64,000 nt of DNA, from the NCBI GenBank assembly GCA_030834695.1, contig JAUQXK010000100.1:1-64000 (forward strand), read 5' to 3'. Position numbers and translations under genes: made by a program. This DNA is from Desulfobacterales bacterium. GTDB lineage: Bacteria; Desulfobacterota; Desulfobacteria; Desulfobacterales; SpSt-501. The notes beneath the pieces were generated by a model. It did not search any database. It was not told the origin of the DNA and was given only the letters and a program-made list of their open reading frames with translations. Each line of letters begins with the position of its first letter. Position 1 is the first letter of the stretch. Below are positions 1 through 64,000 of the stretch, in pieces.

Positions 1-38
1 ATGGCTTTCTGGACGTCCTCGAAACGATCGCCGGCCAC
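1..38 (-). CDS. possible start of a gene downstream of glyA (partial)
   Basis: A GTG codon at 38-36 lies 7 nt after a GGAGG sequence that overlaps the end of glyA, and opens a frame that runs off the window edge after 12 codons (VAGDRFEDVQKA). The spacing fits a translationally coupled second gene of a glyA operon. Nothing can be said about its product; the call rests only on the ribosome-binding site and the open frame. Confidence 0.3.
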   Translation of the reverse strand, partial: MAGDRFEDVQKA

Positions 39-40
39 GG

Positions 41-1288
41 TCAGCCCTCCAGACGGTCGCGCAAGGGAAAGCGGCGGCAGAGATCCGCGACCATCGCGGC
101 CACGTTTTTCTGGATGGACGGATCATCGGGTTTGGAGAGAATCCGGTCGATCCAGCCCGCAATCTGTTTCACTTCCTCCGGTCCCATGCCTCGCGAGGAA
201 ATGCCCGGAGTCCCGAAGCGCAGTCCGCTCGTCACCAGGGTGGATTCCGGATCGAAGGGGATGACGTTGCGGTTGCAGAGGATCCCGGCGGCCTCGAGCG
301 CCGCCTCGGCTTGGTCGCCCTTGAGCCCCTTGCCCCGCAGGTCCGCGAGCACCATGTGGTTGTCGGTTCCCCCGCTCACCGGCCGGTAGCCCCGGCTGTC
401 CAGTTCAGCCGCGAGGAGGGCGGCCGTATGCAGGGTGCGCTCCTGAACGGCGCGGAACGGCGGGGTCGCGGCCAGGTGGAAGCACACCGCCTTGGCGGCA
501 ACGAGCGACAAGGTGGGGGTGCCCTGGGTGCCGGGGAAGATGGATCGGTCGATCTTCTTAGCGAAATCGGCCGAGCACAGGATCACGCCGCCGTGGGGTC
601 CCATGAGGGTCTTGTACGTGGTGAAGGTCACGAAATGGGCGTGGGGGACCGGGCTGGGGATGGCCCCGGCCGCAACCAGGCCGGCAATGTGGGCCATGTC
701 CACCAGGAGGCGGGCGGAAAACTCGTCCGCAATGGAGCGCAAAGTTTGGTAGTCGATCAAGCGCGGGTAGGAGCTGGCTCCGGCAACGAGCATCCGCGGC
801 CGCACCTGCCGTACCAGATCACGGATGGCATCGTAATCCAGACGCTCGGTCTCGGGATTTACGCCGTAATGCGACGGCTGGAAGATGCGTCCGGTGATGG
901 ACGCCGCGTCGCCGTGCGAGAGGTGGCCGCCGTGGCTCAGCTTCATGCTCACGATCCGGTCGCCCGGGTTCAGCACGGCACCGTATACCGCCAGGTTGGC
1001 ATTGACCCCCGAGTGCGGCTGAACGTTGGCGTGGTCGGCGCCGAAAAGCGCCTTGGCCCGCTCCACGGCGAGCTGCTCGAGCTCGTCCGTCACCCGGCAG
1101 CCGGTGTGGTAGCGCCGGCCCGGGTAGCCTTCGGCCGTCTTGTTGTTGAAGGCCGATCCCAGTGCGTCCAGGATCGCGGCGGGCGCCGTGTTCTCGGCGG
1201 CGATGAGGTTGAGCGTGGTCTCCTGACGGCTGCGTTCTTTCTGAATGAGTGCGGCAACCGCGGGATCGTCTTTTTCAATCAATCGCAT
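41..1288 (-). CDS. glyA: serine hydroxymethyltransferase (GlyA family), variant active site
   Basis: PLP enzyme of about the usual length (415 aa) that interconverts serine and glycine with tetrahydrofolate in the cytosol. Family motifs are present: the QPHSGVNAN stretch, the SHGGHLSHG motif, and the PLP-lysine region TTYKTLMGPHGG with the Schiff-base lysine at K226. In ordinary SHMTs the residue before this lysine is histidine; here it is tyrosine (Y225, codon TAC read on the minus strand at 616-614). This could change reaction specificity, or mark a paralog acting on another beta-hydroxy or alpha-methyl amino acid. It lies 136 bp downstream of cysC on the same strand and may be co-transcribed. 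Family assignment is secure, exact substrate less so. Confidence 0.93.
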   Translation of the reverse strand: MRLIEKDDPAVAALIQKERSRQETTLNLIAAENTAPAAILDALGSAFNNKTAEGYPGRRYHTGCRVTDELEQLAVERAKALFGADHANVQPHSGVNANLAVYGAVLNPGDRIVSMKLSHGGHLSHGDAASITGRIFQPSHYGVNPETERLDYDAIRDLVRQVRPRMLVAGASSYPRLIDYQTLRSIADEFSARLLVDMAHIAGLVAAGAIPSPVPHAHFVTFTTYKTLMGPHGGVILCSADFAKKIDRSIFPGTQGTPTLSLVAAKAVCFHLAATPPFRAVQERTLHTAALLAAELDSRGYRPVSGGTDNHMVLADLRGKGLKGDQAEAALEAAGILCNRNVIPFDPESTLVTSGLRFGTPGISSRGMGPEEVKQIAGWIDRILSKPDDPSIQKNVAAMVADLCRRFPLRDRLEG

Positions 1289-1424
1289 GGTGTCCTCGCC
1301 TTGTAGGCTCCGTCGTCGCCATCGTCAATGGCGCGGGAAAAGTCACGCGATCATAATCAGCCGGCTTGCTGCTTGTCAATCGACAGCAACCCATCACGGA
1401 TCAAGCAGGCGCTGGCTACTCTTC

Positions 1425-2084
1425 TTATGGGGCCGCGGCATAGTAAGTCGTCTGAATTCGGTTGGGCGCGCATGGAATGTAGTTGTGCTGCTTGAGGTGA
1501 TCCATGATGACGCATACGCACCTGTCCACCGTGAGCTGATCCGTGCGCAGATGGATCTCCGGTTTTTCCGGCGGCTCGTAAGGGGCGCTGATTCCGGTGA
1601 AATCCTTGATGATCCCGGCTCGCGCCTTTTGGTACATGCCCTTGGGATCGCGTTGTTCGCAGACGTTGATCGGGCAGTCCACGAAGATCTCGATGAAGGC
1701 ATCGTGCTCGGCCTCTGCCAGCTTTCTGGCCGAATCGCGGTCCGATCGGTAGGGGGAAATAAATGCGGTCAGGCTGATCACGCCGGCGTCACGAAACAGC
1801 TTGGCCACTTCGGCGATGCGACGGATGTTCTCGGTGCGGTCCTCCGGGGAAAATCCCAGGTTGTTGTTCAGGCCGTGGCGGACGTTGTCGCCGTCCAGGA
1901 CGTAGGCATGACAGCCGTGCTCAAAAAGGGCTTCCTCCATAGCGACCGCCAAGGTGGATTTGCCGGAAGCCGACAAACCGGTAAACCAGATGGTGAACCC
2001 GCGGTGGCCGCTCAAGCCTTCGCGCCTGGCCCGGGTGATTCTGCCGGCATGCCAGACGATGTTGGTCGCCTTCCGTTCGATCAT
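1425..2084 (-). CDS. cysC: adenylylsulfate (APS) kinase
   Basis: Phosphorylates adenosine 5'-phosphosulfate to PAPS, the sulfonate donor for sulfation or assimilatory reduction. P-loop GLSASGKS is at residues 36-43, followed by the family's DGDNVRHGLN motif, the DRTENIRRIAE segment, FISPYRSDR and the FVDCP strand. At 219 aa it is a stand-alone kinase with no sulfurylase domain. An upstream in-frame ATG at 2099 overlaps the Shine-Dalgarno GGAGG (minus-strand copy of 2093-2097), so the ATG at 2084, 8 nt after it, is the more likely start. The C-terminal tail of about 20 residues is longer than usual. No sulfotransferase is adjacent, so the use of PAPS is unknown. Confidence 0.93.
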   Translation of the reverse strand: MIERKATNIVWHAGRITRARREGLSGHRGFTIWFTGLSASGKSTLAVAMEEALFEHGCHAYVLDGDNVRHGLNNNLGFSPEDRTENIRRIAEVAKLFRDAGVISLTAFISPYRSDRDSARKLAEAEHDAFIEIFVDCPINVCEQRDPKGMYQKARAGIIKDFTGISAPYEPPEKPEIHLRTDQLTVDRCVCVIMDHLKQHNYIPCAPNRIQTTYYAAAP

Positions 2085-2302
2085 TGAATGATCCTCCATT
2101 CTTGATGACTTTTTACAGGTTCATCATTCTTGCGTCGCACAAGGTCCGGAGCCGTTCATGAAAGATGGTGATTTTAGGAACTTGTCTCTTTTATTGCAAG
2201 CGTATTAAGAAATACCTGAGCGGCCGCACGCTTTTGACAATCCCGGAATTGGGGGCTAATTTTTACAGGATCAATCTTGATTGAACACCGCGGAGCCATG
2301 CC

Positions 2303-3994
2303 ATGACGCCTTCCGATGTGAATGCCGTCCTTGAAAAAGCGGCGGTCCCGGAGCATTCCGTTGCCTTCATGGCGGCCATGTCGGATGGGGAGCCGTTTCT
2401 GGTGGGCACCTACCTATTCATCGCGGCCGAGGACTGGCTGTTGGCGGTGGGCTACCCCATTGAAGACGGTGCCAGCTCCGGTGGATTCGAGCAGGCTCTG
2501 GCCGAGGCGTTACGCCGCACGGCCGCGCGCGACTGCTGGGCGATCTGCCCCGAGTTGCCCGAGCGGTTGAAGACGTATTGCAACAGCCGGGATCAATACT
2601 ATATCCTCGCTCTCGCTGCGGCGGTATCCGGGCGTCTGGAACGACTGGCAGAGCGGGCCGCGGCGAACCTCACGGTCGAAGCTGGAATTGCCTTTACGCC
2701 GGCCCATCGGCGCCTGTGGGCCGAGTTCACGGGCCGGACGGCCCTGCCTCCGAACGTGCGCGAGCTTTACGCCCGCACCGAGTCCGTGCTCCAGCGGGCT
2801 CCCGGCCTATCGCTGCTCAACGCCTGGGGCCGGGACGGCAACCTCGCCGCCTGCCTGCTGCTGGACGCGGCACCGCACCGCTTCACAAGCTACCTCCTCG
2901 GCGCCCACTCCCGCACGCCTTATACCCCCTACGCCTCGGACCTGCTCTTCCGTGAAATGATCCGCATGGCCAAACGCGACGGGAAGGAATACCTGAATCT
3001 CGGGCTGGGGGTGAACGACGGGATTCGGAGGTTCAAAGCCAAGTGGGGCGCCACGCCCGGGCTGTCATACGAAATGGCACAGTGGCAGGAGCGCGCCGGC
3101 CTGCGCGAGGGCGTCGGCGACCTCATGCGCATGCTGGCCGCCATGCCCCGGGAATCCATGTCCAAGCAGCAGTTCCTGGCCAGCCTGCCGCCGCAACGCC
3201 GCTTCGCCATGCTCTGGGAAATCGAGAAAAACGGTCGCCGTTCCTGGATCGGCGGCACGGCACATTTCTTCTGCTACAGCTTCGAACGCTCTTTCCGGGA
3301 GCTGTTCGAAAAGGTCGACACGGTGCTCTTCGAAGGTCCGCTCGATCAGAGGAGCCTGGACCAGGTATCCGAACAAGGGCGAACCCCGGGCACCGAAAGC
3401 CCGCGGGTGGCCGACGCCATGACCGAGGAGGACATCCGCCGCCTGGAGCGGGTGGTCTGCGGCCCGCGCGGGTTCTGGGCGCGATTCATGGGCGCCGAAC
3501 ACAAGAACCCTCCGGACGTGCGCCACCTGCTGGCCCACACCCGCCATTGGATGGCGTTTTTTTCGCTGTGGACCGGCTTTCTGGCCCGACGCGGCTGGAC
3601 CCAGTCCGTGGACTTGGAAGCCTGGCAGCTGGCCCTTGAGATGGGCAAGGCGGTGCGCGGCATGGAGAGCATCCCCGAGCAGATCGAGACGCTGGAGAAC
3701 ATTCCCATGCCGCGGATCGTGAATTTCCTGCGGCAGTGCCGGCAGTGGGACCGTTACATCCAGCGCAACGTACGCGCCTACCTCAAAGGCGATGTGGACC
3801 GCATGTTCGGCACCAGCATCGAGTTTCCGACCCGGACCGAGCTCGTCATCCATCGCCGCGACAGCCGCTTCCTCGAGCGCATGCGGCCCTGCATCGATCA
3901 GGGGCGCTGCGCGGTCTTCGTAGGGTCGGCGCATATGATCAACCTGCGCGCCATGTTGGCCGGGGCTGGCTTCCGCATCCGGAGGATGCGATGA
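2303..3994 (+). CDS. fusion of a GNAT/FemAB-like domain and a TraB/GumN-like domain
   Basis: Two-domain protein of 563 aa. Residues about 1-265 look like a GNAT (BioF2/FemAB-type) acyl- or aminoacyl-transferase, ending in LNLGLGVNDGIRRFKAKWGA, the signature that closes such folds. Residues about 300-563 resemble the TraB/PrgY/GumN (TIKI-like) family: WEIEKNGRRSWIGGTAHF with the first GxxH-type motif G318-T-A-H321, a VLFEGPLD segment, and a second GSAH (H544) near the end. TIKI proteins are metalloproteases; GumN members are mostly uncharacterised. No signal peptide or membrane segment is evident. The stop overlaps the start of the next gene (ATGA), and that gene is a clear paralog of the N-terminal half. 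I do not recognise the fusion as a described protein, and the function is unknown. Confidence 0.85.
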   Translation: MTPSDVNAVLEKAAVPEHSVAFMAAMSDGEPFLVGTYLFIAAEDWLLAVGYPIEDGASSGGFEQALAEALRRTAARDCWAICPELPERLKTYCNSRDQYYILALAAAVSGRLERLAERAAANLTVEAGIAFTPAHRRLWAEFTGRTALPPNVRELYARTESVLQRAPGLSLLNAWGRDGNLAACLLLDAAPHRFTSYLLGAHSRTPYTPYASDLLFREMIRMAKRDGKEYLNLGLGVNDGIRRFKAKWGATPGLSYEMAQWQERAGLREGVGDLMRMLAAMPRESMSKQQFLASLPPQRRFAMLWEIEKNGRRSWIGGTAHFFCYSFERSFRELFEKVDTVLFEGPLDQRSLDQVSEQGRTPGTESPRVADAMTEEDIRRLERVVCGPRGFWARFMGAEHKNPPDVRHLLAHTRHWMAFFSLWTGFLARRGWTQSVDLEAWQLALEMGKAVRGMESIPEQIETLENIPMPRIVNFLRQCRQWDRYIQRNVRAYLKGDVDRMFGTSIEFPTRTELVIHRRDSRFLERMRPCIDQGRCAVFVGSAHMINLRAMLAGAGFRIRRMR

Positions 3995-4845
3995 TCGGCC
4001 CGGATCGACTGGCGCGGGTGACCGCCGCCGCGGTGGTGCCCGAGCAGGTGGTGGGCTACGTCAGCGCGGTGGCCGGGTCGAAGCCACGGATGTTCGGCGC
4101 CTGTGTGGGGTATCCATCCGACGCGGCGATTGTCCTGGTCGGCTACCCTCTGCACGACCCGCTCGACGGGACCGCCATGGCTGCGGCCGTGGACCAGGCG
4201 CTTCGAACCCCGGGGCTGGAACGCATTACCGTCATCGGCCCGGCGCGTCCGCCGCAGGCCCCCGCAAAAAGCGAAACCGCAAGGGACCATTATTATGCAC
4301 TGCCGCTGCCGGAGCCGGCCGCGGGTCAAAAACTGAAAAACCTCCTGCGCCGTGCCGGCCGTGACGTGCGGCTCGCTGCCGGCCGGCGTTTCGAGGACGA
4401 CCACGCGGCACTGGTTCAACGCTATCTGGATGAGCGCTCGCTGGCAGCCGGCACCCGGCAGATCTTCCGGCGGTTGGCGAGCTATGTGGAAGCTTCGGCC
4501 GGTAGCCTGATCGTCTCGGCCCGAAGGACGGACGGACGCCTGGCCGCGTTCGCCGTGGGCGAATTCGCGTCGCTCTCCACGGCCTTTTTCATGTTCTGCT
4601 TTCGCGATCCGCACCTCGCTCCGCCCGGGAGCGCCGACCTCGCGCTGTCCGGACTGTTGCAGGCAGCGCGGCAACGCGGCCAGGCCCGCATGAACCTGGG
4701 CCTGGGCGTCAGCGACGGCATCCGCTTCTTCAAACGCAAGTGGGGTGCGGAGCCTTTTCTGCCGTATGTCGAAACCAGCTGGCAGCCAGCCGGCCCGGGG
4801 CTGCTCTCACGCCTGCGCGGCCTGCTCGGGAGAGACCCGAGATGA
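3991..4845 (+). CDS. GNAT/FemAB-like protein, paralog of the preceding gene's N-terminal half
   Basis: 284 aa from the ATG at 3991, which overlaps the previous stop as ATGA and has GGAGG at 3981-3985; the open frame continues further upstream but that part only shadows the previous gene. It matches the first half of the upstream fusion along its length: VPEQVVGYVSAV against VPEHSVAFMAAM, VLVGYPLHD against LAVGYPIED, ARDHYYALPL against SRDQYYILAL, and MNLGLGVSDGIRFFKRKWGA near the end. It lacks the TraB/GumN domain. A tandem duplication, with one copy gaining or losing the second domain, is the simplest explanation. Probably cytosolic; the acyl or aminoacyl group transferred is unknown. Confidence 0.85.
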   Translation: MIGPDRLARVTAAAVVPEQVVGYVSAVAGSKPRMFGACVGYPSDAAIVLVGYPLHDPLDGTAMAAAVDQALRTPGLERITVIGPARPPQAPAKSETARDHYYALPLPEPAAGQKLKNLLRRAGRDVRLAAGRRFEDDHAALVQRYLDERSLAAGTRQIFRRLASYVEASAGSLIVSARRTDGRLAAFAVGEFASLSTAFFMFCFRDPHLAPPGSADLALSGLLQAARQRGQARMNLGLGVSDGIRFFKRKWGAEPFLPYVETSWQPAGPGLLSRLRGLLGRDPR

Positions 4846-5888
4846 AGAAGCCATCGATCACCGGCAGCGGCATCGAATTCCGCGAACCGGGATTTTGGGA
4901 GACCGTGCGGGAGGTCTTTCTCGGCGCCCGGCGGCCGTTCGACTGCATTCAGGTGGAAGTCACCTCACGCTGTCCGGGCCGTTGCACATACTGCCCCCAC
5001 ACCACCCTGAAAGACCGTTGGCAGGCGCGGGACATGGACATAACCACTTTCGGCCGGATCTGGCCCCTGATGCGAAAATCCGGCCGGGTGCATCTTCAGG
5101 GCTGGGGCGAGCCGTTGCTGAATCCGGCTTTTTTCGAAATGGCGGCGCTGGCCCGCAAAGCCGGTTGCCAGGTCTCCTCCACCACCTGCGGCCTGCGCAT
5201 GGACCCGGAGCTGGCGCTCCGGATCGTCGAAAGCGGCATCGACATCGTGGCCTTCTCGCTGGCCGGAACCGACGCGGCCTCCAACGCCTCGCGATGCGGG
5301 GTGGACTTCGAGCGGGTCTGCGATGCCGTGTCCGTGTTGCAGAACGTTCGGCGGGATCGCACGGGGGTGCATCTGGAAATCCATTTTGCCTACTTGATGC
5401 TGGCCTCCCGCATCGGCGCCGTGCGGGGACTGCCGCTGCTGATGGAGCGGCTCGGCGTGCATGCAGCGGTGATTTCGACGCTGGACTACCTCCCCGACCC
5501 CGGCCTGGCGGCCGAGGCGTTTCAACCCCATGAAGCCGAAAAACTCGCCGGGGCGGCGGCCATCCTCGGTGAAACCGCCGCCGAGGCCCGCCGCCGGGGC
5601 TTGGGGTTCCACTACGAGCTTCCGAGCCCCGGCGGTGCGGGCACCACCTGCCGGGAGAACATCAGCCGCTCCCTGTTTATCGCCGCAGACGGTGCGGTGT
5701 CGCCATGCGTTTACGTCAACGTGCCTGCGGCGGTCGTCGACCCCCGGCGGCGCGTTTTCGGAAACGTGCGTGAGCAGGACCCCTTAGCAATATGGGAAAG
5801 CGAGGGTTTTCGCCGCTTCCGCGAGCGCCTCGCCTGCGGCGACCCGGATCATTCCTGCCGCGCCTGTCCGAAGCGGTTCATGAAGTAA
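4842..5888 (+). CDS. radical SAM protein with SPASM-like C-terminal cysteines
   Basis: 348 aa from the ATG at 4842 (ATGA overlap with the previous gene). The [4Fe-4S]/SAM motif is C44-x3-C48-x2-C51 (CPGRCTYC), followed by a GWGEPLLNP segment typical of the family. The C-terminus carries extra cysteines at C270, C289, C332, C339 and C342, including the SRSLFIAADGAVSPC stretch and HSCRAC, as in SPASM domains that hold auxiliary clusters. Such enzymes often modify peptides or proteins, or act in cofactor and lipid maturation. Tight coupling to two GNAT-like genes implies a shared substrate. No obvious precursor peptide is upstream, but a 57-residue protein gene follows at 5993. Confidence 0.9.
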   Translation: MKKPSITGSGIEFREPGFWETVREVFLGARRPFDCIQVEVTSRCPGRCTYCPHTTLKDRWQARDMDITTFGRIWPLMRKSGRVHLQGWGEPLLNPAFFEMAALARKAGCQVSSTTCGLRMDPELALRIVESGIDIVAFSLAGTDAASNASRCGVDFERVCDAVSVLQNVRRDRTGVHLEIHFAYLMLASRIGAVRGLPLLMERLGVHAAVISTLDYLPDPGLAAEAFQPHEAEKLAGAAAILGETAAEARRRGLGFHYELPSPGGAGTTCRENISRSLFIAADGAVSPCVYVNVPAAVVDPRRRVFGNVREQDPLAIWESEGFRRFRERLACGDPDHSCRACPKRFMK

Positions 5889-5891
5889 ACG

Positions 5892-5920
5892 TTGACAAAT
5901 AAAAACGGGTCCGTTACTCT
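5892..5920 (+). promoter_or_regulatory. possible sigma70-type promoter for the small gene at 5993
   Basis: TTGACA (5892-5897), 17 nt, then TACTCT (5915-5920). The -35 is a perfect consensus and the -10 is weak. It starts just after the radical SAM stop codon, so the small gene could have its own transcript. Inference from sequence only. Confidence 0.35.
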
Positions 5921-5992
5921 CCTTGCACCCGTCGCGCGGTAATCGCGGCGTTCCTTCTCTCAACCCCCTCAAATCCCCGAAAGGAGGCCTCC

Positions 5993-6166
5993 ATGAAGTT
6001 CAGCGATTTTTTCATCCCCAAGATCGCCCGGTCCGACCCCAAGGTCCGGGAGCAGGCTGTTCTCGAGTGCCAAGACAAAGACCTGCTGAAGCGCGTCATT
6101 CAGAATGACAAGGACGAGCATGTACGGCAGGTAGCCAAACAGCGTCTCGATGCGTTGAGCGTATGA
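5993..6166 (+). CDS. 57-residue HEAT-repeat-like small protein
   Basis: The frame from ATG 5993 to TGA 6166 encodes 57 residues and has an excellent ribosome-binding site (AAGGAGG at 5981-5987, 5 nt spacing). The protein is charged and helical-looking, with SDPKVREQAVLECQD followed by NDKDEHVRQVAKQRLDAL. The D-x-x-VRxxA pattern repeated twice resembles a pair of HEAT/armadillo helices. It follows the radical SAM gene by 104 bp on the same strand. It could be an adaptor or a substrate of the upstream enzymes, or unrelated. The single cysteine (C26) is in the first helix pair. Coding is supported by the RBS and repeat pattern; function is unknown. Confidence 0.65.
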   Translation: MKFSDFFIPKIARSDPKVREQAVLECQDKDLLKRVIQNDKDEHVRQVAKQRLDALSV

Positions 6167-6696
6167 GGATCGGACCGCCTGAACGCGCTGGCCGAACCAC
6201 GCAAGCCGTTCGGGGCCCATCAATCGATGCCGGTGCGGATGGTACAGACACCTCGCGCGCAACCTTCGGCTGAGTGACATCAGCCTCCAAGCGCACCAAC
6301 GGAATTAAGCCTCGCCGCCGCCCGTTTTCTAATGGATGCCGAACCTGGGTTCACTACCGATCTGATCTGTCTGGAATCTCGGTCAGCATCCGCGCCGGAC
6401 CAACCGAGTTAAGTTATCTCAAGCGGCTCTCCCCTCATCGGCTTATGCCTGAACCCATCGCACCAGCCGAGCGAACGAATCCAGCACTGAAAGCCAAAGG
6501 CCCTGCGCACTACCAAGCCCCACCGCAGACCGGGAACCGACATCTCCGCATTGCAGAGGATGGAAAATTTTCGTAAAGTAAAGTGGAAAAACCGAATCGG
6601 TTCTCGCTTGTCGGCATGCCCTCGGAATCCATTGACAAGAGCCAGGTCCAGATCAATCGTCATTAATTAGAAGAACCCGGGAAGGAGGTTGCGCCC
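6167..6696. other. 530-bp intergenic region, no gene recognised
   Basis: Short open frames exist on both strands here, but none has a convincing ribosome-binding site or recognisable protein. A TTGACA at 6632-6637 lies about 60 bp before the next gene, without a good -10 partner. I see no repeats or strong hairpins. Confidence 0.5.
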
Positions 6697-7989
6697 ATGC
6701 ATTATGACACCGCGCTGCGGGCTTACACCGCGAAGCGGATCGAGGAAATCGACTCCGCGGACATCCTGATCGGTGTGCCCTGCTACAACAACGAGAGCAC
6801 CATCGTGCACGTGATCCAGATGATCACCCACGGCTTGGCCAAACATTACGGCGGCCGGCGCAGCGTCATCTTCATCGCCGACGGCGGTTCCACCGACGAC
6901 ACGCGGGAGGCGGCGAAGGAGTTCCAGATCAAACCCTGGCAGGAGAAGATCATCTCCATCTATCGAGGGCCGGCGGGCAAGGGCACCGCCCTGCGCTCCG
7001 TCTTCGAGGCCGCCGACCGGCTAAATGTTTCGGTCTGTGCCATGGTCGATTCGGACCTGCGCAGCATCACGGCCGACTGGGTCAAGTACCTGCTCGACCC
7101 GGTTTTGGAGAAGGGCTACCAGTTCGTGGCACCGGTCTACGTGCGGCACAAGTTCGACGGCACCATCACCAACAACATCGTCTACAACCTCACCCGCGCG
7201 CTCTACGGCAAACGAATTCGACAGCCCATCGGCGGCGATTTCGCCATCTCGCGGGATGCGGCCAAATTCTACTCCGAACAGGATGTCTGGCTGACGGACG
7301 TGGCGCGCTTCGGCATCGACATCTGGATGACGACCAGTGCCATCACCAAGGGGTTCCGGATCTGCCAGTCGAATCTGGGCGTCAAGATCCACGACGTCAA
7401 GGACCCCGGCCAGCACCTGGGGCCGATGTTTCGGCAGGTGCTCTCGGCGCTTTTCTCTTTGATGGAACGCTATGAAAGCTACTGGAAAAGCATCAAGGGC
7501 AGCGAACCGCTGGAGACGTTCGGGTTCGAGGGTGCGCCGGAACCCGAACCCGTGAAGGTTAATCTCGATCTGTTGATCGATCTCTTCAAAACCGGCTACC
7601 AGCAGCTCTCACCGCTCTGGCGCGACATCTTCGACGAGGACAGCTTCAAGCAGATCAGCCAAGCCGCCTGCATGGACGCGAAGGACTTCCACCTGCCCAC
7701 CGAGTCCTGGGTGAAAATTCTTTATGAGTTGGCGGCCACCTATCGTCTCTGGACCGTCAACCGCGAAAAGCTGGTCGACATGATGACGCCGCTCTATTAT
7801 GCCCGGGTGGCTTCCTTCGTGCGGCAGAGCCGAGACATGTCCTCCCGGGAGGCGGAGGACCTGGTCGAAGAACAGGCTCTTCGATTCGAGGAGCAAAAGG
7901 AATATCTCATTAAAATCTGGGATGGAAAATCCGCGCAGGCCGCTAAGAGCGATCCAAGAGCCAAAATCGAATGCCCGGTTCAAGACTGA
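6697..7989 (+). CDS. GT-A glycosyltransferase resembling mannosyl-/glucosylglycerate synthases
   Basis: 430 aa, with AAGGAGG about 10 nt before the ATG. The N-terminal GT-A fold shows GVPCYNNESTI, ADGGSTDDT and the metal/nucleotide motif D118-S-D120 (VDSDLRSI). The middle has QPIGGDFAIS and a FGIDIWMTTSAI segment, and the C-terminal third is helical. This order, including the GGD/GID motifs, resembles GT78 mannosylglycerate synthase and GT81 glucosyl-3-phosphoglycerate synthase more than ordinary GT2 enzymes. A compatible-solute glycoside is therefore a reasonable guess, though a cell-surface glycan enzyme is possible. No phosphatase partner of the GpgP type is adjacent. Its last 10 bp overlap the 3' end of the convergent SpoIIE-type gene. 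Confidence 0.8.
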   Translation: MHYDTALRAYTAKRIEEIDSADILIGVPCYNNESTIVHVIQMITHGLAKHYGGRRSVIFIADGGSTDDTREAAKEFQIKPWQEKIISIYRGPAGKGTALRSVFEAADRLNVSVCAMVDSDLRSITADWVKYLLDPVLEKGYQFVAPVYVRHKFDGTITNNIVYNLTRALYGKRIRQPIGGDFAISRDAAKFYSEQDVWLTDVARFGIDIWMTTSAITKGFRICQSNLGVKIHDVKDPGQHLGPMFRQVLSALFSLMERYESYWKSIKGSEPLETFGFEGAPEPEPVKVNLDLLIDLFKTGYQQLSPLWRDIFDEDSFKQISQAACMDAKDFHLPTESWVKILYELAATYRLWTVNREKLVDMMTPLYYARVASFVRQSRDMSSREAEDLVEEQALRFEEQKEYLIKIWDGKSAQAAKSDPRAKIECPVQD

Positions 7990-9635
7990 CGCGTGTTGAT
8001 TTTTATGATGACCAGGGTCACGTCGTCTTCTCTTTTAGCGCCGGACTGGAACTTCTCCAAGGTGGAGAGAATCGACTCCAGAATTTCATTTGCACTCAAA
8101 GCGCAATTTTTCCGAATGGTATCGTGAATTGACTGTTTGCCGAGCATTTCGCCTTTCGGGTTGGCCGCTTCCCAGAGACCGTCCGTGCCGAGCAGGATGA
8201 CCTGGCCATCTGAAATCCCGGTCTTGCGGTTGTTGCTGCAGGGGCATTTCTCATCAACACCCAGCGCCATGCCCGTGCCGCCCATCTCCTCGAACGAGCC
8301 GGTGCCGGGGTCGTAGAGAAATGCGGGATCATGTCCGGCCCGCACCCATTCAAGCTCCATTTTCACCGGGTCGATCACCAAGAAAAACAACGTGATAAAC
8401 TCTCCGGAGTGCCCGACGTCGCTTGAAATCTGGCGATTCACATCGGCGATGATTCGGTCCGCGGAGCCCGGATGGGAAGCCCGCTGTCTCAGAGCGGATC
8501 GAACGGTTGCCATCAACAAAGCCGCGGGGATGCCATGCCCCGATACATCCCCGACGGCGACTCCCCATTTTCGACCATCGCCGCCGGCCATTGGGATGAA
8601 GTCGTAATAATCCCCGCCGGTTTCATCGCAGTAGATGCTCTTGCCGGCCGCCTCGAATCCCTCCGTTTTCAGAGCTTGCTTGGGGATAAGACTCTGCTGA
8701 ACCTCCTTGGCCAAGCTCAGAGCCTGCTTGATCCGGTCGCGCTCCAGGAGGCCCTCGGTCATCTCGTTGATCACATCCCCGGCATACCCGATTTCGTCAT
8801 TGGAGGTCACCCGCACTTTGGTTTCGAAAAGACCGTTCTTGACCTTGCGCAGCACATTCGTGATCTCCGCCAACGGTTGAGTCAGATTGCTGCTCACCAG
8901 AAAGGTAACCCACATGCCGACTCCCATGAACACCAAGGCCTGGCTGAAGATGACCGTCTTGATCTGCTCCACGGATACGTGCGGCAACTCATCGGCCGGG
9001 AATATGCCCACCACGTGCTGCAGGATAGAAATGAGCGGAATGATATTGCTGGCCAGCAGCAGGGCAAAGAGTCGGGTCCGGATACGGATGCGCAGGGTGC
9101 GGGGGGTCGTCGAGAGGCCGCCGTCCGGGAAAAAATAGGGAACCACCCTTCGCTGGAGGGTGAATTCCAGCACAAAAAAGGCCACGGTCACCGTTATCAA
9201 TCCGGTATAAACGCTGCGGTAGAAAACACTCTGGATCAGCTTCCAGCCGGCCCCCTGCACCCAGAACGCACCGGAGTAGATCAGCGCGGCGGCCATCCAG
9301 ATGCAGAAGGCCAGCGTGATGAGAAAAAACGGCTCGTTGAGCAGTCTCCGGCGGGCTTCGAGAATAAGCTCCTCCGGCAGCGGCCTTCTTTGATAGCTTC
9401 TTTTCAGGTAGTCGCGGATCGGCCGCTCATAAACCAGAATCAACGCAAAGGGGACAACGAAGGAGGCCGGCAGGAAAAACCGGTCGATGCGGCCGGTCAG
9501 TCGCAGGATGTCGGCCGGAATCAGCGCCGTCGACTGCTGGGTCAAAAAAAGGATAACGGCAACGCCAATGGCGTTGGAAATGAGGATCGAAAAAAGCATG
9601 GAATTTTTGACGCGAAGATAAGCGAACCTGGACAT
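7980..9635 (-). CDS. membrane-bound PP2C/SpoIIE-type serine phosphatase with HAMP
   Basis: 551 aa from the ATG at 9635, preceded by AAGGAGGT; the longer frame upstream only shadows the transketolase gene. The N-terminal half has several hydrophobic segments (from about residue 10, then further pairs) around a short periplasmic part. A HAMP-like linker (NLTQPLAEITNVLRKVKNG) follows, then a SpoIIE/PP2C phosphatase domain with DETGGDYYDF, VGDVSGHGIPAALLMA, RAGHDPAFL, LGTDGLWEA and REDDVTLV. Such proteins dephosphorylate anti-sigma-factor antagonists in partner-switching signalling. No RsbW/RsbV-like partner is in the window. It follows the two transketolase genes by 70 bp on the same strand. Confidence 0.92.
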   Translation of the reverse strand: MSRFAYLRVKNSMLFSILISNAIGVAVILFLTQQSTALIPADILRLTGRIDRFFLPASFVVPFALILVYERPIRDYLKRSYQRRPLPEELILEARRRLLNEPFFLITLAFCIWMAAALIYSGAFWVQGAGWKLIQSVFYRSVYTGLITVTVAFFVLEFTLQRRVVPYFFPDGGLSTTPRTLRIRIRTRLFALLLASNIIPLISILQHVVGIFPADELPHVSVEQIKTVIFSQALVFMGVGMWVTFLVSSNLTQPLAEITNVLRKVKNGLFETKVRVTSNDEIGYAGDVINEMTEGLLERDRIKQALSLAKEVQQSLIPKQALKTEGFEAAGKSIYCDETGGDYYDFIPMAGGDGRKWGVAVGDVSGHGIPAALLMATVRSALRQRASHPGSADRIIADVNRQISSDVGHSGEFITLFFLVIDPVKMELEWVRAGHDPAFLYDPGTGSFEEMGGTGMALGVDEKCPCSNNRKTGISDGQVILLGTDGLWEAANPKGEMLGKQSIHDTIRKNCALSANEILESILSTLEKFQSGAKREDDVTLVIIKINTRQS

Positions 9636-9705
9636 GTGGGACCTCCTTGGAGGAAGCCTTTCCAAAGACAAACGTGGGCATCCGTTCAGGAGTGCAGGAC
9701 CAATA

Positions 9706-10659
9706 CTACTTGGACTTGGATCGCGAAAGCGCCCGGCAGGCCTGTGCGATGTGCTCGGGACCGAAGCCGTGCTTGTTGAAGAGGTAATCCTGGTCGGCCA
9801 CTTCCCCGAACCGGTCCGGGATGCCCAGTCGCTTGACCCGCACCGGGTGATGCTCGCCCAGCACCTCGCAGACCGCGCTCCCCACCCCGCCGACGATGTT
9901 CTGGTTTTCGACCACGACCACCGCACCGGTTTTTTGGGCGGAATCGACGAGCGTCTTGACGTCGAAGGGTTTGACCGAGGGGTAGTGCAGCAGGTCGACC
10001 GTGATTTTCTCTTTCTCAAGCCGTCGGGCGACGTCCAGGGCAAAGCTTGTCATGAACCCGGTGGCAACCAGTGTCACGTCTCTGCCATCGTGCAGACGAA
10101 TGGCCTGGTTCGGGTCGAAAAGGCAGCCGTCCTCGAAGAGCTTGGGCATCTTCAGCCGCACGAGTTGCATGTAGGTGGGCTGCTTGCTTTCGGCCATGTA
10201 GAACATGACCGCGCGCAGCTCGTTGGCATCGGCCGGGCTGTAGACATGCATATTCGGCATGGCGCGCATGATGGCGAGATCCTGGAAGCACATATGGGTG
10301 CCGCCGTTCGGGCCCTGGGTGATGCCGGGAGAGGTGCCGACGATCTTAACGTTGTTATTGGCGTAAGCGACGCTGATGGTGATCTGGTCGTAGCAGCGGC
10401 GGGTGGCGAAGGCGGTGAATGTGGCGCAGAAGGGGATCTTGCCTTCCCGGGCCAGGCCGGCTCCAACGCCGATCATGTTGGCTTCCTGAACCCCGCAGTT
10501 GATGAAATTGCGGGGGTGGCTCTTGGAGACCACGGGAATGGAGGCATCGGCCTTGCCCAGATCAGCCTCCAGGCAGAATACATCGGCATTGCGCTCGATC
10601 AGCTCGCTCAGCGTCTGCGCGTACACCACCCGCATTTCCATCTCATGGTAGTTGCTCAT
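9706..10659 (-). CDS. transketolase, C-terminal (pyrimidine-binding) subunit
   Basis: 317 aa from the ATG at 10659, with GGAAAGGA upstream; a TTG at 10674 is a poorer start. It contains the transketolase Pyr domain (CGVQEANMIGVGAGLA, TFTAFATRRCYDQI) and the C-terminal domain (VVVVENQNIVGGVGSAV). With the upstream subunit it would form a two-polypeptide transketolase that transfers two-carbon units between sugar phosphates using thiamine diphosphate. Split transketolases are common outside the pentose phosphate operon, and may act in aromatic precursor or sugar-acid metabolism. It lies 65 bp after the N-terminal subunit gene, with an inverted repeat in the gap. Confidence 0.92.
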   Translation of the reverse strand: MSNYHEMEMRVVYAQTLSELIERNADVFCLEADLGKADASIPVVSKSHPRNFINCGVQEANMIGVGAGLAREGKIPFCATFTAFATRRCYDQITISVAYANNNVKIVGTSPGITQGPNGGTHMCFQDLAIMRAMPNMHVYSPADANELRAVMFYMAESKQPTYMQLVRLKMPKLFEDGCLFDPNQAIRLHDGRDVTLVATGFMTSFALDVARRLEKEKITVDLLHYPSVKPFDVKTLVDSAQKTGAVVVVENQNIVGGVGSAVCEVLGEHHPVRVKRLGIPDRFGEVADQDYLFNKHGFGPEHIAQACRALSRSKSK

Positions 10660-10684
10660 TTGTTTCCTTTCCAAATTTTACAAG

Positions 10685-10731
10685 CTATTAGAGGATGTTA
10701 AAGCCGGTTCGGCATGAAAATCCTCTAATAG
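10685..10731. repeat. 12-bp inverted repeat between the two transketolase subunit genes
   Basis: CTATTAGAGGAT (10685-10696) and its exact reverse complement (10720-10731) enclose 23 nt. One arm contains the stop codon of the N-terminal subunit gene. There is no T-run, so it is more likely an intercistronic mRNA structure than a full terminator. Confidence 0.6.
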
Positions 10732-11573
10732 GGGAGATCGAATTTGCACTCCAGACCGCACATCAACCGCTGGTAGGTGGTTTCGTCCGGGATCTTGACG
10801 TTGTGGCAGTCCACCAGCCCTTCGGTTTCGCGGTTGCCTTTGCCCTTGACGGTGTGGGCGATGATCATGGCCGGCCGGCCGGTTACGGCACCGGCCTTTT
10901 GAATCGTGTCGTAGATGCCGTCCCAGTCGTGGCCGTTCATTTCGAAGGTCTCCCAGCCGAAGGCGCGCCATTTGTCCGCCAGCGGTTCGAGGTCGATGAT
11001 CTCATCGGTGCGGCCGTCGATCTGCATCTTGTTGTAGTCGCAGATGACGATCAGGTTGTCCAGCCGGTTGTGGGCCGCAAACAGGGCCGCCTCCCAGATC
11101 TGCCCCTCATCGCTTTCGCCGTCGCCGATGATGCAAAATACGCGATGCGTTTTGCCGTCATGCTTGGCAGCCAGCGCCAGGCCGCAGGCGCAGGAAAGAC
11201 CCTGGCCGAGCGATCCGGCGGTGATATCGACTCCGGGGGTCAGGATCTGATCCATGTGGCTCGGCAGGCGGGTGCCGTTTTTATTGATGGTCGTCAGCCA
11301 TTCCTTCGGAAAGAAGCCCTTGTAGGCCAGGGTCGTGTAAACGACCGGCCCGGCGTGGCCTTTTGACAGCACCAGCCGATCGCGCTCGGGCCAGTTGGGC
11401 TCATCCGGTTTGACCTTCATGATGCGATAATAAAGGGTGATGACGATTTCCACCAGGCTCATCACGCCGCCGATGTGTCCCACGCCCGAACGGCAGATGG
11501 CGTCCGTGACCACGTAACGGAATTCCGCCGCCAATGAATCCAGTTGCTCGCGAGTCATTTCTTTTTTGTCCAA
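10725..11573 (-). CDS. transketolase, N-terminal (thiamine diphosphate-binding) subunit
   Basis: 282 aa with the full ThDP/Mg motif (GDGESDEGQ ... CDYN), LSKGHAGPVVY and PGVDITAGSLGQGLS, as in transketolase N-terminal halves. The start is probably the TTG at 11573, because GGAGG sits 6 nt before it; the in-frame ATG at 11558 is about 21 nt from that site. It is the first gene of a likely three-gene unit with the other subunit and the SpoIIE-type phosphatase. Confidence 0.93.
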   Translation of the reverse strand: MDKKEMTREQLDSLAAEFRYVVTDAICRSGVGHIGGVMSLVEIVITLYYRIMKVKPDEPNWPERDRLVLSKGHAGPVVYTTLAYKGFFPKEWLTTINKNGTRLPSHMDQILTPGVDITAGSLGQGLSCACGLALAAKHDGKTHRVFCIIGDGESDEGQIWEAALFAAHNRLDNLIVICDYNKMQIDGRTDEIIDLEPLADKWRAFGWETFEMNGHDWDGIYDTIQKAGAVTGRPAMIIAHTVKGKGNRETEGLVDCHNVKIPDETTYQRLMCGLECKFDLPY

Positions 11574-11808
11574 ACGGACCCTCCTTCGGAGCCGGAAAGC
11601 GGGGCTCCGTCAATTTGATCTGCCAGATCAGGAAATTGGGTCTGATTATCAGAAAGGGCAGCTCAATTCAACCATCTGCAAAATTTGTTTACACGCGAGC
11701 AAGTTTCGTTGCGTCCTGGCATTTTCATTTATCTTATTAATTCAAATTGTTATCCGTTGGCATTCGCATTGCTCTGGATATTGGCAACGCTCATGGGAGG
11801 GACGACCG

Positions 11809-11991
11809 ATGAAAAAGACACTGCTGGAACATCACTACGAACTTCGAATCGAGTCGCTTCGAGACGATCCGCGGGTGAACTTCCAAAAACGCCTCGTCAC
11901 GGTCGAGCTCCTTGCAAAGGAGCATGGCTGGAAGCACTTGTGCGAGCGGGAGTGCATCGACATCAGAATGCAGAACATCTACACCGCCTGA
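11809..11991 (+). CDS. 60-residue hypothetical protein upstream of the FG-GAP gene
   Basis: ATG at 11809 with GGGAGG 8 nt upstream, stop at 11991, and the next gene starting 13 bp later. The product is charged, with two cysteines in LCERECIDIRMQN near the C-terminus, and has no signal peptide. The frame is open further upstream, but only this start has an RBS. No family recognised. Its position suggests co-translation with the secreted FG-GAP protein. Confidence 0.6.
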   Translation: MKKTLLEHHYELRIESLRDDPRVNFQKRLVTVELLAKEHGWKHLCERECIDIRMQNIYTA

Positions 11992-12004
11992 AGGAGGTGG
12001 CCCA

Positions 12005-13297
12005 ATGAAACATTCAAAAAAATTAATCTGTTTCACGCTGTTATGGCTCGGCTTATCCGGGGGGTTCATGGTTCCCGATGCACGGAGCTATTGGTTTTAT
12101 TATGACCTGGCGTTGCTTCAGTTAGACGGTGATGCGTATCCCGACATCTGTGTATTATCGGATGATGTGGTGATCAAAGGAAACGCATTCGGCCCCACCA
12201 GCGATACCTATTTCTATTTGACCACCTCCATGAATGCCAATGGAGCGTTTCGGGATCCGTCAGACGTTCTCCTCGGGAAAGACTCGCCCAAATACGTCAC
12301 CGAGGCTTATCTGTCCACGGGGGATCTAAACCACGACGGCTATACGGATGCCGTTGCGACGACTGCAAAAAGAGATTCCGTCATGCTCCTCCTTCAGAAA
12401 GCGGACTCTTCCGGAACGTTTGACCTTCCCATGACCGCCGCGATCGGCACCAGCCCGAAGAAAACAGCCATCGGCGATCTGAACGCCGATGGCTTCAACG
12501 ACATTGCCGTTTCCGGCTCCGATGACAACCTGGTCATTTTGTTTAATGATCCCTCTAATCCCGGGCGCGCTTTCACTCCCGCATCTTTAGATTACGGCAG
12601 CGTGCATGTCGACATCGGAGATCTTAATGCCGATCTTCGAAATGATATGGTATTGGCAGGTACGGAGAATATCGTGGTTCTATTCCAGGATCCGCTCATC
12701 CCGGGTGATTTTGTCGAAGCTTTGGATTTGACCGCCGGTGAAAGGCCGTCCTGCGTCAAGATCGTCGATATGGACAACGATGAATTCAAGGACATCGTCG
12801 CCGGCTTTCGCGGCACCGAAGGCACTCACGACACCGGCCGCATCGCCATTTTTTACCAGGACCCGACCCAACCGGGCCTGTTTCTGCCGCCGGTTACATA
12901 CGGCTTGTCGTGCGAAGCACTTGATATGGATGTTGGGGATCTGAATTCGGACGGCCTGCTGGATATCGCCGTTGCGGCTCGATGCGCCGGAGAAGGCGTC
13001 GTCGCACTCTTCTTCCAGGACAATGACGCCAACCGGATATTCTCGCTGTCGAGCCGCCTACCATGCGAAGAAGTCCCTTTTGCACTAAAAATCGGTGACT
13101 TGGACCAAGATGGTCGGAATGATATTATCGTATCCGATTGGAATGTGGTGGGTTTTTATCAAAGTGCGTCGATTCCAGGGGACTTCCCCGAGCGAGCGGT
13201 TGTTCTGAAATCGGAATTGTCCGGTGGCGGCGGAGACAGCGGTGGCAGCGGGGGGGCCGAAGGCGGGGGGTGTTTCATCAGCGCCATCGCGCGATAG
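12005..13297 (+). CDS. secreted FG-GAP/VCBS repeat protein with Gly-rich CFI C-terminus
   Basis: 430 aa from the ATG at 12005 (AAGGAGG upstream). It has a signal peptide over about residues 1-27 ending near DARS. About seven calcium-binding-type repeats of the form DLNxDGxxDIAV follow (QLDGDAYPDI, DLNHDGYTDA, DLNADGFNDI, DLNADLRNDM, DMDNDEFKDI, DLNSDGLLDI, DLDQDGRNDI), which predict an extracellular beta-propeller. The C-terminus is a Gly/Ser linker ending GGGCFISAIAR, similar to the GGxCFIATAA-type tails of many deltaproteobacterial secreted proteins but cut short after about eight residues. Ligand unknown. Confidence 0.85.
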   Translation: MKHSKKLICFTLLWLGLSGGFMVPDARSYWFYYDLALLQLDGDAYPDICVLSDDVVIKGNAFGPTSDTYFYLTTSMNANGAFRDPSDVLLGKDSPKYVTEAYLSTGDLNHDGYTDAVATTAKRDSVMLLLQKADSSGTFDLPMTAAIGTSPKKTAIGDLNADGFNDIAVSGSDDNLVILFNDPSNPGRAFTPASLDYGSVHVDIGDLNADLRNDMVLAGTENIVVLFQDPLIPGDFVEALDLTAGERPSCVKIVDMDNDEFKDIVAGFRGTEGTHDTGRIAIFYQDPTQPGLFLPPVTYGLSCEALDMDVGDLNSDGLLDIAVAARCAGEGVVALFFQDNDANRIFSLSSRLPCEEVPFALKIGDLDQDGRNDIIVSDWNVVGFYQSASIPGDFPERAVVLKSELSGGGGDSGGSGGAEGGGCFISAIAR

Positions 13298-13429
13298 AAT
13301 TTTATCGGGCGATTTCAAGAGCGCCGTTGAAAAAAACCGTGACCGCCGCTATGAGAGAAGAAAATCCAAGGGACTCTGATTCGAGTAGAGTCATTGAATC
13401 GCACCACGACGCGCATCGGCATCCCCAGC

Positions 13430-14404
13430 ATGGCGGTTTTTCTAAAGAAATACTGGTTCTTCGGAGGCATCGTCCTGGCCGTGTTGGGGGGATATGGCCT
13501 TCGCGACCAGAACGCCTGGCTGCGGGAATACGATATCCTGACCATCGGCATCTTCGTCGCCTTCTTCATTACCGGGCTCACGCTTGAAACCTCCCAATTG
13601 AGCACCCAGTTGCGGCAGTTCAAGGCGCCGCTGGCGGCCATGATCTCATCCCTGGTTTTCATCCCGCTGCTTTCACGGATCCTGGCTGGTTTCGTGCTCT
13701 CGTGGGAATACGTCATCGGCGTCTGTATTATCGCAACCGCGCCGGTGACCGTGGTCTCCGGCACGGTGATGACCATTATCGGCCGAGGCAACATCCCCCT
13801 GTCTCTGTTCATCTGTGTGCTCGGCAATTTCATCGGCGTCTTCACGATCCCCTTTTCGTTGAAACTGCTGGTGGCAGCCGGGGGCCATGTCGACTTGCCG
13901 GTGCTCAGAATGCTGTTGAATCTGATCACCACGGTGCTGGTGCCGATCGTTTTAGGTTACCTGCTTCGGTCGCCGCTCAGCGGCTTCCGTTCACGGCACA
14001 AACTGGCGTTTTCCGTTTTCCAGCAATGCATGGTTCTTCTGATTATTTTCAACGCCGTCGCCGGTTCCGGCCCCAACATCCGCGAGGCCGGCGCCACCCT
14101 GCCCTTCCTGCTGGCATTCATCATTTTTCTGCATTCGCTGATCCTGGCCATGAATTTGGGGATATCCAAAATCATCGGGCTGGACCGGCCCTCGACTACA
14201 GCATTCACCATTCACACGTCGCAGAAGACGTTGGCCGTTTCCTACCTCGTCTGGAGCGGGTATTTTGCGAGCGAGTACCCGTTGGCCTTGATCCCCGGGA
14301 TCGTCTATCATCTTACCCAAATGATCATGGATACGTTTGTAGCAGAGAGGTTCCGAAAGCTCAGCGAACCGGTTGGCCGACCCGGGAACCGCTTACCGGC
14401 TTGA
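13430..14404 (+). CDS. SBF/bile-acid:sodium-symporter-like membrane transporter
   Basis: About 324 aa with around ten hydrophobic segments. LETSQLSTQLRQFKAP and the TAPVTVVSGTVMT half-site resemble SBF-like (PF13593/YfeH-type) secondary transporters of the bile-acid/arsenite superfamily. The start is uncertain: a TTG at 13394 adds 12 residues, and neither start has a good RBS. It is convergent with the following MFS gene (22 bp between stops). Substrate unknown; organic anion uptake is plausible for the family. Confidence 0.85.
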   Translation: MAVFLKKYWFFGGIVLAVLGGYGLRDQNAWLREYDILTIGIFVAFFITGLTLETSQLSTQLRQFKAPLAAMISSLVFIPLLSRILAGFVLSWEYVIGVCIIATAPVTVVSGTVMTIIGRGNIPLSLFICVLGNFIGVFTIPFSLKLLVAAGGHVDLPVLRMLLNLITTVLVPIVLGYLLRSPLSGFRSRHKLAFSVFQQCMVLLIIFNAVAGSGPNIREAGATLPFLLAFIIFLHSLILAMNLGISKIIGLDRPSTTAFTIHTSQKTLAVSYLVWSGYFASEYPLALIPGIVYHLTQMIMDTFVAERFRKLSEPVGRPGNRLPA

Positions 14405-14426
14405 AATCGATAACGAAACGAGATCG

Positions 14427-15674
14427 CTAAGGACGAAGGCCTTCTTGGGGCGAACCGACTTTGAGCTTGGCGGCGACCGATGCGATGAGGCATCCGATGC
14501 CCAGGCTGCCGAAGGCAATCCCCCATGCCAAGGGATTGCTCTTGCCTCCGGCGACATCCAGCAGCAGACCGAATACCAGCGGAGCCAGGAACCCTGCCCC
14601 GAACCCGCCAAACGAATAAACCGCCATGGCCGCACCGCGCTGATGCGGCGGAGTGGTTGCTACCAGCCCGGCGGTCAGCGCCGCGGAGTCGGACATGATC
14701 GCAATAAAATAAACTGCCAGCAGCAGAAGCATGACCCACCAGGGCCAGCCGGCGGAAAAGCCGGCGAGCCAAGCCAGCGTTCCGGACGCCGCCATGGCCA
14801 CGGGGATATAGCGCCTCCGGCCGAAGCGGCCGGCAGCCTCGTTGCCGAGGATGCTGACGGGGATGCCCAGGAAATTGATGGCGGCCGCAGCTTCGGTCGC
14901 ACTCAAAGCCGGCTGCCCCGACCGCGCGACGCCGTAGCCGAAGAGGATGAAGGCGACCATCCACGAACGCAGTCCGAAGAGCTCCCAGCAGTGCGCCGCG
15001 TAGCGCAGCACATACGCCAGCACCGAGCGATTGCGCAGCACGTTGAAACTGCCGAGCAGGCTCGGCCGAGGGCCGGTTAATCGGGCCGGTCCCAGAGGCG
15101 CCAATCCGAAAAAAACGACCAGCGCGGCTGCCAACGGGCCCGCCGCCAGTATGCCGAACGCCCAGTTCCAGGGAATCCAGCGGCCCAGCCATCCCGAGAG
15201 CAAAAGCGAGAGGCTCGTGCCGATGCCGAAGGTGCTGGTGTAAAAGGCGATGAACCGGCTCTGGCGCGGACCGGTCACGCGGTCGGTGAGCGCTTTCAGC
15301 CCCGGCATATACGTGCCGCCCAGGCCGGCGCCGGCCAACGCTTGAAGCCCTGCGGCGCTGACGACCCCTTCGGCGAAAAGCGCGAACCCGAGAGTGCTGA
15401 CGGCTGCCAGCAGGCAGGAGGCGACATGGATGCGGCGGGCATCGTAGCGGTCGGTCAGACTGGAGAGGACCGGAACGGCCGTCATGTAGCCGGCGAAAAA
15501 GGCTCCGCCGATGAACCCTGCTTCCGAATTGCTGATTCCCCACGTGTCGCGCAGCAGAGCCAGGAAGGCCGGGTAGGCCGCGAAGCCCGTCATGCTCAGG
15601 GTCTCGGCCAGGCACATGAGCGCGACGACGCCTAAAGCGCCGTGCGCAGGACTGGTTGGATCGGATTGCGGCAT
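14427..15674 (-). CDS. major facilitator superfamily carrier
   Basis: 415 aa with about twelve membrane segments. The loop 2-3 motif is the weak SLTDRYDARR, and AHCWELFGLRSWMVAF is in the middle. It resembles the MFS gene at 40.5-41.8 kb, which has FHCWELIGMWAWTPAF at the same place, so both belong to one subfamily (nitrate/cyanate or organic-anion-like MFS). GGAG lies 8 nt before the ATG. No substrate can be assigned. Confidence 0.88.
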   Translation of the reverse strand: MPQSDPTSPAHGALGVVALMCLAETLSMTGFAAYPAFLALLRDTWGISNSEAGFIGGAFFAGYMTAVPVLSSLTDRYDARRIHVASCLLAAVSTLGFALFAEGVVSAAGLQALAGAGLGGTYMPGLKALTDRVTGPRQSRFIAFYTSTFGIGTSLSLLLSGWLGRWIPWNWAFGILAAGPLAAALVVFFGLAPLGPARLTGPRPSLLGSFNVLRNRSVLAYVLRYAAHCWELFGLRSWMVAFILFGYGVARSGQPALSATEAAAAINFLGIPVSILGNEAAGRFGRRRYIPVAMAASGTLAWLAGFSAGWPWWVMLLLLAVYFIAIMSDSAALTAGLVATTPPHQRGAAMAVYSFGGFGAGFLAPLVFGLLLDVAGGKSNPLAWGIAFGSLGIGCLIASVAAKLKVGSPQEGLRP

Positions 15675-15779
15675 CGCTCAACTCCGGTTCGGGAGGGGCA
15701 GCATAGATGAGTTTTGGCGGCGGCTCAAATGGTTTGTCACGATTGGACCCGATCCGGCTTTTGGGCTATATAAAACTTC

Positions 15780-16259
15780 ATGACACCGCTCGTGTGGATA
15801 TTGAGCCTCATTTTGGTTGGCGTGGGTATCGCGGGCACTCTGCTTCCGGGGCTGCCAGGGACGCCGCTGGTCTTCGGGGGGCTGTTGCTCGCGGCCTGGG
15901 CCGACGGGTTCCAGAACGTAGGCGCCGGCACCGTCGTCATCCTCGCCGTCATGACGGCGCTGGCCTTCTGCGTGGATTTCATCTCAGCCAGCCTGGGCGC
16001 CCGGAGAGCCGGCGCCAGCCGTGAGGCGGTGGTCGGAGCGGCCCTGGGAACGCTGGTGGGAATCTTCTTCGGGTTCGTAGGGATTATTCTGGGGCCGTTT
16101 ATCGGTGCCGTGCTCGGCGAGTTCATGGCGCGCCGCAACCTGGGGCAGGCCGGGCGCGCCGGGGTGGCTACCTGGATCGGATTTATCCTCGGCATCGGCG
16201 TGAAACTCATGCTGGCTTTCACGATGGTGGGTATTTTTTTCCTGGCCTACATTCTCTAA
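15780..16259 (+). CDS. DUF456 family membrane protein
   Basis: 159 aa and strongly hydrophobic, with about four or five membrane segments. It has the family's GTLLPGLPGTPLVF motif near the N-terminus and Gly-rich helices (GIFFGFVGIILGPFIGAV). There is no Shine-Dalgarno before the ATG. TTGGAC (15743-15748) and TATATA (15767-15772), 18 nt apart, would place transcription start about at the ATG, so the mRNA may be leaderless. Function unknown. Confidence 0.88.
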   Translation: MTPLVWILSLILVGVGIAGTLLPGLPGTPLVFGGLLLAAWADGFQNVGAGTVVILAVMTALAFCVDFISASLGARRAGASREAVVGAALGTLVGIFFGFVGIILGPFIGAVLGEFMARRNLGQAGRAGVATWIGFILGIGVKLMLAFTMVGIFFLAYIL

Positions 16260-16296
16260 AAGAAATGTGAGCCGGTGGGCGGCTCACATTTCTTTT
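16258..16296. terminator. bidirectional intrinsic terminator
   Basis: A perfect 17-bp inverted repeat (16258-16274 and 16280-16296) with a 5-nt loop. It has A-rich and T-rich ends so it can work for both the DUF456 gene (+) and the SLOG gene (-), which converge here. Confidence 0.9.
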
Positions 16297-16342
16297 CTCA
16301 CTTTGACAATGGGGCCTAAAGGGATTTTGAGATCGGCTTGCT

Positions 16343-16894
16343 TCAGTCTTTAAAAGACTTCGTGAAAAGATCCGCGATGGCCCTTTGACCGTCCTCCGTG
16401 AGATTGCGCGTGCCGGTTCCGACAAACGTTTTGTGCTCAATGACAGGCACTTCGGCGACCCACTGGCTGTCCTTCCATGAGAACCACCCCTTGCGGTCCT
16501 GGTCGTAGACGCTGACGGGCCGGTTGAACAGCTTGGCCAGCTCCACGCCCCAGCCGGTTCCGCCTTTTACCGTCCCGTCCGGCTGGATCCAACCCACGGC
16601 AAAAACCTGGTAGCCGTTGTTGATCATGTGGAAGATGGACTGGATGACCTTGCGGATCTTGTCCGCCTTGGAATAGCTGCGGCCCATGCGGGTTGAGACG
16701 ATTTCCATGCTGACGTCCCCTTTGTCCAGATCCGCCGGCCCCAGCACCCGGACACCCCGTGTCCGTTCCAGCGCGTGCCCCTCGAAGGAAAAATTGACTT
16801 CCGGAATGCCCCAGCGCTCGGCCTGTTTGCCGAATTCGGACTCGGCCCCGCGATGGGCGCCGCTGTAAAGCTTAAACTGCGAACGATCCGCCAT
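16343..16894 (-). CDS. SLOG-superfamily protein (cpYpsA-like putative nucleotide/ligand-binding)
   Basis: 183 aa from the ATG at 16894, preceded by AAGGAG; upstream frame extension lacks an RBS. KLYSGAHRGAESEFGKQAER near the N-terminus resembles the GGAxGAD helix-start motif of SLOG/Rossmann-like proteins. GGTGWGVELAKLF and VGTGTRNLTEDGQRAI complete the pocket motifs of the YpsA/cpYpsA type. SLOG proteins bind nucleotides or derivatives, and some act in defence signalling; no effector gene is adjacent here. It follows the LIV operon on the same strand, separated by 175 bp that include a hairpin. Confidence 0.75.
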   Translation of the reverse strand: MADRSQFKLYSGAHRGAESEFGKQAERWGIPEVNFSFEGHALERTRGVRVLGPADLDKGDVSMEIVSTRMGRSYSKADKIRKVIQSIFHMINNGYQVFAVGWIQPDGTVKGGTGWGVELAKLFNRPVSVYDQDRKGWFSWKDSQWVAEVPVIEHKTFVGTGTRNLTEDGQRAIADLFTKSFKD

Positions 16895-16955
16895 GTTTTT
16901 CTCCTTAACGATTTTTTTCGAACTCCGAGCTGCCGAGGCAGCTTCCCAAAATGGC

Positions 16956-16981
16956 ACATCCCGTCGTTGAGGACGGGATGT
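16956..16981 (-). terminator. hairpin after the first LIV operon
   Basis: Arms ACATCCCGTC (16956-16965) and its complement (16972-16981), 6-nt loop, downstream of livF. There is no T-run on either strand, so termination would be weak. Confidence 0.35.
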
Positions 16982-17069
16982 GGACGCTATAGTAAGCCGG
17001 ATTTTTGAAAATGCAAGCCTGGCGATGGCTCCAGTCCGCAACCGCGCATTCAAGCCGCACACCGCGGCC

Positions 17070-17777
17070 TCATCCGCCCAAGTAGAGACGCTGGACGTCT
17101 TCGTTGCGCAACAGCCGGGCGCCGGTGTCCGTCAGGCGGTTGCGGCCCAGTTCCAGAACATAGGCGCGGTGGGAAACGGACAGCGCCTTGCGGGCGTTCT
17201 GCTCCACCAACAAGACGGAGACCCCCAGGCGGGTCATGCGGATAATTTCATCAAAAATGTGGTCTACCAGCAGCGGCGCGAGGCCGAGGGAAGGTTCGTC
17301 CAGCAACACCAGGCGCGGGCGCAGGATTCGGGTACGGCTCAACGCCAGCAGCTGGCGCTCGCCGCCTGAAAGCGCCCTTCCGTATTGGTTTTTTTTACGG
17401 CCGAGGGCGGGGTAATGGTCCAGGGCTTCGCGTACGGCCTCCCGTCGCGCGGCCTTATCCTCCAGCAGCAGGCCGGCGATTTCCAGGTTTTCCCGGACGG
17501 TGAGGTTTGGGAAGATGTTCATGCCTTGAGGAACAAACATCAGCCCGCGCCGGCCGCGCTCGGCCATGCCGATCCGTGTGATGTCCTGTCCGGAATACCG
17601 GATCGCGCCGGCGTCGGGAATGAGCTGCCCCGCGACGGTTCGCAGCACGGTGGATTTGCCGGCGCCGTTCGGGCCGATGATGCTGACGATTTCGCCGGTG
17701 TCCACGGAAATCGAGACATCCTCGATGACGAGCGTCCGGCCGTAGCCCGCGTTTATCCGGTCCACCTCAAGCAGCAT
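17070..17777 (-). CDS. livF: LIV-type ABC importer ATPase (LivF), system 1
   Basis: 235 aa from the ATG at 17777, which overlaps livG by 11 bp. It has Walker A GPNGAGKS, signature LSGGERQLLA, Walker B LVLLDEPSLGLAP and the H-loop-region VLLVEQN, with the LEVDRINAGYG start typical of LivF. It powers uptake of branched-chain or other hydrophobic amino acids or amides through LivHM. It is the last gene of the system-1 operon. Confidence 0.92.
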   Translation of the reverse strand: MLLEVDRINAGYGRTLVIEDVSISVDTGEIVSIIGPNGAGKSTVLRTVAGQLIPDAGAIRYSGQDITRIGMAERGRRGLMFVPQGMNIFPNLTVRENLEIAGLLLEDKAARREAVREALDHYPALGRKKNQYGRALSGGERQLLALSRTRILRPRLVLLDEPSLGLAPLLVDHIFDEIIRMTRLGVSVLLVEQNARKALSVSHRAYVLELGRNRLTDTGARLLRNEDVQRLYLGG

Positions 17778-18531
17778 GGCTTTCCCGCCCCAGATAGGCT
17801 TCGACGACGCGCGGGTCCCGGCGGGCATTTCCCGATGTTCCGGAAAATATGAGCTCTCCCGAATCCATGACAAATACGTGTTGGCACAGCTGCGCCACAA
17901 GCGGCATGTTATGCTCGATCAGAAAGATTTGAATTCCCTCTTCGCAGAGGCGGCAAAGGACAGCGACCAGTTGGCGGATCATCGTCGGATTGATCCCCGC
18001 CGTGGGTTCGTCCAGCAGAATCAGGCGGGGGTCGGCCATGAGGATCCGGCCCAATTCCATCAATTTTTGCTGGCCGTAGCTGAGGCGGCCGGCCAGCTCG
18101 TCGGCCAGGGGCGCCAGCTTCAGCAGATCGAGGACACCATCGGCTTTCTCTCGGAGCGCACGTTCCTGCCGGCGGACCCGCGTCGGCGAGAAGAAAAGCG
18201 GCCAGATAGACTCTCCGCATTGCCGCGGCGCGACAGCGATCAGATTGTCGCGGACGCTCATGAACGGAAGCGGCCGGGTCTGCTGGAAGCTTCGGATCAC
18301 CCCCAGGCGGCTGATTTGGTGGGGAGGGCGATTGGCGATGGCATGCCGGTTGAAGAAAATTTCCCCCCGGTCCAACCGGTAGAATCCAGTGAGGATATGA
18401 AAAAGGGTGCTTTTGCCGCTGCCGTTCGGGCCCACCATCCCGGTGATGCCGATGTCGCCCAGCTCGAACGACACATCGTGAACCGCCATCAATGCGCCGA
18501 AGCTTTTGGTCACATTCCGAACCCGCAGCAT
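17767..18531 (-). CDS. livG: LIV-type ABC importer ATPase (LivG), system 1
   Basis: 254 aa. It has Walker A GPNGSGKS, the LSYGQQKLMELGR signature variant common to LivG, Walker B LILLDEPTAGINP and IFLIEHNM. AAGG lies 5 nt before the ATG. The coupled overlap with livF supports a heterodimeric ATPase. Confidence 0.92.
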   Translation of the reverse strand: MLRVRNVTKSFGALMAVHDVSFELGDIGITGMVGPNGSGKSTLFHILTGFYRLDRGEIFFNRHAIANRPPHQISRLGVIRSFQQTRPLPFMSVRDNLIAVAPRQCGESIWPLFFSPTRVRRQERALREKADGVLDLLKLAPLADELAGRLSYGQQKLMELGRILMADPRLILLDEPTAGINPTMIRQLVAVLCRLCEEGIQIFLIEHNMPLVAQLCQHVFVMDSGELIFSGTSGNARRDPRVVEAYLGRESHAA

Positions 18532-18563
18532 TCCGACCTTGCCCCGCTATTGGTGATCGGCGC

Positions 18564-19445
18564 TCAAGCGCCGTTTCTCCGGTGTTCCGCGATCATGCCA
18601 CTCGGCATCTTCAAAACGATCAACACCAGAATGCCGCCGTAGACCATCCCTTGAAGCGGCGCCACATAGCGATGAAGCTCATGCGGGATCGGCAGAAACC
18701 GCACGGCCTCACCGAAAAAAATAACGGCAAAGGCCCCCAGCACCGGTCCCCAATGGGTGCCGCGTCCGCCCAGCACGACACAGAGCACGACCAGGATGGT
18801 TTCGGTCAGGGTGAAATCAGCCGGACTGATGTAGCTGATGTAGTGCGCCCACAGGGTTCCGGCCAACCCCGCCAGTGCCGATCCAGTCACGATCGTTTTG
18901 ATTTTGAGCAGTAGGACATTCTTGCCGAACGCCTGGGCGATGTGCTCGTCTTCACGGATCACTCTGAGGGCCCGACCGAAGGGCGATCCGGTCAGCCGGC
19001 GTACGAACAGAAACACGCCGGCGGCCGCCAGTGCCGTGAGGATCAGATAGACTGGAAGGCCATCGACGCCGCGGGCGATCCACGCCGGCCGGGGGATGCC
19101 CGGCAAGCCCATGGGGCCCTTGGTGAGCCATCGTTCGTTCAGGCAGACCAAGCGAAACATTTCGGCAAATACCAGGGTGGCGATTCCGAAGTAATCCTCG
19201 GTCACCCGCAGCGCCGGCACGGCCAGCAGGCCGCCGGCGATTCCGGCGCCGGCCATGGCGCAGAGCATGGCTCCCTCCACCGGCATCCCGGCGCGGCTGA
19301 GCAGGGCTGAAATATAGGCTCCGATCCCGAAAAACGCCACGTGCCCGAAGTTGTAAAGCCCGGCATAGCCGAGCTCGAGATTCAGCGACACGGCGAATAT
19401 GCTGTAAATCAAAGCCAGAATCAAAACGTGCAGGATATAGTCCAT
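18564..19445 (-). CDS. livM: LIV-type ABC importer permease (LivM), system 1
   Basis: 293 aa with about eight membrane segments. It has the family motifs YAGLYNFGHVAFFGIGAY near the N-terminus, ALRVIREDEHIAQAFG (the EAA-like cytoplasmic loop) and GGRGTHWGPVLGA. Slightly short for LivM because it lacks the long N-terminal extension seen in E. coli. Confidence 0.92.
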   Translation of the reverse strand: MDYILHVLILALIYSIFAVSLNLELGYAGLYNFGHVAFFGIGAYISALLSRAGMPVEGAMLCAMAGAGIAGGLLAVPALRVTEDYFGIATLVFAEMFRLVCLNERWLTKGPMGLPGIPRPAWIARGVDGLPVYLILTALAAAGVFLFVRRLTGSPFGRALRVIREDEHIAQAFGKNVLLLKIKTIVTGSALAGLAGTLWAHYISYISPADFTLTETILVVLCVVLGGRGTHWGPVLGAFAVIFFGEAVRFLPIPHELHRYVAPLQGMVYGGILVLIVLKMPSGMIAEHRRNGA

Positions 19446-19474
19446 GGTGTCGGTCGAATGCTTCGCAACCTCAA

Positions 19475-20347
19475 TCAGCGCACGCCCGTGAGAAGTCCGA
19501 AAAGGCCGCGCGGCCGAAATAGCAACAAGAGAAAAATCAGGGCGAAGGCAACAAGGTCCTTATAGCCCGGCGAAAAAAAAGCAACTCCCAGATTTTCGGC
19601 AATGCCGATGAACAGCCCGCCCAGAAGCGCTCCCCAAACATTTCCGGCACCTCCCAGGAGGACCGCCGCAAATGCTTTGATCAGGTTGGTCGCGCCCATG
19701 ACGGGCTCCAGGTTGGTGTCCAGCGCCAGGAGAATGCCGCCGGCGGCCGCAAACACCGACGCAAGGATCCAGACCGATGCGCTGACTCTGGGCATGCTGA
19801 TTCCCATGATCGCCGCCAGCTCCAGGTTGTCGGCCGTGGCTCGGAGCGATTTCCCCCACAGCGTGCGGGTCAGACCCAAATAGAGGATCGCCAGAAAAAA
19901 GACGGCCGCCGCCAACATGAGAAGCTGGATGCCGGTTACATAGTAGCCGCCAAACTCCATTCCTCGGGCCGGCGGGAAGTCGAACGTCCTCAGGTCCGAG
20001 CCCCAGATGAAACGAACGGCATTTCTGAGCATGTAGGAAAGCCCGATGGAAGCGATCAGCAGTGTAATCGGATTGCCCCGCCGCAGGGGGCGGTATATGA
20101 AAAAATCTTGGGAAAAACCGATCACGGCGGTCAGGGCCATGGCGGGAATGGCCGATAAAAAAAGGGGCCATGAGAACGGAGGCGTGTAAAACATCAACGT
20201 CAGATAGGCGCCCCAGGTGATCAGCTCGCCGTGGGAGAAATTGATAAACCGAAAAACGCCGTACACCAGGGTCAGGCCGACGGCGAACAGCGCATAGACC
20301 GATCCGGCAATGACACCGTTCAACAGCAGCTGCAGATAATAGGACAA
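19475..20347 (-). CDS. livH: LIV-type ABC importer permease (LivH), system 1
   Basis: 290 aa with about eight membrane segments. FINFSHGELITWGAYL and SLRATADNLELAAIMG are LivH signatures, as is AVLLGGAGNVWGALLGG. The start is a TTG at 20347 with GGAG 7 nt upstream; no ATG in frame fits better. Confidence 0.9.
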   Translation of the reverse strand: MSYYLQLLLNGVIAGSVYALFAVGLTLVYGVFRFINFSHGELITWGAYLTLMFYTPPFSWPLFLSAIPAMALTAVIGFSQDFFIYRPLRRGNPITLLIASIGLSYMLRNAVRFIWGSDLRTFDFPPARGMEFGGYYVTGIQLLMLAAAVFFLAILYLGLTRTLWGKSLRATADNLELAAIMGISMPRVSASVWILASVFAAAGGILLALDTNLEPVMGATNLIKAFAAVLLGGAGNVWGALLGGLFIGIAENLGVAFFSPGYKDLVAFALIFLLLLFRPRGLFGLLTGVR

Positions 20348-20454
20348 ATCATGACTCCGGCACTTGTCTTAAGTGGACCTATCACTCGACGGCGGCTCAA
20401 CATGCAGCGGTTCTATCGCCGGAGAAGCAACGGCTTCATCGGGTCTCGGGGGAT

Positions 20455-20485
20455 ACCGGCCGCCGGCAGGAGATCGGCGGCCGGT
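20455..20485 (-). other. intercistronic hairpin after the system-1 binding-protein gene
   Basis: Arms ACCGGCCGCC (20455-20464) and its exact complement (20476-20485), 11-nt loop, between the substrate-binding-protein gene and livH. There is no T-run. Such hairpins commonly stabilise the binding-protein part of the transcript. Confidence 0.55.
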
Positions 20486-20499
20486 GCGTCGTCAGGCGG

Positions 20500-21603
20500 T
20501 CATTTGTAGTCCTGAATGGCCTGCTGCTTCACCGTCCAGCGGCCATACACCGCGCCGACGTCTCCGTTCGCATCAAACGTTTTGTCGCCGGTGACGCCCG
20601 CATAGCCCTTCCCCGCTTCGATCATGGCCTGCCGCAGGTCTTCCGGACTCATCGATTTGGCGAGCCTCAGGGCTTTGGCCGTCAGCTTAACCATGTCGTA
20701 GTTGTATTCCCCGAAAACGGGGATTTTCTTATCGGGATATTTTTTTTCCCAGGCGGCCTTGAACGCCTGGTATTGCGGGGTTTCCTGGGAGAACGTCGGA
20801 TAGGTGCCGATAACGCCCTCGGCCGCCTCTCCGGCCAGTTCGATCAGTTTGGGGGACTTGGACGCCGACCCCATCAGCCACTGGGTTTTCACGTCGCTCT
20901 CATAGGCTTGCTTCAGAATGGTGGCGCCCTCCTTGATGTAGGTCAGGTTGACAACCGCCTTGGGGTTGCTCTTGCGGACCCGCAGCACCTCGCTGCGGTA
21001 ATCGGTTTTGCCTTCATCATGGGCGAAGTCATCTAAAATTTTGCCGCCCGATTCCAGAAATTTCTTCTTGAAAATCTCGGCCAGCCCGACTCCCCAGTCG
21101 TTGTTGATGTAAGTCAGGACGACCTGATCGAATTTCAGGGCATGGGTCAGCTCGGCGACGCCGATCCCCTGCAGCGCATCGGACGGAAATACCCGGAAGT
21201 TATAAGACCCGCATTTGGAGATTTCCGCCGCGGCGCTTTCCGCGGCGATGAGAATGGTCTTGTTTTGCTGTGCGATCGGGCAAACCGCCAGATAGTTCGA
21301 GCTGGCCGCCGGGCCGAAGAGGATGGGCAGTTTGTCGATGGTGATGAGCTTCTGAATGGCCGAGACCGATCCCGCTGCGGCGGAGTTGTTGTCCTCAAAC
21401 ACAATCCGCATCGGGCTGCCCTTGATGCCGCCTTCGGCATTGACTTCCTCCAGGGCCAGCAGCATGGCCTGCTGGAACCCTTCCCCATACACCGATAGCT
21501 TTCCGCTCAGCGGAGTGATCGACCCCACCTTTACTTCCGCCGCTGAAACCAGGCCTGAGAGCAGCAGCCACGTGCATGCCAAAATCCCCGTCCATCTCTT
21601 CAT
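20500..21603 (-). CDS. LIV-type substrate-binding protein (LivJ/K family), system 1
   Basis: 367 aa from the ATG at 21603 (AAAAGGAGG upstream), with a Sec signal peptide (residues about 1-21, ending VSAAEV). The periplasmic-binding type I fold is shown by VGSITPLSGKLSVYGEGFQQ, ILFGPAASSNYLAVCP and FRVFPSDALQGIG. Ligand specificity cannot be read: family members bind branched-chain amino acids, amides, urea or aromatic compounds. First gene of the LIV-1 operon. Confidence 0.92.
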   Translation of the reverse strand: MKRWTGILACTWLLLSGLVSAAEVKVGSITPLSGKLSVYGEGFQQAMLLALEEVNAEGGIKGSPMRIVFEDNNSAAAGSVSAIQKLITIDKLPILFGPAASSNYLAVCPIAQQNKTILIAAESAAAEISKCGSYNFRVFPSDALQGIGVAELTHALKFDQVVLTYINNDWGVGLAEIFKKKFLESGGKILDDFAHDEGKTDYRSEVLRVRKSNPKAVVNLTYIKEGATILKQAYESDVKTQWLMGSASKSPKLIELAGEAAEGVIGTYPTFSQETPQYQAFKAAWEKKYPDKKIPVFGEYNYDMVKLTAKALRLAKSMSPEDLRQAMIEAGKGYAGVTGDKTFDANGDVGAVYGRWTVKQQAIQDYK

Positions 21604-21846
21604 CGTTCCGCCCTCCTTTTGGCCGAGCGCTTGAATGTTGACAACGATCCTCCCAAGGCTCTTGCGAGCCGCCTTCATAGACCAGCGACGGAGTTTACGG
21701 AAATAGGCTCAAACTGTCAACGTCCACGCCGCTCATGGACCGCAGGCTTCCTCGGGCATGGTTTGACTCGATAGGGCAGAGAGCCTATAGAGGCCAAAGC
21801 GGCCGGCAACGGCGAATGAATCGCAAGGGGTGAAAGGAAGACCGGC

Positions 21847-22863
21847 ATGAGAAAACGGGTAATGATACTGTTCGGGATGGCTTTCTTCTCCGTGGCGGTC
21901 GCGGCTTTGGCCGATGAAGTCCGTCTGAAAAACGGCAGTCATCTGAGCGGGCATATCGTGTCGATGCAGGATGGAAAACTGACCCTGGAAACGGACTTTG
22001 CCGGAGTTTTGACCATCGATTGGGGCCAGGTCGAGGCCATCCGCGCGGACCAGCCCGTCAACGTTGTTTTGAGTGACGGGTCGGCTCGCGAGGTCGTGAT
22101 CCGGCCGTCTGAATCCGACGGGCACGCGATGTTGTTCATGGACTCGGCGGGGGAGCACGAACCCCTGCCGGCCTCTGAAATCACATCCATCAATCCGCCG
22201 CAAGAGCCAGCCGTTGGGCTCAAAGGCCGCATCAATGTCGGCCTCAACAAGGCCAGCGGAAACACCGATACGGAAACCGCCCATGCCGATGCGGAGCTGA
22301 TCGCCCGCACGGCTGAAAACCGCTTGACGCTGGGGGGAGCCTACAATCGTTCGTCCGAGGACAACCAAAAAACCGAAGACAACGCCATGGCCTATCTGAA
22401 GCACGATTACTTTCTCACCGAGAAGTTCTACTGGTATCTGAACGGGGGGGTCGAGCGCGACGAATTCAAGGAAATCAACCTGCGGACAACGATCGGTCCG
22501 GGCTTCGGGTATCAGTTTTTTGAAAGCGAACTGATAAACCTCTCGGTTGAGGCCGGCCCCAGCTATGTCAGCACCGACTATGACAATGCCCCTGATGAGG
22601 ATTCGATCTCCGGACGCTGGGCGCTGAAGTTCGACCGATTCTTTTTCGATAAGCTGTTTCAGTACTATTTTTCGAACGAAGGCTACGTCAGTGCATCCGA
22701 CTCGAGCGATGTGTTCATGTTCACGAAGACCGGCCTGCGGTTCCCGCTGCAGGTCGGGTTTTTCCTGCACGCGGGTTTCGAGTGGGATTGGGACAATACG
22801 CCCGCCGAGGATGCCGGCAAATCAGACTACCGTTACATCATGTCTCTCGGCTATGGGTTTTAA
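21847..22863 (+). CDS. DUF481 outer-membrane beta-barrel protein
   Basis: 338 aa. Signal peptide at residues about 1-22 (ends ALADEV). A small SH3-like periplasmic part follows (RLKNGSHLSGHIVSMQDGKL), then from about residue 125 a DUF481/YdiY-like barrel with alternating strands (KGRINVGLNKASGNTDTET) that ends in a terminal Phe after SLGYG, as outer-membrane proteins do for BAM recognition. Function unknown; family members have been linked to osmotic or salt stress. Confidence 0.88.
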   Translation: MRKRVMILFGMAFFSVAVAALADEVRLKNGSHLSGHIVSMQDGKLTLETDFAGVLTIDWGQVEAIRADQPVNVVLSDGSAREVVIRPSESDGHAMLFMDSAGEHEPLPASEITSINPPQEPAVGLKGRINVGLNKASGNTDTETAHADAELIARTAENRLTLGGAYNRSSEDNQKTEDNAMAYLKHDYFLTEKFYWYLNGGVERDEFKEINLRTTIGPGFGYQFFESELINLSVEAGPSYVSTDYDNAPDEDSISGRWALKFDRFFFDKLFQYYFSNEGYVSASDSSDVFMFTKTGLRFPLQVGFFLHAGFEWDWDNTPAEDAGKSDYRYIMSLGYGF

Positions 22864-22868
22864 AAAAG

Positions 22869-22916
22869 ACAGGGACGGGGACCGCTGAAGATCTTTTTCG
22901 GCCCGCCCGTCCCTGT
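22869..22916 (-). terminator. intrinsic terminator for the carbonic anhydrase gene
   Basis: An 11-bp inverted repeat (22869-22879 and 22906-22916). Read leftwards it is followed directly by TCTTTTTTA, so it terminates the minus-strand gene and can shield the convergent DUF481 gene. Confidence 0.8.
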
Positions 22917-22975
22917 TGAATGGGCTTGATTTAACAACGGACAGCGTCACGACTGCCGCCCGCCGTCAGGTCGGC

Positions 22976-23794
22976 TTAATTCGCAAACGGCTCCGTTTCC
23001 TTGTCCGGAGAGGCCTCCACGCGCTGAAGGATGTCCCCGATCTTGTCCTGGGGCAGCCAGTTCACCTTTCCGGTGCCCAGGTCGTAGATCGCGCCGGTGA
23101 CCAGGACCTTGCCGGATCGATGGAGGTCGCGCACTGCCGGGCTCTTCATGAAAAGGTCCTCGACGGCCTGCCACACGTTTTCCTCGATCGCGAACGGCAC
23201 GATGGCGTCGCCGTGGAGGTCCTGGTGCTGTTCCATGGCGCGCTTGACGGCCGGGACGATGTTGTCGACGAGCGGCGGGATGTTGCGCTCCAGCTTATGG
23301 GCGTGGCCGCCCATCGCCTGGGAAACAGCGGTGACCGCGCCGCAGCGGGTGTGGCCCAGGACGACCATCACGGGCGTTTTCACGTGGGCCAGGCCGTACT
23401 CGATGGAGCCGATTTCATCCGTGTCGCAGACGTTGCCGGCCACGCGGACCACGAAAAGGTCCATGATGCCGGCATCGAAGATCAGCTCCACCGGGACCCG
23501 CGAGTCGGAACACGAAAGCACGGTGGCGTAGGCATAATACCCCTGGTCCGATTGACTGGCCAGGCCGATCCGGGCCGGGTCGCAGGTCAGATAAGCCGAC
23601 TTGCCGGCCGAGAACCGCTCGTTGCCGTCCTTCATCATTTGCAGGACCTGATCCGGAGCGGGCTTGGCTGAAAACCGGGGGCCGAACGGATCTTTGGCGG
23701 TGTTGCCGAAGATCAGGAATCCAACCAGAAAAACTCCGATCAGCATGACCAATACCAGCAAGACATTCCCCATCCCCGAATTCCTGTTCTCCAT
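22976..23794 (-). CDS. membrane-anchored beta-class carbonic anhydrase
   Basis: 272 aa from the ATG at 23794 (AAGGAG upstream). One hydrophobic helix spans residues about 10-29 and is followed by the beta-CA domain. Zinc ligands C95, H148 and C151 (CSDSR, GHTRCGA) and the D97/R99 dyad are all present. It hydrates CO2 reversibly. The N-terminal anchor is unusual for the normally cytosolic beta class and would place the enzyme at the membrane, probably on the periplasmic side by the positive-inside rule. The signal could alternatively be cleaved. Confidence 0.92.
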   Translation of the reverse strand: MENRNSGMGNVLLVLVMLIGVFLVGFLIFGNTAKDPFGPRFSAKPAPDQVLQMMKDGNERFSAGKSAYLTCDPARIGLASQSDQGYYAYATVLSCSDSRVPVELIFDAGIMDLFVVRVAGNVCDTDEIGSIEYGLAHVKTPVMVVLGHTRCGAVTAVSQAMGGHAHKLERNIPPLVDNIVPAVKRAMEQHQDLHGDAIVPFAIEENVWQAVEDLFMKSPAVRDLHRSGKVLVTGAIYDLGTGKVNWLPQDKIGDILQRVEASPDKETEPFAN

Positions 23795-23940
23795 TTTCCA
23801 GCTCCTTGGTGTTTGAAAGTTTGCTTGACGCGCAGACCCTGACGGTTTCCCAAATCGGTTAAGCATGAATGTCGGATCAAAGTATATCAAGCCCGGGAGA
23901 TATTTCAAAATGAATTATCATTTCTGACGGGAGAAAAAAC

Positions 23941-23970
23941 TTGACAAAAAGAAAGGAAGGGCCCTATTAA
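23941..23970 (+). promoter_or_regulatory. promoter of the TetR gene
   Basis: TTGACA (23941-23946), 18 nt, TATTAA (23965-23970). The -10 abuts the palindrome at 23970-23986, so a bound repressor would block initiation. Confidence 0.6.
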
Positions 23971-23986
23971 ATAAACAGTGTTTATT
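23970..23986. promoter_or_regulatory. palindromic operator candidate 1 (TetR autoregulation)
   Basis: AATAAAC-AGT-GTTTATT, perfect 7-bp arms around 3 nt, between the -10 and the TetR start codon. The core TAAAC-N3-GTTTA recurs before the next transcription unit at 24707-24719. Confidence 0.65.
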
Positions 23987-24012
23987 AAACTCGGTGGTGC
24001 AACGATCGAGCA

Positions 24013-24675
24013 ATGGGCCGCCCGAAAACAAACGAACGCGAAGATATCCGCAGCCTGGTACTGGAAAAGGCCAAAGCGCTTTTTCTTAAAGAAGGCTACG
24101 CCAGCATCACCATACGCAAAATCGCCCGGGCCATCGGCTATACGCCGGCCACCATCTACCTATATTTTCAAAGCAAGGCTGAAATCCTCTATGAACTTCA
24201 CAACGAAGGCTTCAGACTGCTCTATGAGTATAAAATGAAGATCGGCGAAGCCGGAACATCCGGAGCCATGGAGAGACTGCGCAACGGCGGGAAGGTTTAC
24301 ATCGATTTTGCATTGGAAAATCCGGATTACTACGAGCTGATGTTCAACATGCCAGAACCGAGGAATTTCATGAACATGCATCGGAAAGGCGCTGCCGAGG
24401 ATTATGCGATGCGCTCTTACGAGTTTTTAAGACAGAGTGTGCAACGATGCAAAGATGAGGGTTACTTCAAGGATGTCGATGTGGATACCGCCGCCTTCAC
24501 GTTCTGGTCCGTCGTCCATGGAATGGTCGCATTGATCATCCGCAAGCGAGTGCCTTATCCCCAGGCTCCGACGCGGCAACTGGCCCATGAAGCCATTGAA
24601 TTCTTCGGACGATTGATGACGATGGAGCGCTTTGTATCCGATACCAGGAATAGCCTGAAGGTAATTGAAGGCTGA
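24013..24675 (+). CDS. TetR/AcrR family transcriptional regulator
   Basis: 220 aa. The N-terminal helix-turn-helix is ITIRKIARAIGYTPATIYLY followed by FQSKAEI, the canonical TetR DNA-binding pattern. The C-terminal helical domain (about 80-210) should bind a ligand. It lies directly upstream of, and on the same strand as, the molybdenum hydroxylase genes. Matching palindromes before both units indicate that it controls itself and those genes. The inducer is probably a substrate of the hydroxylase (inference). Confidence 0.92.
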   Translation: MGRPKTNEREDIRSLVLEKAKALFLKEGYASITIRKIARAIGYTPATIYLYFQSKAEILYELHNEGFRLLYEYKMKIGEAGTSGAMERLRNGGKVYIDFALENPDYYELMFNMPEPRNFMNMHRKGAAEDYAMRSYEFLRQSVQRCKDEGYFKDVDVDTAAFTFWSVVHGMVALIIRKRVPYPQAPTRQLAHEAIEFFGRLMTMERFVSDTRNSLKVIEG

Positions 24676-24706
24676 ATGTGATCGCTGAATATTTTTTAGT
24701 TTAAAC

Positions 24707-24719
24707 TAAACGTTGTTTA
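24707..24719. promoter_or_regulatory. palindromic operator candidate 2 (before the hydroxylase genes)
   Basis: TAAAC-GTT-GTTTA shares the core of the site at 23970-23986. A second palindrome AGTTTAAACT (24698-24707) overlaps its left edge. It lies 42-54 bp before the iorA-like start. Confidence 0.6.
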
Positions 24720-24760
24720 TTTTTAGGAGGTCTCAATCCTTCGAGCACAAGGAGACGTCT

Positions 24761-25219
24761 ATGCCCTCCATCAAGGTCAACGGCAAACGCTATGAGATCG
24801 AAATCGACTTGCAGACCCCCTTGCTCTGGTACCTGAGAGATCACTTGGGTTTGATGGGAGCCAAATACAGCTGCGGTATCGCTGAATGCGGGGCGTGCAC
24901 CGTTCACGTAGACGGCGAGGCGGTCTTGGCTTGCGTGACCCCGCTGGAAGATGTGGTCGGGACGAGTGTCACCACCATTGAGGGCCTGGCGGGAAACATG
25001 GCCGACGCGCTTTTCGATGCCTGGACCGCAGAAGATGTGCCGCAGTGCGGCTACTGTCAGCCCGGGCAGATCATGACGGCCTCGGCGTTCCTGAGCCGCA
25101 ACCCCAAACCGACCGATGCCCAGATCGACGAGGCCATGTCAGGGGTCCTGTGCCGATGCGGCACCTATTCGGCGGTTCGAAACGCAATCCATCGGGCGGC
25201 GAGGAGGCTTCAGCCATGA
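24761..25219 (+). CDS. [2Fe-2S] subunit of an IorAB-type molybdenum hydroxylase
   Basis: 152 aa, start at 24761 with AAGGAG upstream. Cluster ligands are complete: plant-ferredoxin-type C38, C43, C46, C58 and the second cluster C96, C99, C131, C133. This is the small subunit of the xanthine oxidase family as in isoquinoline 1-oxidoreductase (IorA). It passes electrons from the molybdenum site to an outside acceptor. No FAD subunit gene is present, which fits the two-subunit IorAB type. Confidence 0.92.
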   Translation: MPSIKVNGKRYEIEIDLQTPLLWYLRDHLGLMGAKYSCGIAECGACTVHVDGEAVLACVTPLEDVVGTSVTTIEGLAGNMADALFDAWTAEDVPQCGYCQPGQIMTASAFLSRNPKPTDAQIDEAMSGVLCRCGTYSAVRNAIHRAARRLQP

Positions 25220-27447
25220 AGGAAGAACCGTTGGCGGGAATGAGCCGCAGGCGTTTTCTCAAGATCGGCGCTCTCGCCGGCGCCGGATTGACCGTGGGAA
25301 TCTATCTGGGTACAGGGGGCGAAAGGCGAAAACCACCGACAGAGGTATGGCCGGATCGTAAGGGTTATTTGAAACCCAATGCCTGGGTTTGTGTCGGGCC
25401 GGATGAATCGGTAACGGTAAGAGTGAACCACACGGAGATGGGGCAGGGAATCACGACCGCCCTGGCGATGATCGTCGCCGAAGAACTCGATGCCGACTGG
25501 GCCAACGTTCGCGTGGACATCGCACCGGCCGAAGCGCTTTACAAGAACCCGGCGTTCAACTGCCAGATGACGGCCGCCAGCACGAGCGTCCAGACGTCCT
25601 GGGACCCCCTGCGCAGGGCCGGCGCGGCGGCCCGCCAGATGCTGATGGCGGCGGCTGCTCGAACGTGGGATGTTCCTATCGGGGAATGTCGGACCGAAAG
25701 AGGAGTGGTCCTGCACGAAGAGTCGGATCGCCGTTTACGCTACGGGGAGCTCGTTGAAGCAGCGGCAAAATTAGCCGAACCTGAGCAGGTGATTTTGAAA
25801 AAGCGCGGTTCGTTCCGAATCATCGGGCACCCGATACCCCGACTGGATACACTGGAAAAAATCAACGGCAGTGCCGTGTTCGGCATCGATGTGCGGGTGC
25901 CGGGCATGCGGAACGCCACCGTCGTCCATGCGCCGGTTTTCGGCGCACGGGTGGTTGCATTCGATGCGACGGCTGTCGGACAAATGCCGGGGGTACACAA
26001 GGTGTTTGAGATCTCAAGCGGTATCGCGGTGGTGGCCGATACGTTCTGGCAAGCCAAAACCGCTGCCGAAAACATCCGGATTCAATGGGCGGCTGAAGAA
26101 AGAGAAGGACTCAGCAGTGAGGCGCTCCGCACGCGTTGGACCGGGTTGTGCGGGACAAAGGGCAAGTCCATGTTCCGGCAGGGTGACGTGGAACAAGCCT
26201 TCGAGGGTGCGGCGAGGACGATTCAGGCTATATACGAATTGCCCTATCAGGCTCACGCCGCTGCGGAGCCCATGAACTGCACGGCGCACGTCGAAAAAGA
26301 CCGCTGCGAAATCTGGGCGCCGACCCAGAACCAGGATGGTGCCCAGGAAGCGGCTGCACGGATCACGGGGTTGGGCTATGACCGCATCGTCGTGCATACG
26401 CCGTTTGTCGGAGGCGGGTTCGGTCGGCGGGTAACGGTAGATTATGTGGCTGAAGCGGTAGAGATCTCCAAGGCGGTTCGGGCGCCCGTGAAGGTGACCT
26501 GGACTCGGGAAGAAGATATGCGCAATGATTTCTACCGGCCGGCGGTCCTCGGCATGCTCGAGGCGGCGCTGGATGCGGACGGGCGTCCCATCGCCTGGAA
26601 GCATCGCATCATTGGACCGGACCATATGGCCCATCAGCTGCCGCGCTTGATTCCCACCAGCTTGCCGTATGGAATCCCCCGGGCTCTTCGAAATACAGCC
26701 GGCGCATTAGCCAGTATGATTTTGCCGCGAATCGTCCCCGGCAAGAAAGCGATTGAAGGGGCGGCACCGCTTTCCTATGCCCTCGCCAACGTGGCCGTGG
26801 AATATGTTCATGACGATCCCGGCATCCCGCTGGGATTCTGGCGGTCGGTGGCCTTTTCTCAAAACGTGTTTTTCGTGGAAAGTTTTATGGACGAAATAGC
26901 GGCGGCGGCCGGGAGGGATCCCTTGGAGTTGCGGCTGTCCCTGCTGAATCCGGCGCTGCGCTTGACGGATGTGCTCAAGCTGGCGGCTGAAAAGGCGAAT
27001 TGGGGTCAACCTCCGCCGGCCAACTGGTATCGCGGGCTCGCCGCCTACGACTTCCATGGAACCCATCTGGCCGCTGTGGCCGATATCTCGGTCGGCAAAA
27101 ACGACCGAATCCGCGTGCACCGTGTGGTCTGCGCAGTGAATTGCGGAGTCGTGGTCAATCCTAAGCTGGTTGCCGCTCAGATTACCGGCGGAATCGCCTT
27201 CGGGCTCACGGCGGCGTTGAAAAGCCGAATCACCGTAACGAAGGGCCGAGTGGACCAAGGCAATTTCGACGACTTTCCTCTGCTTCGAATGGATGAAATG
27301 CCCGACGTGGAGGTGCACATCGTCCCTAGCGCCAAGCCCCCCACGGGAATCGGCGAATCGGCGGTGCCGATCATCGCACCGGCCGTAGCCAACGCCTTTT
27401 TTACGGCGACGGGCCGGCGAATCCGGAAATTGCCCTTATGTCCCTGA
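25216..27447 (+). CDS. molybdopterin-binding subunit of an IorAB-type hydroxylase, Tat-exported
   Basis: 743 aa from the ATG at 25216, overlapping iorA by ATGA. The N-terminus MSRRRFLKIGALAGAG is a twin-arginine signal, as in other IorB-like enzymes. The rest follows the xanthine dehydrogenase large-subunit pattern: MGQGITTALAMIVAEELDAD, FVGGGFGRRVTVDYVAEA and the C-terminal GIGESAVPIIAPAVANAF, which carries the catalytic-glutamate motif. It hydroxylates an aldehyde or N-heterocycle using water. The true substrate is unknown. Export with a cofactor-free partner subunit implies co-transport of the folded heterodimer. Confidence 0.92.
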   Translation: MKEEPLAGMSRRRFLKIGALAGAGLTVGIYLGTGGERRKPPTEVWPDRKGYLKPNAWVCVGPDESVTVRVNHTEMGQGITTALAMIVAEELDADWANVRVDIAPAEALYKNPAFNCQMTAASTSVQTSWDPLRRAGAAARQMLMAAAARTWDVPIGECRTERGVVLHEESDRRLRYGELVEAAAKLAEPEQVILKKRGSFRIIGHPIPRLDTLEKINGSAVFGIDVRVPGMRNATVVHAPVFGARVVAFDATAVGQMPGVHKVFEISSGIAVVADTFWQAKTAAENIRIQWAAEEREGLSSEALRTRWTGLCGTKGKSMFRQGDVEQAFEGAARTIQAIYELPYQAHAAAEPMNCTAHVEKDRCEIWAPTQNQDGAQEAAARITGLGYDRIVVHTPFVGGGFGRRVTVDYVAEAVEISKAVRAPVKVTWTREEDMRNDFYRPAVLGMLEAALDADGRPIAWKHRIIGPDHMAHQLPRLIPTSLPYGIPRALRNTAGALASMILPRIVPGKKAIEGAAPLSYALANVAVEYVHDDPGIPLGFWRSVAFSQNVFFVESFMDEIAAAAGRDPLELRLSLLNPALRLTDVLKLAAEKANWGQPPPANWYRGLAAYDFHGTHLAAVADISVGKNDRIRVHRVVCAVNCGVVVNPKLVAAQITGGIAFGLTAALKSRITVTKGRVDQGNFDDFPLLRMDEMPDVEVHIVPSAKPPTGIGESAVPIIAPAVANAFFTATGRRIRKLPLCP

Positions 27448-27536
27448 GCTGATCCCCTGCAGAATGAATAGTACGTTAGTGGGGCTTGTTGTAGGTCCAT
27501 CCTCCGGATGGTCCAACGAAAAACGTCCTGGTCGGA

Positions 27537-28241
27537 TCAGCCTCCCAGGTAGGCCGACTTGACGCGGTCGTCGGCGATCAGCTGTGCGCCGGTGCCCTCC
27601 AGCACGATGGCGCCCACCTCCAGCACGTAGGCGTAGTCGGCGATCTTGAGGGCGGCGAAAGCGTTCTGCTCCACCAGCAGGACCGTCTTGCCCTGGCGGT
27701 TGATGGCGGCGATGATGTCGAAGACCTCCTTGACCAGCATGGGGGCCAGCCCCAGGGAGGGCTCGTCCATCATGACCACCTCGGCCGCGCTCATCAGCGC
27801 CCGGCCGAGCGCCAGCATCTGCTGCTCGCCTCCCGAAAGGGTCCCGCCCTTCTGGTCCTTGCGGTCCTTGAGCTTCGGAAACAGCTCGAAAATCCACTCG
27901 ATGTCCTTGAGGATCTGGGGCTCGTCGCTGCGGCTGTAGGCTCCCAGCCGCAGGTTCTCGATCACGGTCAGATGCGGGAAGATCCGCCGGCCTTCGGGGG
28001 ACATGACGATGCCGGACTTGACGATCTCGACCGGATCGCGGCTGGTGAGGTCGGCGCCGTTGTAAGTGATGCGGCCCTTCTTGTTCTTGATCAGCCCGGC
28101 GACGGCGCGCAGCGTGCTGCTCTTGCCCGCGCCGTTGCAGCCGATCAGGGTGACGACCTTGCCCTTGGGCACCTCGATCGAGATCCCCTTGAGCGCATGG
28201 ATGCCGCCGTAGTAGACGTGCAGGTCCTGCACCTTAAGCAT
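27537..28241 (-). CDS. livF: LIV-type ABC importer ATPase (LivF), system 2
   Basis: 234 aa: Walker A GCNGAGKS (the usual Pro is Cys), LSGGEQQMLALGRALM, Walker B VVMMDEPSLGLAP, VLLVEQN. It overlaps livG by 8 bp and ends the second LIV operon. It is only moderately like the system-1 LivF, so the two importers are not a recent duplication. Confidence 0.93.
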   Translation of the reverse strand: MLKVQDLHVYYGGIHALKGISIEVPKGKVVTLIGCNGAGKSSTLRAVAGLIKNKKGRITYNGADLTSRDPVEIVKSGIVMSPEGRRIFPHLTVIENLRLGAYSRSDEPQILKDIEWIFELFPKLKDRKDQKGGTLSGGEQQMLALGRALMSAAEVVMMDEPSLGLAPMLVKEVFDIIAAINRQGKTVLLVEQNAFAALKIADYAYVLEVGAIVLEGTGAQLIADDRVKSAYLGG

Positions 28242-29019
28242 GGGCCAGGGCCTCCTCGCCCAGATACGCCTTGATGACCTTGGGATCCGACTGGATCGCC
28301 TCGGGCGGCCCGGCGGCGATCATCTCGCCGTAGTCCAGGACCCAGATGTGCTCGCAGATGCCCATGACCACCTTCATGTCGTGTTCGATCAGCAGGACGG
28401 TGAGATCGAAGCTCCGGCGGATCTCGCGGATAAAGCCCATGAGCTCCTGGGTTTCGTTGGGATTCATGCCGGCGGCGGGCTCATCCAACAGGAGGAAGGC
28501 CGGCCGCGTGGCGAGCGCCCGGGCGATCTCGAGGCGCCGCTGCGCGCCGTAGGGCAAGCTGTTGGCTTTCTCGCCAGCCAACTCCTGCAAGCCGACGACT
28601 TTCAGCAGCTCGCGCGAGCGCTCCGCGATGGCCCGCTCCTCGCGCCGGTTGGACGGCAGGCAGAGCACAGCCTGCCACCAGCCGGTTTTCTGGCGCAGGT
28701 GGCAGCCGATCATGGCGTTTTCGAGCACGGTCTCGTTGCCGAAGAGCCGGATGTTCTGAAAGGTGCGCGCGATGCCGCTGCGGCATACCCGGTGGGGAGG
28801 GGCGCCGGTGATGTCCGCTCCGTTGAAGAGCACCTGCCCCTCGCTGGGTTTGTAGAAGCCAGTGATCATGTTGAAGCAGGTCGTCTTGCCGGCGCCGTTG
28901 GGCCCGATGAGGCCCACAATGCTCCCGCGCGGAATGGCGGCGCTGAAATTCTTCACAGCCGTGAGCCCGCCGAAGCGCATGGTGAGACCTTTGGTTTCCA
29001 GAACGGCGTCAGATGCCAT
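28234..29019 (-). CDS. livG: LIV-type ABC importer ATPase (LivG), system 2
   Basis: 261 aa: Walker A GPNGAGKT, signature-region LPYGAQRRLEIARALA, Walker B FLLLDEPAAGMNP, VLLIEHDMKVVM. Typical LivG with the long insert between Walker A and signature. It overlaps livM by 11 bp. Confidence 0.93.
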   Translation of the reverse strand: MASDAVLETKGLTMRFGGLTAVKNFSAAIPRGSIVGLIGPNGAGKTTCFNMITGFYKPSEGQVLFNGADITGAPPHRVCRSGIARTFQNIRLFGNETVLENAMIGCHLRQKTGWWQAVLCLPSNRREERAIAERSRELLKVVGLQELAGEKANSLPYGAQRRLEIARALATRPAFLLLDEPAAGMNPNETQELMGFIREIRRSFDLTVLLIEHDMKVVMGICEHIWVLDYGEMIAAGPPEAIQSDPKVIKAYLGEEALAHA

Positions 29020-30058
29020 GGCGTCCCGCCTTTTTGAAGAAGCGCCCCACCGCCCAGCTCCAGCTAAACTCGCGCTTGCCCATGAATCCCTCGCGGCGGA
29101 AGAGGATCATGAAAATCAACGCCAGCGAGAAAACCACCATGCGCATGCCGGGAATGCCGGGCAGCTCCCAGTCGCCGAAATAGACGGGGTTTTCCACGAA
29201 GCGCAGCCACTCGAGCAGAACGGTGATGGCGATGCCCGCCAGCACTGAGCCGGTGATGGACCCGAGCCCGCCGGTCACGACGATCATCAGCACGTTGAAG
29301 GTCAGCACGAAGGTGAACATCTTCGGATCGATGGTGGCGACCAGGCTGCCCAGCAGCGCCCCGCCCACTCCGGCGAAGAAGGCCCCGAGGGCGAAGGACA
29401 AGAGCTTCTGGCGGAAGACGTCGATTCCCATGGCCTTGGCGGCGGTCTCGTCGTCCCGGATGGCCTTGAACACGTTGCCGCTGTTGCTGCGGATCAGCCG
29501 GATGATGACATACAGGGTGAAGAGGCACCAGCCGAAATTCCACCAGAGGTTGGCATGGTCCGGGATGCCCTTGAAGCCGAGGGCGCCGTTGGTGACGCGC
29601 GGCAGGTTGATGGCGAAGATCCGCACGATCTCGGCGAACCCCAGGGTGGCCATGCCGAGGTAGTCGTCGCCGAGACGCAGCAGGGGAATGCCCACCAGCA
29701 CCCCGAAGAGGGCCGCGGCCAGCCCGCCGGCCACCACCGCCACGAAGAACGGGGCCTGGGCGGACTGCACCCAGTCGTAGGCCGGCTCCAGGATGAAGAG
29801 CATCTCTTTTTGCTCGGGGGCGAGGATCAGGATCGAGCAGACGTAAGCGCCGATGGCCATGAAGCCGGCGTGGCCCAGGCTGAACAGACCGGTGAAGCCG
29901 TAGATCAGGTTGAGGCTCAAGGCCAGGATGATGTTCACGGCGATGAGGTTGAGGATCTGGATCATGTAGCCGTCCAGGTTTTCTTCGGCCCACCAGATGA
30001 AAAGCCCCAGGAGGACGGCCGCCAAGATGTTGAGAATGGCGTTGGTTTTCGCACCCAT
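29009..30058 (-). CDS. livM: LIV-type ABC importer permease (LivM), system 2
   Basis: 349 aa from the ATG at 30058, which shares one base with the livH stop (TGATG). The longer frame upstream shadows livH. It has about nine membrane segments, GFTGLFSLGHAGFMAIGAYV, KAIRDDETAAKAMGID and GGLGSITGSVLAG, all LivM signatures. The C-terminus carries a basic tail. Confidence 0.92.
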   Translation of the reverse strand: MGAKTNAILNILAAVLLGLFIWWAEENLDGYMIQILNLIAVNIILALSLNLIYGFTGLFSLGHAGFMAIGAYVCSILILAPEQKEMLFILEPAYDWVQSAQAPFFVAVVAGGLAAALFGVLVGIPLLRLGDDYLGMATLGFAEIVRIFAINLPRVTNGALGFKGIPDHANLWWNFGWCLFTLYVIIRLIRSNSGNVFKAIRDDETAAKAMGIDVFRQKLLSFALGAFFAGVGGALLGSLVATIDPKMFTFVLTFNVLMIVVTGGLGSITGSVLAGIAITVLLEWLRFVENPVYFGDWELPGIPGMRMVVFSLALIFMILFRREGFMGKREFSWSWAVGRFFKKAGRHGI

Positions 30059-30951
30059 CAGACCTTGTCCTCCAGCCGCGCGCCCATCAGCCCGGTCGGC
30101 TTGATCAGCAGAATAACGATGAGCAGGATGAAGGCGAATGCGTCCCGGTAGCCGGCAAGATCCGGGAAAAACGCCACGGCCATGATCTCGATCACCCCCA
30201 GCATGATGCCGCCGACGACCGCCCCGGGGATCGAACCGATGCCCCCGAACACGGCCGCGATGAAGGCCTTGAAGCCCGGAATCGACCCCATGACCGGCTG
30301 CAGCTGCGGGTAGCGCAGTGCCCACATGATGCCGGAGGCCGCCGCCAGGGCCGAGCCGATGCCGAAGGTCAGCGAGATGATGCGGTTGACCGGCACCCCC
30401 ATGATATAGCTCGTTTCGATGTCCTTGGAGATGGCGCGCATGCCCAGGCCGGGTTTGGTCTTGTAGACGACCCAGACCAGACCCAGCATGAGCAGGAACG
30501 AAAGCGTCGGGACAAAGAGCGTGAGGGGCAGCACGCGCACCTCGCCCATCAGAATCGGGTTTTCCAGCCAGGCCGGCCGGTAGACCTCCCGAGGAAGGGC
30601 CCCGAAGGCCACGATGGTGAGGTTCTGCAGAAAGAACGAGACGCCGATGGCGCTGATGAGGGCCGAGATCCGGGGCGCGTCGCGCAGCGGGCGGTAGGCC
30701 ACGCGGTCCACCAGGATCCCGATGGCGGCCGTGACGACAATGGCAACCACGATGGCCACGAACCAGGGCAGGTAGAACAGGGTGAGACCCCAGAGCACGA
30801 AGTAGGCGCCCAGCATGAAAATCTCGCTGTGGGCGAAGTTGATCAGCCGCAGGATGCCGTAGACCATGGTGTAGCCGATGGCGATCAGGGCGTAAAGGCT
30901 GCCCAGCGTCAGCCCGTTCAGGGCGTGCTGGACGAACATGGCCCAGGTCAT
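30058..30951 (-). CDS. livH: LIV-type ABC importer permease (LivH), system 2
   Basis: 297 aa, AAGGAG before the ATG. LINFAHSEIFMLGAYFVLW and MRAISKDIETSYIMGV are LivH signatures, and AAVFGGIGSIPGAVVGG closes the family pattern. Preceded by a 299-bp gap after the binding-protein gene. Confidence 0.92.
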   Translation of the reverse strand: MTWAMFVQHALNGLTLGSLYALIAIGYTMVYGILRLINFAHSEIFMLGAYFVLWGLTLFYLPWFVAIVVAIVVTAAIGILVDRVAYRPLRDAPRISALISAIGVSFFLQNLTIVAFGALPREVYRPAWLENPILMGEVRVLPLTLFVPTLSFLLMLGLVWVVYKTKPGLGMRAISKDIETSYIMGVPVNRIISLTFGIGSALAAASGIMWALRYPQLQPVMGSIPGFKAFIAAVFGGIGSIPGAVVGGIMLGVIEIMAVAFFPDLAGYRDAFAFILLIVILLIKPTGLMGARLEDKV

Positions 30952-30973
30952 TAATTCTCCTTAATCCAAATAA

Positions 30974-31004
30974 CCCTCCCCCGGCCCCTCCCGCAGGGGG
31001 AGGG
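30974..31004. repeat. hairpin repeat, CCCCCGGCCCCTC family (copy 1)
   Basis: Perfect 9-bp arms (30974-30982 and 30996-31004). It shares the 15-nt core CTCCCCCGGCCCCTC with the element at 36744-36775 and sits between the second LIV binding-protein gene and livH. The remaining 31005-31250 holds no recognised gene. Confidence 0.65.
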
Positions 31005-31250
31005 CTGTCGCTTCGGGCGGCACCCCGTTTGGAACCCTGGAGGAGCCGGTGGCGGGGGTTCGCTATCCATTCACGTTCAGGTCCGGCAAGGCCCCTGCTT
31101 CTTCCGCAAGGGGGTTGAGAAACAAGCGCCGGGCCGTCAGCCAAGGCGCATGGCGATTTGGAAAGCGCAGCCTATCGGCTGATAGGTGAGCATTTACAAG
31201 AGCCATGCAGCGCAGGATCACGGCCTGGCGCGCCGGTTACCAGCCCCCTT

Positions 31251-32381
31251 TTAGAGCTTGGGCGTGATGCTGCCGATATAGGTCTTCTTGCCGTCCTTGA
31301 TCTGCACCAGGCCCACGGGTTTCTCGGCGTCGTGAGTGGCGTTGATGGTGGTGCTGCCGGTTACTCCCTCGAAGCCCTTGGTGGCGGCCAAGGCCTTGGT
31401 GATGGCCGCGGGTTCGGCCTTGCCGGCCCGTTTGATGGCATCGAGCACCATCAAGTAGGTGTCGTAGCCCAGGGCGGCGTTCACGTTGGGCTCCTTGGCC
31501 GGGAAGGCTTTCTTCCAGTTCTCGGTGAACTTCTTGGCAATCGGGCTCATGTCCTTCATGGAGGGGTCATACGGGAAGGTGGTGTGCACGAAACCTTCCA
31601 CGGCCGCGCCGCCGATCTCGACGATCTTGGGGTTGTCCATGGCATCACCGCCCATGACGTTGAACTTGGCGCCCAGCTCCTTGACCTGCTTCATGATGAT
31701 GGCGCCCTCGGCAAAGTAGGAGGGGATGAACAGCACGTCCGGCTTCTTGCTGATGATTTCGGTCAGCTGGGCCGTGAAATCTTGGTCGCCGGCCTGGTAT
31801 TTCAGGTTGGCCACGACCTGGCCACCCACCTTGGTGAAGGACCGGGTGAAGAAGGTGGCCAGACCGACCGAGTAGTCGTTGGACACGTCCACCAGCAGGG
31901 CCGCCGTCTTCGCATTCAACCCGCTGTACGCGTAGGTCGCCGCGCCCGCACCCTGGAAGGGGTCGATAAAGCAGACCCGGAAGCTGTATTTCTTGCCCTG
32001 GGTGACCAGCGGGTTGGTGCAGGAGGTGCCGACCATGGGGACGCCGGCCTTCTCCGCGACTTCGCCGCCCGCCATGGCGAGCGAAGAGCCGTAGGTGCCG
32101 ATGATGGCGACCACCTTCTCCTTCTCGATCAGGCGTTTGACCGCATTGGCCGCCTCGACCTTGTCGGACTTGTTGTCGACCACGAACAGCTCGACCTTTT
32201 TGCCCAGCACCGTCGGGGCTTCCTTGCTGGCCATCTGAATGCCTTCGAGCTCCAGCTGGCCGCCGTAAGCCATCTGTCCGGTCAGCGGCAGGTAGACGCC
32301 GATCTTGACCGTGTCCGCGGCGAGCGTCGTGCCAGCCAGGGCCAATACCATGAGAAACGCCAAAACAAACAGCTTTTTCAT
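31251..32381 (-). CDS. LIV-type substrate-binding protein, system 2
   Basis: 376 aa, GGAGG before the ATG, signal peptide about residues 1-21 (ending TLAADT). KIGVYLPLTGQMAYGGQLEL, IIGTYGSSLAMAGGEVAEK and FRVCFIDPFQGAGAATYA place it with periplasmic amino-acid/amide-binding proteins of LivJ type. It starts 295 bp after the glcD-like gene on the same strand; that gap probably holds its promoter. Confidence 0.93.
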   Translation of the reverse strand: MKKLFVLAFLMVLALAGTTLAADTVKIGVYLPLTGQMAYGGQLELEGIQMASKEAPTVLGKKVELFVVDNKSDKVEAANAVKRLIEKEKVVAIIGTYGSSLAMAGGEVAEKAGVPMVGTSCTNPLVTQGKKYSFRVCFIDPFQGAGAATYAYSGLNAKTAALLVDVSNDYSVGLATFFTRSFTKVGGQVVANLKYQAGDQDFTAQLTEIISKKPDVLFIPSYFAEGAIIMKQVKELGAKFNVMGGDAMDNPKIVEIGGAAVEGFVHTTFPYDPSMKDMSPIAKKFTENWKKAFPAKEPNVNAALGYDTYLMVLDAIKRAGKAEPAAITKALAATKGFEGVTGSTTINATHDAEKPVGLVQIKDGKKTYIGSITPKL

Positions 32382-32616
32382 AACGCCTCCTCTTTCTTAT
32401 TGATGTGCGGGTCAATGGCCTCGGGGGCCGGTATGCGAATATTTTGTGCGGTTCTTTTTCCCAGCGGCCGTACCGGCGGCTGGAGCGCTGAATCAGGAGA
32501 AAATTATTACCACAACCTTCCGAGCAAAGGGAAGCGAAAACGAGCGCCGGTGAAATCCGCGCCGCTTATGCCCACAGCTGTTGCGGAAAAAGCGGGCTTG
32601 AAGCAACGCGCTCAAC

Positions 32617-32652
32617 CGCGTCGTCCCCCTCACGGGTTCAGGGGGCGACGCG
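32617..32652 (-). terminator. hairpin downstream of the FAD oxidase gene
   Basis: Near-perfect inverted repeat (32617-32630 and 32640-32652), one unpaired base, 9-nt loop, 25 bp past the stop of the glcD-like gene. No T-run follows, so it may be a weak terminator or processing site. Confidence 0.4.
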
Positions 32653-32676
32653 TTTCCGCCGTTCGTTGGGAGGCCG

Positions 32677-34065
32677 CTACTCGGGGAAAATTTTGCCGGG
32701 GTTGAGGATTCCGTTCGGGTCGAAGAGGGTTTTGACCTGTTTCATCCATGCCAGGGCGGCGCCGTGCTGGGTGGGCATGTATTTACGCTTTCCGAGGCCC
32801 ACGCCGTGCTCGCCGGTGGCGGTTCCGCCGAGAGCGATGGCCTTCATCACCAACCGTTCGGAGACCGCCTGCACCAATGCCCATTCGCTGGGATCGTCCC
32901 TGCGGCCGGCGATGTTCAGGTGCACATTGCCGTTGCCGGCGTGGCTCAGCGTGTAGTGGATCAGGCCGTGGGGGGCGACCTCGGCCTGCATGGCCGCCAG
33001 CAGTTCCGTGTAGGCGGTGATGGGCACAGCCACGTCCATGATTAGAATTTTATGTTCCGGGTGGTTGTGCTGGATCATTTCGCCGAGGGCGTGCCGTGCC
33101 TTGAAGATCCGGTCCCGCTCGGCCCGGCCCAGGCCCGGCCTGAAATCCGTGCAGCCCCGGGCTTCGCAGATGTCCCTGGCGGTGTCGAGCACTTCGGACA
33201 GCTGGCTGGTGGTAGCGCCGTGAAACTCGATGAAAAGAGTCGGCGCCACATTGAGCCCCAGGTGGTCCACCTGGTTCATCAAGGCGATGCACTCCGGCCC
33301 CAGCAGCTCGAGCGCCGCCGGGTTGAGGCCCGAGCGCTTGAGGTCATAAACCGTTTGAGCCGCCGCCTGCACGGAAGGAAAGGTGGCGACGGCGGCCGAA
33401 TATTCGGCCGGAAACCCAGCCAGGCGCAGGGTCGCCTCGACCACGATGCCGAGCGTGCCTTCGGAGCCGACAAACAGATTGATGAGGTTGTAGCCCGAGG
33501 AACTCTTGCTCGCGCGGGTCCCCATTTCGAGCAGTTCGCCGTTGGCCAGAGCCACCACCAGGCGCATGACGTAGTCCCGGGTCGAGCCGTAGAGCACCGT
33601 GCGCGTGCCGCTGGCGTTGTTCGCGATCATGCCGCCGATGGTGGCCCGTGCGCCCGGATCGGGCGGAAAGAAAAGGCCGGTGTGGCGGAGCTTCTCATTC
33701 AAGTCCTGATAGATGACGCCGGGCTGCACGTCCGCCTGAAAATCCTCCTCGCGGATGACCCGGATGCGGTTCATGCGGCTGAAATCGAGCACGATCCCCC
33801 GGCACACGGGGATGGGGTTGCCCTCCAGGCTGGAGCCGGACCCCCAGCCGGTCAGCGGGATGCGGTTCCGGTTGGCATAGCTGAGGATGGCGGCCACTTC
33901 GGACGCGGTCTCCGGCCAGAGCACCACTTCCGGCCGGCAGGCCGAATGAGCGGATTGGTCTTTGGCATGCAAATCCAGAATCGACACGCCCGTGGAAAAC
34001 CGGTCCGGCGAAACCATCGATTCCAATTCCTTGAGATGGTCGTTTGACAGCGGATTGAATTTCAC
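32677..34065 (-). CDS. FAD-linked oxidase, GlcD/D-lactate dehydrogenase family
   Basis: 462 aa, GTG start at 34065 with GGGAGGG upstream. The FAD-binding PCMH domain shows GWGSGSSLEGNPIPVCRGIVLD, PDPGARATIGGMIANNASG and LFVGSEGTLGIVVE. The C-terminal cap has LSHAGNGNVHLNI and TATGEHGVGLGKRKYM. These enzymes oxidise D-2-hydroxyacids such as glycolate or D-lactate. No GlcE or GlcF partner is adjacent, so a single-subunit D-lactate-dehydrogenase-like role is likelier than glycolate oxidase. It precedes the LIV-2 operon on the same strand, so the imported amino acid might yield its substrate (inference). Confidence 0.92.
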   Translation of the reverse strand: MKFNPLSNDHLKELESMVSPDRFSTGVSILDLHAKDQSAHSACRPEVVLWPETASEVAAILSYANRNRIPLTGWGSGSSLEGNPIPVCRGIVLDFSRMNRIRVIREEDFQADVQPGVIYQDLNEKLRHTGLFFPPDPGARATIGGMIANNASGTRTVLYGSTRDYVMRLVVALANGELLEMGTRASKSSSGYNLINLFVGSEGTLGIVVEATLRLAGFPAEYSAAVATFPSVQAAAQTVYDLKRSGLNPAALELLGPECIALMNQVDHLGLNVAPTLFIEFHGATTSQLSEVLDTARDICEARGCTDFRPGLGRAERDRIFKARHALGEMIQHNHPEHKILIMDVAVPITAYTELLAAMQAEVAPHGLIHYTLSHAGNGNVHLNIAGRRDDPSEWALVQAVSERLVMKAIALGGTATGEHGVGLGKRKYMPTQHGAALAWMKQVKTLFDPNGILNPGKIFPE

Positions 34066-34301
34066 GATGCCCTCCCGGCACTTCAGATTCGGTAAAAAAC
34101 CCCTTTTTGCTTATATCACATCAGGTTCCGGCAGGGTGATTTTTTTAGGTTTAAGCGCCGCAGGCGCTTCCGGCGGCTTTTGCGCCAAACGCCCTGATGG
34201 AGCATCGGATCCTTGGCGGCATCACTGAAAAAATACCTCTTTGTCCCTGATGATAGTGCATGCTAAAGGATTCGTGTCGTTGCATCCAAAAGGACAGTCA
34301 A

Positions 34302-34997
34302 ATGGCATCCATGGACGAAGCTGAAAAGAAAAATGCGGCCGAGCGCGCGATGAAGGAAGGCGATGCGTTCATCGAACGGGAGTGCCTCAGCCAAGCCCTG
34401 GGAGCCTTCAGCCTTGCAGCCGATCTTTTCGCTGATACCGGAGAGCGGCACCGGCAGGCCGATGCGCTCTATGCGGCGGGGAGCGCCTGCGCTCGGATGA
34501 GCCGCACCGACGAAGCGCTGGGAACTTTTTCCCGGGTCATTGAACTGCTCGGGAAGGAGAGCGATGCCTCCATGCGGGCCAGGGCCTGGGCCAACAAAGG
34601 GCTGATGCTGGCACGGGGACAGCGGTTTCAGGAAGCCCTCGGTTGCTTCGAAGAGGCCCTGGTGCTTTTCGAGCAAGGGGACGAGTTCATCCGGGTCGCC
34701 GAGCAGTATGGCAACATGGGATCCGTCCATCGGGATATGGGGCAACCGGATGAGGCGCTTCCGAACTATGAGGAGGCGCTGGCCATCTACCGTGAACTCG
34801 GCTTGCGGGAGCGCGCCGCGGACCAGTGCACGAACATTGCCTACGCGCTGTTCATGAAAACGGAGCACGAGGGGGCTCTGCGGTGGTATCGAGAGGCGCT
34901 TTCCCTCTACGACGAGACGGGCAGTGAAGAGAAGCGCACGCTCACGGCCGAGAACGTGGCCCGCCTGGCGGCGGCGATCGAGGGGCCGTCCGAATGA
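34302..34997 (+). CDS. TPR-repeat protein
   Basis: 231 aa from the ATG at 34302, with AAAGGA before it; an in-frame ATG at 34260 lacks an RBS. About five tetratricopeptide repeats cover the protein (for example AWANKGLMLARGQRFQEALG, EQYGNMGSVHRDMGQPDEAL, DQCTNIAYALFMKTEHEGAL). There is no signal peptide, so it is probably a cytosolic scaffold. It overlaps the DUF4037 gene by ATGA, suggesting the two proteins act together. Confidence 0.88.
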   Translation: MASMDEAEKKNAAERAMKEGDAFIERECLSQALGAFSLAADLFADTGERHRQADALYAAGSACARMSRTDEALGTFSRVIELLGKESDASMRARAWANKGLMLARGQRFQEALGCFEEALVLFEQGDEFIRVAEQYGNMGSVHRDMGQPDEALPNYEEALAIYRELGLRERAADQCTNIAYALFMKTEHEGALRWYREALSLYDETGSEEKRTLTAENVARLAAAIEGPSE

Positions 34998-35914
34998 AGG
35001 GACTGAATCTTGCCGAGGCATACTACCGTGAGGTCGGGCGGCCGATGATCCGCGAGCGCTTTGCGGAATGCGAGGATCGGCTGGCGGTCGGGTTGGCCGG
35101 CCCCGGCTCGGAATGCTTCGGGTTCGACGACGAGATCTCGCGGGATCATGACTGGGGGCCGGCCTTCTGCCTTTGGCTCACCGATGACGACTTCCTCCAG
35201 ATCGGGGACAGGTTGCAGCAGGCCTACCTGGAACTGCCGCCGACCTTCATGGGCTTCGGTCCCCGGCAGCCCAGCCTCGGCGAAGAGTGGCGCGTGGGCG
35301 CGAGCCGCACGTCGGACTTCTTCAGGCACTTCACCGGGCTCGGCCGTCCGCCCGCAACCCCCCAGGAATGGCTGCGGATACCCGAACCCAACCTGGCCGC
35401 CTGCACCAACGGCAAGGTGTTCTGCGATCCGCTGGGTGATTTTTCCCGGTGGCGGCAGATCCTGCTGGACTACTATCCCGAGGATGTCCGGCTCAAAAAA
35501 ATCGCCTCCCTGTGCATCACCATCGCCCAGACCGGCCAGTACAATTTCGCCCGATCCATGCGGCGCGGGGAATTGTTTTCAGCGTCCTACTCCGTGGTGA
35601 AGTTCTGCGCGGACGCGATCGCGATGGTTTTTCTGCTCAATCGGCGTTACGCTCCGTTCTACAAGTGGCTGCACCGCGCGGTGCGGGGCCTCCCGCTGCT
35701 GGGACGTGAAGTTCACGAGCGCGTCGGCGCCCTTCTGAAAGCCGCCGAACCGGAGCAACAGGAGGAGATCATGGAGGCCGTTTCCGTTCTGCTGGCGGAT
35801 GAGCTTCGGCGGCAGGGGCTGTCCGATTCGGCGAGCGATTTTCTGCTCGACCACGCCGCGCGGGTGCAGGCGAATATCACCGATGCCAGACTGAGGCAGC
35901 GCCTGAGTGCATAA
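34994..35914 (+). CDS. DUF4037 protein (nucleotidyltransferase-like)
   Basis: 306 aa. GPGSECFGFDDEISRDHDWG near residues 36-55 has the Gly-Ser plus spaced-acidic pattern of nucleotidyltransferase-fold enzymes and matches DUF4037. The rest is mostly helical, ending in a C-terminal region with FNAR-like basic patches (YNFARSMRRGE). It is translationally coupled to the TPR gene, and a DUF4125 gene follows after 176 bp of repeats. The target of any nucleotidyl transfer is unknown. Confidence 0.82.
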   Translation: MKGLNLAEAYYREVGRPMIRERFAECEDRLAVGLAGPGSECFGFDDEISRDHDWGPAFCLWLTDDDFLQIGDRLQQAYLELPPTFMGFGPRQPSLGEEWRVGASRTSDFFRHFTGLGRPPATPQEWLRIPEPNLAACTNGKVFCDPLGDFSRWRQILLDYYPEDVRLKKIASLCITIAQTGQYNFARSMRRGELFSASYSVVKFCADAIAMVFLLNRRYAPFYKWLHRAVRGLPLLGREVHERVGALLKAAEPEQQEEIMEAVSVLLADELRRQGLSDSASDFLLDHAARVQANITDARLRQRLSA

Positions 35915-35916
35915 AA

Positions 35917-36075
35917 TTCAAGGGTTCAAGGGGCCGAGCGAAAGAAAGCGAAGGAAAAGGAACCAATTTTAGCCACTTTAAGCCGCGAGCCTCGAATGGC
36001 ACCTGTGGGAGCGGCATTTTGCCGCGATTCCGAATCGAGGCGGGACGCCTCTCCCACTTGACCCCTCGGTCCTCT
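35917..36075. repeat. composite repeat: TCAAGGGG-type element around a REP-like palindrome
   Basis: The outer part (TTCAAGGGTTCAAGGGG at the left; CACTTGACCCCTCGG at the right) belongs to the family also seen at 58191, 59385 and 63631. Inside it, 36005-36057 is a palindrome with arms GTGGGAG/CTCCCAC and two inner stems (GCGGCA/TGCCGC, GAGGCG/CGCCTC), as in REP elements. Confidence 0.7.
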
Positions 36076-36090
36076 ACCATTGGTGACGCC

Positions 36091-36669
36091 ATGACCGAAA
36101 GAGAACGCATCATCGAAGCCATCCTGGAGATCGAGCTCCGGATGTTCCTCACCGTGAACCCCATGCAGACCAGCGGGTGCCAGGAATACCCTGAGAGCTT
36201 CAAGCTGCACCGCCGCGCGCAGTTCCACCCCTGGTCGGAAGAGGCGCTCGGCAGCTACCTCGAAGACCTGCACGAGGCCCAGGAGCGCGGAGACAATCTC
36301 ATGCGCCGGAAGTACGCCCGCATGCAGGGCCTGCTGCCGCCCGCGGGCGGCAGCTCGATCATCGAGGAGATCGTGCGGTTGAAGATGGACTGGCAGCGCG
36401 CGATGTTCCGGGACTACCCCGCCGTCATGAGCGGCGCACGACCGCTCACGGACGAGAACACCCAGGCGCAGATGACCTCGTTCGAGACCTATGCGCGCGG
36501 GGAACTCGAAACTTACTCCGAGCGCACCCTGAAGCTGCTGCACCGCGACCTGCTGGCCATGCAGGCGCGCGGGGAGAGCCTGTCGGAAAAGGTATACGAC
36601 CACCTCGTGCGGGCGAGCGGCTACGCGTCGTTGGAGGATGCGGAGACGAAGTTGAAAGTCCGGGGTTGA
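36091..36669 (+). CDS. DUF4125 family protein
   Basis: 192 aa from the ATG at 36091. EIELRMFLTVNP, then PESFKLHRRAQFHPWSEEAL, then NLMRRKYARM match DUF4125, a family known to occur beside DUF4037. It is mostly alpha-helical and probably cytosolic, with no catalytic motif that I recognise. The upstream repeat probably was inserted into an originally tighter TPR-DUF4037-DUF4125 operon. Confidence 0.8.
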   Translation: MTERERIIEAILEIELRMFLTVNPMQTSGCQEYPESFKLHRRAQFHPWSEEALGSYLEDLHEAQERGDNLMRRKYARMQGLLPPAGGSSIIEEIVRLKMDWQRAMFRDYPAVMSGARPLTDENTQAQMTSFETYARGELETYSERTLKLLHRDLLAMQARGESLSEKVYDHLVRASGYASLEDAETKLKVRG

Positions 36670-37140
36670 GGGTTACAGAGTTGAAGGATTATAGCCGGAC
36701 TTATAAACGGTCTCATAATTGTCTGGACCTATCGTTCGGAAATCTCCCCCGGCCCCTCTTTTCCAAAGAGGGGAGACCTTGAAAAAGGGAGGTCAGGAGG
36801 GATTTACGGTTATCCATTCAGTTCAATTTTGAAACCGTTTGTAAGTTGCGCTTACGCAATTCAGATGCAGCTATCCCCGTTAGGGCGGCAGGTATAAAGT
36901 CCAAGATTATGATTAAATCGATCAAAATATGACTCGTATATCTGTATCATGCAGAATAAATAATTGTTACATACAGTCTGTCACAAACGCAGGAATATAG
37001 AGAATTGAGTTTCTTGGTGATACTTTCAACGGGATAGGTATGAGCGGCGGCCCATGCCTCGCTGGTCGATTCTACCTCTCGCTGTCCACTCGATGCCTTT
37101 GTTGATGGATTCTTTCGTTGCACCGCAAAATTCCATGTAC
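36670..37140. other. 471-bp intergenic region with a CCCCCGGCCCCTC-type hairpin
   Basis: It contains copy 2 of the hairpin repeat family, with arms 36753-36761 and 36765-36773. The rest is AT-richer than the flanks, with no convincing gene. It marks the left edge of the accessory stretch that ends near 39.4 kb. Confidence 0.55.
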
Positions 37141-37386
37141 CTATATGGTCTTCCCCTTAACCGGCCACTTGATCTGAAATTCCAGTTCCTCCTCAGATGA
37201 TCCGCGTTCGTGTTCGATGCTGATGCTGGCAGTCGGCGGTATTGAGATTTTTTCCCCTGCCATTTGTATTTGGAAGCGCTTGCCCTTCTCAATGCAGTCA
37301 GCCAGCCGCCGTAGCTTGGCAACAAACTGTTCATTTGAATACTCTTTTTCGATATCACGCTTTGCCTTCTTCTTTCCAGTTGCCAT
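37141..37386 (-). CDS. amphi-Trp domain protein
   Basis: 81 aa from the ATG at 37386, with AAAGGAG before it; an upstream in-frame start at 37404 is less likely. The pattern FQIQMAGEKISIPPTA followed by SEEELEFQIKWPVK matches the amphi-Trp domain, a short beta domain named for its alternating hydrophobics and Trp. Function unknown. It lies in the AT-richer stretch. Confidence 0.8.
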   Translation of the reverse strand: MATGKKKAKRDIEKEYSNEQFVAKLRRLADCIEKGKRFQIQMAGEKISIPPTASISIEHERGSSEEELEFQIKWPVKGKTI

Positions 37387-37446
37387 TACGCAATCTCCTT
37401 TCATTCGGAGATAGATTGTCCCAACAGGACCATTAAGGCCGGCGTT

Positions 37447-38001
37447 TCATTTCTCATAATGGACTTTTTTGATCATCACCTTGGAAACCACCTCGAAACC
37501 ATTCTTCTCGAAAAAATCATGAGCATCTTCGTTGGTAATCCCGCTTTCAAGAAACAGATCAACCGCCTTCATTTCTGCTGCTTGTAGTTCTACCCAGTTC
37601 AAAATCTCCTTTCCATAGCCATTCCCGCGTTTTTTTTGGTCAACCACAAGGTCTTCGATGACGACATGAGGGTTATTTGCCTTTAAATGGATTCCTATGA
37701 CCACTATCCCGAGGATTAGGCCTTCATGTCTTGCCACTGCGACCCGTCGACCTTCACGGACATTTCCGCGCGTCTTTATTGCGCCCTTGAACTCATCAAG
37801 CAGCACCTCGCGGAATTTAGGGCTCCATCTGCGGGAATCGATCGCACGCCCACACTGAATTTCGCTATACGAAATATATGCAGGCGTGACGTTTACTACG
37901 AAAAAATCGGTCAATTCTTTTGCGATATCTCGGTCTGTTTCCCAGCTAATACTTAGTTTCATCGATGATTGTTTTTCTTGCATTGTTTTCTTGAATGGCA
38001 T
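37447..38001 (-). CDS. GNAT family N-acetyltransferase
   Basis: 184 aa. The acetyl-CoA motif is VEDLVVDQKKRGNGYGKEIL (motif A, R/Q-x-x-G-x-G/A form), followed by LFLESGITNEDAHDFFEKNG and a terminal strand, as in single-domain GNATs. The start is uncertain, because an in-frame ATG at 37962 is possible and neither has an RBS. Composition is AT-richer than the core genes, suggesting acquisition. Acceptor unknown. Confidence 0.85.
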   Translation of the reverse strand: MPFKKTMQEKQSSMKLSISWETDRDIAKELTDFFVVNVTPAYISYSEIQCGRAIDSRRWSPKFREVLLDEFKGAIKTRGNVREGRRVAVARHEGLILGIVVIGIHLKANNPHVVIEDLVVDQKKRGNGYGKEILNWVELQAAEMKAVDLFLESGITNEDAHDFFEKNGFEVVSKVMIKKVHYEK

Positions 38002-38165
38002 GCTTTTTCAGATGGTTTTCATGATACACTTTAATTGAGTCTACTCTTACTTTTTCTCACTTCTTTCAAAGATGGGCAAGAGCGTAAGAGTTATTCGTCA
38101 TGCACAGACATCCCAAAAAAGTTCCTTTAAATTGAACAATTTCACCAATTCGGCGCTTCGGTTAT

Positions 38166-38366
38166 TTGTCGGATTATCTGTCAGCTATCCAACAATTCAA
38201 AATCATTGCAGATTTATTTCATATATCCTATTCTTACCTCGGCCGACCCGTTCATGTCAAACCCAAATCGAACCTTCTCCCATCCCAATTGCCTGGGTTA
38301 GATGGCGTCAACCTCACGTTTTGAGAAACCAGATATGGTGCCCTTCGCTGTCAGCACATGCAGTTT
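38166..38366. repeat. diverged direct repeat, copy A (about 200 bp)
   Basis: Matches 39225-39416 in the same orientation. Conserved blocks are at the left end (TGTCGGAT), in the middle (AATCATT then ATATCCTA against ATATCCTA) and at the right end (TTCGCTGTCAG against GTCGCTGTCAG, and CACGTTTT in both), with a variable centre. It lies at the 3' side of the methyltransferase gene. The rest of the 38002-38418 gap has no recognised gene. Confidence 0.6.
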
Positions 38367-38418
38367 GACCCGTCTATAAAAAGCGGATGATACGTTGGAG
38401 AAATAAACGATTTGGATG

Positions 38419-39171
38419 CTAACCTAATTTTCTGGCAATATATACACCATAGCTGTAATGTGCTTTGTATTTCTCATACATAGCGATTTCATTTTTTTCG
38501 TTATCTACTATTGCTTGTGCTTTTTCGCTTTTATCGTTCCGCTTAAGAAACGTTCCAAAACTGTCCTGTATGGGCCGATAATAATTATCCACCCAGCAGT
38601 GCTCCGGTAAAACAAAGTAGGCAACCGGAAAATAGCCGTTCTTTTCCAGAACACCTATCTTTGCGGATGCTGTGCCTATTTCTGGATATTCGTTTTGCCA
38701 ATATTCCTGAAGTTCCGACGGACGTCTATCAGTTAGCCAAGTAATTTCCGATACGACCAGCATTCCACCAATTTTCAGAAAACGCTTCCAGTCTTTAACT
38801 CCCTTTTCAAAACCGATGTTATATATCGCTCCTTCAGACCAGATAACGTCATATTCCTCATCGCCAAATGGTAGCTTGTCCATTGAGCAGGCGAGAGTAG
38901 ATATTTTTTCAGTCAGGCTCAGGTGTTTGGCGTTGGCTTCAAGTATTTCGAGAAATTCAGGCAGAAAGTCCACTGCTGTAATCTTGGCATTCAGCAAGCG
39001 GGCAAGCAACAGGGCGGAAGATCCCGTACCGCAGCCGATATCAGCAATCTTTAGAGGAACTGACGAGTCTATCATGGCCAGGCCGACAGCCTTTTCCGTC
39101 TCTGCATCCCCGCCGGGACCCTGCCGTTTTGCTCTTTTATGCAAATCTATTAGAAGCTGATAATCGTCCAT
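38419..39171 (-). CDS. class I SAM-dependent methyltransferase
   Basis: 250 aa. Motif I is IADIGCGTGSSALLLA (residues about 42-57), followed by VDFLPEFLE (motif II acidic residue) and LPFGDEEYDVIWSEGAIYNI (motif IV). The C-terminal third is specific and unrecognised. Small-molecule methylation is typical of this type. It is AT-richer than neighbours and lies between the two repeat copies, so it may be a transferred gene. Confidence 0.9.
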   Translation of the reverse strand: MDDYQLLIDLHKRAKRQGPGGDAETEKAVGLAMIDSSVPLKIADIGCGTGSSALLLARLLNAKITAVDFLPEFLEILEANAKHLSLTEKISTLACSMDKLPFGDEEYDVIWSEGAIYNIGFEKGVKDWKRFLKIGGMLVVSEITWLTDRRPSELQEYWQNEYPEIGTASAKIGVLEKNGYFPVAYFVLPEHCWVDNYYRPIQDSFGTFLKRNDKSEKAQAIVDNEKNEIAMYEKYKAHYSYGVYIARKLG

Positions 39172-39224
39172 TGATAAGCCCTTTGATAGATTGAGAGTAT
39201 CTCAAAGCCCTTCGAGATGCATAT

Positions 39225-39416
39225 ATGTCGGATGAAATTACATTGCCCCGACAGTTCTAAATCATTACAGGTTTTTTCATGATATCCTAACCTAATGTTA
39301 GCCAAATTTGCCAGCTCTTTAAAGTCCAAACTGGACCGCTTTGGCAGGTTATATCGCTATTCAACTCCACGTTTTCGGAAATCTGATATGATGCCCGTCG
39401 CTGTCAGTAGCTGCGG
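39225..39416. repeat. diverged direct repeat, copy B (about 190 bp)
   Basis: Partner of 38166-38366, ending 12 bp before the 3' end of the esterase gene. The two copies enclose the methyltransferase gene. Confidence 0.6.
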
Positions 39417-39428
39417 AATATCGGCGAC

Positions 39429-40469
39429 TCAATTCCGCTGGGTGATGAATTTTTCCCAGAACCGAACGGCGTCCGCGATCCAGCCTTCGGCGCTGGTCCC
39501 GGTGCCTGGCCCGAAGCCATGCCCCAGATTTTTATACTTATGGTACTCCACCTCTGCTCCTGCGCTGCGCAAGGCCGCAATTCGCCTTTCCATCGACGAC
39601 GGCGGCGCGATTCCGTCCTGTTCGCCGACCACGACGAAGGTTGGAGGCTCAGCGGAGGAGCGATCTGAATGGGCAGTGTAGGCCATCACGATGGCTGCCG
39701 GTTTCGGTAGCATGTCGCCGCCGTGGGCGGCAACTCCGTGCGAACCGATGGCAGCCGCCATCCTCGCGCCGGCCGAGCTTCCCCATAGGGAGTAGTCCCC
39801 GGTGCCGACGCCGAGAGCCTTCGCGTTGCGGAAAATGTAGGCGATGGCTGCAGCCAGGTCCTCGGTGGCAACTGCGCCGCCAAAGCCCGCGCGATATCGC
39901 AGCACGAAAGCGTTGTAGCCCCTGGAGCTGATCTCTGTGGCATAGGGAAACCCTTCGTGGACGGAGCCGACATAGGAGAATCCGCCGCCGGGTGATATCA
40001 CGGCGAAGGGGGCACCGGGCTTGCCGCAGAAGAAGAACAGTCCGGTATTTTCGCGTGCGGGTTGCGCCTGCTTCTGTTCTTCACTGTAGAACGGGTAGAA
40101 CACGGCGTGACCGCTATTGACATCGTCGATCATGCGATTGAGCGCGCCGACCACCGTCTCGGGATCCACATGACTGTGATACGGCAGGAGTGAACCGATA
40201 TCGCTCAGGCGCATGGCTTCGTCATATCGACGACCATCCCATGGTAACAGCAGCCTCGCGAAACCGGCGAAAGCCGGGTGGCCGAGGAGGTTGCGTAGGC
40301 TGTCATCGACGTTCAAATGTCGGCTCCGACTTCCGCTGACTGTCCCTTTCCTTATCTCATCGCCTCGGCTGCCGGCGAGAGCATGGTCCTTCCCGTTCGC
40401 CTTGGTAAGCGAGGGCGTCCACACCAACAGGAGCAAAAGGCAAGCGGTTATCATCAAGCTGGACTTCAT
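39429..40469 (-). CDS. secreted alpha/beta-hydrolase (esterase-like)
   Basis: 346 aa with a signal peptide (residues about 1-24). Oxyanion motif SPGGGFSYV is at about 159, the nucleophile is S232 (GSSAGA), D285 is in VGEQDGIAPP and H317 in LGHGFG: a full Ser-Asp-His triad of the esterase/lipase (BD-FAE) type. It is probably periplasmic and cleaves esters of small or carbohydrate-linked substrates. Its start codon overlaps the stop of the upstream MFS gene (ATGA), so hydrolysis product and carrier are likely linked. Confidence 0.9.
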   Translation of the reverse strand: MKSSLMITACLLLLLVWTPSLTKANGKDHALAGSRGDEIRKGTVSGSRSRHLNVDDSLRNLLGHPAFAGFARLLLPWDGRRYDEAMRLSDIGSLLPYHSHVDPETVVGALNRMIDDVNSGHAVFYPFYSEEQKQAQPARENTGLFFFCGKPGAPFAVISPGGGFSYVGSVHEGFPYATEISSRGYNAFVLRYRAGFGGAVATEDLAAAIAYIFRNAKALGVGTGDYSLWGSSAGARMAAAIGSHGVAAHGGDMLPKPAAIVMAYTAHSDRSSAEPPTFVVVGEQDGIAPPSSMERRIAALRSAGAEVEYHKYKNLGHGFGPGTGTSAEGWIADAVRFWEKFITQRN

Positions 40470-41758
40470 TTGCCTCTACTTCTGTTTTTGAACGTTGACG
40501 GATAATTCTGCGGCTCAGCGCGGGCTTTAAAACCACGGTCCTTGGCATCAATTTTTTTCAGTGAGTGCGCCGCCCATATAGCCCCGAATCCCGGCAAGCC
40601 CAGGATTACGAAAGCCCATCCCCAGATAGGGTAGTATTCCTGCCCGAGTCCATGCGGGTTCGTCCAATCCAAAATGGCTCCGAAGACGACCGGCGAGACG
40701 GCGCCGGCTCCGAACCCGAAGAGGGATCTCAGTCCGAACGCGGACCCCAGGTATGAAGGCGTGACAACCTCGGTCAAGCCTACGGAAAGCACGGGGGAAT
40801 CTCCCAGGGCCGTGAAGGAATAGACGGCACCGATTACCAGAATGAGCAGGAAGGGAAGTTCGATGGTCCAGCCGAAGAAAAGCGAACAAACCGTGCTGAT
40901 GCCTGCCAAAACCATGATCACTCGGGCGCGTCCAACCCGATCGGACAGGGCGCCCATCGAAAACGACGCTACGAGGCCGGTTAGGTGGAATCCCGCGCTG
41001 ACATAAGCTCCGAGTCCGGCTGCGCTAACGGCGCCGGACCCTTTCCAGACCAGACATGCCGTCATGAAGGCCGGCGTCCAGGCCCACATCCCGATCAGCT
41101 CCCAGCAGTGAAAGGTATAGGCCGTGATCAGCAACATGGCCGGCTTGTTTTTCAGTACCTCTTTTCCGAAGCTCTGCTGTTTTTGGCGGGCCACAACCGT
41201 CTCACGGGTGTTTAGCAGGGTGATCCACGAAAGGACGCCGCCCACCATCGTCACGACGGCGGTTGCATGGAAGGCGAGTGTATATCCACCCAGGGGCAGC
41301 GTGAACCCGCTTAGCCCCAAAGACACGACGTAGCCGAACGAGGAACTTGCAATATAGCACCCGGTAGCCATCCCCCGTCTTTCCGAAGCGTAGCGTTCGG
41401 TGATCAGGATCAACCCCGTGGTGTAGCTTCCGCCCAGCGCGAGCCCAACCAGTGTGTAAAGGATCTGAGCCGACAGATATCCCCTCGCGAAAAAGGAGAA
41501 GGCCATTGTAAGCAAGCCCCCGCCGATTGTAGAAGAGATATAAAGAAATTTTGCTCCGATTCTGTCAGCCAGTGTGGAAATGACCAGAAGCGAGACGGCG
41601 TAACCGATCTGGTAGCCGCTGGAAATGGCGCCGGCTGTGGCTGCGGACATTTCCCACTCTCTCAGCAGGATGGGAAGGGCGGCGGAATAGACCATCGTCA
41701 CGGTCTGGCTCATGGCCCTTCCCAGACAAAGCCCTGCCAGCCACCAGTCAATTCTCAT
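40466..41758 (-). CDS. major facilitator superfamily carrier, coupled to the esterase gene
   Basis: 430 aa from the ATG at 41758 (a GTG 15 bp upstream is also possible). It has twelve membrane segments, TLADRIGAKFLY between segments 2 and 3 and ALSDRVGRARVI between 8 and 9. FHCWELIGMWAWTPAF links it to the MFS gene at 14.4-15.7 kb. It ends within the start codon of the esterase gene. The substrate is unknown, possibly the esterase product. Confidence 0.9.
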   Translation of the reverse strand: MRIDWWLAGLCLGRAMSQTVTMVYSAALPILLREWEMSAATAGAISSGYQIGYAVSLLVISTLADRIGAKFLYISSTIGGGLLTMAFSFFARGYLSAQILYTLVGLALGGSYTTGLILITERYASERRGMATGCYIASSSFGYVVSLGLSGFTLPLGGYTLAFHATAVVTMVGGVLSWITLLNTRETVVARQKQQSFGKEVLKNKPAMLLITAYTFHCWELIGMWAWTPAFMTACLVWKGSGAVSAAGLGAYVSAGFHLTGLVASFSMGALSDRVGRARVIMVLAGISTVCSLFFGWTIELPFLLILVIGAVYSFTALGDSPVLSVGLTEVVTPSYLGSAFGLRSLFGFGAGAVSPVVFGAILDWTNPHGLGQEYYPIWGWAFVILGLPGFGAIWAAHSLKKIDAKDRGFKARAEPQNYPSTFKNRSRGK

Positions 41759-41827
41759 GGCGTGGCAACCCACCGCTTAGAGCAGACTCCGGCTATCCGC
41801 CATGAGCGATGAGCTGCCTCATCCTTG

Positions 41828-42703
41828 CTATCCATGGTAGCGGATCAACCCTTCCTGAGCCACCGAGGCCACCAGGATGCCCTCGCGGTTGTAGACCTTT
41901 CCGAAGGCGAGGCCTCTGGCCTTGCCGGCGTTCGGGCTCTGCATGGCGTAGAGCAGCCACTCGTCCATCCGGAACGGGCGGTGAAACCACATGGCGTGGT
42001 CCAGGCTGGCCACCTGCATGGCCGGCTGCCAGAAGCTCTGGCCGTGGGGGTTCAGCGACGTCACCATCAGGCCGTAATCCGATGCGTACGCCAGCAGGTA
42101 CTGGTGGACGGCGGGGTCGTCCGGCATCGCGTCAATGGTCCTGATCCAGTTGTAGCGAACGGGGGGGCGCTTTTCCGGGGCAAACGGATTCATCGGATTG
42201 ACCGGACGGACTTCGATGGGCCTCCGGCACAGGAGCTTCTGGCGAAGGGGAGCGGGGATCTGGTCGGCGATCCGGTTGGCCAGCTCCAGCTCCGATGCCA
42301 GGCCCTCGGGCCCGGGGGCGGGCGGCGCCGGGTCCTGATGGTCGAAGCCCGGCTCGTCGATCTGAAACGAAGCCGACATGGTGAAAATCGCCCGGCCCCT
42401 CTGCACGGCCACCACCCGGCGGGTGGTGAAGCTCTTGCCGTCGCGGATGCAGTCGACGTTGTAGACGATGGGCCTGGTGACGTCCCCCGGGCGCAGAAAA
42501 TAGGCGTGCAGGCTGTGGGCGCGTCGTTCGGGCGGCACGGTCTGGTAGGCGGCCGAAAGCGCCTGCCCCAGCACCTGGCCGCCGTAGACATTGCCGAATC
42601 CCAAGTCCTGGCTCTGGCCCCGGAAAATGTTCTCCTCGATCGACTCCAGCTTCAAAAGCTCCAGCAGTTCCTGCAAAACGTTGCCATCGGAACAGGTATC
42701 CAT
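41828..42703 (-). CDS. tesB: acyl-CoA thioesterase II
   Basis: 291 aa from the ATG at 42703, the start that aligns with E. coli TesB; a longer frame to 42757 is open. The double-hotdog fold shows IFRGQSQDLG, VYGGQVLGQALSAA, HSLHAYFLRPGD and DHAMWFHRPF. Catalytic residues correspond to D209, S233 (Thr in E. coli) and Q283. It hydrolyses acyl-CoA to free fatty acid. The Thr-to-Ser change is conservative. Confidence 0.93.
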   Translation of the reverse strand: MDTCSDGNVLQELLELLKLESIEENIFRGQSQDLGFGNVYGGQVLGQALSAAYQTVPPERRAHSLHAYFLRPGDVTRPIVYNVDCIRDGKSFTTRRVVAVQRGRAIFTMSASFQIDEPGFDHQDPAPPAPGPEGLASELELANRIADQIPAPLRQKLLCRRPIEVRPVNPMNPFAPEKRPPVRYNWIRTIDAMPDDPAVHQYLLAYASDYGLMVTSLNPHGQSFWQPAMQVASLDHAMWFHRPFRMDEWLLYAMQSPNAGKARGLAFGKVYNREGILVASVAQEGLIRYHG

Positions 42704-42883
42704 CACGGTGCATTTCTCCGTCGGCAGGTATTCATCGCCCTGAAGCAAGACCGTCATGCCGGGCGTGATCCGGCATCCAGAAAGCCACTGGATTCCGGGG
42801 TCTGCCGGAACGACGACGTAAAGACCATTATGAGGCGTCTAATAAAACCCTTAAACCATCTCGGGCAGTGGGGCGCTTAGATG

Positions 42884-43405
42884 CTATTTGTCGGCCCTGA
42901 CCAGGTGATCGGAAAAAAAATTCTGCCAAGGGCCGCATCCTCGAATAAAGGGCTGCATGATCGCCCGTTCGGCCTGGATCGTGTGGTTGAGATCATGTCC
43001 CGCCCATTCGTGCGCCATCTCTCCGAGCGTTACGATCCCCAACTCCTGGTGACGCGCTTTCCGGTCAAGTTCGTTGACCTGGATCCGGGACAGGGCCTGC
43101 AGGCTCTCGGAGCGCAGCCGTGCAAATTCAGCGGCAAGCTCCGGAGCGGACGGCTGAGTGCTCAGCTTCGTTCCCTGCTTGTTGGGGTCAAAGGCCGGAA
43201 AATCTTTTCCCTCCAAGAGGCATTGGAGCCGGAACTGAAAAATCCGCTCCGTGTCGATGAGGTGCTGTAAGCACTCCAAGGCAGACCACTGGCCCGGTGC
43301 AGGTGGCTGCGACATCAGTTCGACGGGCAGTTTTTCACTCAAACTTTGCCAATAGCCGGGGGTAGTGGTCAGCACCGAGCGAACCCATTGCATGATTTTT
43401 TCCAT
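42884..43405 (-). CDS. DinB-like (DinB_2) metal-binding helical protein
   Basis: 173 aa. It is a four-helix DinB-type protein with histidines in WSALECLQHLIDTE and HEWAGHDLNHTIQAE placed to form the usual three-His metal site. AAGG lies before the ATG. Roles in the family range from thiol-S-transferases (mycothiol or bacillithiol) to unknown stress functions; none can be chosen here. Confidence 0.88.
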   Translation of the reverse strand: MEKIMQWVRSVLTTTPGYWQSLSEKLPVELMSQPPAPGQWSALECLQHLIDTERIFQFRLQCLLEGKDFPAFDPNKQGTKLSTQPSAPELAAEFARLRSESLQALSRIQVNELDRKARHQELGIVTLGEMAHEWAGHDLNHTIQAERAIMQPFIRGCGPWQNFFSDHLVRADK

Positions 43406-43453
43406 AGACCCACCTTCCTGATATGAGCCAGCGTAACGTTGATGGCGGAGGTT

Positions 43454-44338
43454 TCAGGTTTCTCGATCCTCTTTCAGTATCTTCCGGGCTGCACCCTTGG
43501 GCACCGGGATCGGCGGCGGAAGGGTTGTCAAGCGTTCGTCGGAAAGGGGCTCTATGATCGCTGGCTCCACCAGACGGTCTATCGGCAGCACCTTAATCCC
43601 CGACACATCTCGGACAACAAACGGCGTCAGCGTGCGCAGCTGCTCGGCCGTGGCCAAGCCGGAGAGAACCCCGATGGATGCCTTGAGGTCGGCATTCAGG
43701 CCCATCTGAAGGTCGGTGAGGGCGTCGCCCACCATGACGGCCCGGGAAGGTTTAATAGCGAGCGTTTTCAGGATGAGATGGAGCATGTCCGGAGCGGGCT
43801 TTGCGCGGGCGACCTGATCGGCCCCCACCACCAGGTCGATTTTACCGCCGAAGCCCATAAAATCAACCGCAAGCTGCGCGCGCCGGCTGATGTCCACCGT
43901 GGCGACGGCGACGCGGCAGCCATGGGAATGCAGCGCGTCGACCAGCGCCTCGGCTCCCGGGGTCGGCCGGACGAACCGAGCCAGGTCCCGGCTCGATTCC
44001 TCGTCGGCGCGTTCGAAGGCTGCCGCGCAGGCCGGTTTCGTCTCGAGCCGGCCGGCGCCGACCAGGTAATCGACCGCCGCCTGGATGACGATCTCCCGCT
44101 TCTTGAGTCCGACCGGCCCTTCGGGCCGCAGCCGCCCCGTCTTTTCGTCCACTCCCAGGGCCCACCGCAGGCCGGCTTCGTGTTCCGCATCCAGGCCGAG
44201 CGCTTCGCAGATGAACCGCGCGCGCAGCGCCACCATCTGCGACCAGTAGTGGTACAGCTCGATCAAGGTCCCGTCCTTGTCGAAGACCACCACGTCCACG
44301 CCGGGGATGACGCTTCGATCCACCGAAAGGGATGCCAC
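43454..44338 (-). CDS. HAD-superfamily hydrolase (phosphoglycolate-phosphatase-like)
   Basis: 294 aa, GTG start at 44338 with GAGGTG upstream. The nucleophile motif is DKDGT (D20, D22), then VATVDIS (motif II), KPAPDM (motif III Lys) and VGDALTDLQMG (motif IV). The cap is helical and of the beta-phosphoglucomutase/Gph type. It dephosphorylates a small phosphate ester whose identity is unknown. A proline-rich C-terminal tail is unusual. Confidence 0.9.
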   Translation of the reverse strand: MASLSVDRSVIPGVDVVVFDKDGTLIELYHYWSQMVALRARFICEALGLDAEHEAGLRWALGVDEKTGRLRPEGPVGLKKREIVIQAAVDYLVGAGRLETKPACAAAFERADEESSRDLARFVRPTPGAEALVDALHSHGCRVAVATVDISRRAQLAVDFMGFGGKIDLVVGADQVARAKPAPDMLHLILKTLAIKPSRAVMVGDALTDLQMGLNADLKASIGVLSGLATAEQLRTLTPFVVRDVSGIKVLPIDRLVEPAIIEPLSDERLTTLPPPIPVPKGAARKILKEDRET

Positions 44339-44371
44339 TGAACACCTCGCCTGAAAAATCCGGCAATCCGA

Positions 44372-44776
44372 TCAGTCCGGTGAAAATTTTCTGATGTGCA
44401 CCGCTAAGCCCGGGAACGCAGATAGAATAACCTTATCGGAAGTCACCAGCTTGATTCCCAGCTCCTGCGCCAACGCCGCAAACTCGCAGTCATAGGCTGA
44501 ACATCGCGATTCGGCGACCATCCTGAGAACACTATCCGAAGGAACTGCGTATTCGTTGCCGTGCAGAAGCCGCTCCGCTTCACTGGTTATCGTTAAGACA
44601 TCTTTTAAATTGAAATAGCCCTGCCGCAGATAGGCGGCGACGACATTCCGGAATTCGCTTTTCCATAGCAGCGGGGCGACCCAGTCCGGATCTTTTAGAA
44701 AAATCCGCCGGGCATCAGCCGTATGTTCGCCAGGGATGAGAAAGTAGGCGATCAGGTTGGTGTCCGCGACAATCAT
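44372..44776 (-). CDS. vapC: VapC-type PIN-domain toxin
   Basis: 134 aa. PIN acidic residues are D5, E41, D96 and D114 (VADTNLIAYFL, KSEFRNV, SAYDCEFAALA, TSDKVI), as in Mg-dependent RNases of type II toxin-antitoxin systems. It overlaps the antitoxin gene by ATGA. Probably cleaves tRNA or rRNA when free. Confidence 0.92.
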   Translation of the reverse strand: MIVADTNLIAYFLIPGEHTADARRIFLKDPDWVAPLLWKSEFRNVVAAYLRQGYFNLKDVLTITSEAERLLHGNEYAVPSDSVLRMVAESRCSAYDCEFAALAQELGIKLVTSDKVILSAFPGLAVHIRKFSPD

Positions 44777-45015
44777 GGGCGGCCATCGACCCTGGCATGA
44801 CGCAGCATCTTGTCCGTCAGTGGCGGGGCCTGCATCTGTCGGTGCAACGCCTCGATTCGCGCAACGAAAGACTCCGGATCCATACGGCGGCTTTCCAGGG
44901 CCTCCTGAACGCAGACGATGATTTCCCTGTTCACGCTCCGGTGGTGGGCTTTGGCCCGCTGCTTGAGCTTTTCATAGAGATCATCAGGGATGTTTTTTAC
45001 GGTGAGCGTCGCCAT
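44773..45015 (-). CDS. vapB: FitA/VapB-type ribbon-helix-helix antitoxin
   Basis: 80 aa from the ATG at 45015 (GGAGA upstream). The N-terminus ATLTVKNIPDDLYEKLKQRA is a ribbon-helix-helix DNA-binding unit, followed by a C-terminal toxin-binding tail. It should neutralise VapC and repress the pair. Confidence 0.92.
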   Translation of the reverse strand: MATLTVKNIPDDLYEKLKQRAKAHHRSVNREIIVCVQEALESRRMDPESFVARIEALHRQMQAPPLTDKMLRHARVDGRP

Positions 45016-45088
45016 TTCGATTCTCCGGCTAATAGTAACCGTTTTGGAACCGAAAATAAACCGTTCTGCGCTGGAAGTCAATTGCCCT

Positions 45089-45124
45089 AAAAAAAGCAGA
45101 GGAATTCACGATCCCTCTGCTTTT
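45089..45124 (-). terminator. intrinsic terminator of the aspartate carbamoyltransferase gene
   Basis: Perfect 11-bp arms (45092-45102 and 45114-45124); read leftwards it is followed by a run of seven T's. It separates pyrB from the vapBC pair. Confidence 0.88.
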
Positions 45125-45157
45125 ATCACTGGTGCCGGCGTTCCTTGTTCCGTTGCT

Positions 45158-46240
45158 TCAAGCAAATTCCGCCAGAATCTCCTGATCCACGTGGAAGACA
45201 TGGGCGATCAGTGCGGCGCGGATCCACATGCCGTTGCGCTCCTGGCGCCAGTAGGCCGCGCGCGGATCTTTGTCCACCGCCACTTCGATCTCGTAGCGCC
45301 GGGGCAAGGGATGCAGGATGGCGCAGTGGGGGTGGATCTTGGCGAGGTGCTCCTTCTTGAAGTGGTAGGCCGGAAACGTTTCGGTCTCGCTCTTCGGGTC
45401 GGAGGCGTATTCGTTCTGGATGCGCGTCAAGTAGATGGCATCGACCTTGGGCATGACGCTCTGGAAGTCATCGGTTTCGTGAAAGGGGATCGCATGCTTC
45501 TTCAAGAAAGACTTGATATCGTCCTTCATGCGGAAGACCTCCGGAGCCACGTAATAGAGAGTGACGTCCTTGTAGTTTTTCAGGAGATAGGAGAGCGAGC
45601 GCACCGTGCGGCCGCGTTTGAGGTCCCCCACCATGGCGATCTTCTTGCCGTCCAGGCCACCGATGGCCTGAAACTCGCGCTGCAAGGTGTAGATGTCCAG
45701 CAAGGCCTGAGTGGGGTGCTGGTCAGGTCCGGAGCCGCCGTTTAAAACCGGCACGGGGCGTTCGGTCTGGTTCAGCACCCAGGCAGTCTTTTCGGCGAAA
45801 CCGGCCTCGGGGTGCCGGGAGATGATCAGGTCCACGTAGCTGGCGAAGGTGCGGATGGTGTCCTCGGGCGACTCGCCCTTGACTTCGGAGCTGGTGCTGG
45901 TGCCGCGGCTTTCGGAGACATTCAATCCCATCAGGTAGCAGGCGTTTTGAAAGGATAGAAAGGTCCGGGTGGAGGGCTGCACGAAATACAGCATGGCCCG
46001 TTTGTGCGGCAGCAGGCTGCTTAGCTTCTGGGCGCCCATCTTGGTTTTGGCGAGCAGTCGGATTTTTTCGGCGAGATCGCAGAGATCATCCAGAAACCGC
46101 CGGTCGAACTGTTGGGCGAATATCACATCGAAGATGCGCCCTTTAGATTTGAAACAAGCGAGCTTCTCGTCAACGGGCTTGCTGTAGAATTCGTCCCAGC
46201 CCTCGTAGGTCTGTTTGGTTGCCTCGGCATAGCGATCCAT
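45158..46240 (-). CDS. pyrB: aspartate carbamoyltransferase, variant motif
   Basis: 360 aa, AGGAG before the ATG. The carbamoyl-phosphate loop is S90-T-R-T-F (VQPSTRTFLSFQNAC), then HPTQALLDIYTLQ and HPLPRRYEI, which identify aspartate rather than ornithine carbamoyltransferase. In classical PyrB the motif reads STRTR; here the last Arg is Phe, and an N-terminal extension of about 30 residues is present. This subgroup is seen in several phyla. It catalyses the first committed pyrimidine step. No pyrI regulatory gene or other pyr gene is adjacent. Confidence 0.9.
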   Translation of the reverse strand: MDRYAEATKQTYEGWDEFYSKPVDEKLACFKSKGRIFDVIFAQQFDRRFLDDLCDLAEKIRLLAKTKMGAQKLSSLLPHKRAMLYFVQPSTRTFLSFQNACYLMGLNVSESRGTSTSSEVKGESPEDTIRTFASYVDLIISRHPEAGFAEKTAWVLNQTERPVPVLNGGSGPDQHPTQALLDIYTLQREFQAIGGLDGKKIAMVGDLKRGRTVRSLSYLLKNYKDVTLYYVAPEVFRMKDDIKSFLKKHAIPFHETDDFQSVMPKVDAIYLTRIQNEYASDPKSETETFPAYHFKKEHLAKIHPHCAILHPLPRRYEIEVAVDKDPRAAYWRQERNGMWIRAALIAHVFHVDQEILAEFA

Positions 46241-46833
46241 GGGATTCTCCTGGCGGAAATGGTTTAAGTTGCGGTTAGGAATCGGGTCAGGAAGGAATTT
46301 TTTAATTCATAATGGCAGAATTCAAGTTGTGTGTCAAGAATGCTATCAACACAGGATATAGTGTTTTTTATCGAATTAAGGTGGATTTGTTGCGGGAGCA
46401 GGCCTCAGTTACAAAGCGGAAGAACATGAATTTAAGGAGTTGACTGGAAAAGAAAGAGCGACCCCAGTCAACAGGCATGCTGGGGTCGCCTTGAGAAAAG
46501 GAGATGCGGACAGCTTTAGCGGATAGATGTTGCAACCATCTGAAGCTTCCGCAGAGAGGTTAACTATAATTCGAACTTAAAGTAGGAAATGTCAAGCATT
46601 TTTTTTAATTGTGCCAAATAATTAAATTTAATTCATAAATAATAATATCTATTAGGAGCGATTCTTGAGCACCAAATCAATGAGCAAGGGAGTGCTTGCA
46701 TTCGATCGGCATATAAAATATGGTTTCCCGTCCTTGGCAAACAGCAATTCTATCCGCGATAAATTTTTTCATCAGCTACAATGATATTCACGCGATCGAT
46801 AACCTTCAATCAATGCAGAAAGGAGAACCCAAA
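46241..46833. other. 593-bp divergent intergenic region with two strong inverted repeats
   Basis: Between pyrB (-) and the BMP binding-protein gene (+). Hairpin 1 has arms GCGACCCCAG (46458-46467) and its complement (46480-46489). Element 2 has an outer stem (46505-46516 with 46543-46553, one bulged base) and an inner stem AGATG/CATCT (46525-46529 and 46537-46541). A TATAAT lies at 46565-46570. 46570-46830 is AT-rich and likely holds the promoter of the importer operon. No protein gene recognised. Confidence 0.5.
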
Positions 46834-47850
46834 ATGAATTCAGGAAAACGTGTCCCACGAACGGCCGGAACGATTATGGTCGCTGTGCTTGTCGCCGCTT
46901 TCTTGCTGAGCAGCGGCCCTGTCGTCCCGCTTCACGCGCAAGCCCCGCTCAAGGTGGCAGCGGTGTTTGAAACCCCCATCGAAGAGCCCTGGGTGAACCA
47001 GATCCATGTTGCCCTGTTGCGGGCCAAGAAAGAAATGGGAATTCAATATGATTGGTCCGAGAGTGTGAAATCAGCCGACTTTGCCCGGGTCATGCGGGAA
47101 TATGCGGAAAAGGGCTACCAGTTGATTACGGGCGATGCTTTCGGCGCCGAACGGATTGCTCGTCGAGTGGCGGCGGACTATCCCAAGATCGCGTTTGTTT
47201 TTGGTTCCGGCATCGGCCCGGCAGAACCCAATTTCGGGGTTTTCGACAACTGGATCCATGAGCCTGCCTTTCTCTCCGGCATGATCGCCGGCAAGATGAC
47301 CAAGAGCAACACCATCGGGGTGGTGGCGGCGATGCCCATCCCGGAAGTCAACCGCCTGGCCAACGCGTTTTACGCCGGTGCCAAAGAGACCAACCCGAAG
47401 GTCAAGTGCAAGTTCTCCTTCATCGGCTCCTTTTTCGACCCTCCCAAGGCCAAGGAGGCGGCTCTGGCGCAGATCGAAAGCGGCGTGGACGTGATCTACG
47501 CCGAGCGGTTCGGAGTCATCGAGGCCGCCAAGGAAAAGGGAATCCTGGCGATGTCGAACATGTCCGATCAATCCGCGCTCGGACCGGACACCGTTATCAC
47601 CGGGCCGGTGTGGGACATGTGGCCGACGGTCAAATACATGGTCAGTCTGGTGAAGGCCGGCGTGTTCACGGCGCAGGATTTCGGCGGTTTCTCCTTCATG
47701 TCCAAAGGCGGCTCCTACCTGGCTCCATATAATAAATTTGATGCCAAGCTCCCCGCGGACGTCAAGGATCTGGTGGCCAAACGCCAGCAGGAGATCCTGG
47801 CCGGCAACTTCCGCGTTGATATCGACGAGTCGATTCCAAAATCCCAGTAA
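46834..47850 (+). CDS. BMP-family substrate-binding protein of a nucleoside-type ABC importer
   Basis: 338 aa from the ATG at 46834 (AAAGGAG upstream). A long signal peptide (residues about 1-35, ending LHAQAP) has no lipobox. KVAAVFETPIEEPWVNQIHV, YQLITGDAFG, FVFGSGIGPAEPNFGVFDNW and MSNMSDQSAL match BMP/PnrA-type periplasmic proteins, which bind purine nucleosides or related ligands. It is followed by the ATPase and two permeases of the same importer class. Confidence 0.92.
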   Translation: MNSGKRVPRTAGTIMVAVLVAAFLLSSGPVVPLHAQAPLKVAAVFETPIEEPWVNQIHVALLRAKKEMGIQYDWSESVKSADFARVMREYAEKGYQLITGDAFGAERIARRVAADYPKIAFVFGSGIGPAEPNFGVFDNWIHEPAFLSGMIAGKMTKSNTIGVVAAMPIPEVNRLANAFYAGAKETNPKVKCKFSFIGSFFDPPKAKEAALAQIESGVDVIYAERFGVIEAAKEKGILAMSNMSDQSALGPDTVITGPVWDMWPTVKYMVSLVKAGVFTAQDFGGFSFMSKGGSYLAPYNKFDAKLPADVKDLVAKRQQEILAGNFRVDIDESIPKSQ

Positions 47851-47858
47851 AGGGGCAT

Positions 47859-47937
47859 TTCCCGGAATCGACGCGTCCGGGAAATCGATGGTCAAATCTC
47901 CCTTTGCCCTTTTTGCAAGCGGGGGCAAAGGGAGATT
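47859..47937 (+). other. intercistronic hairpins after the BMP gene
   Basis: Hairpin 1: 8-bp arms (47859-47866 and 47875-47882). Hairpin 2: perfect 15-bp arms AATCTCCCTTTGCCC (47895-47909) and its complement (47923-47937). There is no T-run, so they more likely protect or partly attenuate the transcript. Confidence 0.6.
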
Positions 47938-47997
47938 CCCTTCCGCTGTTGATCCGTATACCTGCCCCTCACTGCCAGCAGGTCGGAAAGATTCGAT

Positions 47998-49512
47998 ATG
48001 GAAAGCCCCTCATTGTTGGAGATGCGCGGCATCGCCAAGCGCTTCGGTGATGTGCAAGCCAACGATGGCGTCGATTTGACGCTGAAATGCGGCGACATCC
48101 TGGGGTTGCTCGGGGAAAACGGGGCCGGCAAAACCACCTTGATGAACATCCTGTTCGGGGTCTACGCCGCAGATGCCGGGCGGATTGCCATTGACGGTCG
48201 AATCGCCCACATTCGCAACTCCGCGGACGCTCTGGCGCACGGCGTCGGAATGGTGCACCAGCACTTCCATCTAATACCCCGCCTCACCGTCCTGGAAAAT
48301 ATGATGGTGGGCCAGTCCGGCCGCGGGTTGCGGCTGGACCGGGGCTTCGCGCTCGGGCGCATGCGTGAGATCGAGCGGAGCTTCGGCCTGCGCCTGCCGC
48401 CGGATGCCCGCGTCGGCGATTTGACGATCGGCGAGCAACAGCGGCTGGAGATCATAAAGGCCCTGGCGCGCGGCGCGCGCATCCTGATCCTCGATGAGCC
48501 GACGGCCGCTCTGACCCCGCAGGAAGCCGAAGGGCTGTTTATGGCCCTGCGGGCGATGGCCGGCCAGCGCATGGGCGTGATTTTCATCAGCCACAAGCTG
48601 CACGAAATACTGGCCGTCACCACGCGGGTCGTGATCATGCAGCAGGGCCGTGTAGTCGCTGAAACGGCCAACGATGACACCGTCAGCAAGAAACGGTTGG
48701 CGGAATTGATGACCGGGCATGAAATCACTCCGCCCTCCAAGGTGCCGACAACCCCCGGCCGGGTCCGGCTGCGTATCGAGAACCTGCAGACCCGGGGCGG
48801 CGCGCGTCCAAGCCTGAAAGGCGTGTGCCTGGAAGTTCGCGGGGGAGAGATTCTGGGCATCGCCGGAGTCTCCGGCAACGGCCAGGCGGAGCTGGCCGAT
48901 GTCATTGCCGGGGTGCTGCCCGCATCCGGCGGCACTCTGGAGATCAACGGAACGAAAGTCTTTCGCTTTACGCCGCGGGAGGTGCAGGCGTTGGAGGCCG
49001 GGCGAATCCCCGAAGACCGCATGGGTACCGGCCTGGTCACCAGCCTGCCGCTGCGAAGCTGCATGGTGCTCTCGCGCATCCGGGAACGCCGCTTCAGCCG
49101 CTGGGGATTCCTGAAACACCGGGCGATCGGCCGCTTTGCCGACCAGCAGATCCGGAGTTTCGGGATCAGGGCCGCCGGGAACCATGTGCGCACCGGCACC
49201 CTGTCCGGCGGCAACCTTCAGAAGGCCCTGCTCGCCCGCGAACTGGCCTGGGAACCGACCCTGCTGCTGGCCGCCCAGCCGACCCGCGGCCTGGACGTCG
49301 CCGCCGCCCGCTTCGTGCACCAGCGCTTCCTTGACTTGCGCGGCCGGGACGGTGCGATCGTCCTGATCAGCGAGGACCTGGAAGAGATCTTTGCATTGTC
49401 GGACCGCATCGCCGTTATGTTCGAGGGCCGCGTCATGGATGTCCTGGACATCCGGGCGGCGACCGTGGCCAAGGTCGGCCTGCTGATGGCCGGGGTGCGG
49501 GAGGCGGCATGA
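47998..49512 (+). CDS. BMP-type ABC importer ATPase with two nucleotide-binding domains
   Basis: 504 aa. NBD1 has Walker A GENGAGKT, a degenerate signature LTIGEQQRLEI, Walker B ILILDEPTAALTP and VIFISHK. NBD2 has the degenerate Walker A GVSGNGQA and a good signature LSGGNLQKALLARELA, with AAQPTRGLD in place of a normal Walker B. Asymmetric sites are usual for RbsA/NupO-type double ATPases. It overlaps the next gene by ATGA. Confidence 0.93.
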   Translation: MESPSLLEMRGIAKRFGDVQANDGVDLTLKCGDILGLLGENGAGKTTLMNILFGVYAADAGRIAIDGRIAHIRNSADALAHGVGMVHQHFHLIPRLTVLENMMVGQSGRGLRLDRGFALGRMREIERSFGLRLPPDARVGDLTIGEQQRLEIIKALARGARILILDEPTAALTPQEAEGLFMALRAMAGQRMGVIFISHKLHEILAVTTRVVIMQQGRVVAETANDDTVSKKRLAELMTGHEITPPSKVPTTPGRVRLRIENLQTRGGARPSLKGVCLEVRGGEILGIAGVSGNGQAELADVIAGVLPASGGTLEINGTKVFRFTPREVQALEAGRIPEDRMGTGLVTSLPLRSCMVLSRIRERRFSRWGFLKHRAIGRFADQQIRSFGIRAAGNHVRTGTLSGGNLQKALLARELAWEPTLLLAAQPTRGLDVAAARFVHQRFLDLRGRDGAIVLISEDLEEIFALSDRIAVMFEGRVMDVLDIRAATVAKVGLLMAGVREAA

Positions 49513-50576
49513 CCGGGATCCGCCTCGAACTTCGCGCCCAAAGCCCTTGGTGGCTCAACGTTCTTCTACCGCTGGGGGCCGTCGGTGCCACGCTGGTGCT
49601 GTGCAGCGGGCTCGTCGTGCTGGCCGGGGCTGATGTCTTCACCGCCTATTCCAAGCTTTTCCTGAGCTCCCTGAGCACGGCGTTCAACCTGGTCGAAACC
49701 GTGGTCAAGGCCGCCCCCCTCGTCTTTACCGGTCTGGCCGTGACCGTGGCCTTCCGGGCCAAGTTCTGGAACATCGGGGCGGAAGGCCAGCTTCTGGCGG
49801 GCGCCATGGCCGCGGCCTTCATCGGCGCCCGTGAGGGCCTGCCTGCCTGGAGCCTGGTCCCCCTGATGATCGCCGGCGGGGCCCTGGCCGGATCGGTCTG
49901 GGCCCTGGTCCCGGCGGTGCTGAAAACCCGTTACAAGGTGGACGACGTCGTTACGACTCTGCTGCTGAACTTCGTTCTTTTTTACGGAATGATGGCCCTG
50001 CTGGACGGGCCCTGGAAGGATCCGTTGAGCGGGTACCCGGACTCGCCGGACATCCGCATGGAAGCGGAGTTCCCGATCCTGTTGCGGGCGACCCGCCTGC
50101 ACCTGGGGGTGCTGCTGGCGGCGGTGGCGGCCGCCGGGGTCTGGCTCCTGCTGCGCCACACGACGTTGGGGTTTGAGATCGACGCCGTCGGTGAAAATCC
50201 GAACGCCGCGCGCTACGCCGGCATCCATCTCGCGGCGGTGACCCTGATTGCGGCCGCTGTCTCGGGCGCGCTGGCCGGTCTGGCCGGCGTAGGGGAAGTG
50301 GCCGGCATTCACTTCCAGGTCATGGCCGGCCTGTCGCCCGGCTACGGCTACACCGGCATCGTCATCGCCATGCTCGCGCGCCTGAACCCCATCGGGGTGG
50401 TGCCGGCGGCGGTTTTTTTCGCGATCATCATCACCGGCGCCGAGGCCATGTCGCGGGCCACCGGCGTTCCGGTATTCCTGGCCGACGTCATCCAGGGCAT
50501 GGCCCTGGTCACCATGCTGGCGGCCCTGATGCTGACTCAATACCGCATCCGTCTGAATCGACCCGGGCATGAATGA
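49509..50576 (+). CDS. BMP-type ABC importer permease 1
   Basis: 355 aa, about ten membrane segments. TGLAVTVAFRAKFWNIGAEG and AVGENPNAARYAGI are signatures of the YufP/NupP permease type. The N-terminus before the first helix is short. It overlaps permease 2 by 8 bp. Confidence 0.93.
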   Translation: MTGIRLELRAQSPWWLNVLLPLGAVGATLVLCSGLVVLAGADVFTAYSKLFLSSLSTAFNLVETVVKAAPLVFTGLAVTVAFRAKFWNIGAEGQLLAGAMAAAFIGAREGLPAWSLVPLMIAGGALAGSVWALVPAVLKTRYKVDDVVTTLLLNFVLFYGMMALLDGPWKDPLSGYPDSPDIRMEAEFPILLRATRLHLGVLLAAVAAAGVWLLLRHTTLGFEIDAVGENPNAARYAGIHLAAVTLIAAAVSGALAGLAGVGEVAGIHFQVMAGLSPGYGYTGIVIAMLARLNPIGVVPAAVFFAIIITGAEAMSRATGVPVFLADVIQGMALVTMLAALMLTQYRIRLNRPGHE

Positions 50577-51513
50577 GATCCTTTCACAGGTGTTTCAGGT
50601 AGGGTTTTTCGCGGCGGTGATCCGCATCGCCACCCCGCTTGTTTTCGGCACGCTGGGGGAGCTGTTCGCCGAGCGCGCCGGGGTGCTCAACCTGGGCATC
50701 GAGGGCATCATGATGCTGGCTGCCATGGCCGGCTTTTCAACCGCCTTTTTCACGGGAAGCCTCTGGTTGGGCGTGCTGGCCGCGGTGCTGACCGGGGTGA
50801 TGGCCGGGGCGCTGATGGGTCTCCTGACGGTCAGCCTCGGGCTCAGCCAGCATGTTTCCGGGATCGGCCTGACCCTGCTCTGCTCGGGGTTGTCGTTTTT
50901 CTTTTACCGGCTGATTTTCGGCCAGCCGTCCAGCCTGCCGAAGATCAGCTCTTTCGAACCCCTCGCCCTGCCCGGACTCGCGGACATCCCCGTGCTGGGT
51001 CCGATCCTTTTCAACCAGTTCGCCCTGGTATATCTGGCCATGGCGATCGTGCCCGCGGCCGCCTTCGTGCTCTACCAGACCCCGTGGGGCCTGAACCTGC
51101 GGGCCGTGGGCGAGAACCCGCATGCCGCCTATTCGGCCGGGGTGAGCGTCACCGCCATGCGCTACCAGGCGCTGCTGGTGTCCGGGGCATTGATGGGTCT
51201 TGCCGGCGCCTTTCTGTGCATGGCCCAATACAACGCCTATACCTTCGGGGTGATTTCCGGCCGCGGCTGGGTCTGCATCGCCCTGATCGTCTTCGGCCAG
51301 TGGAATCCCTGGAAAAGCGCGGCGGGTTCGATTCTGTTCGCCTGCATCGATGCCCTGCAACTGCGCCTGCAGGCAAGCAGCGCGGTCCATCTGCCCTACC
51401 AGGTGTTCCTGATGCTGCCGTTCGTGCTCACCATCGTGGGGATGGCCCTAGTGTCCCGCAACGCCCTGGCGCCGGCCGCCCTGCTCAAACCCTTTCGCAA
51501 GGAGGCGCGTTGA
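50569..51513 (+). CDS. BMP-type ABC importer permease 2
   Basis: 314 aa, about nine membrane segments. LGELFAERAGVLNLGIEGIM and AVGENPHAAYSAGVSV match the YufQ/NupQ permease type. Its stop shares one base with the start of the deaminase gene (TGATG), with AAGGAGG at 51499-51505, so the deaminase is translationally coupled to the importer. Confidence 0.93.
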   Translation: MNEILSQVFQVGFFAAVIRIATPLVFGTLGELFAERAGVLNLGIEGIMMLAAMAGFSTAFFTGSLWLGVLAAVLTGVMAGALMGLLTVSLGLSQHVSGIGLTLLCSGLSFFFYRLIFGQPSSLPKISSFEPLALPGLADIPVLGPILFNQFALVYLAMAIVPAAAFVLYQTPWGLNLRAVGENPHAAYSAGVSVTAMRYQALLVSGALMGLAGAFLCMAQYNAYTFGVISGRGWVCIALIVFGQWNPWKSAAGSILFACIDALQLRLQASSAVHLPYQVFLMLPFVLTIVGMALVSRNALAPAALLKPFRKEAR

Positions 51514-52802
51514 TGCTGGACCTCATCGTCCGCAACGCCAACCTGCCGGATGGCCGGCGGGGCCACGACATCGCGGTCCAGGACGGCCGCGTAAAGGAAT
51601 TAGCCCGGGCGATCGGCGCCCGTGCCCGCAAGGAGATCGATGCCGCCGGATGCCTGGTGACGCCGTCCTTCGTGGACAGTCATTTCCACATGGACTCGGC
51701 CTTGAGCTACGGCCGGCCGCGCGTGAACCGCAGCGGCACCCTGCTGGAGGGCATCCAGCTCTGGGGCGAGCTGAAGCCGCAGCTGACCGTGGAATCCATC
51801 CAGGCGCGCGCCCGCAAGCTGTGCCAATGGGCGATCGCCCGCGGCACGCTCGCCATCCGCAGCCACGTAGACGTGGGCGACCCGCAGATGCTGGCGGTCC
51901 AGGCCCTGCTCGCCATCCGCACGGAGTTCAAACCCTTTCTCGACCTGCAGCTTGTGGCCTTTCCCCAGGACGGCTATTTCCGCCTGCCGGCCAACCGGGA
52001 CAACATGGTCCGGGCGCTCGACATGGGGGTCGACGTGGTGGGCGGCATCCCGCACTTCGAGCGCAGCATGGCGGCCGGCGCCGAATCGGTGGCGGCCCTG
52101 TGCGAGCTCGCTGCGCGGCGCGGCCTGATGGTGGACCTGCACTGCGACGAGAGCGACGACCCCCTGTCGCGCCACATCGAGACGCTGGCCTTTCAGGCCC
52201 AGCGGCTGGGGCTGCAAGGCCGCGTGACCGGATCGCACCTGACCTCCATGCACTCCATGGACAATTACTATGTCAGCAAGCTCATTCCGCTGATGGCCGA
52301 AGCCGGGGTGCACGCGGTCGCCAACCCCCTGATCAACATCACCCTGCAGGGCCGGCACGACACCTACCCCAAGCGCCGGGGCATGACCCGGGTAAAAGAG
52401 CTGATGCAGGCCGGCGTGAACGTCGCCTTCGGGCACGACTGCGTCATGGATCCCTGGTATCCGCTGGGCTCCCACGACATGCTGGAAGTGGCGCACATGG
52501 GGCTGCACGTGGCGCAGATGACCGGCACGGACGAGATGCAGCGCCTGTTCGACGCCGTCACCCTCAACGGCGCGAGGGCATTGGGGCTGGAAGGCTACGG
52601 GCTGGAGCCGGGGTGCTTCGCCGATCTGGTCGTGCTCCAGGCCGGCGACCCGGTGGAGGCGCTGCGTCTGAAGCCGGCCCGGCTGTTCGTCATCCGGCGC
52701 GGAGAGGTGATCGCCGAAACCGCCGCGGTTGAAAGCCGCCTGAACTTGGGCGGGCAGTGTTTATCCGTCGATTTCCGGCACGAAGGCGGTTCAGCCGCCT
52801 GA
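51513..52802 (+). CDS. cytosine deaminase-like amidohydrolase (CodA family)
   Basis: 429 aa from the ATG at 51513; longer upstream frames only shadow the permease gene. Metal ligands match CodA: H57 and H59 (SHFHMDSA), H210 and E213 (HCDES), H242 (GSHLTSMHS) and D309 (GHDC), at nearly the E. coli spacing. It deaminates cytosine or a related N-heterocycle in the cytosol. Coupling to a BMP importer suggests that the imported compound (a nucleobase or nucleoside-like ligand) is its substrate, or yields it. The 3' end overlaps the convergent aminotransferase gene by 12 bp. Confidence 0.9.
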   Translation: MLDLIVRNANLPDGRRGHDIAVQDGRVKELARAIGARARKEIDAAGCLVTPSFVDSHFHMDSALSYGRPRVNRSGTLLEGIQLWGELKPQLTVESIQARARKLCQWAIARGTLAIRSHVDVGDPQMLAVQALLAIRTEFKPFLDLQLVAFPQDGYFRLPANRDNMVRALDMGVDVVGGIPHFERSMAAGAESVAALCELAARRGLMVDLHCDESDDPLSRHIETLAFQAQRLGLQGRVTGSHLTSMHSMDNYYVSKLIPLMAEAGVHAVANPLINITLQGRHDTYPKRRGMTRVKELMQAGVNVAFGHDCVMDPWYPLGSHDMLEVAHMGLHVAQMTGTDEMQRLFDAVTLNGARALGLEGYGLEPGCFADLVVLQAGDPVEALRLKPARLFVIRRGEVIAETAAVESRLNLGGQCLSVDFRHEGGSAA

Positions 52803-53957
52803 GAGAAAGTCAAGGGCCGCCGCAACCCCGCCTTTTAAGAACGGAATGCCCGCAAGGGAGAGGCCCATCTCGACGCCGCACAGGGTGCCGGCCAGCATCA
52901 AGTCGTTGAAGTCGCCCAAATGCCCGATGCGAAAGACCCGGCCTTTCAACTTCCCCAATCCGGTACCCAGGGCCAGGTCGAATCGTTCCAGAACGAGCTT
53001 CCGGAGCGCATCCGCATCATATCCCTCCGGCATCACCACGGTGGTAAGCGCGGGGCTGTATTCCTCCGGGTTCAGGCAGAGAATCTCGAGCCCCCACGCC
53101 CGGACGGCGCGCCGGGTGGCTTCGGCATGGCGGAGGTGCCGGTTGAAGACATGGTCGAGCCCCTCCTCGATGAGCATCCGCAGGGATTCCCGCAGGCCGT
53201 AGAGCAGGTTCGTCGCCGGGGTGTAAGGGAAAAAACCCGACCGGTTGTCACGAATCATCGCCTCCCAATCCCAGTAGGACCTGGGCAGCCGGGCCGATTG
53301 GGAGGCGTCCAATGCCTTGCGGCTGATCGCATTCAAGCCGAGCCCCGGCGGCAGCATCAGGCCCTTCTGGGAGCAGCCCACGCCCACATCGACGCCCCAC
53401 TCGTCCTGCCGGTAGTCGATCGAGCCGAGCGAAGAGATCGTATCCACCATAAAGAGAGCCGGATGGCCGGCACGGTCGATCGCTTGGCGGATGTCGTCCA
53501 GGCGGCTGGTCACCCCCGTCGAGGTTTCGTTGTGGACGACAGCCACCGCTTTGATCTTCCGGGCCTTGTCGGCAGCCAGCGTCTCCTCCACGACCGCGGG
53601 GTCGACGCCGCGGCGCCAGTCGCCGGGAATGAAATCGACAACGAGGCCGAGTTTCAGGGCTACGGAGCGCCACAGGGCCGCAAAATGGCCGGTCTCAAAC
53701 ATGAGCACCGTATCTCCGGGGGACAGGGTGTTGACCAGGGCGGCTTCCCAGGCCCCGGTCCCGGAGGCGGGATAGACGACCACCGTGCCGGCTGTCTTGA
53801 AAATCTGCTGGAGCCCGTGGAACAGCTCCCGGGCCATTTGGGCAAATTCAGGCCCGCGGTGGTCGATCGTGGCTCGGCTCAGCGCACGGAGAACCCGCTC
53901 GGGCACGTTGGTCGGCCCGGGAATCTGCAGAAAATGCCGTCCGCTCTTAAAGCCCAT
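52791..53957 (-). CDS. class V aminotransferase (serine/alanine-glyoxylate type)
   Basis: 388 aa, GGAGG before the ATG. IPGPTNVPERVLRALS, YPASGTGAWEAALVN, VDTISSLGSIDY and the PLP lysine K198 (GCSQKGLMLPPGLG) are the signature of the AGT/SGAT/PucG group. It transfers an amino group to glyoxylate from serine, alanine or ureidoglycine. The neighbouring nucleobase genes make a purine-degradation role (PucG-like) thinkable, but allantoin genes are absent, and serine-glyoxylate activity fits the glyA and sarcosine genes elsewhere in the window equally well. Confidence 0.88.
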   Translation of the reverse strand: MGFKSGRHFLQIPGPTNVPERVLRALSRATIDHRGPEFAQMARELFHGLQQIFKTAGTVVVYPASGTGAWEAALVNTLSPGDTVLMFETGHFAALWRSVALKLGLVVDFIPGDWRRGVDPAVVEETLAADKARKIKAVAVVHNETSTGVTSRLDDIRQAIDRAGHPALFMVDTISSLGSIDYRQDEWGVDVGVGCSQKGLMLPPGLGLNAISRKALDASQSARLPRSYWDWEAMIRDNRSGFFPYTPATNLLYGLRESLRMLIEEGLDHVFNRHLRHAEATRRAVRAWGLEILCLNPEEYSPALTTVVMPEGYDADALRKLVLERFDLALGTGLGKLKGRVFRIGHLGDFNDLMLAGTLCGVEMGLSLAGIPFLKGGVAAALDFLSGG

Positions 53958-53995
53958 TTTGTACCTCCAAAATAGAATTGTCGTATTAGCGTATT

Positions 53996-55114
53996 GGGGA
54001 CGATGGTGAAAAGTTGACTTATCTGCTTTCGGCAGATCCGCCTATCCATGCTCCCTGAAGAGGGTGCCCGCCAGCTTTTCTGTCAATTCATCCTTACGCC
54101 CGCGTTGCAGGAGCTTGCTGACTGCCGAGGGAGACAAATTCAACCGCAGCGAGACTTCTCTGCCACTGATCCCCAAATATTCAATCGCCAGAAAAGAAAT
54201 GATCGCCCGCGCACGGGCGATCGTCCTCTGCCTGCCAGAACGGCACACATCGGCCAGGGCCAATCCCAGTTGCTTCGCCACACGCTCGCTCAGCGTTTCC
54301 AGCGTCAGCCCTCTCACGCGCGCCAGGGTCTTCTTTTCATATTGCTCCCGAGCCTGCTCTATCACGGATTGGACAAATTGCCCGCTGCCCAAAATACGCT
54401 CATCTCCCATGATCCGCATCCCGGAGTTGCGCAGCGCTTTTATGGCCGACCAGCCGCCGGAAGACCGGATCAGCCCCCCGCCGACTAGATCCGGCCTTCG
54501 TCCTTGAGCCACACCTTCGGCTACAAAGCGCTCATAGGCTGTGCGTGCCTGTCGAAGCCTGCCGCCAAAAAGGCGTAGGACATAGTCAGTGTCCTGCCAC
54601 TCTCGGCCCACTTTGCCCATAAGCGCGCTGTGGCCGCATCGAGAGTAAACTCTGAGCGACTTGACATCCAGGACGGCGCCGGCCCGCAACGGGTTTAAAT
54701 GGATGTAACGCACCAACTCGCGCAGATAGACATCTTCCTCACACAGAATGGATTTGTAACGGTTCTGAAACAGCACACCGTGCCGCCGGTGCCGTCGGTT
54801 GAACTGCTGTGCATAGCCAGTCAGGAGCCGGCGCATGAGGGTGCTGATGGGCACACGCCCAGTCCTCATAAGCATGTGCACATGGTTGCCCATCAGTGCC
54901 CATGCCAGGCAGGGGGTAGAGGATTCTATCAGAAGCCGGCTTAAGCGGGCGAAGAAATTTTCGCAGTCGGTATCATCCCGGAAGATGGCAGTGCGATCGA
55001 TCCCTCGCACGATGATATGGTGAAGGGCGCCGGGCGCGTCGATGCGGGCTCTACGGGGCATGATGTTACATTAACAAAGGTATTTTGATATGTCAATTAT
55101 TCACCATCGTCCCC
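53996..55114. mobile_element. IS200-like/REP-type element with terminal inverted repeats
   Basis: 1119-bp unit bounded by GGGGACGATGGTGAA (53996-54010) and its exact complement (55100-55114); similarity continues inwards (AAGTTGACTTA against TAATTGACATA, giving about 26 bp). It encloses one Y1 transposase gene. No target-site duplication is apparent, as expected for this class. Confidence 0.85.
54042..55061 (-). CDS. Y1 (HUH) transposase, REP-associated type
   Basis: 339 aa. HUH motif with histidine-hydrophobic-histidine in NHVHMLMRTG, Y-containing helix REL-VRYIHLNPLRAG, and the typical start PRRARIDAPGALHHIIVRG. The long C-terminal region, with ISFLAIEYLGISGREVSLRL followed by a short helix-turn-helix-like end, is common in the larger RAYT-like proteins. 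It appears intact, so the element could still move. Confidence 0.92.
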   Translation of the reverse strand: MPRRARIDAPGALHHIIVRGIDRTAIFRDDTDCENFFARLSRLLIESSTPCLAWALMGNHVHMLMRTGRVPISTLMRRLLTGYAQQFNRRHRRHGVLFQNRYKSILCEEDVYLRELVRYIHLNPLRAGAVLDVKSLRVYSRCGHSALMGKVGREWQDTDYVLRLFGGRLRQARTAYERFVAEGVAQGRRPDLVGGGLIRSSGGWSAIKALRNSGMRIMGDERILGSGQFVQSVIEQAREQYEKKTLARVRGLTLETLSERVAKQLGLALADVCRSGRQRTIARARAIISFLAIEYLGISGREVSLRLNLSPSAVSKLLQRGRKDELTEKLAGTLFREHG

Positions 55115-55258
55115 TTATTTGGCTTCTTTGTGAACCGCAATGATGGGGCGGTAATTCTGCTGGATCTGCTTCTCTCGCAGGGAGAGGGAGGCTATGAAAG
55201 GTACATCGAAGCCTTTTTCGATCGACATGCGCAGGTTATAGGTTTTTTCGATGGACAT
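55115..55258 (-). pseudogene. truncated N-terminus of a DNA-methylase-like protein
   Basis: The frame encodes MSIEKTYNLR then MSIEKGFDVPFIASLSLREK and QIQQNYRPIIAVHK, and ends three codons later at a TAA abutting the transposon edge. From memory this reads like the start of large adenine-specific DNA methylases (DUF1156-like), in which AVHK is followed by WFARRPG. If so, only the first 40 or so residues remain. The MSIEK segment is duplicated in tandem (55211-55227 and 55240-55257 in DNA). The family match is from recall and needs a search. Confidence 0.4.
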
Positions 55259-55280
55259 GCAATGCAACATGAAAATAGGG

Positions 55281-56267
55281 CTATGATGAAGATATCGCGG
55301 AGCGGCTGACGACGTGGCAGGCGACCCAGTGGTAGGGGGACAACTCCAGCAGGGGCGGCTCCTCCTTGCTGCAGATGCCCTCCGCATACGGGCAGCGGGT
55401 GCGGAAGTGGCAGCCGGAGGGCGGGTTGATCGGGCTGGGGACATCGCCCTTCAAGACGATCTGTTTGCGTTCGACGGTCGGGTCCGGGAGGGGGACGGCG
55501 GAGAGCAGGGCTTCGGTGTAGGGGTGCAGCGGCTGGCGGAAAAGCTCCTGGGTCCAGGCCGTTTCGACGATCTTGCCCAGGTACATCACGGCCACGCGGC
55601 TGGAGATGTGTTTGACGACGCTCAGGTCGTGGGCGATGAAGAGATAGGTCAGTTTGAATTTAGCCTGCAGGTCTTCCAGCAGATTGATCACCTGGGCCTG
55701 GATGGAGACGTCCAGGGCCGAGACCGGCTCGTCGCACACGATCAGTTTGGGGTTCAGCGCCAGCGCCCGCGCGATGCCGATGCGCTGACGCTGGCCGCCG
55801 GAGAATTCATGCGGGTAGCGGGTGCTGTAAAACGGCTCCATTCCGACGGTCTGGAGCAGGTGCGTGACGCGTTCCTCGATCTCCTTGCCTCCGGCCGCTC
55901 GATGAATCAGCAGCGGCTCGCCGATGATTTCGCCGATGGTCATGCGCGGGTTGAGCGAAGCGTAAGGGTCCTGGAAGATGATCTGCATGTTCCGACGCAG
56001 GGCGCGCAGCTCGGCGCCGGTGACGGGGGCGATGTCCCGGCCCTCGAATAGGATCTCGCCGGCCGTGGGTTCGAGCAGCTTGACGATCAAACGACCGGCC
56101 GTTGTCTTGCCGCAGCCGGATTCACCCACCAGCCCCAGGATCTCACCCTTGGCGATCGAAAAGCTGATGCCGTCGACGGCTTGCACCTGTCCGGCAACCC
56201 GGGACAGGATGCCCTTGCGGATCGGGAAGTGCTTCTTCAGATTTTTGACTTCGACCAGATTCGGCAT
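55281..56267 (-). CDS. oppF: oligopeptide/dipeptide ABC importer ATPase (OppF/DppF)
   Basis: 328 aa from the ATG at 56267 (a TTG at 56288 is possible but overlaps a transposon-end fragment). Walker A GESGCGKT, signature [16 protein letters not shown], Walker [14 protein letters not shown], and the oligopeptide-specific C-terminal domain with [20 protein letters not shown] (4Fe-4S-type cysteines). It is the last gene of the peptide importer operon. Confidence 0.93.
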
Positions 56268-56283
56268 GCAATGCTCTTGCAGA

Positions 56284-56297
56284 GTCAATTATTCACC
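56284..56297. repeat. 14-nt copy of the transposon end between oppD and oppF
   Basis: GTCAATTATTCACC, identical to the right terminal repeat of the element at 53996-55114 (positions 55092-55105 region). It lies in the 54-bp gap between oppD and oppF and could be a relic of an insertion or excision. Confidence 0.5.
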
Positions 56298-56321
56298 GCC
56301 CGCTGCGCTTGAGGCGAACTT

Positions 56322-57323
56322 TCAGCTCTTAGTAAAATGACCCATTCTATCCGGATCATGCATGAAACAGCGTACCCGGTGGCGTTCCGAAATCGAGATC
56401 AGCTGCGGTTCGTCCGTGCGGCAGAAATCCAGGGCATGCTTGCAGCGCGGGTGGAACCGGCAGCCGGGCGGAAACTCCAGGGGGTTCGGCACCATGCCCG
56501 AGACCACCTCCAGGCGGCGCTTCTTGGTGTCCGTCAGGCGAGGGATCGAGTTGTAAAGCGCCTGGGTGTAGGGGTGGGCGGGCGACTTGAAGATGGTGAC
56601 CACGTCCGCGTACTCGACCGCTTTGCCGGCGTAGGCCACGACCACGTCCTCGGCGGTTTCGGCGATCACCCCCAGATCGTGGGTGATCATCAGGACGGCC
56701 ATGCCGATCTCCTGCTTGATGCGCTTGATCAGGGCCAGGATTTGGGCCTGGATGGTGACATCCAGGGCCGTGGTCGGCTCGTCGGCGATCAGCAGCTTGG
56801 GCCGGCAGGACAGCGCCATGGCGATCATGGCGCGCTGGCGCATCCCGCCGGAGAGTTGGTGGGGATACTCGTCCACGCGTTTGGCCGGGGATGGGATGCC
56901 TACCAGGTCGAGCATCTCAATAGCCGTCTGTCGCGCGCGCGACTTATCCACACCCTGGTGCAGCAGGATCGGCTCCATGATCTGGTCGCCGATGGTGAAC
57001 ACGGGGTTCAAGGAGGTCATGGGCTCCTGGAAGATCATGGAGATTTCGTTGCCGCGGATCTTCTTGATTTCCTCCTTGTTTTTCTTGAGCAGGTCTTGGC
57101 CCTCGAAGATAATCTCGCCGCTGATGATGTTGCCGGGCGGCATCGGGATCAGCTGCAGGATGGAAAGGGCGGAGACGCTTTTGCCGCAGCCGGATTCGCC
57201 GATCATCCCTAGAGTCTTGCCCTTGCGGATGATGAAATCCATGCCGTCAACCGCCTGGGACACGCCCTCGTCCAGGAAGAAGTAGGTCTTCAAGTTGTTG
57301 ACTTCCAGCAGGATGTCGCTCAC
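56322..57323 (-). CDS. oppD: oligopeptide/dipeptide ABC importer ATPase (OppD/DppD)
   Basis: 333 aa, GTG start at 57323. Walker A GESGCGKS, signature LSGGMRQRAMIAMALS, Walker B LLIADEPTTALDV, and the C-terminal oligopeptide domain with FHPRCKHALDFCRTDEPQL. It pairs with OppF as the heterodimeric ATPase. Confidence 0.93.
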   Translation of the reverse strand: MSDILLEVNNLKTYFFLDEGVSQAVDGMDFIIRKGKTLGMIGESGCGKSVSALSILQLIPMPPGNIISGEIIFEGQDLLKKNKEEIKKIRGNEISMIFQEPMTSLNPVFTIGDQIMEPILLHQGVDKSRARQTAIEMLDLVGIPSPAKRVDEYPHQLSGGMRQRAMIAMALSCRPKLLIADEPTTALDVTIQAQILALIKRIKQEIGMAVLMITHDLGVIAETAEDVVVAYAGKAVEYADVVTIFKSPAHPYTQALYNSIPRLTDTKKRRLEVVSGMVPNPLEFPPGCRFHPRCKHALDFCRTDEPQLISISERHRVRCFMHDPDRMGHFTKS

Positions 57324-57326
57324 AGG

Positions 57327-58181
57327 TCAGATGCCCCTCAGGCGCGGGTCGACCATGTCCCGCACCCCGTCGCCCAGCATATTGAAGGCCAGAATCGTGA
57401 CGAGGATGCAAAGCCCGGAGTAGACCGAGATCCCCGGCGCATTGATCAGCACATCCACCCCCTCACGGATCATGTTGCCCCAGGTGGGGGTCGGCGGCTG
57501 GACCCCCAGCCCGATGAACGCCAGGTTCGCTTCCAGTCGGATGGCCACGCCCACCCACAGGGTCGCGGCTACCAAAAGTTCGCCGAAAATGTTGGGGAAG
57601 ATGTGCTTGAAGATGATCCGCCGGTCGCGGGCGCCGATCGATTGGGCGGCCAGCACGAATTCCCGTTCGCGCATGGAGAGCAGCGCGCTGTGGGCCATGC
57701 GCGCGAACCCCGGGGTCATGACGATGCCGAGGGTGATGACCAGGTTGACCAGGGTGGCGCCGAGCGCGGCCGTGATGGCTACGGCCAGGATCAGGTCCGG
57801 GAAGCTCATCACCACGTCGATGCCGCGCATGATCAGGGTCTCCACCCGGCCGCGGTAGTAGCCCGCGATCATGCCCAGGGCCGTTCCGGCGATCATCCCG
57901 ATCAGCACGGAGGCGAACCCGATCACGAGCGAGATGCGGCTGCCCCAGATCAGGCGCGAGAGCACGTCCCGGCCGAAGTCGTCCGTTCCCAGCCAGTGTT
58001 CTTGATTGCCCGGTTCGAGCCGGAAGATCGGGTCCTGGTCCAGCGGGTCGTAGGGCGCAATCCAGGGCGCGAAGATGGCCGTCATAAAAATCAAGACGGC
58101 GATCGCCGCTCCCGCGATGGCCGTGCGGTTCCTGAGAAACGCCAGCCACATGCGCTGGCTCTGGGAGATTTCTTTACGCAT
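57327..58181 (-). CDS. oppC: oligopeptide/dipeptide ABC importer permease (OppC/DppC)
   Basis: 284 aa, six membrane segments. HWLGTDDFGRDVLSRLIWGS and the EAA loop (REREFVLAAQSIGARDRRII) are typical of DppC/OppC. The gap to oppD is 3 bp. Confidence 0.93.
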   Translation of the reverse strand: MRKEISQSQRMWLAFLRNRTAIAGAAIAVLIFMTAIFAPWIAPYDPLDQDPIFRLEPGNQEHWLGTDDFGRDVLSRLIWGSRISLVIGFASVLIGMIAGTALGMIAGYYRGRVETLIMRGIDVVMSFPDLILAVAITAALGATLVNLVITLGIVMTPGFARMAHSALLSMREREFVLAAQSIGARDRRIIFKHIFPNIFGELLVAATLWVGVAIRLEANLAFIGLGVQPPTPTWGNMIREGVDVLINAPGISVYSGLCILVTILAFNMLGDGVRDMVDPRLRGI

Positions 58182-58190
58182 GGGGTAAAG

Positions 58191-58363
58191 CCAAAGGGTC
58201 CAAGGGGTCGAGGGGCCAAGGGTTCAAGTGAAAAAAATCAAACCATTCCCTCTCCCAGGCCTCGATCCTTGTTGTTCGAATTAGATAAGGACAGATATTC
58301 ATATTTCTCTTTGGTCTTCCGCCAAGGGCGGCTTACAGACTAACCCTCGAACCCTTGACCCCT
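58191..58363. repeat. TCAAGGGG-type dispersed repeat (oppC-oppB gap)
   Basis: Left part 58191-58230 (CCAAGGGGTCGAGGGGCC and TTCAAGTG), right part 58342-58363 (CTCGAACCCTTGACCCCT) in inverted orientation. Same family as 35917, 59385 and 63631. Confidence 0.65.
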
Positions 58364-58366
58364 AAT

Positions 58367-59308
58367 TTAGTTGTACTTGATCCGCGGGTCCACCAGCCCA
58401 TACGCCAGTTCCGTGATCAGGTTGAACGCCACCACCAGAAAGGCATAGAAAACCATCACCGACTGCAGGGTCGTGTAATCGCGCTGCTTGATGGCCCCGA
58501 CCAGAAGTTTGCCGAGGCCCGGCCGGGAGAAAACGATCTCCACCATCACCGAGGAGCCGATCAGAACGACCACGTAAAGTCCGCCCAGGGCGACGATGGG
58601 GATCAGGGCGTTGCGCAGCACGTGCTTGTAGAGAATCTTGCGGTCGGAAAGGCCTTTTGAGTGCGCGGTGCGGACGTAATCCTCGCGCATGATGTCCAGG
58701 ATCGATGAGCGGGTCATGCGCGTGACGTAGGCCGTCATCATCATGCCGAGGGCCAGCGCCGGAAGCGCCACGTGCGTCAGGTTGTCTTCCAGGTCCCAAA
58801 ATTCTCCGCCCCCCACCACGGGGAAGATTCTCAATTTTACGGAAAACACCAGGATCAAAAGAATCCCCAAGTAAAAGGCCGGCACCGAAAGCCCCAAGAG
58901 AGAAAACACGCGGTTGAAATAGTCCACGAAGCTGTTGCGCCGCACGGCGGCCGAGATGCCCAGGGGGATGCCGAACAGGTAGCCTAAAAAGACCGCTAGA
59001 AACGTCAGCTCCAGGGTGAAGGGGACGACACTGGCGATCTGGGCGGCCACCGGAAAGCCGCTGATGATGGAGGTCCCCAGGTCTCCCCGGCAGAGGCTTC
59101 CCAGAAACTTCAAATACTGCAGCCAGAGGGGATCGTTCAGGCCCATCTTGGCGCGCAGGGCGTCAACGGCTTCCTTGCTGGCCTGGTCGCCTAAAGCCGC
59201 CACCGCCGGATCGCCCGGCAGGACCCGCACCACCACGAATACCAGGGTGAGCACGACCAGCAGGATGGGGACGCTGATCAGAATCCGGCGCATGGCGTAT
59301 TGGAACAT
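58367..59308 (-). CDS. oppB: oligopeptide/dipeptide ABC importer permease (OppB/DppB)
   Basis: 313 aa, six membrane segments. RILISVPILLVVLTLVFVVV at the N-terminus and the EAA loop MREDYVRTAHSKGLSDRKIL are DppB signatures. It is separated from oppA by a 171-bp gap with an inverted repeat. Confidence 0.93.
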   Translation of the reverse strand: MFQYAMRRILISVPILLVVLTLVFVVVRVLPGDPAVAALGDQASKEAVDALRAKMGLNDPLWLQYLKFLGSLCRGDLGTSIISGFPVAAQIASVVPFTLELTFLAVFLGYLFGIPLGISAAVRRNSFVDYFNRVFSLLGLSVPAFYLGILLILVFSVKLRIFPVVGGGEFWDLEDNLTHVALPALALGMMMTAYVTRMTRSSILDIMREDYVRTAHSKGLSDRKILYKHVLRNALIPIVALGGLYVVVLIGSSVMVEIVFSRPGLGKLLVGAIKQRDYTTLQSVMVFYAFLVVAFNLITELAYGLVDPRIKYN

Positions 59309-59384
59309 GGGCGGCTATCCGAATAGATCCATATTAGGGCGGCGCCGAACGTGCGCTTGAACCGCTATTCCCAGGAAAGCGCGG

Positions 59385-59476
59385 CTCAAGGATTCAGAGT
59401 TCAGGGTTCAAGCGCGGAGGGCTTTGACGCAGCCCTCAGACCCCCTGAACCCCGAACCCTGGGCACCTTGGACCCT
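59385..59476. repeat. TCAAGGGG-type dispersed repeat with hairpin (oppB-oppA gap)
   Basis: It includes CAGGGTTC (59402-59409) pairing with GAACCCTG (59454-59461), and an inner GAGGGCT/AGCCCTC stem (59417-59423 and 59431-59437). It sits just past the oppA stop codon, where binding-protein operons often have a stabilising hairpin. Confidence 0.65.
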
Positions 59477-59479
59477 TCC

Positions 59480-61126
59480 TTATTTATGCGCCAGAATCTT
59501 GGTCTTCTCCGTGATCTGCGGCGAATAGGTCTGCCAGGACCATTCCAGCGGATACCCCAGGTCGACGTAGGACTTCTGGGGGAAGGTGTACTTCAGCCGG
59601 ATGACGGGGACCGCCACCACGTCCTTCAGGATCTGGATCTGGGCCTCCTTCCACAGGGCTTCCTGCTTCGCGGCGTTGAGCTCCAGGCGAGCCTGTTCGA
59701 TCAGCGGATCGACCGAGTCAACCTTGCCGTCGCCGTTGGCATCCACGAGCCCGTAGTGTGAAAAATTGGTGATGGGCTTCTTGCCTTTCTGGACAACGGA
59801 GTCGGAATGATAGAACTGGGTCAAGAAGACATCTTCGTTCGGCCGCCAGGAGGCGTAGTAGACGATGGGGCTCGCGTTCTCGCGGATCTTGCTGTGGAAC
59901 GAGGCGTGGTCCACCACCTTGAGCTGCATGTCGATGCCGGCCTTGCGCACCAGGGCCTGGATCGCCACCATCGGCTTCTGGTAGCTGCTGGACATCTCGC
60001 TGATGATCACCTCGGTCTTGAAGCCGTTCGGAAATCCGGCCTCGGCGAGCAGCTTCTTGGCCAACTCGATGTTGTTGTCAAAGACCAGGCCGGCCTTGAG
60101 CGCCTCGTCCTTGGTCAGGGCGCCCAGCGCGGGGGGGGAAAGCGCCGGGGAATAGATCGGTACTGCCAGGCTCTTGCCCATGAAGTTGGCGATGACGTCT
60201 CTTGAAAGCGCGTAGGAGAAGGCCTTGCGGACCCGCAGGTCGTTGAAGGGCGGGATGCTCATGTTGAAATAGAGCATCTGGGTTTCGCACGGGCCGAAGG
60301 TCGGCGCTTTCACCTCTTTGAAGGTGGAGACCTTTTCGATCCACTTGTCTTCCTTCAACCCTTCGATGATGTGCAGTTCGCCGGTCTGCAGCCCGAACTC
60401 GCGCGAGCTGACATCCGGCATGAAGCGTGCCGTGACTTTCTTTAGAACCGGGGCCCCGCGGAAGTATTTGGGATTGGCGGCGAACACCACTTTCTGGCGC
60501 GGTTCGTAGGATTCGAACTTGAAGGGACCGGTGCCGACCGGGTTGGTCTTGAACCAATCCTCACCCTTGCTCTCGAGCGCTTTTTTGGAAACGATGAAGC
60601 CGCCCGCGTAGTTGGCGAACTTGGCCAGGAAAAGAGGGTCGGAAATCGGCTTGTCGATGGTAATCTTGACCGTGGCGGGGTCGACCGCGTCGACGCTGAT
60701 CCCGCCGTAGTCGCCGGCGTAAGCGGAGGTATCCTTGTTGGCGGCGCGCTTCAACGAGAAAACGACGTCCTCCGAAGTCAGCTCGTAGCCGTTGGGGTTC
60801 CCCGCGTAGGGATGGAAGAAAACCCCCTTGCGCAGCTTGAAGGTCCACGTCTTCTTGTCTGCGGACACGGTCCAGGACTCGGCGAGGTCCGGTTCTAGTT
60901 TGACCTGGTTGCCCGGCGGGTAGCGCACCAGGGCGTTGAACATCATGTCGACGATGGCGCGGTCGGCGGTTGCCGCGGCGCGATGGGGATCGAGGCTCTT
61001 GAGGTCACCGGCATCGAAAGCGATGCTCAATGACTGGTCCTTGGCGGGGTCTGCGGCGCCTGCCAAACCCCAGAGCAGCCCGATCATAAAAACGGACACC
61101 AACAGTACGTGCGCGAGTCTTTTCAT
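59480..61126 (-). CDS. oppA: oligopeptide/dipeptide-binding protein (OppA/DppA, SBP family 5)
   Basis: 548 aa, AAGGAGG before the ATG, signal peptide about residues 1-25 (ending GAADPA). LSIAFDAGDLKSLDPHRAAA, PDLAESWTVSADKKTWTFKL and GTGPFKFESYEPRQKVVFAA are hallmarks of SBP family 5. The ligand is probably a di- or oligopeptide or N-methylated amine compound; the regulator and divergent sarcosine oxidase genes hint at the latter (inference). Confidence 0.93.
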   Translation of the reverse strand: MKRLAHVLLVSVFMIGLLWGLAGAADPAKDQSLSIAFDAGDLKSLDPHRAAATADRAIVDMMFNALVRYPPGNQVKLEPDLAESWTVSADKKTWTFKLRKGVFFHPYAGNPNGYELTSEDVVFSLKRAANKDTSAYAGDYGGISVDAVDPATVKITIDKPISDPLFLAKFANYAGGFIVSKKALESKGEDWFKTNPVGTGPFKFESYEPRQKVVFAANPKYFRGAPVLKKVTARFMPDVSSREFGLQTGELHIIEGLKEDKWIEKVSTFKEVKAPTFGPCETQMLYFNMSIPPFNDLRVRKAFSYALSRDVIANFMGKSLAVPIYSPALSPPALGALTKDEALKAGLVFDNNIELAKKLLAEAGFPNGFKTEVIISEMSSSYQKPMVAIQALVRKAGIDMQLKVVDHASFHSKIRENASPIVYYASWRPNEDVFLTQFYHSDSVVQKGKKPITNFSHYGLVDANGDGKVDSVDPLIEQARLELNAAKQEALWKEAQIQILKDVVAVPVIRLKYTFPQKSYVDLGYPLEWSWQTYSPQITEKTKILAHK

Positions 61127-61204
61127 GATGCCGACCTCCTTGAAAGCGTTTGGGTTGATTGCGCGGGCGGCCAGGCCAACGGGCAGACGGCCCTACCCCA
61201 CGTG

Positions 61205-62065
61205 TTACCTTAAGTTAAACAGCACATCGTTTTCAAGATAGACCTTTTCCAGCTTCTCCTGGTGCAGTTTCAGATCCGCGCCGCAGCGTGCGGCCAGCTC
61301 AACGACCAATAAGTTGATCAGGCAGGAGAGCGTCGTCGGGCTGCCGATCAACGGGATATGCCGCGAGGGCGCGATGATCGACAGGTCCGCGAAAGGGATC
61401 AGCGGGCACAGAGCGCCGTCCGTAACGACCAGCAGCGTCTGGCCGAGGCGCTTGGCGAGCTTGCCCAGCCGGATCAATTCGTTGGGATAGCGCGTCGTGG
61501 CGAAGATGACCACCAACGACTCCTCGGGGGCGATGGTGAGGAAGTCGATGCAGGTCGAATCGCTGCCGCGCAGGATGTGGACCTTGGTTCGGATCTTCGT
61601 CAGCGACCACCCAAAGTAATAAGCGAAGGTATAAGACAGGCGGGAGCCGGTGACGTAGACCGCGCTGCTGCCATGCAGCAGATCCACCGTGCGGTTCACC
61701 TTGTCCAGGTCGAGGCTTTCGTGCAGTTGTTTGAGGTTGTCGATTTCGGAATAGACCACTCTGCGGAACCGTTCGGACTCGGGTGCCTTCATGTCGGTCA
61801 GCCCCACCCGATCGATCAGGGTCAGTTCCGTATCGATGACATCCCTAAGTTCCTGGAGAAAATCACCGTATCCTTTGTATCCCAACTGATTGGCGAAACG
61901 GATGACCGTCGCTTCGCTGACCCGTACCGCCCGCGAAAGCTCTCTGGTTGTCATGAAAATCACTTTGCGCGGGTTGTTGAGGATGTAGTCTCCGATGAGG
62001 CGCGCCTTGGGGGTGAGGCCCATGCGGTTGGAGGAGATCCTCTGTAGCAGCAAATTGGCGGCCAT
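61205..62065 (-). CDS. RpiR family transcriptional regulator (HTH-SIS)
   Basis: 286 aa from the ATG at 62065, chosen because GGAG sits 8 nt before it and only 2 nt before the upstream ATG (62071). The N-terminal helix-turn-helix reads TTRELSRAVRVSEATVIRFA then NQLGYKGYGDF; the C-terminal half is a SIS sugar-phosphate-isomerase fold. It starts the opp operon and faces soxB across 339 bp that hold two matching operator-like sites, so it probably controls both directions. The ligand may be a small amine or sugar phosphate. Confidence 0.93.
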   Translation of the reverse strand: MAANLLLQRISSNRMGLTPKARLIGDYILNNPRKVIFMTTRELSRAVRVSEATVIRFANQLGYKGYGDFLQELRDVIDTELTLIDRVGLTDMKAPESERFRRVVYSEIDNLKQLHESLDLDKVNRTVDLLHGSSAVYVTGSRLSYTFAYYFGWSLTKIRTKVHILRGSDSTCIDFLTIAPEESLVVIFATTRYPNELIRLGKLAKRLGQTLLVVTDGALCPLIPFADLSIIAPSRHIPLIGSPTTLSCLINLLVVELAARCGADLKLHQEKLEKVYLENDVLFNLR

Positions 62066-62080
62066 CGGCATGTCTCCGAT

Positions 62081-62096
62081 GAAATAAATGCTACAT
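62081..62096. promoter_or_regulatory. RpiR operator candidate, site 1
   Basis: GAAATAAATGCTACAT, 16 bp upstream of the rpiR start. It shares 14 of 16 positions with site 2 (62341-62356). Confidence 0.55.
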
Positions 62097-62340
62097 ATGA
62101 TATGAATAGTCGTCAGAGGTTAAGTATAGATATCGTACCTACAATCTCGCCGCAACAGCTGTCAACTTAATTCTTAAGCCTTGCTGATATAAATAAATCC
62201 AAATAGATTAAGGATGTTATTTATTTGAATGAGTGCATTCGATTTCAGCTTAAACTATGAAACCACGTCTGAACCCAACGGTTAGAATTTTTTAGGATTG
62301 CCTTGATAAAATTGTTCTTGACAATTTTTATTTCATTAGC

Positions 62341-62356
62341 GAAATAAATGTTTCAT
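62341..62356. promoter_or_regulatory. RpiR operator candidate, site 2
   Basis: GAAATAAATGTTTCAT contains GAAA-N6-TTTC, the GAAA/TTTC palindrome typical of RpiR-family sites, and lies 49 bp before the soxB start. An ATG inside it (62348) is not the soxB start. The rest of 62066-62404 is AT-rich promoter DNA. Confidence 0.6.
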
Positions 62357-62404
62357 CGCTGTCTCTTCTTCCAAATTAACAACCGCGAAGCCCAAGGTGA
62401 GCCT

Positions 62405-63625
62405 ATGTTTCTCAAATTCAACCGGTTGTGGAAAGAGTCTCCCCTCAAATCCAGCTACGATGCCGTCATCATCGGCGGCGGCCTGCACAGCCTGGCCGCG
62501 GCGTATTTTCTGGCCAGCAGGCACAACATCCGCGACGTGGCCGTCATCGAAAAGAAGTTCATCGGCTGCGGGGCGGCCGGCCGCAACACGGCCATCGTGC
62601 GCGCCAACCAGCGCACGCAGGAAAACATTCCGCTCTACAAAGAAGCTCTCGATCTCTGGCCGATCCTCACCAAGGAGCTGGACTTCAACCTGATGTTCTA
62701 CAACTGCGGCAACCTGAACCTGGCCCACAGCGATGCGGCCATGAAGGCTTTCCGCATGAACGTGGCAACCGCCCAGTTTCACGGCGTCAACAGCCAACTG
62801 GTCGACGCCCGGCAGTGCAAGGAGCTCGTACCGGCCTTGGACATCACCGACCGTCCGCGCTTTCCCATCTTCGGCGGCATGTTTCACCCGCCGGGCGGGA
62901 TCGTGCGTCATGATGCCGTGGTCTGGGGACTGGCGAGGGGCGGTGCCAAGCTGGGGGTGCACATCCACCAGGGCACCGAAGTGACCGGGATCGGCGTCAA
63001 GAACGGCAAAGTCGCCTGGGTGGATACGGACAAGGGCCGCATCCAGACGACCAAGGTGCTCAACGCCGCCGGCGCCTATTCGGCCGGGATCGCCTTCAAA
63101 TGCCTCGGCCAGCGCCTGCCGATCAGCGTGCTTACCATCCAGGCCATGGTCACCCAGCCGCTCAAGCCCCTGCTGCACCACGTGGTCTCCTCCGGCGCCT
63201 ATCATGCTTACGCCAACCAGACCCTGAAAGGCGAGATCGCCACCGGCGCCCACATGGACCCCTGGCCCAACTACACCAATCAGAGCACGGCCCACTACAT
63301 CAAGCACCAGGCCGAGGCCATCGGCGAGATGCTGCCCTGCCTGCGGGGGGTGAAATTCATGCGCATCTGGGGCGGGCTTGCGGACATGACGCCGGACATG
63401 GCGCCCATCCTGGACGGCAATGTCCCGGTCGAAGGCTATTACATGGACTGCGGCTGGGGCTACTTCGGTTTCAAGTCGTCCACCGTGGCCGGCAAGTACA
63501 TGGCCCAGTACGTGGCGACCGGCGAGTGCCCGGAGATGCTCAAGCCCTTCCGACTGAAGCGCTTCGAGGAGCACCGGCTGATGGGAGAGACTGCGGCGCT
63601 GGTGGATTACACGGCGAATAATTGA
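62405..63625 (+). CDS. soxB: sarcosine oxidase beta subunit (SoxB)
   Basis: 406 aa from the ATG at 62405, where AAGGTGAG gives a good RBS. The FAD dinucleotide motif is AVIIGGGLHSLAAAYFLA, then GCGAAGRNTAIVRANQRTQE (covalent flavin region of SoxB) and GWGYFGFKSSTVAGKYMAQY at the end. As part of a heterotetramer it demethylates sarcosine to glycine with tetrahydrofolate. soxD follows after 164 bp, which supports the assignment; soxA and soxG would be beyond the window. Confidence 0.93.
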   Translation: MFLKFNRLWKESPLKSSYDAVIIGGGLHSLAAAYFLASRHNIRDVAVIEKKFIGCGAAGRNTAIVRANQRTQENIPLYKEALDLWPILTKELDFNLMFYNCGNLNLAHSDAAMKAFRMNVATAQFHGVNSQLVDARQCKELVPALDITDRPRFPIFGGMFHPPGGIVRHDAVVWGLARGGAKLGVHIHQGTEVTGIGVKNGKVAWVDTDKGRIQTTKVLNAAGAYSAGIAFKCLGQRLPISVLTIQAMVTQPLKPLLHHVVSSGAYHAYANQTLKGEIATGAHMDPWPNYTNQSTAHYIKHQAEAIGEMLPCLRGVKFMRIWGGLADMTPDMAPILDGNVPVEGYYMDCGWGYFGFKSSTVAGKYMAQYVATGECPEMLKPFRLKRFEEHRLMGETAALVDYTANN

Positions 63626-63630
63626 AACAG

Positions 63631-63735
63631 GATTCGAGGATTCAAGGGGTCGAGGGGTCAAGTGAAAGAAGAGTTAGCACATTTCATTTTTTCCTCGAAC
63701 CCTGGACTCCTCGGACCCTTGAACCCTTATCCTCG
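63631..63735. repeat. TCAAGGGG-type dispersed repeat (soxB-soxD gap)
   Basis: Left part 63631-63664 (GATTCGAGGATTCAAGGGG then TCGAGGGGTCAAGTG), right part 63693-63735 (CCTCGAACCCTGG, CTTGAACCCTTATCC) roughly inverted. Same family as 35917, 58191 and 59385. Confidence 0.7.
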
Positions 63736-63789
63736 ATGGAATTTAAAATAGAGACATTTCTCCTAAACTTTTAAAGGAGATTATTGACC

Positions 63790-64000
63790 ATGGCTTTCCT
63801 TATAACCTGCCCATTATGCGGCCCGCGCGATGCCTACGAGTTCCGTTTCGGCGGCGAGGACAAGGGCCCGCGTCCGGACCCGGAAACACTCAGCCCCGAG
63901 GCCTGGTGCGACTATGTGCACATGGCCGACTCCCGCTTCGGGGTTCAGAAGGAGTGGTGGTACCACCGCAGGGGCTGCGGGACCTGGTTCACCATTTACC
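63790..64000 (+). CDS. soxD: sarcosine oxidase delta subunit (SoxD), partial
   Basis: ATG at 63790 with AAAGGAG upstream; open to the window edge (70 codons seen). The N-terminus FLITCPLCGPRDAYEFRFGG then GEDKGP, the ADSRFGVQKEWW stretch and HRRGCGTWF match SoxD, a small zinc-binding subunit with the CPxCG and HxxGC ligand patterns. It confirms that the preceding gene belongs to the heterotetrameric sarcosine oxidase and not to a monomeric one. Confidence 0.92.
   Translation, partial: MAFLITCPLCGPRDAYEFRFGGEDKGPRPDPETLSPEAWCDYVHMADSRFGVQKEWWYHRRGCGTWFTIY

Follow-up and report, generated by a model that had tools for sequence, protein, structure and literature searches.

A conserved gene module of two FemX-like GNATs, a TraB/GumN domain and a putative Twitch-type radical-SAM protein in sulfate-reducing and related bacteria

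The locus and its two GNATs

Three genes follow one another on one strand of the window, by which we mean the whole 64,000-nucleotide stretch of Desulfobacterales DNA that was analysed. The preliminary description held them to be coupled by two ATGA overlaps, and this is borne out by the open reading frames A, B and C, which are listed here with their features.

2303..3994, + strand: gene A (P0001), 563 aa; GNAT-1 at residues 1-267 and TraB/PrgY/GumN at residues 303-561, with a low-confidence linker at 266-291
2303..3103, + strand: GNAT-1 domain of A, a predicted FemX-like double GNAT with invariant F244-K245-x-K247-W248
3209..3985, + strand: TraB/GumN (TIKI-superfamily) domain of A, PF01963 at 1.4e-33; G318-T-A-H321, E344, R519, G541-S-A-H544
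3991..3994, + strand: ATGA shared by the stop of A and the start of B, read from the sequence
3991..4845, + strand: gene B (P0002), 284 aa; GNAT-2, likewise a predicted FemX-like double GNAT, which pairs with the radical-SAM protein
4842..4845, + strand: ATGA shared by the stop of B and the start of C, read from the sequence
4842..5888, + strand: gene C (P0003), 348 aa; radical-SAM protein with a putative Twitch-type C-terminal domain
4953..5351, + strand: radical-SAM core of C, Pfam match at residues 38-170; C44-x3-C48-x2-C51
5649..5870, + strand: putative Twitch-type auxiliary-cluster domain of C, Pfam match at residues 270-343; C270-x13-G284-x4-C289 ... C339-x2-C342

Regarding A, the Pfam matches uphold the fusion of a GNAT/FemAB-like part to a TraB/GumN part that had been described, but what was taken for one GNAT spans about 265 residues and is a double GNAT. 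Both A and B match Acetyltransf_6 (25.1 and 22.8 bits, cut-off 22). By VIA-align, the model of GNAT-1 (A residues 1-266) aligns with FemX 7z6a (Z 20.3, rmsd 3.4, 257 residues aligned), with Sbb17 (Z 19.9) and with MprF (Z 18.6; MprF/L-PGS range 16.9-18.6), while the tandem GNATs MAB_4324, VipF and mycothiol synthase reach Z 15.7, 15.2 and 13.7; Foldseek places L-PGS 4v36 first (8.7e-11) and FemX just behind (1.6e-10). The fold of GNAT-2 was taken from a model of the naturally fused B-C protein at another locus (L099) and not from B of the window. In this model GNAT-2 aligns with FemX 6snr at Z 18.8 (rmsd 3.8, 259 residues), with Sbb17 at 18.7 and with MprF at 17.9, the best GNAT match being 2hqy, a function-unknown protein (Z 19.2), and plain acetyltransferases are absent among the best 50 matches listed. 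In these models, both GNATs fold as FemX and L-PGS enzymes do, into a double GNAT, and GNAT-1 resembles FemX and L-PGS more closely than it does acetyltransferases.

The likeness to FemX is one of fold, and the matches at the sequence level are weak. Among 42 aligned GNATs, LPG_synthase_C (PF09924) matches 17 (best 3.4e-07) and Acetyltransf_6 matches 16, both weakly; the curated score of PF09924 is missed by B (16.9 bits, cut-off 27.5), and A is unlisted for it at E <= 1. A search of solved structures by sequence gave no clear GNAT relative. In the same 42 GNATs, which come from both clades, F244, K245, K247 and W248 are invariant. Lys305 of FemX and Lys329 of DhpH-C, the latter with a contribution of Phe328, have been reported as catalytic or essential (PMC12945691), and the invariant F244-K245 resembles the Phe-Lys of DhpH-C by motif, so that K245 may be a counterpart of FemX Lys305. 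The module GNATs share with FemX/FemABX and with VlmA, DhpH-C, PacB, Orf11 and Sbb17 the predicted double-GNAT fold (Z 18-20 for FemX and Sbb17) and, by motif, a Phe-Lys dyad in the second GNAT. They differ from these aminoacyltransferases in a structural-alignment identity of only about 11-18%, in being fused to TraB or radical SAM and in that two old paralogs are employed together, and their use of tRNA is a prediction. With L-PGS and the C-terminal domain of MprF they share the fold (Z about 17-18.6) and the weak PF09924 matches, but the module has no flippase domain.

B had been described as a paralog of the GNAT half of A; the paralogy stands, but the two are only 28% identical. In the GNAT tree a 40/37 split has support of 100/100; all 20 fused rows fall on its GNAT-1 side, as do 18 of the 20 rows in which the GNAT immediately precedes a separate TraB. 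By this tree, GNAT-1 and GNAT-2 are old paralogs. Fusions of GNAT-2 to radical SAM occur at 7 of 80 loci of the window-type clade, and another one (L152) comes from a different radical-SAM clade. GNAT-1 pairs with TraB, to which it is fused here, and GNAT-2 pairs with radical SAM, to which it is fused elsewhere.

The TraB/GumN domain and the radical-SAM protein

The second half of A clearly matches TraB_PrgY_gumN (PF01963; 117.4 bits, cut-off 26.8). The GxxH motifs noticed earlier at residues 318-321 and as GSAH544 are present, and G318, H321, E344, D437, R519, G541 and H544 occur without exception in the 95 TraB domains that were aligned; GxxH we take to be the motif of the TraB/GumN family. 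In the predicted model of A, H321, E344 and H544 each lie one to three residues past the end of a beta strand. None of the best 50 structural matches listed for this model falls in the TraB half, and since one domain can fill such a list, this does not inform on the fold; the sequence search of solved structures gave no TraB relative. To our knowledge, the bacterial roles of TraB/GumN proteins are poorly understood. The invariant His, Glu and Arg have counterparts in TIKI enzymes (PMC6254334), but agreement with the TIKI set is incomplete, because the second Glu of the 2His/2Glu set of VvRRSP, located two residues ahead of its first His, would correspond to Thr319. The domain is thus like other TraB/PrgY/GumN proteins of the TIKI superfamily in its invariant GxxH, Glu, Arg and GxxH, and unlike them in its fusion to a FemX-like transferase inside an enzyme module.

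Concerning C, Pfam gives Radical_SAM at 54.5 and SPASM at 48.4 (PF13186, the shorter SPASM model). The CX3CX2C motif and the radical-SAM core fold were both found, the latter in the model of the L099 B-C fusion. C44-x3-C48-x2-C51 and five C-terminal cysteines (270, 289, 332, 339 and 342) are present as first described. Among 65 aligned radical-SAM proteins, C48 and C51 are found in all and C44 in 64 (the other has X); C270 is kept in 64, C289 in 63, C339 in 61 and C342 in 62, the rest being gaps or X, and C332, judged by eye from the alignment, is unconserved. The chain ends six residues past C342. The SPASM motif has seven cysteines, CX9-15GX4C-gap-CX2CX5CX3C-gap-C, and Twitch is a shortened form of SPASM that carries a single auxiliary cluster (PMC6231123). 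Since only C270, C289, C339 and C342 are conserved, the auxiliary-cluster site of C is, as far as its sequence tells, Twitch-type, and the earlier assignment to SPASM is given up.

The radical-SAM part of the L099 fusion model is closest to BlsE (Z 24.1), with SuiB (23.4) and SkfB (22.6) also among its top matches. C shares its core fold with BtrN, BlsE and DesII and, with BtrN, also a four-cysteine auxiliary site, but differs from all three in its FemX-like partner GNAT-2. For BtrN a fully ligated auxiliary cluster and a two-electron oxidation are described (PMC9012708). The best NCBIfam matches of C are TIGR04317 (105.9 bits, cut-off 380) and TIGR04311 (103.7, cut-off 400), and its membership of TIGR04311 or a role as a tungsten-oxidoreductase maturase (TIGR04317) is rejected by these scores, which are far under the cut-offs. 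A defence system is likewise rejected: PADLOC gave no match for A or B and just weak viperin matches for C (38 and 22 bits), which are expected from the shared radical-SAM core.

Recurrence of the gene unit and its neighbours

GNAT-1, TraB, GNAT-2 and radical SAM recur together in many sulfate reducers and related bacteria. At 48 of 80 loci, fused A is followed on the same strand by GNAT-2 and then by radical SAM, the GNAT-TraB fusion is found at 73 of 80, and four separate genes in order occur at 8 of 17 loci from other families. The alignments comprise P0001 with 63 of the 80 A candidates (A6, which leaves out L024 and L043, whose A is broken, as well as five contigs that are repeats and ten others), P0003 with 41 of 53 candidates (A7) and P0002 with 46 of 74 (A8). 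Gene order is conserved across several families, the genes are adjacent in partly different order in MAG contigs of Nitrospirota and Nitrospinota, and the module is present in the cultured Desulfovibrio piger ATCC 29098. Among 395 genomes of the phylum, TraB was found in 29 and GNAT in 30, with 29 common to both, counts which include related genomes and are uncorrected for ancestry. A radical-SAM protein of the wider family of C is present in 27 of these 29 genomes, not always adjoining the module, and the wider family is not tied to it, since relatives at E <= 1e-55 occur in 42 of the 395 genomes that have no TraB.

Incomplete loci with no contig end inside 2.3 kb comprise six with A alone and five with only A and B, among them L041, where a remnant of the radical-SAM gene is left. 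The ten of 12 incomplete-module genomes that were searched whole all have a radical-SAM protein of the family, just three of them at window-type score (478-482 bits), and GNAT-2 is absent from three MAGs of 1.3-2.0 Mb. Taken together, gene order, GNAT/TraB co-occurrence across genomes, the old GNAT split and the two kinds of natural fusion agree on a real conserved multi-gene system; the suggestion of a system rather than chance neighbours, which hung on whether the three genes co-occur elsewhere, thereby holds, for they do.

As for further members, a shared small-peptide gene had been proposed, but clustering of 3454 small ORFs (20-130 aa, within 1.5 kb, 101 loci) for a RiPP precursor found none recurring, the biggest families having five loci each, all of one lineage; the clustering used pairwise BLAST, which very divergent or short fast-changing peptides may escape. 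Flanking ORFs of at least 60 aa were clustered at 86 loci (the window, eight loci of relatives and 77 of the 80), and no non-module cluster exceeded nine loci. Flank cluster 5 turned out to be NF038143, which, at E <= 1e-8, was detected in 13 of 58 relatives, 12 of them above the cut-off, and which is found in 15 of the 395 phylum genomes, seven in common with TraB; only 5 of 28 named module genomes have it, so that it is an accessory and not core. A YeiH-type transporter (PF03601) lies within 2.1 kb at 11 of 99 module loci, at 6 of 52 having at least 4 kb on both sides, at 10 of 21 radical-SAM relatives without adjoining GNAT or TraB (1.5 kb flanks) and at 19 of 20 NF038143 loci, 16 within 1.3 kb. 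At the genome level, PF03601 of any subtype is found in 23 of 28 module genomes, and in the relatives sample in 8 of the 10 genomes that carry the module and in 12 of the 48 that lack it, where two genomes with weak partial matches (G048, G056) are counted as without. As these samples differ and the relatives share ancestry, the link to YeiH is treated as a lead outside the main claim, and YeiH-type transporters and NF038143 proteins are weaker partners of the module. In Salmonella, yeiH drives sulfite resistance (PMC12880088).

A possible pathway and its alternatives

We infer that an old module of four enzymes, made up of GNAT-1, a hydrolase of the TraB type, GNAT-2 and a radical-SAM protein of the Twitch type, is present in fused form as A, B and C. 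Both GNATs would move an aminoacyl group from charged tRNA onto an acceptor encoded outside the locus; the radical-SAM enzyme would then oxidise the aminoacylated intermediate by two electrons, the electron being taken up by its fully ligated auxiliary cluster as proposed for BtrN, and the TraB domain would cleave one amide or ester bond, by which the product is released or edited. One aminoacyl group would stay in the product, while its counterpart may serve as a handle or as a protecting group, to be taken off by TraB. This sequence of tRNA-dependent aminoacylation, radical oxidation and hydrolytic release is put forward tentatively, its steps and substrate being what we consider plausible but short of probable.

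The module might instead run an aminoacyl-lipid cycle, with the GNATs as soluble lipid aminoacylators like L-PGS/MprF, TraB as an aminoacyl-lipid hydrolase and the radical-SAM protein altering the head group. We regard this as unlikely: LPG_synthase_C matches more of the GNATs than any other Pfam family (17/42 against 16 for Acetyltransf_6), L-PGS 4v36 is the top Foldseek match of A, MprF and L-PGS reach Z 16.9-18.6, and NF038143 and YeiH-type transporters are partly linked to the module, but FemX and Sbb17, with soluble acceptors, are slightly higher in VIA-align, a fused flippase domain is lacking and B of the window stays at 16.9 bits against 27.5. It also seems improbable that the GNATs are ordinary acyltransferases using acyl-CoA, with TraB as the deacylase, on a small metabolite or protein; the Pfam name Acetyltransf_6 and the fold shared with acetyl-CoA tandem GNATs (VipF Z 15.2, mycothiol synthase 13.7) speak for it, whereas GNAT-1 scores about 5 Z units higher with FemX-type enzymes. 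A RiPP-like peptide natural product whose precursor gene lies elsewhere would suit the many Twitch and SPASM enzymes that act on peptides, with SuiB and SkfB among the top matches (Z 23.4 and 22.6), but BlsE, the first of them (Z 24.1), is a small-molecule enzyme and no small ORF recurs within 1.5 kb at the 101 loci, short fast-changing peptides that could escape aside, which leaves this reading quite unlikely. That the neighbours stay together by common descent without joint function, as the related genomes in the ancestry-uncorrected counts might allow, is very improbable in face of the order kept in several families, the partly different order in Nitrospirota and Nitrospinota, the fusions of GNAT-2 to two radical-SAM clades and of GNAT-1 to TraB, and the near-identical presence lists of GNAT and TraB.

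Returning to the tRNA-dependent reading, a wider proposal, possible but rather doubtful, is that of an old and as yet undescribed pathway in Desulfobacterota, Nitrospirota and Nitrospinota. Two dedicated aminoacyltransferases that depend on tRNA, of which the first is coupled to a radical-SAM oxidase and the second to a TIKI-type hydrolase, would turn a common cellular acceptor into an aminoacyl-derived metabolite or cofactor. The product or its sulfur-containing counterpart would be carried across the membrane by a YeiH-type transporter, joined in some lineages by NF038143 proteins.

All four enzymes come from known superfamilies, and the module they form is sharply defined and old; a literature search found no paper on the combination of GNAT-1, TraB, GNAT-2 and radical SAM. 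Being a small gene set that can be deleted or reconstituted, it offers a route to a new substrate. Should the GNATs turn out to use aminoacyl-tRNA, their tRNA-dependent pathway would lie outside the settings that the cited reviews name, which are the cell wall and natural products (PMC12945691) and lipid modification (PMC4159871), and TraB/GumN proteins would also gain a concrete partner.

Layout and distribution of the module

The module comprises GNAT-1, TraB, GNAT-2 and a radical-SAM protein, and in the window it takes the form of a fused gene A followed by B and C, with two ATGA overlaps coupling A to B and B to C.

Genes of the module in the window and their neighbours
2303-3994: gene A, GNAT-1 (FemX-like double GNAT) fused to TraB; Pfam Acetyltransf_6 + TraB_PrgY_gumN
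3991-4845: gene B, GNAT-2; Pfam Acetyltransf_6
4842-5888: gene C; Pfam Radical_SAM + SPASM
upstream of A, divergent: APS kinase and serine hydroxymethyltransferase
6697-11573, downstream: family-2 glycosyltransferase (GT2, mannosylglycerate-synthase-like), SpoIIE-type phosphatase and split transketolase

These reading frames and domains bear out the preliminary description of three genes joined by overlaps, namely a fusion of GNAT-like and TraB/GumN-like parts, a GNAT paralog and a radical-SAM gene. The NCBIfam search gave no family for A and a single match for B, to an arginyltransferase and below threshold (19 of 170 bits); the matches of C all fall far under cut-off, with TIGR04317 and TIGR04311 at the top. 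Glycosyltransferase and transketolase genes likewise lie downstream of the module in genomes G003 and G004.

A was matched in 12 of 58 near-relative genomes (E <= 0.001), and the A-B-C order is found in all seven genomes of the window's genus and in G031, a member of another family; C is truncated by the contig end in G005 and G006. In G005, of the same genus, A is broken across two reading frames near residue 60 (L024:1330-3007, G005:C8), and G031 carries a second copy (L029:568-6831, G031:C76) that lacks B and has A and C together with YeiH and two NF038143 genes. GNAT-1 and TraB are two adjacent genes in G034 (L032), with GNAT-2 at a separate place (L033).

The conserved neighbourhoods that the preliminary description proposed to look for were found on a wider scale. 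A pattern scan of one-genome-per-species contigs gave 167 GNAT-domain relatives, and among the best 80 of 167, six of which (L038, L043, L046, L048, L052, L056) are, judged by length, contigs of genus genomes already counted, 73 have the GNAT-TraB fusion itself and 48 have fused A, then GNAT-2, then a radical-SAM domain on the same strand (36 plain, 7 in which GNAT-2 and radical SAM share an ORF, and 5 close to a contig end). The others comprise A-B with no above-threshold radical-SAM domain (5, including L041, which retains a remnant), A-B with the radical-SAM gene inverted and at a greater distance (4), A-B at a contig end (4), A alone (6, and another 4 at a contig end), TraB as a separate gene (6), the second GNAT on the opposite strand (2; L070, L073) and GNAT only at a contig end (1). 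For the separate-TraB type, 20 loci were fetched and 17 counted, L146-L148 being omitted because their lengths mark them as the same contigs as L039, L051 and L054; GNAT-1, TraB, GNAT-2 and radical SAM stand in order in 8 of the 17, and the remaining 9 have GNAT-1 and TraB only, as counted here (3), radical SAM on the other strand (2), a contig end (3), or GNAT-2 with radical SAM absent (L162). The parts also lie side by side in MAG contigs labelled Nitrospirota or Nitrospinota (L107, L110, L112, L115), GNAT-2 coming first in L107 and L110 and L115 having an extra TraB, and A is present in a single MAG labelled Clostridia (L062). A ~658-codon open frame, L276:271-2244 (G109:C10), joins a GNAT, an initial segment of TraB and a later segment of a radical-SAM domain, and is either a chimera left by a deletion or the product of misassembly.

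Of 395 genomes of the phylum, 29 have the TraB type and 30 the GNAT type (both E <= 1e-20); the 30 include all 29 TraB genomes, and the sole extra, G206, gives a partial match. The wider family of C (E <= 1e-55) has radical-SAM members in 69 of the 395 genomes, among them 27 of the 29, in some of these on a contig other than the module's. TraB and GNAT are thus tied almost perfectly, and C is part of a wider family. Whole-genome searches of 10 of the 12 genomes with incomplete loci gave a radical-SAM protein of the family in every case, scoring as the window type in 3, and a GNAT-2 in 7.

Folds and conserved residues

An AlphaFold2 model of A, built with 64 sequences (mean pLDDT 87.6, pTM 0.51), has two domains and a low-confidence linker at 266-291, so the placement of the two halves relative to each other is unreliable. 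Foldseek placed L-PGS 4v36 first (8.7e-11) and FemX second (1.6e-10), and VIA-align of residues 1-267 gave FemX (Z 20.3, rmsd 3.4, 257 aligned), Sbb17 (19.9, 3.8, 246), MprF (18.6, 4.3, 248) and the tandem GNATs MAB_4324 (15.7, 4.9, 209) and VipF (15.2, 5.5, 237). The GNAT-2 fold was read from a model of the natural B-C fusion of locus L099 (pLDDT 90.8, pTM 0.59), whose GNAT-2 part aligns with 2hqy, a protein of unknown function (Z 19.2, rmsd 4.1, 251 aligned), FemX 6snr (18.8, 3.8, 259) and Sbb17 (18.7, 3.9, 245). Across 42 aligned GNATs drawn from the two clades, F244, K245, K247, W248, D97, H135 and D213 never vary, so both paralogs look active; FemX Lys305 and DhpH-C Lys329 and Phe328 are treated in a review (PMC12945691).

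All 95 aligned TraB domains share H321, E344, D437, R519 and H544. A study of the TIKI family (PMC6254334) describes a conserved Arg as well as a 2His/2Glu set; the Glu placed there ahead of the first His has no counterpart in this TraB domain.

The radical-SAM part of the L099 model aligns with BlsE (Z 24.1, rmsd 3.4, 278 aligned), SuiB (Z 23.4), DesII (22.8), anSME (22.7) and BtrN (19.3, rmsd 2.9, 226 aligned). Its counterpart C has C270-x13-G284-x4-C289 and C339-x2-C342, with the chain ending six residues past C342. Seven cysteines and two clusters define SPASM, and one cluster defines Twitch (PMC6231123); BtrN, which performs a two-electron oxidation, holds its single auxiliary cluster by four cysteines (PMC9012708). 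Because the four-cysteine pattern fits the Twitch definition and BtrN's cluster, we call C a predicted Twitch-type enzyme; the radical-SAM half of the earlier radical SAM/SPASM assignment stands by Pfam and fold, and the SPASM half gives way to four cysteines against seven.

History and genomic partners

The GNAT-domain tree of 77 rows splits 40/37 at 100/100. Every one of the 20 TraB-fused rows is on the side of 40, together with 18 of the 20 whose GNAT immediately precedes a separate TraB and 2 further rows; on the side of 37 are all 20 rows that follow TraB, 15 further rows and 2 that precede it. Because Nitrospirota and Nitrospinota rows fall on both sides, the GNAT duplication is probably older than the module's spread, and judged from these sequences the TraB fusion is of single origin in this 77-row sample (100/100).

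In the tree of 65 radical-SAM domains, the window type lies within one clade of 26 (100/100) and 11 of 13 separate-TraB-type rows in a second, the other two (L150, L152) joining a third clade with SDR-radical-SAM fusions. Fusion of GNAT-2 to radical SAM occurs at seven loci of the window-type clade, two of them (L087, L092) from one MAG, and in the third clade at L152 (GNAT 124-246, radical SAM 365-526). The pairing of GNAT-2 with different radical-SAM lineages argues for a functional link between the two; as an alternative, GNAT-2 may have had a single old partner that has since diverged, a reading which the unrooted state of this tree allows.

A YeiH-type transporter (PF03601) and NF038143 proteins are repeatedly found next to each other, next to some module copies and next to radical-SAM relatives of C. 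A single row of YeiH, NF038143, A, B and C occurs in G002 (L027), which belongs to the window's genus, and the genome that the window comes from has its YeiH and NF038143 together on another contig (L212:8048-10802, G000:C21). The tie to the module is uneven, with YeiH near 11 of 99 loci, and is therefore kept as a lead. NF038143 is a HYxxLL protein of ~200 aa and unknown function, near a YeiH-type PF03601 transporter at 19 of 20 loci (L203-L222), within <= 1.3 kb in 16. Such transporters, ~510-600 aa, adjoin radical-SAM relatives of C with no neighbouring GNAT/TraB at 10 of 21 loci (L262-L266, L268, L270-L272, L281; wider views L314-L323). Fusions of a short-chain dehydrogenase to a radical-SAM/SPASM domain (627-628 aa; L033:5268-7154, L218:7816-9696) lie close to NF038143 and YeiH, that of L033 also near GNAT-2, and at L210:6709-8393 a class-II tRNA-synthetase-like ORF (347 aa, tRNA-synt_2) overlaps the NF038143 ORF by one base.

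Proposed pathway and standing of the module

The computation supports the unit, its order, the pairing, the folds and the conserved sites. GNAT-1 and GNAT-2 would transfer aminoacyl groups from tRNA, TraB would hydrolyse whatever GNAT-1 makes or binds, and C would oxidize whatever GNAT-2 makes or binds; the sequence of these steps is a guess. No extra gene, large or small, common to most of the module loci turned up in their flanks, nor did the shared small-peptide gene considered in the preliminary description, which points to a common metabolite or macromolecule as the probable acceptor.

Literature searches on TraB with GNAT, radical SAM and Desulfovibrio, on GumN with radical SAM, and on NF038143, with subscription journals mostly outside their scope, found no paper, and where PF01963, radical SAM and GNAT were paired two at a time, PF01963 was absent among the matches listed. 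A COG3735/PF01963 group of host-associated Desulfovibrio has been compared with enterococcal TraB (PMC3608642), and one review came up for radical SAM together with FemX and aminoacyl-tRNA (PMC4159871). The module is undescribed as far as searched and its mechanism is moderately constrained; it is a conserved, real enzyme system.
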